Program-made: the position numbers and the translations under genes
Assembly (NCBI GenBank): GCA_010028495.1
Contig: RHCX01000007.1
Coordinates: 1-33,961, forward strand
Direction: 5' to 3'
DNA: 33,961 nt
From: Nitrososphaeria archaeon
Lineage (GTDB): Archaea > Thermoproteota > Nitrososphaeria > Nitrososphaerales > Nitrosopumilaceae
Shown here: positions 1-33,961 of the stretch, piece by piece
Layout: each line of letters opens with the position of its first letter
Position numbering within the stretch: position 1 is the stretch's first letter
Notes under the pieces: model-generated
What the model was told of the DNA's origin: nothing
The model's input: only the letters and a program-made list of their open reading frames with translations
The model's database searches: none

Positions 1-1
1 C

Positions 2-658
2 AAAAGACTGGATCATCTACCAGTGGTAAAAAAAGACAAAATCGTGCAGGTCCTCACATCTAACCACCTACTGTATACAATACTTCCATCAGAAAGAGTA
101 GGAAAGGCAGACATTGGATCAAAGAGAATACACAGACTGGAATCACCAGTTGCAAATCTGGGAACAAACCGAATGGCGGCGTGTGCACCATTTGATGATC
201 TAAACAAGGTTCTTGATGAAATGCTACATGCAGATACTACATTTTGTCTTGTCTCATTGTGGGATCAACTACAAGGTATAATCACATACAGAGATATTTT
301 GAATTTGCTTGGTAGTAGAGTGAAAAGCAAAATTCCGCTTTTCATTATTGGCCTGCCAAAAGAAGACAACTCGGGAATAATTGCAGACAAATTTGCAAAG
401 ACACTTGAAAAACTGCAACGAGTCTATCCTGATGTGCAAGAGGCCAAAGTGTATGTAAAAAAACATCACGGCACAGGAAGCAGATACAACTATGATGTGT
501 CGACTGTTATCATAACTCCACATCAAAGATACACATTTTCAAGAACTGGATATGATCTAAGCAAGGTCTTTGATGAAATATCTGGACGACTGATGAGATT
601 GCTCTCAAAACGGGCAAAAAAACGCTACAAGCTTAGTATCAGAAAAATCACACCATGA
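2..658 (+). CDS. CBS domain protein with HPF/RaiA-like C-terminal domain, 5'-truncated by window edge
   Basis: The frame is open to the first base of the window, so the true start lies outside. The first visible residues (RLDHLPVV followed by KIVQVLTSNHLL) are the end of one CBS motif, and a second CBS unit follows, ending in GIITYRDILNLL near visible residue 100. The remaining 110 residues have a beta-alpha-beta-beta-beta-alpha pattern ending in GYDLSKVFDEISGRL and a basic tail, which resembles the ribosome hibernation factor HPF/RaiA fold. CBS domains usually bind adenine nucleotides, so an energy-responsive ribosome-binding protein is a reasonable inference. The GTG at 23 lies inside the CBS motif and is not the start. 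The stop overlaps the next ATG by 4 bases, so the two genes are probably cotranscribed. CBS assignment is firm; the HPF assignment is moderate. Confidence 0.75.
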   Translation, partial: KRLDHLPVVKKDKIVQVLTSNHLLYTILPSERVGKADIGSKRIHRLESPVANLGTNRMAACAPFDDLNKVLDEMLHADTTFCLVSLWDQLQGIITYRDILNLLGSRVKSKIPLFIIGLPKEDNSGIIADKFAKTLEKLQRVYPDVQEAKVYVKKHHGTGSRYNYDVSTVIITPHQRYTFSRTGYDLSKVFDEISGRLMRLLSKRAKKRYKLSIRKITP

Positions 659-1371
659 CTGCAAAAAAACAACCAAACAGAATCTTGCTTCTTGGATTCC
701 CAGGAAATGGCCTGATTGGCACATTTACCATTTCTTATCTCATCTCGCATTTACAAATGAAACTAATTGGGGACATTAATCATCCCGACTTGCCGCCTAC
801 TTTGTTTGTGGAAAACGGGGAAATACTGAGTCCGATTCGAATCTATAGAAAAGACGACATCTATGCAATAATCTCTGACATACCAATATTTCCCGAAGTT
901 GCATACGAGTTTGTCTCATCAGTTGCTGAATTTTGCCGAAAAAACAAAATTCGTAAAGTAATTGTTCCAAGCGGAGTAGACACACAAAGCACGGATTCTA
1001 AGGATGCCAAAACATACGGACTAGCAACAGATCCGTCGCTTGAAAAAATTATGTATGAAAATGATATGCCAAAATTTCTTGCAGGCTCTATCATCGGGAC
1101 TGATGCTACGGTCATTTCTATTTTCAGAAATTATGGGATACCACTTTTGATGTTGTATACTTCATGCCATCCATTTTTTCCTGATCCACAAGCTTCTGTA
1201 TTTGCAATAACTTCTCTCGCTAAAGTTTTACAAATCCAAGTTGACACAAAAGACATTCAAAAAAGAATTGATTATCTTAGAATCCAACATAGAAATCTAA
1301 TGCAGGAGACACTTGATGTGTTGCAGCAAGAAAAACAACCGCAAACCAAGGTTCCTCCAATCTATAGGTGA
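655..1371 (+). CDS. PAC2 family protein (proteasome assembly chaperone-like)
   Basis: This 238-residue protein has the PAC2 family signature: an N-terminal strand followed by GFPGNGLIGTFTISYL, a central IPSGV-like strand-turn (VIVPSGVDT) and a C-terminal helical segment rich in Gln and Lys. Archaeal PAC2 proteins are related to the eukaryotic proteasome assembly chaperone PAC2; their exact archaeal role is not settled, and they may assist 20S proteasome assembly or bind a small ligand. The start overlaps the upstream CBS gene by 4 bases (ATGA), and a small heat-shock gene begins 4 bases after its stop. This arrangement suggests a CBS-PAC2-Hsp20 operon devoted to protein quality control. Confidence 0.8.
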   Translation: MTAKKQPNRILLLGFPGNGLIGTFTISYLISHLQMKLIGDINHPDLPPTLFVENGEILSPIRIYRKDDIYAIISDIPIFPEVAYEFVSSVAEFCRKNKIRKVIVPSGVDTQSTDSKDAKTYGLATDPSLEKIMYENDMPKFLAGSIIGTDATVISIFRNYGIPLLMLYTSCHPFFPDPQASVFAITSLAKVLQIQVDTKDIQKRIDYLRIQHRNLMQETLDVLQQEKQPQTKVPPIYR

Positions 1372-1375
1372 CATT

Positions 1376-1750
1376 ATGAAGAAAAACATAGAATTTCACA
1401 ACAACCATGTCTTTTACTTTGAAGATGATTTGGAACAAAGGATACTTTCTCCGCTAAGCTGCATCAAAGAACATGAATCAAAGTGGGTTCTGGAATTTGA
1501 TTTACCGTTGGTAGACAAAAAAGATATTAGCGTTTTTGTCGATTCTGGAATCATCACAGTAGAAGCAAAACTCAAAGAGACATATTGCGATGAACACAGA
1601 AAAAGCTGTCAATATGAATATTTCAAAAAAAGCTTGACTGTCCCGTCAAACGTAGACTCTGACAAGATCTCTGCAAAATTTGTAAATGGTAGGCTTACTG
1701 TAGTGTTGCCAAAAATCACACGTGGAACAAAAATAAAAATCGAAGACTAG
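1376..1750 (+). CDS. Small heat-shock protein, Hsp20/alpha-crystallin family
   Basis: The 124-residue protein carries an alpha-crystallin domain: WVLEFDLPLVDKKDISVFVD, an ITVEAKL strand, a FKKSLTVPSNVDSDKISAKF strand pair and the signature NGRLTVVLPK near the C-terminus. It would act as an ATP-independent holdase that keeps unfolding proteins soluble. I chose the ATG at 1376 because it lies 4 bases after the PAC2 stop and because the in-frame extension to an upstream TTG only adds residues read inside the PAC2 gene. The family's C-terminal IXI motif could be the final IKI. The gene converges with the next one, the two overlapping by 4 bases at their stops. Confidence 0.85.
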   Translation: MKKNIEFHNNHVFYFEDDLEQRILSPLSCIKEHESKWVLEFDLPLVDKKDISVFVDSGIITVEAKLKETYCDEHRKSCQYEYFKKSLTVPSNVDSDKISAKFVNGRLTVVLPKITRGTKIKIED

Positions 1751-2010
1751 GGGAATAACTGGTCTATCTTCTTTCTGTATTGGCTAGTTATCTGGCCAAA
1801 CTCTGCAAAGTCCTGCTCTGTCGGAGATATCATCCGTATAGCATATTGCCCAAGAAATACGGAAAATGCATTTCCTACAACAAGATTGAAGCAGGCATCT
1901 GCCATATTCATTCCTACAAATGCAGTTTTTATGAATGGCTGGTATGCCTTTGTCTGTTCCAGTAAAAGATCCAGATGCTTTGTCATGTAATCAAAAATTT
2001 CTTTGTTCAT
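1747..2010 (-). CDS. Conserved-looking hypothetical protein, 87 residues
   Basis: I do not recognise this family. The product is mostly helical, with a central stretch FIKTAFVGMNMADACFNLVVGNAFSV that is hydrophobic but interrupted and a terminal segment rich in charged residues (EQDFAEFGQITSQYRKKIDQLFP). The ATG at 2010 is preferred over an upstream alternative at 2058, because CTTTTAAAAG at 2031-2040 is a good TATA box placed about 26 bases before it, as for a leaderless transcript. The gene converges on the Hsp20 gene, with the two stop codons overlapping. There is no signal peptide and no clear motif. Confidence 0.55.
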   Translation of the reverse strand: MNKEIFDYMTKHLDLLLEQTKAYQPFIKTAFVGMNMADACFNLVVGNAFSVFLGQYAIRMISPTEQDFAEFGQITSQYRKKIDQLFP

Positions 2011-2122
2011 GCAAACGATACGTGTATTTTCTTTTAAAAGATAATGGCAGAATTTCAAAATTGATTTTCAAATATCATGATTGGAAATCGTGATCCCAAA
2101 TTTTATCTAAATCTGCTTATTA

Positions 2123-2563
2123 GTGAAATCAGACAACAATTTGGTGGAATGGAATGATATCGTAATAGAGTCTGTGATACTCGCGGTGTTAATTTTTGGA
2201 GCAGTCTTTGTTGAACATTGGATTTATCGTAGAGTACAAAAAAACGAAGACAACTCTACTAGAAAAAAGATTCTTTTGCTAATCAAAGAAGACCTGACAA
2301 GAAAAATGCGGTTCATAAACGAATCCTCAAAATACAAAGATTACAAACCATTTTTCACGGACGTATGGGATTCTGTAATCATATCTGGCAAGCAGACATT
2401 ATTGCCGTTTGAGCTAATCAAAAATCTGGAGCACACCTATTCCTGGATGAAATATTATAACACAGAACTAAAACAACAAGCAACTCCAAACGAGCAAACT
2501 CTCATAGAATTATTGTCGGAAATAAAAAAGACCACCGAAGCATCCCTTGACACGCTAAAATGA
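2123..2563 (+). CDS. Single-pass membrane protein of unknown function
   Basis: The 146-residue product has one N-terminal transmembrane segment (residues about 13-33, VIESVILAVLIFGAVFVEHW) followed by basic RRVQKNEDNSTRKK and a long helical cytoplasmic part. The positive charges after the helix suggest the C-terminus stays inside. The start is a GTG at 2123, about 22 bases after an ATTTTATC TATA-like box, so the transcript is probably leaderless. Nothing in the soluble part matches a family known to me. It stands alone between a convergent pair and a DUF151 gene. Confidence 0.6.
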   Translation: MKSDNNLVEWNDIVIESVILAVLIFGAVFVEHWIYRRVQKNEDNSTRKKILLLIKEDLTRKMRFINESSKYKDYKPFFTDVWDSVIISGKQTLLPFELIKNLEHTYSWMKYYNTELKQQATPNEQTLIELLSEIKKTTEASLDTLK

Positions 2564-2624
2564 ATTCTATTCTCATCACTGAAAATCATAAGGTCTGATT
2601 TTATCTCTCAATATTCAACAAGTA

Positions 2625-3089
2625 ATGATGAAAATAGATGAACAACCAGATACTGACTATGAGACAGTTGTAATTTCAGGCCTTGGACTCATTGATCATC
2701 TTGGTGTTCTGGTGCTCAAAGCTATTGATGGAAAGGAATTCCACATGACTGCATTTTCTGCCGAGGTTGCGCAGTATATAGCAAATTTCATGGACGGAAA
2801 ACGCGAACAAGTACCTACTATCTACAACATGTTTGAGCAAATGTGCGAAGAAAATGAAATTGTTCTAGTAAAAGTCAAAATCTACGAAGCCGGCGGAATT
2901 TTCCGAGCAAATCTGTATTTTACTGGAAAAAAGGATATTCTGCTAAAGTATTACAGAGCGTCTGACGCAATAACACTTGCCACATTCTATAATGTTCCAA
3001 TTTTGGTGCGTAAGGATCTACTGATGGAGCCAGAACCTCAACCAATAATAAAATCAAATGGCGGTTCTGCTGAATCTGAGAAAAAATAA
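2625..3089 (+). CDS. DUF151 / bifunctional nuclease domain protein
   Basis: The 154-residue protein matches the bifunctional nuclease (BFN, DUF151) family: GLGLIDHLGVLVLKAIDGKEF..MTAFSAEVAQYIA at the N-terminus, the central R-A-x-L-Y-F strand and the signature RASDAITLATFYNVPILVRKDLL near the C-terminus, where the family has its conserved S/R-D-A-I-A-L-A. Plant BFN proteins cleave RNA and single-stranded DNA, but the function in archaea is untested. A Pro/Glu-rich tail follows. Two ATGs are adjacent (2625 and 2628), and a GATTTTATC box lies about 25 bases upstream. An archaeal stress or nucleic-acid turnover role is an inference. Confidence 0.8.
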   Translation: MMKIDEQPDTDYETVVISGLGLIDHLGVLVLKAIDGKEFHMTAFSAEVAQYIANFMDGKREQVPTIYNMFEQMCEENEIVLVKVKIYEAGGIFRANLYFTGKKDILLKYYRASDAITLATFYNVPILVRKDLLMEPEPQPIIKSNGGSAESEKK

Positions 3090-3144
3090 TCTGAATTTCA
3101 GATCTGAGAATTGTCCTGTTGTCTAATAAATAACAAAAAGAACC

Positions 3145-3630
3145 ATGCCACCAATGACGAAAGACAATTCGAAAAAAACAGAACTTGTTCCAGCCTGGCC
3201 GCTTAACTGGCAAAGCTTGGACAAGGCATTTGAGAACTTTAGAAAAGAGTTTGAAAAATCATTCACATCATTCCCATCCCTACCGTCGATGCCAAAATTC
3301 ACATCCTTATCATGTGATATTGTAGATGAAGGAGACAAATACGTGATAAAAGCAGAAATGCCTGGAGTAAAAAAAGACGAAATAAAACTAAACGTCTTTG
3401 ACAATTCTATGGAAATCTCCGCCCAGCACAAAGAAGAGGAAGAAGAAAAGAAAAAGAACTATCTCAGAAAGGAACGCAGCGAGATATCCTACTATAGAAC
3501 GCTTCCCCTGCCAGAAAAAGTGGTATCAGATAGAACCGGCGCAAAACTCACTGATGGAATACTGACTATTACAATACCAAAGGCAACTCCCGCACCAAAA
3601 CCGAAATCAAGCTCGATTCAAGTTCAATAA
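3145..3630 (+). CDS. Small heat-shock protein, Hsp20/alpha-crystallin family
   Basis: This 161-residue protein is a second, more typical Hsp20. Residues about 58-140 form the alpha-crystallin domain: CDIVDEGDKYVIKAEMPGVK, KDEIKLNVFDNSMEISAQHK, a charged EEEEEKKKNYLRKERS linker, then YYRTLPLPEKV and the signature DGILTITIPK. The N-terminal arm is rich in aromatic residues and proline, and the tail ends in SSIQVQ, which can serve as the IXI-like anchor. It is not in an operon with the first Hsp20. The box TAATAAAT at 3123-3130 lies about 27 bases before the second ATG at 3154, so a leaderless start at 3154 is also possible. Confidence 0.9.
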   Translation: MPPMTKDNSKKTELVPAWPLNWQSLDKAFENFRKEFEKSFTSFPSLPSMPKFTSLSCDIVDEGDKYVIKAEMPGVKKDEIKLNVFDNSMEISAQHKEEEEEKKKNYLRKERSEISYYRTLPLPEKVVSDRTGAKLTDGILTITIPKATPAPKPKSSSIQVQ

Positions 3631-3646
3631 TTTTTTTCTTTTTTTA
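3629..3646 (+). terminator. Poly-T transcription terminator after Hsp20
   Basis: Directly after the Hsp20 stop the plus strand has two runs of seven T separated by one C. Archaeal RNA polymerase terminates at such U-runs without a stem-loop. The next gene converges on this site. Confidence 0.6.
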
Positions 3647-4231
3647 GTAATCGTGCTCTGAAAAGTCAGATCCAAGCTCGATTGATGCAATTACGGTCTT
3701 TTCCGTGGTCTGCACCTTGAGGGATTTGTTTGGGAGGAACTCGTGAAATATCTCCTTGAAGAGCTGTTCGGTGAAAAAAGACCACTTGAGGCCAAGCTCG
3801 TGCTGTATTATGAAATAGTGCATGACACCTTCTATCCTGTGGTCTGATTTCATGCCTGATGCACGCATATAATCTTCTAGTGTCTCTATTGCGCGTTTTA
3901 GATCGTATCCATTCTTCATGAATAATACGGATTCTTTGATGAGCGGAACAACTGTAGTAATTATTCTGTTAATGTCTGCACCGGTCATCTCCTTTCCAAG
4001 CTCTTCCAAAATGCTTTTTGGAATGGGAATGATTCCAATTTTGTCCGCAAATCTGTCCCAACGGATGTATTTCTCTAAAATCTGCTTTATGAGCACGTTT
4101 TGTGAGATGCTTTTTTGCGTCGCTTCAGTTTCCAATTCTTCAACTATTTTTGCAGGAAGTCTGTACGTAATGCTTCGTGTAATTTCTTTTTTTTGCGGAT
4201 GTGACTGTCTTTTCTGTGGAGTTTTTCCCAA
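3644..4231 (-). CDS. Ribbon-helix-helix-like DNA-binding protein, thaumarchaeal type
   Basis: The 195-residue product starts with a basic segment followed by ITRSITYRLPAKIVEELETEATQKSISQNVLIKQILEKYI, which has the strand-helix-helix layout of a ribbon-helix-helix repressor (residues about 17-57). The remaining 140 residues are helical and acidic and are unknown to me; they could be a ligand or oligomerisation domain. The best start is a TTG at 4231, as no ATG or GTG precedes the conserved segment in frame. The gene runs the same way as the downstream-lying CBS gene at 4263, its upstream neighbour, with about 30 bases between them, so the two may be cotranscribed, CBS gene first. Confidence 0.65.
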   Translation of the reverse strand: MGKTPQKRQSHPQKKEITRSITYRLPAKIVEELETEATQKSISQNVLIKQILEKYIRWDRFADKIGIIPIPKSILEELGKEMTGADINRIITTVVPLIKESVLFMKNGYDLKRAIETLEDYMRASGMKSDHRIEGVMHYFIIQHELGLKWSFFTEQLFKEIFHEFLPNKSLKVQTTEKTVIASIELGSDFSEHDY

Positions 4232-4262
4232 TTATCTCATTACCCCTCTGACGTATTACTAG

Positions 4263-5117
4263 TTAACGAAATGTTTTGTAGTTTTCAAGCAGTTTACTAT
4301 GTGTAACAACCTGACTGAATGCTTTTACCACGTCCGCCTTTGTAACGATTCCATCTAGTTTATTGTTCCTAATAACGACTACTGGAACTCCACTAATGTT
4401 GTTTTTTGACATGAGATCTGCAGCGGTGGCAAGATCATCATCAGGTTCGACTACAAGAATTTCATATTTTATGATATCTGAGACTTTTTTGTTTTCAGCT
4501 GTTCCTTTTGGTAGTAAATATTCACGTGTTTTTGAGCTTGATTGTTTGAAATATTCGCTATGTTTTAGAAAATCATTTGTTGTGATTATACCTTTGACGT
4601 TTCCTCTGCTGTCTGTTACAACAAGGCGAGATGTCTTGTTGTTGTTTATTATGTCGAGCGCAAATCTAAGCGAATCTGTTTCTCTACAACTAATCACTTT
4701 GTCAGTCATATAGTCTCGAACTCGATATTTACCTGGATACATCTTGGCGTAATGTCGATTGATATCGGTTTGAGTGGTAATGCCTACAATATGGTCTTGC
4801 TCATCAACTACTATTATGGAGCCGATCTTGAACGTATCCATTCTCGTTGCACACTGTGACAAATGATCTTGCTGACCGGCGGCGATAGAAATGATATTTT
4901 TCTTCATTATTTCTTTTAGTCTAATTTCATCCAGAGCTCTGTTTGTTGTGTCATGTTCCAAAAACGCATTAATGTCGCGCTCTGTCACTATACCTGCTGG
5001 ACTCTTGCCTTTCTCAATAACTACACGTTTGATAAAATTCGTCTTCATCATAACTAGAGCATCGTGAATAGTGTCATTTTCCGTCAAAGTAAGCACTGGA
5101 GAAGAATACAAATCCAT
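4263..5117 (-). CDS. Four-CBS-domain protein
   Basis: The 284-residue protein consists of two Bateman modules. CBS motif ends are visible as GIVTERDINAFL, GITTQTDINRHY, GIITTNDFLKH and GIVTKADVVKAF, at roughly residues 45, 115, 177 and 258. Such proteins usually sense AMP, ATP or related nucleotides; no effector domain is attached. A Ser/Lys-rich linker joins the modules. The ATG at 5117 lies about 27 bases from the ATTTAAAACA box, so the transcript is probably leaderless. The protein has the same architecture as the CBS protein at 11919-12782 and the two are likely paralogs. Confidence 0.88.
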   Translation of the reverse strand: MDLYSSPVLTLTENDTIHDALVMMKTNFIKRVVIEKGKSPAGIVTERDINAFLEHDTTNRALDEIRLKEIMKKNIISIAAGQQDHLSQCATRMDTFKIGSIIVVDEQDHIVGITTQTDINRHYAKMYPGKYRVRDYMTDKVISCRETDSLRFALDIINNNKTSRLVVTDSRGNVKGIITTNDFLKHSEYFKQSSSKTREYLLPKGTAENKKVSDIIKYEILVVEPDDDLATAADLMSKNNISGVPVVVIRNNKLDGIVTKADVVKAFSQVVTHSKLLENYKTFR

Positions 5118-5195
5118 AACTCAATCATCTCTAACAAGTGATTTAAAACAAATTTTGATTATCAAGTATGGATTTCAAAAATTGGAAACTGGTCC

Positions 5196-5528
5196 CTAAT
5201 CTGCTAAATTAGGAACAATTTCTACTTCTAGATTGCCGCCATTGAATGTGGATGACATTGCCTTTATCCTGCTCTTGTACAAAAAGTGCTTTTTGCCTTC
5301 CTGTGTTATGGAGCCGGAAATAGCTAGCAATTTGCTATCGTGCAAAACCTGCAGTCTGCGATATACGGTGCTTATTGGTATCTTGCACTCTGCAGATATC
5401 TCAATTGCTGCCTTTGGAGTAGTCATGGTGGCCTCTATTATTGCACGACAATACTTATCGGACATTATTCCCAGAATGACGCCTTTTCTATCGTCGTCAA
5501 TTCTTTTTCCCTCAAGCTGAACTTGCAT
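5196..5528 (-). CDS. Winged helix-turn-helix transcriptional regulator
   Basis: The 110-residue protein has an ArsR-like winged helix: ILGIMSDKYCRAIIEATMTTPKAAIEIS, a recognition helix region IPISTVYRRLQVLHDSKLL and a wing AISGSITQEGKKHFLYKSRI. A short C-terminal segment (VEIVPNL) is typical of thaumarchaeal small HTH regulators. There is no metal-binding cysteine set. The ATG at 5528 is about 27 bases from the TATATAAT-like box around 5550-5558, and an 18-base palindrome lies just beyond that box, so autoregulation through it is plausible. The gene is divergent from the 43-residue gene at 5625. Confidence 0.8.
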   Translation of the reverse strand: MQVQLEGKRIDDDRKGVILGIMSDKYCRAIIEATMTTPKAAIEISAECKIPISTVYRRLQVLHDSKLLAISGSITQEGKKHFLYKSRIKAMSSTFNGGNLEVEIVPNLAD

Positions 5529-5564
5529 GCGTAACTTTGATCAAAATCTGATATAATGATTCAG

Positions 5565-5582
5565 ACTGCATTGCAATGCAGT
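5565..5582. promoter_or_regulatory. Perfect 18-base palindrome between divergent leaderless promoters
   Basis: The sequence ACTGCATTGCAATGCAGT equals its own reverse complement. It sits between a TATA-like box for the minus-strand HTH gene (around 5550-5558) and one for the plus-strand small gene (CTATATGAG, 5596-5604). Each start codon is about 26 bases from its box. The position upstream of both boxes suits a shared operator for the winged-helix protein. Confidence 0.6.
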
Positions 5583-5624
5583 GCATTCACACTACCTATA
5601 TGAGAAAACCCTTACTCTGCACAC

Positions 5625-5756
5625 ATGATTGAGACAAAATTCCCAAAATTCCACTGGGGGACGATATCTGAATCTAATGCAGGACATACAAAAAATGAAT
5701 GGGGAAAATCTGATCCCAAAGTCATAATTGCATATAGAATAAACTGGAACAAATAA
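5625..5756 (+). CDS. Small protein of 43 residues, unknown
   Basis: An ATG at 5625 opens a 43-codon frame ending at TAA 5756. The product starts MIETKFPKFHWGTISESN and has three Trp and ten Lys, with no membrane segment or metal motif. The evidence that it is real is its promoter: a CTATATGAG box about 26 bases upstream, arranged in mirror image with the divergent HTH gene around a palindrome. I do not recognise the family. It may be the regulated target of the neighbouring HTH protein. Confidence 0.45.
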   Translation: MIETKFPKFHWGTISESNAGHTKNEWGKSDPKVIIAYRINWNK

Positions 5757-5798
5757 CTCTCAATATGGATCTATTTTTGTTCTCTATCTCCTGAAATT

Positions 5799-6227
5799 TT
5801 ACTTTATTACTAGCACTGGCAATGTCGACTTGTGTAAAACATGGTTCGACACGCTTCCAAAAAATACCTCTTTTACTATGCTTATTCCTCTAGCTCCAAT
5901 TACGATTATGTCAAAATTCTTGTCTTTTGCAAATTTTACTATTGTATGACCAGTATCACCAAACACTATCTTTTGCTCAAACATGATTCCATTTTGTGCG
6001 CAGTGTCGCTTTGCAAAATCCATGATTCCTTGTGCTCCGCGTAAACGAGGTTTTTCTGGGTATCTTGGTGACCTAAATGCCGGATGTGGAGGCCTCGGAA
6101 TTACATAAATTCCGGTAATTATTGCCTGACATTGCCTTGCCAAGTAAATAGCATGATTCAGTCCTCGAATTGAATTCTTTGAGCCGTCTAACCCAACAAG
6201 TATTCTCTGATACTTTGTTTTTATCAT
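5799..6227 (-). CDS. Universal stress protein UspA family
   Basis: The 142-residue single-domain protein begins with RILVGLDGSKNSIRGLNHAI, the family's first strand and nucleotide-contacting Asp, and ends with IIVIGARGISIVKEVFFGSVSNHVLHKSTLPVLVIK. The G-x2-G-x9-G-S pattern is that of the ATP-binding UspA subgroup. An insertion with PRPPHPAFRSPRYPEKPRLRG lies in the middle. UspA proteins bind nucleotide and act in stress and energy signalling in the cytoplasm. It sits in a region with several CBS proteins and Hsp20s, but is not in a clear operon. Confidence 0.9.
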   Translation of the reverse strand: MIKTKYQRILVGLDGSKNSIRGLNHAIYLARQCQAIITGIYVIPRPPHPAFRSPRYPEKPRLRGAQGIMDFAKRHCAQNGIMFEQKIVFGDTGHTIVKFAKDKNFDIIVIGARGISIVKEVFFGSVSNHVLHKSTLPVLVIK

Positions 6228-6350
6228 GGGATGTTCAGCAGTCTGAATGTAATTAAAACAAGTACAAAATTATCAAAGCTGAGATTCAGTTCTTTTTCTT
6301 ATTTGATAATCGACTAGTCATTTCAAATAACAAAATGGCAAATCCATTTC

Positions 6351-6476
6351 ATGGGAAAGCAATTCACCTGTCCTTACTGCGAATCCAAGTTTCCATCAAA
6401 GGAAGATCTATCAAAGCACATAGACAGAATTCATGATGGATCTGGTCTACTAGAAGGCGATACTAGACGATTCTAA
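6351..6476 (+). CDS. 41-residue C2H2 zinc-finger mini-protein
   Basis: An ATG at 6351 opens 41 codons ending at TAA 6476. The product has a classical finger, FTCPYCESKFPSKEDLSKH then IDRIH, that is C-x2-C-x12-H-x4-H with the hydrophobic core Phe and Leu in the usual places. Single-finger mini-proteins of this kind occur in archaea and probably bind nucleic acid or protein. The next gene starts one base after the stop, so the two are cotranscribed. An AT-rich element (TTTCAAATAAC, 6321-6331) is about 27 bases upstream, in line with a leaderless start. Confidence 0.8.
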   Translation: MGKQFTCPYCESKFPSKEDLSKHIDRIHDGSGLLEGDTRRF

Positions 6477-6477
6477 G

Positions 6478-7014
6478 ATGAAGTTTCTTGTATTGTTTGT
6501 ATCATTGCCGCTCTTTATAGGATTTGCATGTGCCGATGAGCTACAGTTAGCTCAATATGCAGACATAGCCGAACTGATGATGAAAAAATACCAAATTAAT
6601 GTTGATAATGCTGATTTCACAATATTTTACAGATTCAGCACTGTAGGCCAAGGCGAGGGCTCTGATGAAGATACCGTTGCCACCGTCAAATCAATCGAAC
6701 TTGACAAGGAAAGAAAATCCCTAATCATTTCTATTGATAATCTAAATCAGACTGACATTTTATCAATTCAGTTTCCAAAGAAACTAGTGTCTGCAGAAGG
6801 CGCAAAATTGATGTTACTGGTAGATGGAAAGGAAAAAGGATACGAATCAAACGTTCAAGACATAAAGAGAACTATGATATTTGTTCTTCCAGCAAACTCA
6901 GAGAAAATTGAAATTGTTGGAACTAGAGTCATTCCAGAGTTTCCGTCTGGCCTGTTGATGTTGCCTGTCATAATATCCGGAATGATCATCATACAAAGAC
7001 TGGGAAAATTCTAA
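6478..7014 (+). CDS. Secreted protein with PEF-CTERM-like C-terminal sorting tail
   Basis: The 178-residue protein has an N-terminal signal peptide (MKFLVLFVSLPLFIGFACA, cleavage likely before DELQ), a beta-rich middle and a C-terminal tripartite tail: the motif IPEFPSG, a hydrophobic helix LLMLPVIISGMIII and the basic end QRLGKF. This matches the PEF/PEFG-CTERM signal, known in archaea to be handled by archaeosortase-like membrane enzymes. The protein would thus be exported, processed and attached at the cell surface. The middle domain has no family known to me. Its gene follows the zinc-finger gene after one base and converges with the CBS gene, overlapping by 4 bases. Confidence 0.75.
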   Translation: MKFLVLFVSLPLFIGFACADELQLAQYADIAELMMKKYQINVDNADFTIFYRFSTVGQGEGSDEDTVATVKSIELDKERKSLIISIDNLNQTDILSIQFPKKLVSAEGAKLMLLVDGKEKGYESNVQDIKRTMIFVLPANSEKIEIVGTRVIPEFPSGLLMLPVIISGMIIIQRLGKF

Positions 7015-7820
7015 TCGTATTCTTGCATTCTATCAGAAAGCAATGCAAGGCAAATGTCCCACGGACTTATTACTTGGTCGCGAAATACAGCATAAGGATG
7101 CTGCATTCCTGACATGATGCTTGCCATCTCGTTTACCATGATGTCCTTGGTGATAACTTTGGCATATTCTAGACCAAATCCGCTCACAGGCATCTCCAAA
7201 AAATTATTCGTGTTTTTTAGATAATTCAGATCAGATGCAATTTTTTCAATTATTATTCTGTCACTGATGAATTGGTTTGTGTTTTCCAGGACAATCTTTC
7301 GTGTTTTGTTTTTGAGCATTGTGTTGATGATCTCGTTTATGGTGGATCCTGTGCTAAATGAGTGAATCTTCTTTTTTGGTAGCTCCGATATTCTCATGTC
7401 TGTCATTGTTATTTTGCCGACCTCTAACATTTTGCGTGCAGAGATAACTGAAAATCCTCCAATAGCATTTGGAATCAATGAAAAAGCTCTACCAGTTTTT
7501 TGCCAATCCTGTATCGTACTGCGAACCGTACTCGTACCAGAAACACTAGTCACTACATTTGACATTATTTTTTCAACTTCGCCTTCAAAGACACTGCGTG
7601 ATGGATTTGCCAATACTTTTTCAATAATTTCTCTGCCGCCCACAATGCCGATTGGCTCATTGTTGTCGCCTGTCACAATAAGCGAGTCTGCCATGGACTC
7701 CAAATATGGAATCAAAAGGCCTACGGCTTCTTCGATATTTGCCTGTCTTTGTATGCTAACACACGGAATAGAGTAAAGCGACATTGGCATCAGATCCCGC
7801 AACATACGGTCCGCAATCAT
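7011..7820 (-). CDS. Divergent CBS domain protein
   Basis: The 269-residue protein has weak CBS repeats. The clearest is residues about 18-70, with IEEAVGLLIPYLESMADSLIVTGDNNEPIGIVGGREIIEKVL. Others are degenerate: STVRSTIQDWQKTGRAFSLIPN, then STINEIINTMLKNKTRKIVLENTNQFISDRIIIEKI. The nucleotide-contacting Asp of a typical GIVTxxD is replaced by Glu in GGREI. It probably folds as two Bateman modules, but ligand binding is uncertain. The start at 7820 is an ATG. It converges on the secreted PEF-CTERM-like gene. Confidence 0.7.
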   Translation of the reverse strand: MIADRMLRDLMPMSLYSIPCVSIQRQANIEEAVGLLIPYLESMADSLIVTGDNNEPIGIVGGREIIEKVLANPSRSVFEGEVEKIMSNVVTSVSGTSTVRSTIQDWQKTGRAFSLIPNAIGGFSVISARKMLEVGKITMTDMRISELPKKKIHSFSTGSTINEIINTMLKNKTRKIVLENTNQFISDRIIIEKIASDLNYLKNTNNFLEMPVSGFGLEYAKVITKDIMVNEMASIMSGMQHPYAVFRDQVISPWDICLALLSDRMQEYD

Positions 7821-7934
7821 GAGAATTGATGACTGATTCTAGAGTTTTAATGCCTAGTCTGATTATCATCTATGATAAATTACAGGTATAATTCATGAAT
7901 TAATTTTTAATATCGCCTCAGAACCAGCTTATCG

Positions 7935-9452
7935 TTGTCAAAATTCCTTCTTTTAGGCGCATTTTTTGCTATACTGGTATCATCAGTATTGCTATCTAGC
8001 CCTGCGTATGCGCAACACCATGGTGGACAGGCAGCTCCGCCAATCAGCTTTGGAGACCGCAAAGTCACAGTCTCAACCTGGCTTGATCCTTCGGATTTCA
8101 ATCCAGCAAAAAGCTCAACTGCAAAGCTAAACGTGAGATTCTTTGATTCTGACACCAACATCAACATAGACGAAGTTACTTACCGAGTACAGATCTTCTC
8201 TGGAGAAACATTGCTTGCATCCCAGATGTTTTATGACAAAGACGGCGAGCTTACAGTCAAGGTGCAACCAAAATCAGAGTGCACAGAAAAAGAAGTCTGG
8301 CGTTGCACAAAATACGAAGGCAACAAAGACCCAGTAGTGCCAAGTGCACTAGAATCATCGTCTACTAGCATGCCAATAATCAAAGGCCCAATTTTTGACA
8401 AACCGGGACCGTACACAATTAAAGTGGCAATCATTGGAGCAACAAACCCAAAAACCCAGACTGCACAAGACATTGAATTCGAAAATACCATCAACATTGC
8501 ATCACAACAAACATTATCACTTCCAACTATGACTGGGAAAACACCTGTCACAGTAAGATCGTTCCAAGACGATATTGAAAATCTTCAGTTTGCAGAATCA
8601 TCTAGTACCATATCATTTGATGTACCGTTCCACTGGGATCACGCAGAACATGTACCGTTGGTGAGAGTTGACTTTGAAATACCAAAATCATTCGCATCTT
8701 TCCAAAATGTCAAGGCCTTCAAGGGTACGGTTAACGGAGTGCCATTATTTGCTAAAGATCTGATATTTGATACCTATACAAACAAGGATACAAACGTCTT
8801 GCAATTCCTAGTAACTGGGGAAGAGCTCAAAACAATATCAAAAAAGGTCACTGATGAGCACACAATGAGCGTGCAAATCACACCTGATACTAGTGTTCAG
8901 CTCAAGTCTAATGATGTCCAATTTTCAAACGGCTACAAGGCAACAATATCGTATGATCCAAGATACGATTCCAGCAAGGATGTCGCATTCACGTTGGTAT
9001 TCTTTGATTCGTCTGGAGCACTGGCAAAAGACATTCGATACGCATACAGCATACAGGATTCCAAAGGAAAAGAATTTGCCGTAAATACAGGACGCAGTGG
9101 TGATCTGATCGGCATACCGGTTCCAACTGGAGTTGATTCCAGATTGATCACGATTCCATCAAAGGGCGATTATACTTTACAGATGTATCTAGTAGGACGT
9201 GGACTGATCAACTTTGATCAGTTTGTTCCAGCCAGTGTAAAGTTTAACATTTCTGAAACCAAGGCTACATCCGCTGACACAAAGTCTGATGTTAAATCCG
9301 ATTCCGTAAAACCAACCAAGGAAATCAAGACAGACAAAGATGCCAAAAAGAAAGATACCAAAAAAGACACAAAAAAAGATACCAAAAAAGACACAAAGAA
9401 AAAACAAACCAAACCAAAATCCAAGTCTGATGCCAAATCTACCAGTAAGTAG
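7935..9452 (+). CDS. Large secreted protein with Lys-rich repetitive tail
   Basis: The 505-residue protein has a signal peptide (residues 1-26, ending LLSSPAYA before QHHGGQ), two or more beta-rich domains and a highly charged tail. No enzyme motif is visible. A single CxxxxxxxC pair (ECTEKEVWRC) may form a disulfide. Many segments (for example GPYTIKVAIIGATNP and GDYTLQMYLVGRGL) look like immunoglobulin-type beta domains seen in archaeal envelope proteins. From about residue 440 the chain is Lys, Asp, Thr and Ser rich and contains four KKDT units. A likely role is a cell-envelope protein whose basic tail contacts acidic surfaces. The start is a TTG at 7935; no ATG precedes the signal peptide in frame. 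Confidence 0.72.
   Translation: MSKFLLLGAFFAILVSSVLLSSPAYAQHHGGQAAPPISFGDRKVTVSTWLDPSDFNPAKSSTAKLNVRFFDSDTNINIDEVTYRVQIFSGETLLASQMFYDKDGELTVKVQPKSECTEKEVWRCTKYEGNKDPVVPSALESSSTSMPIIKGPIFDKPGPYTIKVAIIGATNPKTQTAQDIEFENTINIASQQTLSLPTMTGKTPVTVRSFQDDIENLQFAESSSTISFDVPFHWDHAEHVPLVRVDFEIPKSFASFQNVKAFKGTVNGVPLFAKDLIFDTYTNKDTNVLQFLVTGEELKTISKKVTDEHTMSVQITPDTSVQLKSNDVQFSNGYKATISYDPRYDSSKDVAFTLVFFDSSGALAKDIRYAYSIQDSKGKEFAVNTGRSGDLIGIPVPTGVDSRLITIPSKGDYTLQMYLVGRGLINFDQFVPASVKFNISETKATSADTKSDVKSDSVKPTKEIKTDKDAKKKDTKKDTKKDTKKDTKKKQTKPKSKSDAKSTSK
9348..9395 (+). repeat. Four tandem 12-base units encoding KKDT
   Basis: Four in-frame 12-base units lie in the 3' end of the secreted-protein gene, alternating AAAAAAGACACA and AAAAAAGATACC with one change in the first unit. 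The two alternating versions suggest that a 24-base pair duplicated. Slippage could vary the copy number between strains. Confidence 0.85.
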
Positions 9453-9520
9453 ATCATCTGTTATGCAATTTTCAAAATACACAAACAACTAATTTTAAAT
9501 CAGTTTTCTCAATCTGTATC

Positions 9521-9661
9521 ATGTCGACTCAAAATAGACAGACTATAGTTACATGTCACAAATGCAAGCAAGAAGCTATGCTATCGGATTTGGACGCAAC
9601 ACTGCATAGACAAAAATGGTATCACCTATCTTGCTGGCAAGCGCTAGTGGGCAAACACTAA
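9521..9661 (+). CDS. 46-residue zinc-binding mini-protein
   Basis: An ATG at 9521 begins 46 codons ending at TAA 9661. The product contains C-H-K-C and, 19 residues later, H-L-S-C (WYHLSCWQAL), which gives a C-x2-C...H-x2-C set like half of a LIM or other treble-clef zinc site. This spacing is not likely by chance in so short a frame. Its role is unknown; such small zinc proteins often bind nucleic acid or another protein. An AATTTTAAAT box at 9490-9499 lies about 26 bases before the ATG and supports a leaderless transcript. The stop overlaps the convergent PII gene by 4 bases. Confidence 0.65.
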   Translation: MSTQNRQTIVTCHKCKQEAMLSDLDATLHRQKWYHLSCWQALVGKH

Positions 9662-9987
9662 ATTGCCTTTTCCCCTTCAGCGCCGGTCTTAATATCGTAG
9701 GTGCGAAGGACCGGATAGACAAAGATCTTGCCCACGGTGGCGTTTTGTTTTATTATTCCGACTGCTTTTTCTTCCATGTTTTCAGGCACGATTATCTCTA
9801 AGACATACTTGTCTGAAAATTGAGGAACAAAGACCTCGGTTCCCTTTGAAGCATGAATCTCCGGACCGGGGTTTTTGCCACGACCTCGCTTTTTTGATAC
9901 TGTTAGGCCTCCAACATTGATCTGCTTTAGGCCCTCACTTACCGACATCACCTCGTTTTTTGGCAAAATGACTTCTATTCGTATCAA
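9658..9987 (-). CDS. PII nitrogen regulatory protein (GlnB/GlnK family)
   Basis: The 109-residue protein shows the PII core: IEVILPKNEVMSVSEGLKQINVGGLTVSKKRGRG at the N-terminus and GKIFVYPVLRTYDIKTGAEGEKAI at the end, the second family signature. PII trimers bind ATP/ADP and 2-oxoglutarate and control ammonium uptake through the T-loop. Here the T-loop (about residues 37-54) holds no tyrosine, so bacterial-type uridylylation at Tyr51 is not possible. The start is a TTG at 9987. It is divergent from the Amt gene, with about 120 bases between, so the pair is probably functionally coupled, a PII blocking or tuning the Amt channel. Confidence 0.92.
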   Translation of the reverse strand: MIRIEVILPKNEVMSVSEGLKQINVGGLTVSKKRGRGKNPGPEIHASKGTEVFVPQFSDKYVLEIIVPENMEEKAVGIIKQNATVGKIFVYPVLRTYDIKTGAEGEKAI

Positions 9988-10070
9988 GTGATTTTTTGGT
10001 TTTGTACATGTTAAAAAATTTTCTTTAAAATTTTATTTCTGATAACAAACAATAATCAATCCTGAAATTT

Positions 10071-10110
10071 TGCCTTAATTTTAAATAGAAAAAAATTTTC
10101 GAAACATACG
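10071..10110 (+). promoter_or_regulatory. TATA-box promoter of the ammonium transporter
   Basis: AATTTTAAATAG lies at 10077-10088, about 27 bases before the GTG start at 10110. The spacing predicts a transcript starting at or next to the start codon, so Amt is probably made from a leaderless mRNA. The stretch between this box and the divergent PII start is very AT-rich and has no clear operator. Confidence 0.5.
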
Positions 10111-11384
10111 TGCCCATAGATTCTGGCGATACAGCATGGATCCTTATTGCTGGCAGCTTGGTCTTGTTGATGATTCCTGCTCTTGGTCTTTTTGAGGCTG
10201 GCTTGCTGCGAAGAAAAAACACTGTTTCTATTTTCATGCAGATCTTCTTTGGACTGGCACTTCTCAGTGTAATGTGGTTTGTATTCGGATTCAGTCTTGT
10301 GTTTGGCCCCGATACAGGAGGAATAGTTGGCAACCTGAACTATGTCTTTCTCAAAGGAGTACCATGGAACGACTCGTTGCCTTTTGCACCAACAATTCCA
10401 GGTGTGTTGTTTGCCAAATTCCAGCTAATGTTTGCTGCAATCACACCATTGCTTTTGACTGGAGTAATAGCGGAGAGAATGAAATTTTCATCATTCATTA
10501 TATTCATCGTGGCGTGGTCTGCTCTGATCTACTATCCGTTGACTCATTGGATTTGGGGAGGTGGCTGGCTTGGAAGTCTGGGAGTGTTTGATTTTGCTGG
10601 AGGAATTGTTATTCACACTAGTGTTGGAATGGGGGCTCTGGCAGCTGCACTGGTTTTGGGAAGAAGGCGAAACTACGGTCCTGCAATAATGGTCCCGCAC
10701 AGCATTCCAATAGCTGTTCTTGGTTCGTCGTTACTCTGGCTCGGCTGGTTTGGATTCAATGCAGGGAGTGCTCTCTCATCAGGAGGTGTTGCAGGCAATA
10801 CTGTGATTGTAACCCACATGGCCTCGTCAATTTCTGCTCTAATCTGGGTAGGCTTGTCCTGGATGAGGACAGGTAAGCCTAGTGTTATTGCTGCAATCAA
10901 CGGTGCAATTGCAGGTTTGGCTGGAATCACTCCAGCATCTGGTTATGTCAGCGTTGAGCATTCGTTTGTTATTGGCATTGCAATAGGTCTCGCATCGTAC
11001 TGTGGAGTATTGCTAATCAAGGACAAATTCAAAATTGATGACGCATTAGATGTCAGCTCAGTTCACGGAATTGCAGGAATCATTGGTTCTCTTGCAATTG
11101 GAATCTTTGCATCTGCCGCAATAAACCCACACGGACCAAACGGTCTGCTCTTTGGGAATCCAATGCAAATTGTAATCCAAGGAATAGGCGTCGGTGTTGC
11201 AGGTGCACTAGGATTTGGAGGAACATTTGTCATACTAAAAGTGATCAAATTCCTAGTTGGAATTCGAGTCTCAAAGGAGGTAGAAGATATTGGGTTGGAC
11301 ATTGGTGAGCATGCAGAGCAAGCTTATGCGGATGAGGAAGAATTCAAGCTAGATGAGGAAGCCTATCATAAACCAAAAGACTAG
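10110..11384 (+). CDS. amt: Ammonium transporter Amt
   Basis: The 424-residue membrane protein is a full-length Amt/Mep/Rh transporter with eleven hydrophobic helices. It imports ammonium, the energy substrate of ammonia-oxidising archaea. Visible motifs include ALGLFEAGLLRRKN in helix 1, THWIWGGGWL in the pore region, the twin histidines of the conduction path at about H169 (GGIVIHTSVG) and H319 (SSVHGIAG) and a long acidic C-terminal tail (about residues 385-424) which is where PII contact is usually coupled. The start is GTG at 10110 with a good TATA box upstream. The PII gene lies divergently and a tiny membrane protein gene follows 9 bases after the stop. Confidence 0.95.
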   Translation: MPIDSGDTAWILIAGSLVLLMIPALGLFEAGLLRRKNTVSIFMQIFFGLALLSVMWFVFGFSLVFGPDTGGIVGNLNYVFLKGVPWNDSLPFAPTIPGVLFAKFQLMFAAITPLLLTGVIAERMKFSSFIIFIVAWSALIYYPLTHWIWGGGWLGSLGVFDFAGGIVIHTSVGMGALAAALVLGRRRNYGPAIMVPHSIPIAVLGSSLLWLGWFGFNAGSALSSGGVAGNTVIVTHMASSISALIWVGLSWMRTGKPSVIAAINGAIAGLAGITPASGYVSVEHSFVIGIAIGLASYCGVLLIKDKFKIDDALDVSSVHGIAGIIGSLAIGIFASAAINPHGPNGLLFGNPMQIVIQGIGVGVAGALGFGGTFVILKVIKFLVGIRVSKEVEDIGLDIGEHAEQAYADEEEFKLDEEAYHKPKD

Positions 11385-11393
11385 TGGTACAAA

Positions 11394-11489
11394 ATGTTAG
11401 ACAGAAAAAAACTAACTTGGATAATCTCTGGAATCGGACTATTGACGATTTTTGTAGGCCCTGTGATTTATTATCTAATCATAAAGTAA
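11394..11489 (+). CDS. 31-residue single-helix membrane mini-protein
   Basis: An ATG 9 bases after the Amt stop opens 31 codons ending at TAA 11489. The product is MLDRKKLTW followed by the hydrophobic helix IISGIGLLTIFVGPVIYYLII and a final Lys. A charged start followed by one membrane span is typical of genuine small membrane proteins. Because it is so close behind amt it is probably cotranscribed, and it may modulate or stabilise Amt; that role is inference only. No Amt-associated family of this kind is known to me. Confidence 0.5.
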   Translation: MLDRKKLTWIISGIGLLTIFVGPVIYYLIIK

Positions 11490-11496
11490 TCAAAAA

Positions 11497-11919
11497 TTAT
11501 CTAATCAAGTACACCGGAATCTCTGCCTTATGTACTACGTAGTTTGAGACGCTTCCAAGCATATCGTCTTTTGCAGAGCCTGCACCAGTGGTGCTCATTA
11601 CAACATGATCAAACTTGCCTTTTTTTGCTAGTCTGACTATTGCGTGGCCTGGAGAATCACGAACGAGACTGGTCTTGTACTTGATCTTCTGTTTTTTTGC
11701 AACAACTGCTGCATCATCTAGTATGTCTTTACCCTGTTGTTCCAACTGTTTTTCGAACTTGGCCACTCTAGTCTTTACACTTTCTTCCACTGCAGGTATT
11801 ACGTGCAGTATTGTGATTTCTGCTCCGGACATTTGAGCAATCTCTATTGCGCTATTTAGGGCTCTAAGCGAAGTACTTGAACCATCAATAGGAACTAGAA
11901 TGTTTTCAAAAAGGCCCAT
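11497..11919 (-). CDS. Universal stress protein UspA family
   Basis: This 140-residue UspA begins with NILVPIDGSSTSLRALNSAI and ends with HVVMSTTGAGSAKDDMLGSVSNYVVHKAEIPVYLIR. The G-x-G...G-S-V-S nucleotide-binding pattern is kept. It is shorter in the middle than the UspA at 5799 and has a coiled segment (KTRVAKFEKQLEQQGKDILD). Its ATG at 11919 overlaps the stop of the CBS gene upstream by one base, so the two form an operon. Energy-state sensing by CBS and stress response by UspA is a common thaumarchaeal pairing. Confidence 0.9.
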   Translation of the reverse strand: MGLFENILVPIDGSSTSLRALNSAIEIAQMSGAEITILHVIPAVEESVKTRVAKFEKQLEQQGKDILDDAAVVAKKQKIKYKTSLVRDSPGHAIVRLAKKGKFDHVVMSTTGAGSAKDDMLGSVSNYVVHKAEIPVYLIR

Positions 11920-12782
11920 TAGATCGTATCCTTTTTCTTTTTTGAGATTGCAGCAATTGCTCTAACTACGTCTGTTTTGCTAAGAATTCCAGTTAGTTTG
12001 TTGTTTACCAGAACGGCTGCAGCGTTAATGTCATTTTCAATTAATGTGGTACATGCCATAGTAAGGTCGTCATCATGTTCAACTGTTACCATGTTTGCCG
12101 TCATGGCTTCTTTTACTTTGGCAGTTGCACCAAAGCCCGTCCTTGAAACCAGTCCTTTTCTTGAAAACAGGACAGTAATTCCAGATGAGTTATCAACAAC
12201 CTGCTCTTCTTTTCCAAGAACCATTGAAAGCCTGAACAAGTCTCTAAACGACATTACGCCTACTGGTTTTTCGGCCTGATCTTTCACTATTATTCTTGAT
12301 ACATGATTGCCTATCATATTGGATAGAGCCTCGTAAAGCGGATCCTCTTCATGACATGATACAAACGATATTGTCATTACATCGCCCACGCGCTTTTCGC
12401 CTACAAAACTTGCAATGTAATATCTGGTAAGATCAGTCCTTGTTATGATTCCCTTCGTGTTACCATTGAAATTAACTCCAAGGGAGCCAATGTCTCGTTC
12501 AGCCATTATCTGAGCACAATCATCAATTCTTGTAGACTGGTCTACTGTTACAAGTCGATTCATTATTTCCGTGATTGGGACCTCGTCGATTTTCCTCTCA
12601 GTTTGTTCTGTCAAAAGAAAAAGACCCACATCACGTTCAGTTACAACTCCCACTGGCTCGCCGTTATTGCTTATCAAAACACGACTAATGTCTTCGTTTA
12701 CCAGTTTTCTTAGCGCATCTGCAACACTTGCATCCTTATTGACGGTAATTGGATCCTTCATTAGGTCTTTTGCGGTGGTCAA
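11919..12782 (-). CDS. Four-CBS-domain protein in operon with UspA
   Basis: The 287-residue protein has four CBS units with ends GVVTERDVGLFL, GIITRTDLTRYY, GVMSFRDLFRLS and GILSKTDVVRAI, at roughly residues 45, 110, 178 and 268. A Ser/Arg-rich insert (about residues 195-220) separates the two modules as in the CBS protein at 4263-5117, so the proteins look like paralogs. The start is a TTG at 12782 and a TTTTTATAG box centred near 12808 lies about 26 bases upstream, so the transcript is probably leaderless. It likely binds adenine nucleotides in the cytoplasm and works with the downstream UspA. Confidence 0.88.
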   Translation of the reverse strand: MTTAKDLMKDPITVNKDASVADALRKLVNEDISRVLISNNGEPVGVVTERDVGLFLLTEQTERKIDEVPITEIMNRLVTVDQSTRIDDCAQIMAERDIGSLGVNFNGNTKGIITRTDLTRYYIASFVGEKRVGDVMTISFVSCHEEDPLYEALSNMIGNHVSRIIVKDQAEKPVGVMSFRDLFRLSMVLGKEEQVVDNSSGITVLFSRKGLVSRTGFGATAKVKEAMTANMVTVEHDDDLTMACTTLIENDINAAAVLVNNKLTGILSKTDVVRAIAAISKKKKDTI

Positions 12783-12872
12783 TAATGCGCTTTTTACACT
12801 TGTCTATAAAAATCGAAACATAATTCTCTGCATTGAAAATCATGTGCTCAAATGATGATTTGTTAGTATAAT

Positions 12873-12995
12873 TCAATAGTGTTCCTTTAATGCAACTTTT
12901 GCGTATATTGCACGCTGGTACGCGGGAGGATCTCTTGTTGGGCTCACGCTTGACATCATGTGAACCTGCGCACCGCTATCGATTATTCTAGGCAT
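12873..12995 (-). CDS. Possible 40-residue small protein
   Basis: On the minus strand an ATG at 12995 opens 40 codons to a TGA at 12873-12875. The product begins MPRIIDSGAQVHMMSSVSPT and continues with RDPPAYQRAIYAKVALKEHY. Balanced amino-acid use, third-position GC like neighbouring genes and a local rise in GC relative to the flanking AT-rich sequence suggest coding. I do not recognise it. It lies alone between the CBS gene and the first of three paralogous genes. No clear TATA box was found, so confidence is modest. Confidence 0.45.
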   Translation of the reverse strand: MPRIIDSGAQVHMMSSVSPTRDPPAYQRAIYAKVALKEHY

Positions 12996-13055
12996 ACAAA
13001 AGATTTCTCTGAAAATCTAATCTGAAAATCTCCAGCCTGTTAATATACAAAAATT

Positions 13056-13445
13056 ATGCCTATGCTGTACGTGGAGTATAACGAATTCCTCACCAAAATA
13101 TTTGAGCTAGACGAAGATGTCAGGTTCGTCGGCATGTATAGAAGCGATTTTAGTGTAATAACTGACAGCTATCAGCCGTCCAAATACGGTCTGTCTCATC
13201 TGAGTAGAGAAGAGATGAAGGATTCCGTCAGATACGACATGAAGCGATGGGACACATACAAGCTGTTTCACAAACAGCTAGGGGAGACATTATTTGCCAT
13301 GGTCAAATTCGAAAAGACAATACTGCTTACCTTCTCCATCAATCGTGATGAATACCTGCGAGTAAGCTTGGAACCTAACGCTGATTACAAAAAAATCATC
13401 TCGGCAATAGAGTCATTGATAATGAAAAATCCTGTTATAACATAA
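13056..13445 (+). CDS. Thaumarchaeal profilin/roadblock-like small protein (paralog A)
   Basis: The 129-residue product belongs to a family that occurs three times in this window (also 15289 and 15782). Shared features are IF/IM-x3-D-x2-I/V-R-F-V-G at the start, a long amphipathic helix, a strand pair near the middle (LFAMVKFEKTILLTFSI) and a final helix (IISAIESLI). The alternation resembles roadblock/LC7 or longin-type sensor folds. I think this is the thaumarchaeal DUF6659 group but cannot verify it. A TTAATATAC box at 13040-13048 is about 27 bases before GTG 13071, so a leaderless start there is an alternative to ATG 13056. Confidence 0.6.
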   Translation: MPMLYVEYNEFLTKIFELDEDVRFVGMYRSDFSVITDSYQPSKYGLSHLSREEMKDSVRYDMKRWDTYKLFHKQLGETLFAMVKFEKTILLTFSINRDEYLRVSLEPNADYKKIISAIESLIMKNPVIT

Positions 13446-13575
13446 ATCAAATGACTTTTGAGGAGTCCTCACACCATTTTACTATTATAGAACAAGGATG
13501 CAAAATCTTCCGCCAATTTTAATAGATTACACACATAACAATTCCAATAAAACAGCCATGTTTTACCAACCCGTA

Positions 13576-13644
13576 AGTCACTGGCATGATACTGACATGC
13601 TTGATCTACTCAATTGATATTGGCATTTAGTTCTGCCAGTGACT
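13576..13644 (+). repeat. 11-base inverted repeat in the leader of the phasin-like gene
   Basis: AGTCACTGGCA (13576-13586) and TGCCAGTGACT (13634-13644) are exact reverse complements. A second TGGCA at 13621-13625 can also pair with the same TGCCA, so two mutually exclusive hairpins are possible. The element lies between the paralog A gene and the phasin-like gene and would be in the latter's 5' leader if transcription starts at the box near 13516-13524. The rest of the 240-base gap holds a 19-codon frame at 13558 of doubtful value. Confidence 0.5.
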
Positions 13645-13685
13645 AAATCAACAACTATTTCTGTAACAATTGTAGTGTCATACCA

Positions 13686-14066
13686 ATGGAAAAAACCCAA
13701 AACGACATGATGGAGGCATACTCCAAGGCAACAGAAGCATGGACAAAATCGTTTCAAATGATGCAAGAGCAGGCAACAGAAGCATTCAAGCTCTACATAC
13801 AGGGCTTTGAGCAGGCGCTCAAATCATCGAACTTCGAGGAGATGAAAAAATACAACGAAATCTGGCAGAACATGGCAAAGCAGTTCGAGCAGAATCCGTA
13901 TCAATGGTCACAAAAAGCGTGGGAAGACCTCTGGAAAGAGTCGGGATTCGTCTCATTCAAGGCGTTTTTCGATAACTGGCAAAACGTCTGGAAGAACTTT
14001 GCCAAGGACGCAGAGGACAAGTCCAAAGAAGCACTAGACAAAATACAAAAGCAAAACAAGCCCTAG
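13686..14066 (+). CDS. Phasin-like / PhaE-like helical protein
   Basis: The 126-residue protein is entirely helical and amphipathic, with many Lys, Glu, Gln and seven Trp (for example YNEIWQNMAKQFEQNPYQW and FFDNWQNVWKNFAKDAEDKS). This composition and heptad-like spacing are those of phasins and of the C-terminal part of PHA synthase subunit PhaE, which coat polyhydroxyalkanoate granules. No PhaC synthase is present in the window, so the storage-granule role is an inference. The ATG at 13686 lies in ATACCAATGG, a sequence that recurs at 15713-15722. The leader contains an inverted repeat. No signal peptide or membrane span is present. Confidence 0.6.
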   Translation: MEKTQNDMMEAYSKATEAWTKSFQMMQEQATEAFKLYIQGFEQALKSSNFEEMKKYNEIWQNMAKQFEQNPYQWSQKAWEDLWKESGFVSFKAFFDNWQNVWKNFAKDAEDKSKEALDKIQKQNKP

Positions 14067-14287
14067 TGCAAAAAAATCCGGCACCTATCAGCTTAAGGCC
14101 AAAAACGATTGTACTTTGGCGACAGCTATCGATGCCGTTTTTCTATTATATCTACAAAGTATTATTCGTCTTGGTTATACTATGACACATTTCGTGTGGA
14201 AATTGTTAAACCATATTTTGTGATTTCTGATCTTTATTCTACAAAATATTCCAATTCTTACAAAATTATATGCGATATTCGGTTTTT

Positions 14288-14314
14288 GTATCAAAAAAAG
14301 GAAAAAAGAGAAAA
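14288..14314 (-). terminator. T-rich terminator of the minus-strand phasin-like gene
   Basis: Read on the minus strand, two T-runs of six and seven bases lie directly after the stop of the gene at 14316. This is a typical archaeal U-tract terminator. The remaining 14067-14287 is AT-rich and I see no convincing gene in it. Confidence 0.5.
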
Positions 14315-14315
14315 T

Positions 14316-14804
14316 TTAGTTTCGTGGTTTCCAGGATGAGATCCAAGAGTTGATGACATTTTGACCTAGTTCCACAAATGCAGAAGCATTTTGGTTTACG
14401 GTCTTGACATTTTGGATTGTTGCATCGAATGCAGTCTGGACAACTTTGTTGTTTGTCTCAACTGCCTTTACGAATGCCTCGGTTGCATCAGAGACTGCAG
14501 TAACTGTTTGTTCTGGCAAAGAATAGTTGATGCCGATTTTGTTGGCAACACTTTGTTGGATTGTTGCTGATGTGTGCACAAAGTTGGTCCAAGAAGTAAT
14601 TAGTTCTTGACTCAAAGTTGTGTATGATTGTAGTGTCTGTGCTGCAGATTTGTCCAATGATGTCTTTAGCTTGTCAAAGCTCTTGGTGTATACTGAAAAC
14701 ACGTCTTTTGTTGTTTCGTTTGTTGACATTTTGTTTTGCACCTTTTGTTGTGGAGAAAAGATTACCTGTTCCTTTTTGTGGCTTTGGTTGTTCTTTCCAT
14801 CCAT
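14316..14804 (-). CDS. Phasin-like helical protein
   Basis: The 162-residue protein is helical and rich in Thr, Ser, Gln and Val, with no Cys: SVYTKSFDKLKTSLDKSA, then LSQELITSWTNFVHTSATIQ and VVQTAFDATIQNVKTVNQNA. This pattern resembles PhaP-type phasins, which sit at the surface of storage granules. The ATG at 14804 is favoured over one at 14729 because a TATATAAAT box centred near 14832 lies 28 bases upstream, so the mRNA is leaderless. An inverted repeat, ATTGGT-N7-ACCAAT, covers the transcription start and start codon, so the gene is probably under strong repression control. It converges with the other phasin-like gene. Confidence 0.65.
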   Translation of the reverse strand: MDGKNNQSHKKEQVIFSPQQKVQNKMSTNETTKDVFSVYTKSFDKLKTSLDKSAAQTLQSYTTLSQELITSWTNFVHTSATIQQSVANKIGINYSLPEQTVTAVSDATEAFVKAVETNNKVVQTAFDATIQNVKTVNQNASAFVELGQNVINSWISSWKPRN

Positions 14805-14880
14805 TGGTTATTACAACCAATGTGTGGTATATAAATATTTGGTAGTATTTGGTAATGATTGGTAATGAACACCAATATTG
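14802..14880 (-). promoter_or_regulatory. Operator array of the phasin-like gene: inverted repeats and 10-base direct repeats
   Basis: CATTGGTT (14802-14809), a 5-base spacer and AACCAATG (14815-14822) form a perfect inverted repeat over the start codon. The TATA box is at 14829-14837. Beyond it TTTGGTA, TTTGGTA and ATTGGTA have GGTA exactly at 14841, 14851 and 14861, one helical turn apart, and ATTGGT at 14858-14863 pairs with ACCAAT at 14871-14876 with a 7-base spacer. The site over the start fits a repressor; the upstream phased sites fit cooperative binding. Confidence 0.7.
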
Positions 14881-14901
14881 CACGTACGAATCATGGTTGA
14901 A

Positions 14902-15126
14902 TTAATGGTCGATTTCTATCTTTTTTGTCTGCTTCATGTATTTTGTCTTATATTGCCCTGGTGTGGCCTGGATCTGAGTTTGTAGTTGCAACATGGACAC
15001 CACAAACCATCCCATGCAATAAAAATCTCGCACCCATTACAGCGTTTTTGTCCTGATGAGTATCTGTCTTTTCCTATCTGTTTTGTTGCTCTGTACCTGA
15101 CAGATTCCGCGGCAAGTTATTGCCAT
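14902..15126 (-). pseudogene. Frameshifted CRGIC/WDGLWCPCC-type zinc protein gene
   Basis: Three pieces in two frames form one protein of about 75 residues. The ATG at 15126 gives MAITCRGICQ; a shift near TGTCAGG (about 15097-15103) leads to RYRATKQIGKDRYSSGQKRC, NGCEIFIAWDGLWCPCCNYK and LRSRP; a second shift near 14970 returns to the first frame with GQYKTKYMKQTKKIEIDH and the TAA at 14902. The CxxC and CPCC pairs make a zinc ribbon, a small protein type I associate with thaumarchaea. The changes look like losses of two bases and one base. The unshifted first frame stops early, so as written the gene is dead. It may be a sequencing artefact. Confidence 0.65.
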
Positions 15127-15226
15127 GTCTTAGACCATCGCCAAACAAATTTCCAACATTATGAGGATCCAAATTAACGCCGCACTTGTTCAAAAGCATT
15201 ATGTTGCTGCCAGTTTATTCCACTTG

Positions 15227-15250
15227 ATACCAAGCAATGGTATAAAATGG
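15227..15250 (+). promoter_or_regulatory. TATA box with overlapping ATACC-N7-GGTAT inverted repeat
   Basis: ATACC (15227-15231) and GGTAT (15239-15243) form an inverted repeat with a 7-base spacer that overlaps the TATAAAAT box at 15241-15248. Transcription would start near 15271, before the paralog B gene. The 7-base spacing is the same as in the ATTGGT operators nearby, although the half-site differs. Confidence 0.45.
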
Positions 15251-15288
15251 CTTTCTGCAAGAGCTAATCTTTTATTCATTTGTTGTAT

Positions 15289-15666
15289 ATGATATCGTTG
15301 ACCGACAAACCTGCAAATTATTCTGCCATATGCGATCAAATTATGAAGATGGATCCTAAAATTCGATTTGTTGGTATAATCAACAACAAGGGAAGACTAG
15401 TTGAGGGCGGTATGAAAGAAGGAGTGCCAACGCTTTCTAGTCCAAAGGAGGACGAAATGATATTCATGGAACTATTGCTTCGCATCAAAATGCGTCAAGA
15501 GTTTGATGCACAGCTAGGCAAAGTAAAATTTGCATTGGCACTACGCGAAAAAATTCTAGAGATGAGCTTTCAAATCGATAATCATGTTCTTTTTGTCGTC
15601 TCTGAACCAGACGAAGGCTTGACATTGCCAAAAAAAATATCTCAGATAATTAGCGGATATGTCTAG
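15289..15666 (+). CDS. Thaumarchaeal profilin/roadblock-like small protein (paralog B)
   Basis: The protein of 125 residues is the second member of the three-copy family. Alignable parts with paralog A are IMKMDPKIRFVGIINNKGRL, the central helix EDEMIFMELLLRIKMRQEF and the strand pair KVKFALALREKILEMSFQI, then a final SEPDEGLTLPKKISQII. The N-terminal alternation of strand and helix is like roadblock or longin sensors; no catalytic residues are apparent. I took the ATG at 15289; an in-frame TTG at 15280 would add three residues. The TATA box at 15241 implies a leader of about 18 bases. Confidence 0.65.
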   Translation: MISLTDKPANYSAICDQIMKMDPKIRFVGIINNKGRLVEGGMKEGVPTLSSPKEDEMIFMELLLRIKMRQEFDAQLGKVKFALALREKILEMSFQIDNHVLFVVSEPDEGLTLPKKISQIISGYV

Positions 15667-15686
15667 ATCGACTCTACTACCAATAT

Positions 15687-15740
15687 CTTTATATGGTAAT
15701 TGATGGACGATAATACCAATGGTTGGTAAACAAAACCAAT
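15687..15740 (+). promoter_or_regulatory. Promoter and ATTGGT/ACCAAT operator of paralog C
   Basis: A TTTATATGG box at 15688-15696 predicts a start near 15717. ATACCAATGG (15713-15722) and GTTGGT-N7-ACCAAT (15722-15740) cover that point. The half-sites and 7-base spacer match those in front of the phasin-like gene at 14804, and both lie over the predicted transcription start. A GAGGTG Shine-Dalgarno motif is present at about 15767-15772, before the ATG at 15782. Confidence 0.6.
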
Positions 15741-15781
15741 ATTGTCAAAACTTGACGATGTTTTTTGAGGTGGAATGCTAA

Positions 15782-16201
15782 ATGGTCTCCCAAGAAATCA
15801 GAAAGCTTGCCAGCGAAATTTTCAAAACAGATTCACAAATTGTCCATTTGGGCCTAATAGACCTAGAAGGCCACGTGTTAATTGATCAATCGTCACTGTC
15901 ATCAGTACCAATAGATCCAGACAAAGACAGAATGATGTTTTACTATCAAGTCGGTTTGAGACGAAGCAGACGAGAGCACTTTAACGAAGCGTACGGCATG
16001 ACACAATATGTTCACATTCTCAGAGAAAAAATGCAACAGCTAATTCTGTATCTCCCAATGCTTACCGTATATCTTACAATTGACAAGGATCTCAGCCCAG
16101 ATCGAGTTGCGCAAATGGCAAAAAAAATCCAAGGCATCGACAAGGCAATACTGGACGATGCCGTAAACAGCCTCTTCTTTGCCAATAAAACAAAAATCTA
16201 A
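15782..16201 (+). CDS. Thaumarchaeal profilin/roadblock-like small protein (paralog C)
   Basis: The 139-residue third member of the family has IFKTDSQIVHLGLIDLEGHVL, the helix DRMMFYYQVGLRRSRREHFN, the strand pair TQYVHILREKMQQLILYL and the final helix DRVAQMAKKIQ. The HILREK motif aligns with LALREK of paralog B. It has a C-terminal extension of about 20 residues not present in the others. The start ATG follows a GAGGTG ribosome-binding site, unlike most genes here, in accordance with the leader of about 65 bases that holds the operator. The aldehyde dehydrogenase gene begins 17 bases after its stop and may be cotranscribed. Confidence 0.68.
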   Translation: MVSQEIRKLASEIFKTDSQIVHLGLIDLEGHVLIDQSSLSSVPIDPDKDRMMFYYQVGLRRSRREHFNEAYGMTQYVHILREKMQQLILYLPMLTVYLTIDKDLSPDRVAQMAKKIQGIDKAILDDAVNSLFFANKTKI

Positions 16202-16218
16202 GTACCTAGGAAAATCAA

Positions 16219-17616
16219 ATGAGTACCAAAACCATTACTACCATTAATCCCGCTACCGGGGAGCCAATCTCAACTTTTGAATCCATGTCAAAAGACCAAG
16301 TCAGAAATCAGGTGTCCAAATCAAGATCTGCATTTTCAAGCTGGAAAAATGATCTGGAGACAAGACGGGCCGCATTATACCATCTCACCGATTATCTGCG
16401 CAAAAACAAGGTAAGGCTTGCAGAAATGGCCACAAAGGAAATGGGAAAGGTCCTAAAGGAAGCAATATCAGAGGTCGAAAAATGCGCATGGGCACTAGAG
16501 TTCTATGCAGACAATGGTGGAACCTTATTGTCTGATGAAATACTAAACACAGATGCGCGAAAAAGCTTTGTCACATTTGAGCCACTTGGAATAATCGGCT
16601 CTATTATGCCATGGAACTTTCCATACTGGCAGGCACTAAGATTTGCAGCGCCAAGCCTGATTGCAGGAAACACGATAATCATGAAGCCATCAAGTGTTAC
16701 AATGCAGTGCGGAATAGAGATTGAAAAGGCATGCAGGGAAGCCGGAGTGCCAGACGGGGTTTTCCAGACCTTGGTTGGAGGATCAGAATCTGCAAATCAC
16801 CTAATCGAAGCAGATGTCAATGCAGTCACATTTACCGGCAGCACCAAAGTCGGCGCAATGGTTGGACAAAAATCCGCATCATTACTAAAAAAATGTGTTC
16901 TGGAGCTTGGCGGAAGTGATCCCTTCATAGTTCTTGAGGACGCCAATGTGGAAAAGGCAGCAAATGGCGCAATAAAGGGACGATTCATCAACTGCGGCCA
17001 AAGTTGCGTTGCATCAAAAAGATTTTTCGTTTCGCGCAAAATCGCAAATGAATTCATAGAAAGATTCGTCCATAACGCAGAACGCCTTCAGGTGGGGGAT
17101 CCAATGGCAATTGAAAATGATATTGGACCGCTTGTAAACAAGGGCGCACTAGAAAACATCTCATCAATGGTTGAGGACGCAAAAAAGAAAGGAGCTCAAA
17201 TTCTGACCGGCGGCCAGCAAATAGGAAACAAGGGCTACTTTTACAAACCTACAATACTTACAGGCCTGACTCCGGACATGAGAATCTATAATGAAGAAAC
17301 ATTTGGACCCGTAGCCCCAGTCACAATATTTGATGATGAAAAGGATGCAATCCGAATGGCAAATGACTCCGAGTATGGCCTTGGGGCAAGCATCTGGACT
17401 GACAATCTCAAAAAAGCAGAACAGCTATCAAAGCAAATCGAATCCGGAATAGTAACTGTGAATAATGTAGTAATATCTGATCCTCGAGTCCCGTTTGGCG
17501 GAATAAAGCATAGCGGCTTTGGCAGGGAGCTCTCAAAATACGGAATGCTAGAGTTTGTCAACATCAAATCCATCCGATTTTACGACCAGCTGATCCACCA
17601 CCATTACGTGGAATAA
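16219..17616 (+). CDS. NAD(P)-dependent aldehyde dehydrogenase, succinate-semialdehyde type
   Basis: The 465-residue enzyme is a full-length aldehyde dehydrogenase close in sequence to E. coli Sad/YneI: INPATGEPIS at the start, MPWNFPYWQ, MKPSSV, the FTGSTKVG cofactor loop, VLELGGSDPF with catalytic Glu near 229, INCGQSCVASKRF with catalytic Cys near 263 and EETFGPVAPVTIF. It would oxidise succinic semialdehyde to succinate. In autotrophic thaumarchaea, succinic semialdehyde is also an intermediate of the 3-hydroxypropionate/4-hydroxybutyrate cycle, and relatives have been proposed as CoA-acylating reductases; the sequence alone cannot tell these apart. It lies 17 bases behind paralog C. Confidence 0.88.
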   Translation: MSTKTITTINPATGEPISTFESMSKDQVRNQVSKSRSAFSSWKNDLETRRAALYHLTDYLRKNKVRLAEMATKEMGKVLKEAISEVEKCAWALEFYADNGGTLLSDEILNTDARKSFVTFEPLGIIGSIMPWNFPYWQALRFAAPSLIAGNTIIMKPSSVTMQCGIEIEKACREAGVPDGVFQTLVGGSESANHLIEADVNAVTFTGSTKVGAMVGQKSASLLKKCVLELGGSDPFIVLEDANVEKAANGAIKGRFINCGQSCVASKRFFVSRKIANEFIERFVHNAERLQVGDPMAIENDIGPLVNKGALENISSMVEDAKKKGAQILTGGQQIGNKGYFYKPTILTGLTPDMRIYNEETFGPVAPVTIFDDEKDAIRMANDSEYGLGASIWTDNLKKAEQLSKQIESGIVTVNNVVISDPRVPFGGIKHSGFGRELSKYGMLEFVNIKSIRFYDQLIHHHYVE

Positions 17617-17673
17617 TTCACAAAGCTAAACATCCCAAGTCTTAAGTATTGATTCAAGGCATTTTTCTTTGAA

Positions 17674-19077
17674 TTGAATATTGCAGGACTGCTTGCCGTA
17701 GTTATTCTATCATCGATTCCAGCAGCCTTTGGAGCATATGTCGAGCCAACCCAACAAGAACAATCCTTGTTTGATTTGTTAAAATCAGAGTTTGAAAAAT
17801 TATCCATCCCCAAAAAAGATGTCTCTGAAACCCTGAACTCTTTTTCAACACCCATCACATATTATTTCCCGTGCGATCAGGGCGACACCTACAATTCCAT
17901 CAATGCAACAATTCAGACAAGGCTGGCAAAATTTGATTCCAATATAGCTCACCAAGGAGGAGCAATCACCGGAGGAATCTATGTCTGGAAGTGTACAATG
18001 TCGGTGCAAAACGGCAAAATGAACATCAATTGTAATAATGAATTAATGCTAAACTCCGCAGCCCTTACACAAAACACAGACAAGGACCCAATAATTACGC
18101 GAGCTGAAAACCTAGTCGTGTTCTATCATGAACTATTGCACGGACAACTGATGATTGACAATATCCAAACATCAGATTCTTGGCAAGACTATACGTGCAA
18201 AACCCAGATCAAAAATGATCTGGACTATACCGCAACAGATGCAGACCACCAAGTCATAACCCCGCTCCAAACAGAATTTGCAAAAAGGCTAATCGAGGAT
18301 GACGGCGGACTCTTCAAGGTCCAAGAGATAACGCCAGACCAGACAAGCTCTGGTGCGTTTTCCCAAAAAATAGGCTCTCTGTATGATTATCCGCAATACG
18401 TAAAATCAGGAATCAACGTCTCTGCCCGTTCGTATAATGTAGTAGACCTAAAGATAACATCGCAGAAAAACGACATTTTTGTCTCCGGAACCCTAAACGA
18501 CAAGGCAAGATCCGGCATAATTTGGTTGTATGTATTTGGAAAAGAAGATACATCACCAAAATCAAAACCAGTGCCGGAAAAAATCTCCATTCCGGGCTGG
18601 GTCAAGGATCTAGCAAAGTGGTGGTCAGAGGGCACAATCTCTGATGCTGAGTTTACAAACGGAATAAAATACATGATTGAAAATAACATCATCAGTATCC
18701 CTCAAACAACTCAAGGCGCAAAATCAAACACAATTCCTTCCTGGCTCAAAAACAGCGCCAAGTTCTGGTCAGATGGCAAAATTACAGACAAGGACTTTGC
18801 ATCAGGAATACAATATCTCATAAAGTCAGGAATCATACAAGTGCAGACAGACAACACACCTATCATGTCATCTGACACTCCAGATGAAAAACCAGTAACG
18901 CGAAACGGCGGTACCATCAAGGCAAGCTCTGCAACATTTCTAAAACAGTCCTACCAAAATACAATGGCGCAGCTCACCGGCAAAATAGATGATTTCAAGA
19001 AAGGGAATATTGACAAACAAGGGCGTTTTCACCATACCGATAATGATCGATTCCAGCTGGCAGCCGGGCCAGTATGA
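17674..19077 (+). CDS. Secreted protein with HExxH motif and IPxWhKxxAKWW repeats (frameshifted at C-terminus)
   Basis: The 467-residue product has a signal peptide (residues 1-20, ending IPAAFGA), a beta/alpha domain with a HELLH motif at about residues 152-156 (FYHELLHGQL), and two copies of a 38-residue repeat: IPGWVKDLAKWWSEGTISDA near 306 and IPSWLKNSAKFWSDGKITDK near 354. This repeat is common in secreted thaumarchaeal proteins. HExxH suggests a metallopeptidase, but the third ligand is not evident. After residue 443, frame 1 reads nonsense-like FHHTDNDRFQ, whereas the shifted frame gives VFTIPIMIDSSWQPGQYDI up to a TGA at 19135. The start is TTG; the signal lacks a basic N-region, so a leaderless start upstream is possible. 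Confidence 0.65.
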   Translation: MNIAGLLAVVILSSIPAAFGAYVEPTQQEQSLFDLLKSEFEKLSIPKKDVSETLNSFSTPITYYFPCDQGDTYNSINATIQTRLAKFDSNIAHQGGAITGGIYVWKCTMSVQNGKMNINCNNELMLNSAALTQNTDKDPIITRAENLVVFYHELLHGQLMIDNIQTSDSWQDYTCKTQIKNDLDYTATDADHQVITPLQTEFAKRLIEDDGGLFKVQEITPDQTSSGAFSQKIGSLYDYPQYVKSGINVSARSYNVVDLKITSQKNDIFVSGTLNDKARSGIIWLYVFGKEDTSPKSKPVPEKISIPGWVKDLAKWWSEGTISDAEFTNGIKYMIENNIISIPQTTQGAKSNTIPSWLKNSAKFWSDGKITDKDFASGIQYLIKSGIIQVQTDNTPIMSSDTPDEKPVTRNGGTIKASSATFLKQSYQNTMAQLTGKIDDFKKGNIDKQGRFHHTDNDRFQLAAGPV

Positions 19078-19426
19078 CATTATGATGCGATACAATGGAG
19101 TGGCAATTGATTCCACAGAATTTTCAGTCCAGTGATTTGGGGAAATTCTTTTAATCATTCTTCATAAATTCAGAATAGATGAACGCATCCGAATTCATCA
19201 ACGGCTTACATTCACATCAGCATGTTTTGTAGGTCACAACAGGTGCCGAAAACGGAAAACAAGCCTATTTCCAGTTTATTATGGGACGGCTTGAATAAAC
19301 AAGAATGTATACACATGTGCAGTATTTTCTACCATTACCAAACTAGAATTTGCTTTATGGAATCATTAATTCCAAATATGGTATTTTACACCAAGGTACA
19401 AAAGTGACTTTATCACAAGACAGACG

Positions 19427-19570
19427 TTGATTAGACGACACACCATAGTATTGGATGAAAATCTGGAGAAAAAACTCAGACATCTTCAGGCAGACCTCAT
19501 CAAAAAGACCGACAAGTCAGTAAGCTTTTCGAAGATCATAAACGAGACTCTCAAAAAAGGACTCAAATAA
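19427..19570 (+). CDS. 47-residue ribbon-helix-helix regulator
   Basis: A TTG at 19427 opens 47 codons to TAA 19570. The product is MIRRHTIVLDENLEKKLRHL followed by QADLIKKTDKSVSFSKIINE and TLKKGLK, exactly the CopG-type ribbon-helix-helix plan: a basic strand, helix A, a Ser-Val-Ser turn and helix B. It has nothing outside the DNA-binding fold and would act as a dimeric repressor. Upstream, TGGT-N7-ACCA (19379-19393) has the same 7-base spacing as the operators near the phasin-like genes, so it might be autoregulated and may be related to them. No ATG is available in frame. Confidence 0.65.
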   Translation: MIRRHTIVLDENLEKKLRHLQADLIKKTDKSVSFSKIINETLKKGLK

Positions 19571-19594
19571 TTTCGGGATAGGACGTGTGGTCGT

Positions 19595-19736
19595 TGAGGC
19601 ACCAATTTGGAAAGCCTCAGTCCACAGTCAGATTGTACTGAATAATTTTTGATATTAAAGAAGAACGTAGGAATTATCAGTGCTAGTTTAACAAGAGCAT
19701 TATTGGAGTTAAATGAGTGATATCGTATAACTCCAA
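19595..19736. repeat. Two hairpin-forming inverted repeats in a gene-free gap
   Basis: TGAGGC (19595-19600) pairs with GCCTCA (19614-19619), its loop holding CCAA-T-TTGG. TTGGAGTTA (19703-19711) pairs with TAACTCCAA (19728-19736) over a 16-base loop. They lie in the 246-base stretch 19571-19816 between the RHH gene and the end of the heme O synthase gene. They could be terminators, operators or parts of a small RNA; nothing else is seen there. Confidence 0.4.
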
Positions 19737-19816
19737 AAACTTGTCTAATTCCGCATTGTGAACCGTTACTTTTTACTAAAATTTTCCATTATTTTCTATT
19801 TTAGAATATAGGGAAA

Positions 19817-20746
19817 CTATCGCAGGCCAGAATCCACCATCAATGCGATAAACAGCACCGCAAGATATGGACTGGAAAATTTGAATAAAACCCACGATGA
19901 TTTTTCAGACGGTTTGGCAATAACCCAGAACGATAGCACCAACATCAATATTCCAGATGCAATTGCTGTGTACAGGTAAATCTCTGTCATTACGGGTTTT
20001 CCATCATGAGTCAAAAAGAACGGAACTATGCTAAACAATACCATTACTAGGGTAGAAATGGCAATTACCCTGGCTGATGTCTTTTCAGATTGTACCGCAG
20101 TAAGCATTGGAACATTGACTTTATTGTAATCCTCTTTGAAATGTAAAGTCAGAGCCCAGATATGCATTGGAATCCAGATGAACACAAGGCCTGCCATGAC
20201 CATTCCTAGGTCCCATAAACCTTGCATTGTTACTGCTGCATGGCCAATCAATGGAGGAGCTCCGCCACAAAGTCCGCCCAAAATAATGTTGGTCCTACTT
20301 CTTCTCTTCAAGGCATGCGAGTACACTGCGACATTGTTTACCAAACCAAACGCCATGAAAATTCCTGCCCAGATTCCGTTCCAAAATCCGGCAGTATATG
20401 ATATTGCAAATGCACAAGCCAAAGATATTCCAGCTAGTGCAAGGCCGAAATCTCGCGCTTTTTCCGGAGGAGAAATTCTTCCAGACGGTATGGGCCTGTT
20501 TTTTGTTCTCTCCATTATTGCGTCAATGTCTCTGTCATGATAATTAGTCAAAGTATTGGCAGCTGCAGAACCGGCAGCAACTCCAAAGATCATCAAAGCC
20601 CATGTGGCCAAAGAAACCGGAACATGGTACACATTAGATGCAGTTATTGTTGCGCCAAAGGCGGTAAACACCAAGAGGTACCATATCTTTGGCTTGGTCA
20701 GCTCGTAATATGTAGCAATTTTGGATTTTGCCTGCGCTTTTTGCAT
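19817..20746 (-). CDS. ctaB: Protoheme IX farnesyltransferase (heme O synthase, CtaB/COX10)
   Basis: The 309-residue integral membrane enzyme belongs to the UbiA prenyltransferases. It adds a farnesyl-type chain to heme b to give heme O for a terminal oxidase. Visible are TKPKIWYLLVFTAFGA at the first helix, the first Asp-rich motif in NYHDRDIDAIMERTKNRPIP, VYSHALKRRSRTNIILGGLCGGAPPLIG in the second conserved region and about nine hydrophobic helices. The start is an ATG at 20746 (MQKAQAKSKIATYYELTKPK). The Lrp gene precedes it on the same strand, 51 bases away. Confidence 0.93.
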   Translation of the reverse strand: MQKAQAKSKIATYYELTKPKIWYLLVFTAFGATITASNVYHVPVSLATWALMIFGVAAGSAAANTLTNYHDRDIDAIMERTKNRPIPSGRISPPEKARDFGLALAGISLACAFAISYTAGFWNGIWAGIFMAFGLVNNVAVYSHALKRRSRTNIILGGLCGGAPPLIGHAAVTMQGLWDLGMVMAGLVFIWIPMHIWALTLHFKEDYNKVNVPMLTAVQSEKTSARVIAISTLVMVLFSIVPFFLTHDGKPVMTEIYLYTAIASGILMLVLSFWVIAKPSEKSSWVLFKFSSPYLAVLFIALMVDSGLR

Positions 20747-20797
20747 CTAGTTCCCTGTTTTTGTGATTATGCAATGTAAAATTAAATGTAACATGTC

Positions 20798-21256
20798 CTA
20801 TGCCGAGTGGTTGTACGGCATTGTCTTGGTTCTGCGCTTCATTTCTATGAATGACTCTGATGCCAAAACACCCTCTATTCTGCCGACTCCCTCTGAGATT
20901 AATTTGTGCATTTCAGACAGATTCTGCGCATACATTGTAACAATGATATCAAATCTGCCGGTCACTTCGGATATCTCTCGAACACCTTTAATCTTGAATA
21001 GTTCATCAATGATTCCGTCACGGAATTTGGAGTCCATATTGATTCCAGTTAACGCCTTTACCCCATAGCCAAGTTCCTTGTCATTCACAATTATGGTGAA
21101 TCGCTCGATGAGCTTTTTCTTGGTCAGTCTTTTGATTCTGGAATAAACAACAGACGGGTTTACCTTGATTTTTTCCGATAGTCTTGGGATGGAAATGGAC
21201 GCATCCTCTGATAGCTCTGACAGAATAGTCAGGTCTAGATCATCGATTTTTGCCGT
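20798..21256 (-). CDS. Lrp/AsnC-type regulator whose start codon appears lost
   Basis: The complete coding sequence (152 codons from ACG at 21256) encodes a classical Lrp: a helix-turn-helix IDDLDLTILSELSEDASISI, PRLSEKIKVNPSVVYSRIKR and the ligand-binding RAM domain with VREISEVTGRFDIIVTMYAQ and GVLASESFIEM. No ATG, GTG or TTG occurs in frame before GTG 21088, which is past the HTH, and a TAG stands directly upstream of the ACG. One missing T (TTTTATGACG to TTTTAGACG) would explain this: a restored start would be MTAKIDDLD. An AGGTG site lies 4-6 bases upstream and a TTATAAAA box about 26 bases further. Non-canonical ACG initiation or an HTH-less protein from 21088 are alternatives. Confidence 0.7.
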   Translation of the reverse strand, partial: TAKIDDLDLTILSELSEDASISIPRLSEKIKVNPSVVYSRIKRLTKKKLIERFTIIVNDKELGYGVKALTGINMDSKFRDGIIDELFKIKGVREISEVTGRFDIIVTMYAQNLSEMHKLISEGVGRIEGVLASESFIEMKRRTKTMPYNHSA

Positions 21257-21324
21257 CTAAAACACCTGACCGTGAAATTCCTTTACTGTTTTATAAGTTA
21301 TGAAGAGATTTTTGCAAAAATTTT

Positions 21325-22404
21325 CTAGATTTTTCCTTTTTTGTATAGCATTTCTGCTAGCAAAACCGCACCCTTGGCAGAGCCCATTTTTTTGTTGTGC
21401 GAGAACAAGACATACTTTAATCCATTATCAAATATTTGATCTTCTTCCAGTCTGCCCATCGATGTTGTCATACCGTCATTGATCTGTCTGTCGATTCTTG
21501 GCTGCGGACGAGTTGGGTCTTGATGTACAACCAGGTAATCCTTTGGTGCTGATGGCAAGCCAATCACGCTGATGTGATCTGAAAACTCCTCGATGGAATG
21601 TCTGACATCTTCTGCCTTTGCAGGCTTTGATGTCTCCACAAATACAGATTCAGTGTGACCATCAATTACTGGGACTCTGGTGCAAGTGCAGCTTACCTTG
21701 ATGTTTGCTGGTTCTATTTTGCCATCCTTTAGCTTGCCCAAGATTTTGGCAGTCTCTATTCTGACCTTGTTTTCCTCTTTAGGAATGTATGGAATCAGAT
21801 TATCAGTAACATCCAATGCTGAAACTCCCGGAGATCTTCCTGCGCCGGAAATTGCCTGCATTGAGGTCATTATGACACGTTTTGCGCCATAGTTTTCGTA
21901 CAGTGGCTTCATTGTAATGGCAAGACCAGTTGTAGTGCAGTTTGGTAGTGGCAAAACATAGCCCTTCCAGTTTCTATTTTTTTTCTGCTGTTCTATCAGT
22001 TCGACATGCTCGTCGTTGATTCCAGGAATCAAAATTGGAACATCTTCTTCGTATCTATATGCAGATGATGTGGATACAACTGGAACGTCTTTAGCAAATT
22101 TGGTCTCTATGTCTCGCGCTGCATCGGATTCGACTGCAGAAAAGACTAGGTCTAATTCTGACACTTTGATATCATTAATTGCTACTACTGGCATGTCGCG
22201 TACATATTTTGGAACGTCGCCGCCAACCTGCCATTTTATTATACCTGAATTTGGATCGCGAATCGCATCGATGTACTTTTTGCCTGCAGATCTCTCAGAT
22301 GCCGCAAGCTGGGTGACCTCAAACCATGGGTGGTCCTCCAAAGATAATAGGAACTCTTGGCCTACCGCGCCTGTTGCGCCTAGGATTGCTACACGTTTCT
22401 TCAT
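21325..22404 (-). CDS. asd: Aspartate-semialdehyde dehydrogenase, archaeal type
   Basis: The enzyme (359 residues from ATG 22404) reduces aspartyl phosphate to aspartate semialdehyde for lysine, threonine and methionine. It shows the NADP site AILGATGAVGQEFL, the AVESDAARDIE segment, the catalytic Cys in LPNCTTTGLA, AISGAGRSPGVSA and the terminal HNKKMGSAKGAVLLAE. The 22404 start is preferred because an AATTATTAATTG box lies about 27 bases upstream; the extension to 22428 is not needed. Crenarchaeal malonyl-CoA reductase is a paralog of this enzyme, but the sequence here reads as a true Asd. It is divergent from the cobalamin operon. Confidence 0.9.
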   Translation of the reverse strand: MKKRVAILGATGAVGQEFLLSLEDHPWFEVTQLAASERSAGKKYIDAIRDPNSGIIKWQVGGDVPKYVRDMPVVAINDIKVSELDLVFSAVESDAARDIETKFAKDVPVVSTSSAYRYEEDVPILIPGINDEHVELIEQQKKNRNWKGYVLPLPNCTTTGLAITMKPLYENYGAKRVIMTSMQAISGAGRSPGVSALDVTDNLIPYIPKEENKVRIETAKILGKLKDGKIEPANIKVSCTCTRVPVIDGHTESVFVETSKPAKAEDVRHSIEEFSDHISVIGLPSAPKDYLVVHQDPTRPQPRIDRQINDGMTTSMGRLEEDQIFDNGLKYVLFSHNKKMGSAKGAVLLAEMLYKKGKI

Positions 22405-22487
22405 CAAGGAAAATTTTTGTTCGATCAATTAATAATTCTTAGCCTTACGACCGCAACAACTAAACCCGCCAAAACCAACCTGAATTC

Positions 22488-23543
22488 GTGAAGTTTGCCA
22501 AAAACATCCGATCGCACAGTATAGTCAGGCACGGGGGACCATACTCCATTTCGGGGTATGGTTCCAGAGTCTTGGATTTCAGCTCAAATGTCAATCCCTT
22601 AGGCTATCCTAGTACAGTAAAACTGAATCTGGACAAAATACCGGTCTATCCTGATCATGATTCTGTAAAGCTAAAGCAAGTCCTGTCAAGGTATGTCAAA
22701 ATTCCAAAACATAACATCACAATAGGAAACGGCGCAACCGAGATTATCTATGATTTTTGCCGAGCTACAACACCAAATCGAGTCTTGATCGTAGCTCCTA
22801 CCTTTGGCGAATACGAGGCAGCTTGCAGGCTTTGCGGTGCAAGACCGGAATTTTTTACCACGCTGAATCTGCAAAATGATTTGGAAGGATTTATCAAAAA
22901 AATTCCAAAAAATGGAATCGTCTTTGTATGTAATCCAAACAATCCTACCGGGGAATTGGTATCAAAAGAATCAATCATATCAATAATCAAGACAGCAAAA
23001 TCCAAATCATCGCTGGTCTTTGTTGATGAGTGCTTTATCGAACTGACACAAACACCTGATCAGTCTGTTTTAGATATGGTCTCAAAGTTTGACAATCTCT
23101 TTGTTCTGCGTTCTCTGACTAAATCATTTGGCCTTGCAGGATTACGACTTGGCTACGGAATTGGCAACAAAAATCTGGTTTCAATTTTGGATAAAATCAA
23201 GGTGCCTTGGAGTGTAAATGGCTTGGCTCATCAGGCTGGAATTTTGGCATTGTCTGATAAAAAATTCCTGCCAAAGACAAGAAAACTGATCAAAACAGAA
23301 TCCACATTTCTGATAAATTCGCTATCAAAGCTAGGTTTTTTCTGCTCTGATACAAAAACCAATTTCATCCTAATAAAAACAAAGCAACCGTCAAAAGTAT
23401 TACAAAAAAAATTACTGCAAAAAAACATTCTAGTGCGGGATTGCAGTAATTTCAGAGGGTTGGACAAATATCACATCAGAATTGCAGTTAGGACCAGAAA
23501 AGAAAACAAAAAACTGGTATCTGCATTTGAGGCCATACTATGA
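22488..23543 (+). CDS. cobD: L-threonine-O-3-phosphate decarboxylase-like PLP enzyme (CobD/HisC family)
   Basis: The 351-residue fold-type I PLP enzyme has the start HGGPYSISGYGSRVLDFSSN and VNPLG, typical of CobD, then NGATEIIYDFCR, NPNNPTGEL, VDECFIEL, and the PLP lysine in LRSLTKSFGLAGLRLGYG. CobD makes aminopropanol phosphate for the cobalamin nucleotide loop; HisC (histidinol-phosphate aminotransferase) is a close relative, but its position as first gene of a cobalamin operon favours CobD. The start is GTG at 22488. The stop overlaps the next ATG by 4 bases. Some thaumarchaeal relatives are annotated only as HisC. Confidence 0.82.
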   Translation: MKFAKNIRSHSIVRHGGPYSISGYGSRVLDFSSNVNPLGYPSTVKLNLDKIPVYPDHDSVKLKQVLSRYVKIPKHNITIGNGATEIIYDFCRATTPNRVLIVAPTFGEYEAACRLCGARPEFFTTLNLQNDLEGFIKKIPKNGIVFVCNPNNPTGELVSKESIISIIKTAKSKSSLVFVDECFIELTQTPDQSVLDMVSKFDNLFVLRSLTKSFGLAGLRLGYGIGNKNLVSILDKIKVPWSVNGLAHQAGILALSDKKFLPKTRKLIKTESTFLINSLSKLGFFCSDTKTNFILIKTKQPSKVLQKKLLQKNILVRDCSNFRGLDKYHIRIAVRTRKENKKLVSAFEAIL

Positions 23544-24373
23544 CTAAAACTCTGATGATTCAGGGTACATCATCCGGTGCAGGCAAAACAACTCTTGTTG
23601 CTGCCTTGTGCAGAATTTTCTCAAACAAGGGTTATTCCGTAGCACCCTTCAAGTCGCAAAACATGTCCAATTATTCCTACAAGGACGGCTTTGAGATATC
23701 CCAAGCGCAAGCTATCCAAGCAATAGCTGCGCAGGCCGAAATCTCGCCACACATGAACCCAATTTTGCTAAAGCCGCTTGGAAATTACATCAGCAATGTC
23801 GTTATCCAAGGAAAACCGTACAAGAAAATGTCTGCCAAAAATTACTATGAAAAATTTGCCCTAAAACAAGGAATCAAAGTTGCAATGGAATCATTTGATT
23901 ATTTGAAATCAAAATATGATGTTATAATACTAGAAGGTGCAGGCTCGCCAGCCGAGATAAACCTGCAAAAATACGACATTGCAAACATGAAGATGGCAGA
24001 ACTAGCTCACTCTCCAGTACTTTTGGTTGCAGACATTGAAAAAGGAGGCTCGTTTGCTAGCCTGGCAGGCACAATGTCCCTGTTGCCAAAAAACCATCAA
24101 AATCTAGTCAAAGGCTTTGTCATAAACAAATTCCGAGGCAACAAAGCTCTACTCCAGCCTGGATTCCGAAAACTAAAACAAATAACATCTAAATCCGTTT
24201 TTGGTGTAATACCATATGTTGAGCTAGATTTGCCAAACGAGGACTCACTTGATAACAGGGTTCATCTTTTCAGAAAGCAAAACCAAAAAAGACTAGACTC
24301 ACAAATTGACAAGCTAGCCAGTATGGTGCAAAAAAACCTCGACATCAAATCAATTGAAGGAATGATCCAATGA
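23540..24373 (+). CDS. cobQ: Cobyric acid synthase (CobQ/CbiP) lacking the glutaminase domain
   Basis: The 277-residue product has the CobQ N-terminal ATPase domain: MIQGTSSGAGKTTLVAALCR (P-loop), APFKSQNMSNYSY, LKPLGNYISNVVIQGKPYKK, ILEGAGSPAEINL, LVADIEKGGSFASLAGTM, and GVIPYVELDLPNEDSLD. CobQ converts adenosylcobyrinic acid a,c-diamide to cobyric acid by four amidations. In usual CobQ (near 480-500 residues) a class I glutaminase domain follows; here the chain passes straight to what looks like the normal C-terminal helix (RLDSQIDKLASMVQKNLDIK) and ends. There is no Cys/His/Glu triad. It overlaps its neighbours by 4 bases at both ends. Either ammonia-dependent or an in-frame deletion. Confidence 0.82.
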   Translation: MTKTLMIQGTSSGAGKTTLVAALCRIFSNKGYSVAPFKSQNMSNYSYKDGFEISQAQAIQAIAAQAEISPHMNPILLKPLGNYISNVVIQGKPYKKMSAKNYYEKFALKQGIKVAMESFDYLKSKYDVIILEGAGSPAEINLQKYDIANMKMAELAHSPVLLVADIEKGGSFASLAGTMSLLPKNHQNLVKGFVINKFRGNKALLQPGFRKLKQITSKSVFGVIPYVELDLPNEDSLDNRVHLFRKQNQKRLDSQIDKLASMVQKNLDIKSIEGMIQ

Positions 24374-25329
24374 TTCCGGTTCTAGTTGTGATTGGAGCAT
24401 TGGCACTTGACTTTGCCTTTGGCGATCCAAGATCGAAATATCACCCGACAGCTTGGGTTGGAACTATAATTGCAAAAACAATACCATTTGCAAAATCACA
24501 AAACCCGACAGCTGAAAAACTTGGTGGAATTTTAGTTACAACATCCATAACGGGACTGGTCGCAGTACTGTTGCTTTCATTCCAAGTTTTCACAAGCTTT
24601 GATGATATCATATCAACTATAATCCTGACAATAATTGGTTCTGTACTTCTCAAAACAACAATTGCCATTCACGGACTAGAAAAACATGGTAGACTAGTCA
24701 TGGAGTCCATATCAAAAAATAACCTAAATGAAGCACAGAATAGGCTTGCGATGCTGGTAAAACGAAGCACAAAACAGCTGGACAAAAATCATGTTATTTC
24801 AGGAGTTTTGGAAACAACCAGTGAAAATATTGTAGATGGAGTCACAGGACCATTGTTCTATTTTGGGCTGTTTGGCCTGCCTGGAGCATTCGTGTATCGA
24901 ACAATAAACACACTTGATTCTATGGTTGGCTACAAAGATTCCATATTTTCCAATGTGGGCTGGTTTGCGGCAAACTGCGACAAGGTCCTAAACTATGTTC
25001 CCTCAAGAATCACAGGATACGTGATGGTCTTATCTGCAATGCTAGTAGGTGCAGACTGGAAAAACTCGTTACACATAATGAAGTCAGACGGTAACAAGAC
25101 ATCCAGTCCAAATGCTGGAATCCCAATGGCTGCAATGGCTGGCGCATTGCACACAAGATTTGAAAAAATCGATCACTATTCCTTGGGAAACGGAACTGCC
25201 GAGCTAGATCAGACTCACTTCAAATCCGCCATATTGATAATGAAAACAACTTGTGTATTGTTCTGCGGAATGGTAACTATACCGCTGATAATAATTCTGA
25301 ACTATTTGGGATGGTGGATTCATGTTTAG
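24370..25329 (+). CDS. cbiB: Adenosylcobinamide-phosphate synthase (CbiB/CobD)
   Basis: The 319-residue membrane protein joins cobyric acid with aminopropanol phosphate. It has the family start DFAFGDPRSKYHPTAWVG, NLNEAQNRLAMLVKRSTKQL, the VDGVTGPLFYFGLFGLPGAF block, YRTINTLDSMVGYKD, and GWFAANCDKVLNYVPSRITG, with four to six hydrophobic helices. It overlaps the cobQ-like gene by 4 bases and the cobS gene by 8 bases, so all are translationally coupled. Name clash: bacterial CobD in the aerobic nomenclature is this enzyme. Confidence 0.93.
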   Translation: MIPVLVVIGALALDFAFGDPRSKYHPTAWVGTIIAKTIPFAKSQNPTAEKLGGILVTTSITGLVAVLLLSFQVFTSFDDIISTIILTIIGSVLLKTTIAIHGLEKHGRLVMESISKNNLNEAQNRLAMLVKRSTKQLDKNHVISGVLETTSENIVDGVTGPLFYFGLFGLPGAFVYRTINTLDSMVGYKDSIFSNVGWFAANCDKVLNYVPSRITGYVMVLSAMLVGADWKNSLHIMKSDGNKTSSPNAGIPMAAMAGALHTRFEKIDHYSLGNGTAELDQTHFKSAILIMKTTCVLFCGMVTIPLIIILNYLGWWIHV

Positions 25330-26047
25330 ACAAGCAGGTTCGGTCTTTTCATTTCTGACAATAATCCCGTCTGGCAGCTCAGATCTGCAAACGGTTGCAA
25401 AACACATGTATCTTTTTCCAGTGATTGGAATTGCGATAGGCCTATTGATTGGTGCTGTAGGTTGGGGCCTGTCGTTTTTCTTGGAGCCATTGGTTGTTGG
25501 GTTGCTAGTTGCCGCAAGTCTCGTATTGATCACCGGCATACATCACACCGACGGCCTGTCGGATTTTGCAGACGGCTTGATGGTCAAAGGCTCTAAGGAA
25601 AAAAAACTTGAAGTGATGCGAGACCCAAAGGTAGGTTCTGCAGGAATTGTTGCAATTGTGTTTTATGTAGCAGCTGCTGTAATTGCACTTTCTTTTATGA
25701 AAGGCTTTGAGCTGTTTTACGCAATTTTGATTGGCGAAGTCATTGCCAAGTTCTGCATGGTGTTATCTGCAAGTATAGGACCTTCAGCTTGGCATGGCTC
25801 TAATTCAGCATTCATCGAATCAATGAAGGACAAGAAAAAGCTGGTAGTCGCAGGTGCAATTACCATATCTGTAATTGTATTATTCCAAAATAATGCCGGG
25901 TTTGTAGCCTTGGCAGCCGCAATTGCAGTGACTCTGGTCATAATGGGTGTTTCCAAGCGTAGCTTTGGCGGAATCTCTGGCGATATAATGGGCGCAATAA
26001 ACGAGCTTGCACGAGTATCGTCGTTTTTAGTTCTGGCATCTCTATGA
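25322..26047 (+). CDS. cobS: Cobalamin synthase (adenosylcobinamide-GDP ribazoletransferase, CobS)
   Basis: The 241-residue polytopic membrane protein has the CobS signature GIHHTDGLSDFADGLM, with its Mg-binding Asp residues, followed by MRDPKVGSAGIVAIVFYVAA and GGISGDIMGAINELARV. It joins the activated corrinoid to the lower-ligand base at the membrane. Thaumarchaea are known producers of cobalamin. It starts inside the cbiB end and overlaps the next gene by 4 bases. Confidence 0.93.
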   Translation: MFRQAGSVFSFLTIIPSGSSDLQTVAKHMYLFPVIGIAIGLLIGAVGWGLSFFLEPLVVGLLVAASLVLITGIHHTDGLSDFADGLMVKGSKEKKLEVMRDPKVGSAGIVAIVFYVAAAVIALSFMKGFELFYAILIGEVIAKFCMVLSASIGPSAWHGSNSAFIESMKDKKKLVVAGAITISVIVLFQNNAGFVALAAAIAVTLVIMGVSKRSFGGISGDIMGAINELARVSSFLVLASL

Positions 26048-26616
26048 TTGCGCTGATAATGGCCGGGGGCAAGGGAACAAGAATGAATATGCCAGAAGAA
26101 AAACTCCTCCTCAAGTACAAAAAACCGACAATCCTACATGTTATAGGTGCACTACAAAACTCAAAATGCTTTTCCAAGATTTTTGCCGCAACCAGCCCAA
26201 ATTCTCCAAACACAGAAAAACTAATCTCAGAACATATTGACATAATCAAGACTGGTGGCAAGGACTATGTCACTGACCTGAATTATGCATTATCGGCTCT
26301 GGATGATTTTGTCTTTGTGGTGTCTGGCGATCTACCTTTACTAGATTACACCGTAATACAAGATCTTGTGTCAAAACACCAAAAAGATACTCAATGGCAA
26401 AGCTTTGTTGTGACAGAAAAATTCCTAGACCAAAACAAACTGTCTTTGGAATATTCTACAACTGTGGATGGTGAACAATGCTATTACACGGGAATCTCTA
26501 TTGTGAATCCAAAGGGGTCAAATCAAGAAACCTGCACTATACACAATGACATCAAAATTGCAATAAATCTGAATACAAAAGAAGATTATTCTAAAATTCC
26601 TAAAACTGTTCCGTGA
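26044..26616 (+). CDS. cobY: GTP:adenosylcobinamide-phosphate guanylyltransferase (CobY)
   Basis: The 190-residue nucleotidyltransferase has the GTP-binding start LIMAGGKGTRMNMPEEKLLL, KTGGKDYVTDLNYAL, and a metal-binding VSGDLPLLD. CobY is the archaeal replacement for bacterial CobU; unlike CobU, it has no kinase activity. Its place behind cobS supports this reading over other nucleotidyltransferases. Its last 31 bases overlap, tail to tail, the end of the S27e gene. Confidence 0.9.
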   Translation: MIALIMAGGKGTRMNMPEEKLLLKYKKPTILHVIGALQNSKCFSKIFAATSPNSPNTEKLISEHIDIIKTGGKDYVTDLNYALSALDDFVFVVSGDLPLLDYTVIQDLVSKHQKDTQWQSFVVTEKFLDQNKLSLEYSTTVDGEQCYYTGISIVNPKGSNQETCTIHNDIKIAINLNTKEDYSKIPKTVP

Positions 26617-26786
26617 ATCTTTGCGACAGATCCTGTCGGCTCTGCTATTACATTACCGCAAGACTTGCAAGTAACCGGGCTTGAAACATGCGAATACAGA
26701 ATGTTCTCAGCGCTACACTCTTTGCATTGTACCTTTTGGAATTTGCTCTTTGGCTTTGGAACCAAGATATGTGCTCGTTTTGTCAT
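26586..26786 (-). CDS. rps27e: Ribosomal protein S27e
   Basis: The 66-residue protein of the small subunit has the S27e zinc ribbon with C-x2-C...C-x2-C: VQCKECSAENILYSHVSSPV and TCKSCG, followed by GSVAKIHGTVLGILE, the usual end. It begins inside the stop of the L44e gene with a 4-base overlap, so the two are translationally coupled, as in many archaea. Confidence 0.95.
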   Translation of the reverse strand: MTKRAHILVPKPKSKFQKVQCKECSAENILYSHVSSPVTCKSCGNVIAEPTGSVAKIHGTVLGILE

Positions 26787-27061
26787 GCTGTTAACTCCAA
26801 TTTACGTAGTCTAATACCGTGTTTCATAGTTTTCTTTTTGCATTGAGGACATGTAAAAATCAATGTCTGCTTTTTAGTAGTTTTAGCTGGTTTTGCTAGT
26901 TTTGGGAATTTCTGTCCTCCATACCCCTTTTTGTCCTCCTCGTGTCTTCGCTCACCTATTGCCGAACCTCTTCTTTTTCCGGCTTTGTACAAGGCGACTT
27001 TTTGAGCAGTATGTGTCTTACATTTAGGACAATATCTGTTCATTTCCTTGGGTACGTTCAT
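26783..27061 (-). CDS. rpl44e: Ribosomal protein L44e
   Basis: The 92-residue large-subunit protein has two zinc-binding pairs (YCPKCKTHTAQK and FTCPQCKKKTMKHGIRLRKL) around a basic loop with KRRGSAIGERRHEEDKKGYG and GQKFPKLAKPAKTTKK, as in family L44e. The ATG at 27061 is the conserved start (MNVPKEMNRYCP); a TTTAAA box centred near 27088 is about 27 bases upstream. A longer reading to 27094 is not needed. Confidence 0.93.
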   Translation of the reverse strand: MNVPKEMNRYCPKCKTHTAQKVALYKAGKRRGSAIGERRHEEDKKGYGGQKFPKLAKPAKTTKKQTLIFTCPQCKKKTMKHGIRLRKLELTA

Positions 27062-27140
27062 AGAAAAAGACCTCCGACTTGGTAATTTAAACAATGACCC
27101 TCATTGAACCTATAATAGAGCGTGCTCCAAACTGACTGGC

Positions 27141-28890
27141 ATGTCTAGTCTTACCCTGATTAATTCTATGAATGCCGTTGCCATGGGTGACAAAAAGGCA
27201 GACATTATTCTCAAGAATTGTTCTCTGGTTAATGTTTACACCAAAGAGATCAACTCTAGCATTCAGGTTGCCATTATTCAAGACAGAATTGCCTATGTCG
27301 GACCAGATGCAACACATGCAGCAGGATCAAAAACAACAATAATAGATCTGGAAGGAAAATATCTTACTCCAGGCTTTGCAGATCCTCATGTCCACATTGA
27401 CCAGTTTGTAATGCCGTCAGAGCTTGCAAAACAGTCTTTATTGTGTGGCACTACGAGTCTTTTTTCCGATCCGATTGATATTGTCAGTGTTTGTGGTTTT
27501 GCAGGCCTAAAACAATTTGTAAAATCATGTTCTGGTCTTCCGATTAGAATTTTCTCTGTAACTCCTGGCGGTTTACCGGTGGATCCCAAGTTCAGCCATG
27601 GAAAGGCATTATCGATATCAGAAGAAAAATCCGCACTAAAACTGGATAGCATTGTAGGCCTTGGCGAAGTGTTTTCCTGGACCAAGGTAACATCAAGAGA
27701 TCCGCAAACTATGAAAAAACTGGCGCAAATGCTTGACCAAAACTGTCTGATTAACGGCCATACTGCAGGGGCATCTGATAGAAAGCTAAACGCATACATT
27801 TCTTCGGGAATCTTTTCGTGCCACGAGCCAATCGATTATGCCCAAGTAATGGAGCGACTCAGGCTTGGAATGTGGGTTATGATGAGGTTCTATTCGTAGG
27901 GACCTAAAAAACATCATTCCTCAAGTAATTCAAAACAAGCCATATCTTTCAAGGCTGATGTTCTGCTCTGATGGCCTGGACCCGTTAGATATTACAGAAT
28001 ATGGCCACATTGATCATTGTGTCAGAGAGGCAATTCGATTAGGCATGGACAAAATCGACGCAGTGTCTTGCGCATCAAAGACAACATTTGACTATTACAA
28101 TATGGGAAAAGACTTGGGGGGAATAGCGCCTGGAAAACTTGCAGACATGCTAGTCTTTGATGATCTTGAGCAAAAACCAAGGCGAGTCTTTGTTGGCGGC
28201 AAGCTAGTTGCATCCAATGGAAGCATTGTCACAAAGATTCGCAAAGATGTCTTACCTTCTTGGATTACAAAAACGGTCAAACTCAAGCCAATGTCTGAGA
28301 AGAATTTTGTCATATCCAGCAAAAACCAAACAGTCACTGCAAACGTAATAGAAATGGATACCGAAATCATCACGAAATTATCTACTGCAGATCTTTCAGT
28401 ACGAGACGAAAATGTGATGCCTTCCATGGATAAGGACATCTGGAAGGTAGCAGCCTTTGATAGGACATATGGCTCAGGCAAGGGAGTGGTTGGATTTCTG
28501 AAAAACTTTGGAGCAAACATTGGCGCCTTTGCCTCGACTTGGAGCTTCCATGAAAATGACCTGATAGTTATTGGCTCTTCAGAAAAAGAGATGGCTCAGG
28601 CAGCAAACCATCTGATAAAATCGCAAGGCGGAATGGTCATAGTAAAAGAGGGCAAGGTCATCTCGTTTTTGCCACTACAAGTAGGCGGAATAGTGTCAAA
28701 AAATCCATTTGAGGACGTATTGTATAGATTCACAGGCATAAACCAAACTTTACGAGATAATGGATGCAAGTTCCAAAGACCTCATCTAATGCCATTGTTC
28801 CTCCCATTTCTTGCCTTGCCGTCGATTAGGATACTCCATTCGGGAATAATAGACGTCAAAAAGAGATCTGTGATCTCACCCATAGCCTAG
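27141..28890 (+). pseudogene. ade: Adenine deaminase gene split by a frameshift
   Basis: Two frames form one adenine deaminase of about 580 residues, which converts adenine to hypoxanthine. The first part (27141-27899) has PGFADPHVHIDQFVMPSELA with the metal-binding HxH, GLGEVF, GHTAGASDRKLNAYIS and LRLGMWVMM, then leaves the family pattern and stops. From GGT at 27886 the next frame gives GSIRRDLKNIIPQ without a gap, then MFCSDGLDPLDITEYGHIDH and the C-terminal domain to 28890. Family members read REGS where this has the break, so loss of five bases is the simplest explanation. The substrate is inferred from the family; HIDQ and DPIDI differ from the common HIES and DPHEI. Confidence 0.78.
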
Positions 28891-28931
28891 CAAACTTTTA
28901 AAAAAGGGTCTCAGAGATTTTTTCGTATAAC

Positions 28932-30405
28932 ATGGCATCAATTCAGCAAACACCAAATGGACCGGTACTAGTACTAAAAGAAAGCGCTCTACAGCAAAAA
29001 GGCAGAGACGCACAGAAAAACAACATCATGGCTGCAAAACTCGTAGCAGATCTGGTCAGATCAAGCCTAGGTCCTAGAGGTATGGACAAGATGCTAGTTG
29101 ATTCCATTGGCGATGTAACTATAACAAACGATGGTGCCACAATCCTCAAAGAAATTGATGTTCAGCACCCAGCAGCAAAAATGATGGTAGAGATTGCAAA
29201 AACCATTGACAATGAAGTAGGTGATGGCACAACATCTTCAGTGATATTTGCAGGCGCGTTGCTAGAAAAAGCAGAAGAACTCTTGGCAAAAGATGTCCAT
29301 TCCTCAGTTATCATTGAAGGTTATCAAGCAGCACAGGAAAAGGTCATGGAGTTATTGTCACAAATCGCAAAGAAAATTGAGCCAACGGACGAAGAATCAT
29401 TATTAAAAATAGCAACAACAAGCATGCAATCAAAATTAATCTCTGAAGATTCAAGTGTTTTATCAAAACTAGTAGTTGATGCGGTCTTACGTGTAGCGGA
29501 AAAGAAAGGCGACAAATACGTAGTAGATCTCGATAACATCAAAGTAGAGAAAAAGGCAGGAAGCTCAATCCAGGCAACTGAACTAGTGCGAGGAATCGTA
29601 CTGGACAAAGAAGTTGTCCACAGTGGAATGCCAACAAAAATCGAAAAAGCAAAGATAGCACTACTAAACGCAGCACTCGAAGTAGAAAAAACCGAGATGA
29701 GTGCAGAAATCAGAATTACAGACCCGACTCAAATGCAAATGTTCCTAGAGGAAGAAAACAGAATGCTCAAGTCAATGGTGGATAAACTGCAAAGAGTAGG
29801 AGCAAATGTTCTGATCTGCCAAAAAGGAATTGACGACATTGCACAGCATTATTTGGCAAAATATGGAATTTTATCGGTTAGACGAGTAAAGGAATCAGAC
29901 ATGACAAAACTTGCTAAAGCAACAGGTGGACGAATCACCACAAACCTTGATGATATGACCGAGAGTAGTTGATGAGGTTGACCGATCCCTGCATGACTCT
30001 CTGATGGTAGTAAAAGACGTAATTGAAAAGCCAGCAATCGTAGCCGGCGGAGGTGCACCAGAAGCATATCTGGCATCGCAGCTCAAAGAATGGTCCGATA
30101 ACTTTGAAGGACGACAACAACTAGCCATTAGAAAATATGCAGAGGCACTAGAGGTAATCCCATTGACAATATCTGAAAATGCAGGCATGGATCCAATTGA
30201 TACCATGACAACTCTTCGAGCAAGACAAAGCAATGGCAGAAAATGGGCAGGAATCAACGCCAAAGCGGGTAGAATTGATGATATGCTCTCTTTGAATATT
30301 GTAGAGCCAGTGGCCGTAAAAGAGCAGATCTCAAAATCCGCAACAGAGGCCGCCTGCATGATTTTGAGAATTGATGACGTGATTGCAGTCTCTGGCAAAA
30401 AATAA
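28932..30405 (+). pseudogene. thsA: Thermosome (group II chaperonin) subunit with internal deletion and frameshift
   Basis: The first frame (28932-29972) reads a chaperonin from [20 protein letters not shown] through [28 protein letters not shown] and [19 protein letters not shown], then stops. The next frame continues from AGA at 29962 as [39 protein letters not shown] and ILRIDDVIAVSGKK to 30405. Homologs have roughly 40 more residues between these parts, including the EGCKNPKSVTILLRGG-type segment. So about 120 bases plus a frame change are missing. The ATP-ase pieces are present in both halves, but no full protein can be made. Thaumarchaea usually carry more than one thermosome gene, so loss might be tolerated. 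Confidence 0.82.
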
Positions 30406-30437
30406 ACCATAAAACATTATCTGTTGTCTAGGATTTT

Positions 30438-31298
30438 GTGTATAAAATCGGAATTGATCTAGGCGGAACAAAAATCGAGGGAATCTGCCTTGATGAAAAC
30501 TTGAACGTAATTCAGAGAAAACGAATCCCAACAAACCAACAAAACGGATATCGACACATAGTTGACTCTATTGTGTCTTTAACTAACGAACTTTCAAAAA
30601 ATATCTCTGATTATTCGATTGGAATCTGTACTCCTGGTGCAATATCAAAAAAAACCGGCCTTATCAAAAACAGCAACACACAATGCCTTATTGGTATGCC
30701 TCTAAAAGAAGATCTACAAAAAGCACTTGGCAAAAGAATTGCAATGGAAAATGATGCAAACTGTTTTGCAATGGCAGAAGCCAAGCTTGGTTCAGGTATT
30801 GGATTTGATGTTGTGTTTGGGGTAATAATGGGTACTGGAGTTGGAGGTGGTATTGTAATTAATGGCAAAATACACAACGGCAGAACAAACATTGCAGGAG
30901 AATGGGGACATCACAAATTGCACCATAACGGAAATGCATGCTATTGCGGAAAATGTGGTTGCGTAGAGACTTACATAAGCGGTCCAGCATTAGAAAAAAG
31001 GTGGACAGAGCTTACTGGCAAAGCTCAATTTGTGCCTGAAATCATCAAAAATCTGGATGATGCACAAAAATGGAAACAAGAGTTTTTGGATAATTTTGGT
31101 ATTGGACTTGCGAATGTGATTGATATCTTGGACCCAGACGTAATAGTACTTGGAGGGGGATTGTCAAATATTGATTTTCTTTACACGCAAGGCAAACAAT
31201 CTGTATATGATAATGTGTTCAGCGATGTGGTTGATACGCCTATTTTGCGGAATAAATTAGGTGATTCTGCAGGTGTGTTCGGCGCCGCTTTACTTTAA
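30438..31298 (+). CDS. ROK family sugar kinase
   Basis: The 286-residue kinase has the ATP phosphate-binding start YKIGIDLGGTKIEGICLDEN, GICTPGAI, catalytic Asp in MENDANCFAMAEAKLGSG, IMGTGVGGGIVINGKIHNG, the AGEWGHH sugar-binding motif and the ROK zinc motif CYCGKCGCVETYISGP. It would phosphorylate glucose, N-acetylglucosamine or fructose; the GEWGHH-LHHNG pattern does not fix the substrate. The start is GTG at 30438. The gene converges with the next one with a single base between them. Confidence 0.9.
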   Translation: MYKIGIDLGGTKIEGICLDENLNVIQRKRIPTNQQNGYRHIVDSIVSLTNELSKNISDYSIGICTPGAISKKTGLIKNSNTQCLIGMPLKEDLQKALGKRIAMENDANCFAMAEAKLGSGIGFDVVFGVIMGTGVGGGIVINGKIHNGRTNIAGEWGHHKLHHNGNACYCGKCGCVETYISGPALEKRWTELTGKAQFVPEIIKNLDDAQKWKQEFLDNFGIGLANVIDILDPDVIVLGGGLSNIDFLYTQGKQSVYDNVFSDVVDTPILRNKLGDSAGVFGAALL

Positions 31299-31299
31299 T

Positions 31300-31704
31300 T
31301 CAAAAATTCTCATATGCATGATATGACATTTTTTTTGCTTCATTTAGCAATGTCGAGCAAATTCTGATAATATCTGATTTGTTTTCAAGAGTAGTATGTT
31401 CTCTTTCTAGAATTTTTCCAAATTCAGGATCATTTCTGAGTTTTTTGTATTCCTTTTCATACCAAATCAAAAAATTAATTGCATCTATTTTACCTGTCTT
31501 TTTTGCAACCGATTTGAATTTTTCAAGACCTATTCTTTCTATTTTGAGTGAAAATTTTACATTGTATTCGTCTAAAAGGTGTAAAAATATCTCATGAATG
31601 TTTTTTACAAAACTGTGCAGCTCAACTTGGATTTCTTGTTCTGACAGACTGTGCATTTTTTGAAGAATAATCTCGGATTCTGAAATTTTTTTAGTTGCCG
31701 TCAT
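31300..31704 (-). CDS. Hypothetical helical protein, 134 residues
   Basis: I do not recognise this family. The product is almost wholly helical and charged, with SEQEIQVELHSFVKNIHEIF, LEKFKSVAKKTGKIDAINFL and NKSDIIRICSTLLNEAKKMS as candidate helices and no membrane span. It looks like a small cytosolic thaumarchaeal protein. The ATG at 31704 lies 26 bases from a GATATAATAATC box, so its mRNA is probably leaderless. Confidence 0.6.
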   Translation of the reverse strand: MTATKKISESEIILQKMHSLSEQEIQVELHSFVKNIHEIFLHLLDEYNVKFSLKIERIGLEKFKSVAKKTGKIDAINFLIWYEKEYKKLRNDPEFGKILEREHTTLENKSDIIRICSTLLNEAKKMSYHAYENF

Positions 31705-31755
31705 ATCATATTCAAAGTTATTTGATTATTATATCGTATACTAAGTTAATTTCAG

Positions 31756-32637
31756 TTATAGTCTCTTTATTATTTCAAGAAACTTCAAGCTTTTATGAAT
31801 TACATTTTCTGGATAACAATTGAGCATCCATCCGTTATCTATCCTGTTAAACTGAATCTTTTTGCAATCACGATCATATTCCAATTTACTGTTATCAAAT
31901 TTCCAGTCAAAGCCATTTCTAATTTCTTTAGATGGATAATTATGACCTCGTACTAGTGTGATGGTATTTTTGCTATAGTCAGTTTTTACCTCGGCATACA
32001 ATGCATTTGGATATAGATATACTACATTAGGATGAGATGTAATTGCGCCAAACTCCTTTTTTGTCACATATTCATTATGGAGGAGGATGACTTTGCTGTA
32101 TCTGCTTAAAATGGATGGATTCTTGTCTACATCTACATCTGTTACAAATGAATAATCTAGTAATTTTAGAGCCTGAACTGCGTTAGGATTCGCCTGTGGT
32201 AAAAAATTACTCTGAATTTTAACTGTCAGACACTTTTCATTACATTCTCCTCTATAATGGGTGTAAAACCCCGGTTCGTTATATGCAGAATCCGTAAATA
32301 TTGGAAATACAACAATCGTGTTTTTGTCAGACTTTGCTTTGTCGTAGTTTTTTGTTGGAGTGATCTTGAAAATTGCCTTATTCCAGATCTTCTTACCGTT
32401 TACAATCTGATAATCATTATCCTTAATCCATGTTTCAAATATCGATGTTGAGTTAACTTTTTTCCATTCTTTGTCTATTTTGAATTGATCTACAATTCTA
32501 GTTTCAAATTCTTTATTAGACAGCTGCGAACTAGTTCCTGATTTCTTGTCGGATTTTGATGGTCTATCATCTGCAAAGACTTGGTGAAGTATTGTGGTCG
32601 ATACTAATATCAAAATAACAAACAAGAATAACTTCAT
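31756..32637 (-). CDS. Secreted protein of unknown function
   Basis: The product has 293 residues with a signal peptide (MKLFLFVILILVSTTILHQV, cleavage after FADD region). The mature part starts with a Ser/Lys-rich linker and continues in a mixed alpha/beta domain with four Cys (GECNEKC near the middle and DRDCKK...MLNCYP near the end), probably two disulfides. The segment SRYSKVILLHNEYVTKKEF resembles a surface or periplasm-type alpha/beta protein with a flavodoxin-like strand order, but no known family is evident to me. ATG 32637 is favoured over GTG 32655, as a TTTAAATTT box is about 26 bases upstream of it. Confidence 0.65.
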   Translation of the reverse strand: MKLFLFVILILVSTTILHQVFADDRPSKSDKKSGTSSQLSNKEFETRIVDQFKIDKEWKKVNSTSIFETWIKDNDYQIVNGKKIWNKAIFKITPTKNYDKAKSDKNTIVVFPIFTDSAYNEPGFYTHYRGECNEKCLTVKIQSNFLPQANPNAVQALKLLDYSFVTDVDVDKNPSILSRYSKVILLHNEYVTKKEFGAITSHPNVVYLYPNALYAEVKTDYSKNTITLVRGHNYPSKEIRNGFDWKFDNSKLEYDRDCKKIQFNRIDNGWMLNCYPENVIHKSLKFLEIIKRL

Positions 32638-32679
32638 GCCTGTTTGTTTTCTCACAAATTTAAAAAAATTACTAATGTT

Positions 32680-33961
32680 TTATTGTGGTTCAATCGTGGC
32701 TGGTGGCTTACTTGATATCACATATGAGACCCATGTGACTTCATCTATCTCATTTGTAATTCTGTTGCTAATCTTTGCCAATATGTCGTGAGGGAGTCTA
32801 GTCCAATCTGCAGTCATTGCATCAATTGATTCTACCACTCTGATCATGACAATGTTTCCATACTTTCGTTCATCACCAACTACTCCAACTGCTTTGTCAT
32901 CTCCAACTGCTGCATATGCCTGCCAAACTTTATCATACCAACCTGACAATTCCAATTCCTCTTCTACAATTTTGCTTGCAATTTTTGCAATATTCAGTTT
33001 TTTCTCCGTAACATCTCCAATTACTCTAACTGCAAGGCCGGGTCCTGGAAACGGGTGCCTCATTAACAATTTTTTTGGTACTCCCAAAATTGCAGCAACT
33101 TTTCTGACCTCGTCTTTGTACAGATCTCTTAGTGGTTCTAATACTTCCAACTTAAGCCAGTCTGGCAGGCCACCTACATTGTGGTGGGTTTTGATTACTG
33201 CGGCAGGTCCCTTTGAAACCCCACTTTCTATTACATCTGGATAAAGTGTTCCCTGCGCCAACCACTTGAATGGTCCGTTTTCTTCTGCAAACTCAGTAAA
33301 AATTCTAACAAACTCTTCTCCAACAATCTTTCGTTTCTTTTCTGGATCTGTAACCCCAATCAATTTATCCAAAAATCGTTTTTTTGCATTGATTGCAGTA
33401 AAATTGACTACAAAATTCTCTTTGAACATTTTTTCAATTTCATGCTCTTCATCTAGTCGTAATAGCCCATTATCAACAAAGACGCATTTTAGTCTGTTTC
33501 CAATTGCCTTGTGAATCAAAAGGGCAGCTACTGTGGAATCTATACCACCGCTTACTCCGCACAAAACATTACCATCTATTTTTGAGATCTCACTTACTGA
33601 TTTTTCAATAAAGCCTTCCATGGTCCATTCCTGTTTTGCACCGCAAATATTCAAGACAAAGTTCTTGAGAATTTTGATTCCGTTTTCTGTATGAACTACC
33701 TCTGGATGGAATTGAATTCCGTAGATTGACTGCTTTTCATTTGCAATTGCGGCGGCATGCGATCGTTCTGTATGGCCAATTATCTGAAAATCATCTGGGA
33801 TTTTTTCTGCTTCATCTCCATGACTCATCCATGCCCTAAGAGAGTCGCCGACTCCTCCCAAAAGACTGGAATTGTTGTCTATTGTTAAATTAGAATGACC
33901 GTATTCTTTGTTTGATCTTTTTACTTTGCCACCAAAGTTATCAACTATGAGTTGATGTCCG
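32680..33961 (-). CDS. guaA: GMP synthase (glutamine-hydrolysing), N-terminus cut by window edge
   Basis: The frame is open to the right edge, so the start lies outside. Visible are the end of the class I glutaminase domain with its catalytic His and Glu (MSHGDEAE, IYGIQFHPEVVHTENG), the ATP-pyrophosphatase domain with VLCGVSGGIDSTVAALLIHK and GTLYPDVIES, and the dimerisation domain with RHPFPGPGLAVRVIGDVTEK, ending TWVSYVISSKPPATIEPQ. The enzyme converts XMP to GMP with glutamine as nitrogen donor. Fused glutaminase and synthetase in one chain differs from the two-subunit form of many euryarchaea. The catalytic Cys is beyond the window. Confidence 0.95.
   Translation of the reverse strand, partial: GHQLIVDNFGGKVKRSNKEYGHSNLTIDNNSSLLGGVGDSLRAWMSHGDEAEKIPDDFQIIGHTERSHAAAIANEKQSIYGIQFHPEVVHTENGIKILKNFVLNICGAKQEWTMEGFIEKSVSEISKIDGNVLCGVSGGIDSTVAALLIHKAIGNRLKCVFVDNGLLRLDEEHEIEKMFKENFVVNFTAINAKKRFLDKLIGVTDPEKKRKIVGEEFVRIFTEFAEENGPFKWLAQGTLYPDVIESGVSKGPAAVIKTHHNVGGLPDWLKLEVLEPLRDLYKDEVRKVAAILGVPKKLLMRHPFPGPGLAVRVIGDVTEKKLNIAKIASKIVEEELELSGWYDKVWQAYAAVGDDKAVGVVGDERKYGNIVMIRVVESIDAMTADWTRLPHDILAKISNRITNEIDEVTWVSYVISSKPPATIEPQ

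Follow-up and report, generated by a model that had tools for sequence, protein, structure and literature searches.

The palindromic repeats around a phasin-like gene of a Nitrosopumilaceae archaeon raise the question of whether they are operators and, if so, which protein binds them and which genes it controls. The window, i.e., the whole stretch of 33,961 nucleotides that was analysed, corresponds to contig C160 of a draft genome (G000) of 1.63 Mb. The original prediction described copies of ATTGGT-N7-ACCAAT at 14803–14821, 14858–14876, and 15722–15740, and GGTA repeats with a 10-base step at 14841, 14851, and 14861. All three palindromes are exact, and both sets are located where it placed them. 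The prediction treated the palindromes as isolated elements, which does not hold: they are parts of longer arrays of TTGGTA/TACCAA half-sites phased by 10 bp.

The scan of the window for the 19-mer with up to two mismatches gave 12 matches against 8.1 expected, and 19 of 100 shuffles reached as many, so this number is not above chance. Single TGGTA-N6-ACCAAT motifs occur zero to four times per genome, even in genomes devoid of the regulator described below. The single-palindrome scan was rejected as an operator detector for its lack of specificity, and the tandem-pair pattern alone was also rejected, giving 272 matches with two mismatches in the own genome versus 193 in the control. An array score was used instead, which sums the bits of three WTGGTA/TACCAW half-sites of either strand placed at a centre-to-centre step of 10 bp; direct, inverted, and everted pairs share one 10-bp grid when the second G of TTGGTA is taken as the centre. 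Because the half-sites were weighted manually on the basis of these same promoters, the array scan is not fully independent of them. Ten positions in the window reached at least 18 bits, with 0.05 expected. The arrays occupy three promoters, those of the phasin-like gene (31.0 bits), the Roadblock-fold gene 15782 (28.5 bits), and the DUF6659 gene 15289 (20.9 bits), while the top score among 300 first-order Markov shuffles of the window was 25.6 bits. It is the phased array, not the single palindrome, that exceeds chance. The half-site and its spacing equal the AbrB consensus, TGGNA-N5-TGGNA (PMC11497800), which is matched by TGGTA at 14840, 14850, and 14860. Megablast against plasmids gave no match.

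The phasin-like gene (14316–14729, reverse strand) likely starts with the ATG at 14727–14729, preceded by AAGGTG, rather than at 14804. Its product is a putative granule protein, as indicated by a weak PhaE match, orthologs, and synteny. The match to the PHA synthase subunit PhaE model TIGR01834 (E 6e-4) is below the cut-off, and among the curated phasin models (PF05597/PF09361) none exceeded it, with only sub-threshold PhaE/phasin matches being detected. In many other genera, this gene lies directly downstream of the regulator gene, at a distance of about 20–50 bp, an arrangement like that of haloarchaeal phaRP but not present in the genome studied here. The operator array of the gene (14805–14874, reverse strand) contains two of the three palindromes, 14803–14821 and 14858–14876. 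Half-sites centred at 14807, 14817, and 14827 cover the expected transcription start and the TATA edge, and those centred at 14842, 14852, 14862, and 14872 are located upstream of TATA. Orthologous promoters within the genus show the same phase, with up to four half-sites, 15 bp across the TATA box, and then up to three half-sites; each of them retains most of the half-sites.

Two further genes with such sites lie on the forward strand. The first encodes a DUF6659 protein (15289–15666; PF20364, Pfam E 1.9e-15), a paralog of the product of the gene adjoining phaE (L018:12077-12436). Its promoter contains a two-half-site operator, TACCAAGCAATGGTA (15228–15242), with centres at 15230 and 15240, and a 10-bp pair is found at the matching place in all four genomes compared (G000, G256, G304, and G009). 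In the congener G009 this promoter scores 17.7 bits, which is inside the background, so its membership in the regulon rests on position and conservation. The array of gene 15782 (15678–15740, forward strand) has centres at 15696, 15716, 15726, and 15736, spaced by 20, 10, and 10 bp, and a further TACCAA at 15678, just ahead of the TATA-like TCTTTATAT. The half-site at 15713–15722, pointed out previously, is present and belongs to this array, which is kept in all four genomes with the gene at this place, again G000, G256, G009, and G304.

The product of gene 15782 (15782–16201) gave no match to sequence models, and its fold was assigned from structure prediction. The AlphaFold2 model (mean pLDDT 88.9) has MglB as the top Foldseek match (E 1.7e-6, TM 0.69–0.71), and a Roadblock/LC7 fold similar to that of MglB is thus confidently predicted. 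The functionally uncharacterized DUF6659 family aligns with this product at low identity, and DUF6659/Roadblock-type copies are present beside both PHA-related loci (15289–15666 and 15782–16201 in the window; L018:12077-12436). Roadblock proteins often partner small GTPases, hence a role of the 15782 product in the placement or sensing of PHA granules is possible. The following gene encodes an aldehyde dehydrogenase (16219–17616, forward strand; PF00171, E 2.9e-152). It follows 15782 also in G256 and G009, and the two genes are probably co-transcribed. A short gene downstream of the 15782 ortholog at another locus (L111, G311:C30) begins with MKGKSNHTDPSTMFKDWIQSGKNQNEFM and is similar to the regulator's N-terminus; it may perhaps encode a regulator paralog with a diverged AbrB domain or none.

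The occurrence of the sites was analysed by pattern searches in the own genome, while the array score was applied to the window and to the congener G009. Outside the window, exact palindromes are limited to a single coding sequence that is present at two contig ends. With up to one mismatch, the sole match outside the window that coincides with a gene start and a TATA-like box is G000:C68:9990-10008, in the regulator gene; the remaining ones were judged to lie inside coding frames. The complete genome of G009 was scanned for arrays over 98.8% of its length (1.6 Mb), and every score above 23 fell at three loci, namely the regulator start, the phasin promoter, and the 15782 promoter, while the reversed-sequence control gave no score of 24 or more. 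Rather than occurring at random places, the arrays are confined to a few promoters of the whole congener genome, and those of the phasin, 15782, and DUF6659 genes are conserved in the orthologous promoters of relatives. Conservation and confinement together support the proposal that a shared operator covers the predicted transcription starts of the phasin-like and sensor-like genes.

The extension of this control to a whole module is not borne out. The phaE and hydrolase promoters score just 1.9 and 1.4 bits, and since the phaE promoter is devoid of sites, the module as a whole is not under this control. The second phasin-like gene (13686–14066) has no conserved site either. The half-site at 13680–13689 (forward strand), predicted over its ATG, exists, but it is missing from all seven close orthologous promoters, so it was rejected as an operator of this gene and is judged to lie outside the system, probably as a chance occurrence. 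The orthologs of 13686 share a different upstream block, approximately CAACAACTATTT, about 35–50 bp before the start, perhaps a TATA region or another site.

A single regulator for the shared sites had been postulated but left unnamed. This postulate is supported, and the candidate is an AbrB-domain phasin-like protein of 135 aa encoded on another contig (G000:C68:9987-10394, locus L018), adjoining phaC (TIGR01836, 1.2e-125) and phaE. It matches the AbrB model TIGR01439 over the cut-off (E 4.7e-7) at its C-terminus (residues 94–126), and conservation along the protein is highest in this AbrB half. The N-terminus is helical and phasin-like; the AlphaFold model (pLDDT 53) is too poor for a fold search, so the phasin nature of this part is deduced from the helix pattern and the gene context. 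Among 300 genomes of the order, 184 encode an ortholog. The close relatives of the regulator carry the name Candidatus Nitrosotenuis, N. chungbukensis MY2 among them; the window is thus Candidatus Nitrosotenuis-like and most likely derives from an ammonia-oxidizing member of the Nitrosopumilaceae. Within the family, the regulator was found in 33 of 35 phaC-positive genomes and in none of eight phaC-negative ones (p 3e-7). In one genome of the same genus (G251), phaC is present and orthologs of the regulator and phasin were not detected, reflecting either loss or an assembly gap.

The gene of the candidate carries an array at its own start codon; the consensus of the array, ATTACCATGAGTGGTAATNATAACCAAT, follows a TTAAATACC box at a distance of about 25 bp. 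The array occurs in a single register at 72 of 78 named Nitrosopumilaceae loci, versus 0.27% of random places, and it is also present at the regulator start in a Cenarchaeum genome (G247; 18.7 bits). Because the array is partly coding, synonymous codon choice was tested. Gly3 is encoded by GGT in 28 of 29 sequences versus 100 of 254 glycines in the rest of the gene, and Asn6 by AAC in 26 of 26 versus 124 of 296 (p ~7e-10 in both cases); these counts come from related sequences, not independent events, and the p values overstate independence. Operator-compatible codons are nearly always used at these two positions, unlike in the rest of the gene, and selection thus appears to act on the DNA word itself. 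The regulator starts in Nitrososphaeraceae and in family f2 contain no array, despite conservation of the AbrB domain. Nitrososphaeraceae therefore have either another site or the same one elsewhere, and DNA recognition or site position may have shifted in this family. The AbrB loop reads mostly SGGRISIP in Nitrososphaeraceae (L216–L222), as in haloarchaea, versus SNGRISIP in Nitrosopumilaceae.

The arrays, their phase and conservation, their confinement in one congener, and the domains and synteny of the candidate are observed directly. We infer from them binding, repression, granule binding, and a PHA response, and consider it very likely that an autoregulated, AbrB-type PhaR circuit of ammonia-oxidizing archaea uses these sites as its operators. 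The regulator would bind arrays of TTGGTA half-sites, in either orientation, one helical turn apart. Bound arrays would cover the transcription start and flank the TATA box, so that the promoter of the regulator gene itself would be blocked, together with those of the phasin-like gene, the DUF6659 gene, and the operon of the Roadblock-fold and aldehyde dehydrogenase genes. If Haloferax PhaR is taken as the analogue, PHA granules would, as they grow, pull the regulator off the DNA via its phasin-like part, and such titration would release phasin synthesis in step with the granule surface.

The identity of the binding protein deserves consideration, as AbrB-type sites are alike among family members and the genome encodes five other AbrB-domain proteins (four PhoU-type of ~350 aa and one of 55 aa). 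One of these might bind the sites, with the PHA-linked protein being merely one of the targets. This seems improbable to us: arrays are located at the PHA-linked protein's own start family-wide, the regulator and phaC are gained and lost together, and the same word occurs in two haloarchaeal PhaR promoters. Still less credible is an explanation of the repeats as common elements of promoters or translation starts, be it BRE/TATA context or an RNA element located at the start codon. The array does overlap the start codon of the regulator gene, and TATA boxes lie about 25 bp upstream, but orthologs preserve the 10-bp phase to the exact base, and the arrays occur at very few promoters genome-wide, with neighbouring pha promoters lacking them.

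The direction of control could also be the opposite, with the protein acting as an activator or dual regulator whose half-sites upstream of TATA recruit basal factors. The phasin and 15782 promoters indeed also have half-sites directly upstream of the TATA box. Nevertheless, all promoters but that of the DUF6659 gene also have half-sites over the expected start, and haloarchaeal PhaR is a repressor (PMC9049629), which leaves activation a rather unlikely option. The autoregulated repressor circuit remains our preferred reading.

That ammonia-oxidizing archaea store PHA is known from their synthase genes as well as from granule imaging and Raman data (PMC11082331), but the literature search retrieved no paper connecting AbrB to PHA, phasin, or PhaR in this group. 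With a candidate regulator named, the operator spelled out exactly, and the targets narrowed to a short list, the way in which these globally abundant nitrifiers control carbon storage becomes directly testable.

Among known systems, the original prediction pointed to bacterial PhaR. The Cupriavidus-type circuit follows the same logic, with an autoregulated phasin repressor and a separate phaP promoter, but the archaeal candidate showed no bacterial PhaR (PHB accumulation regulator) domain in Pfam at E 0.5 or better, and the haloarchaeal AbrB-type PhaR is the better model. Bacillus subtilis AbrB shares the DNA-binding domain family and the TGGNA-N5-TGGNA spacing; however, it is a global transition-state regulator without a phasin part, whereas here a few PHA-linked promoters would be targeted.

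According to reviews, haloarchaeal PhaR has a C-terminal AbrB-like domain and represses phaRP, whose promoter contains four tandem repeats (PMC9049629; PMC7137286). Among 72,556 plasmid records, the top matches to the regulator were haloarchaeal AbrB proteins, two of them in the phaR position of a PHA cluster. Their phaR promoters contain the same phased half-sites at −70/−60/−50 and −79/−69/−59, and none of 874 haloarchaeal control windows reached 14, so that the lower promoter score was not attained. Most haloarchaeal phaC loci on plasmids have no annotated AbrB gene beside phaC, hence just these two promoters were tested. Like PhaR of Haloferax mediterranei, the autorepressor of phaRP, the candidate has a C-terminal AbrB domain (60% identical to that of H. 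larsenii), is linked to phaP and phaE/phaC (phaC and phaE adjoin it here, and the phasin-like gene is downstream in other genera), and has repeated elements in its own promoter, with 10-bp-phased TGG half-sites common to two species. It differs in its longer N-terminus of another sequence, in the overlap of the array with its own start codon, in the location of the Nitrosotenuis phasin-like gene elsewhere, with its own array, and in a predicted regulon that adds the DUF6659 and Roadblock-fold genes. A PhaR operator code common to haloarchaea and Nitrososphaerota, combined with a clade regulon in which Roadblock/MglB-fold proteins position or partition PHA granules with a small GTPase, is a speculative extension to which we assign a low probability. 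The word held in common with haloarchaea suggests, at the sequence level, an old archaeal PHA switch.
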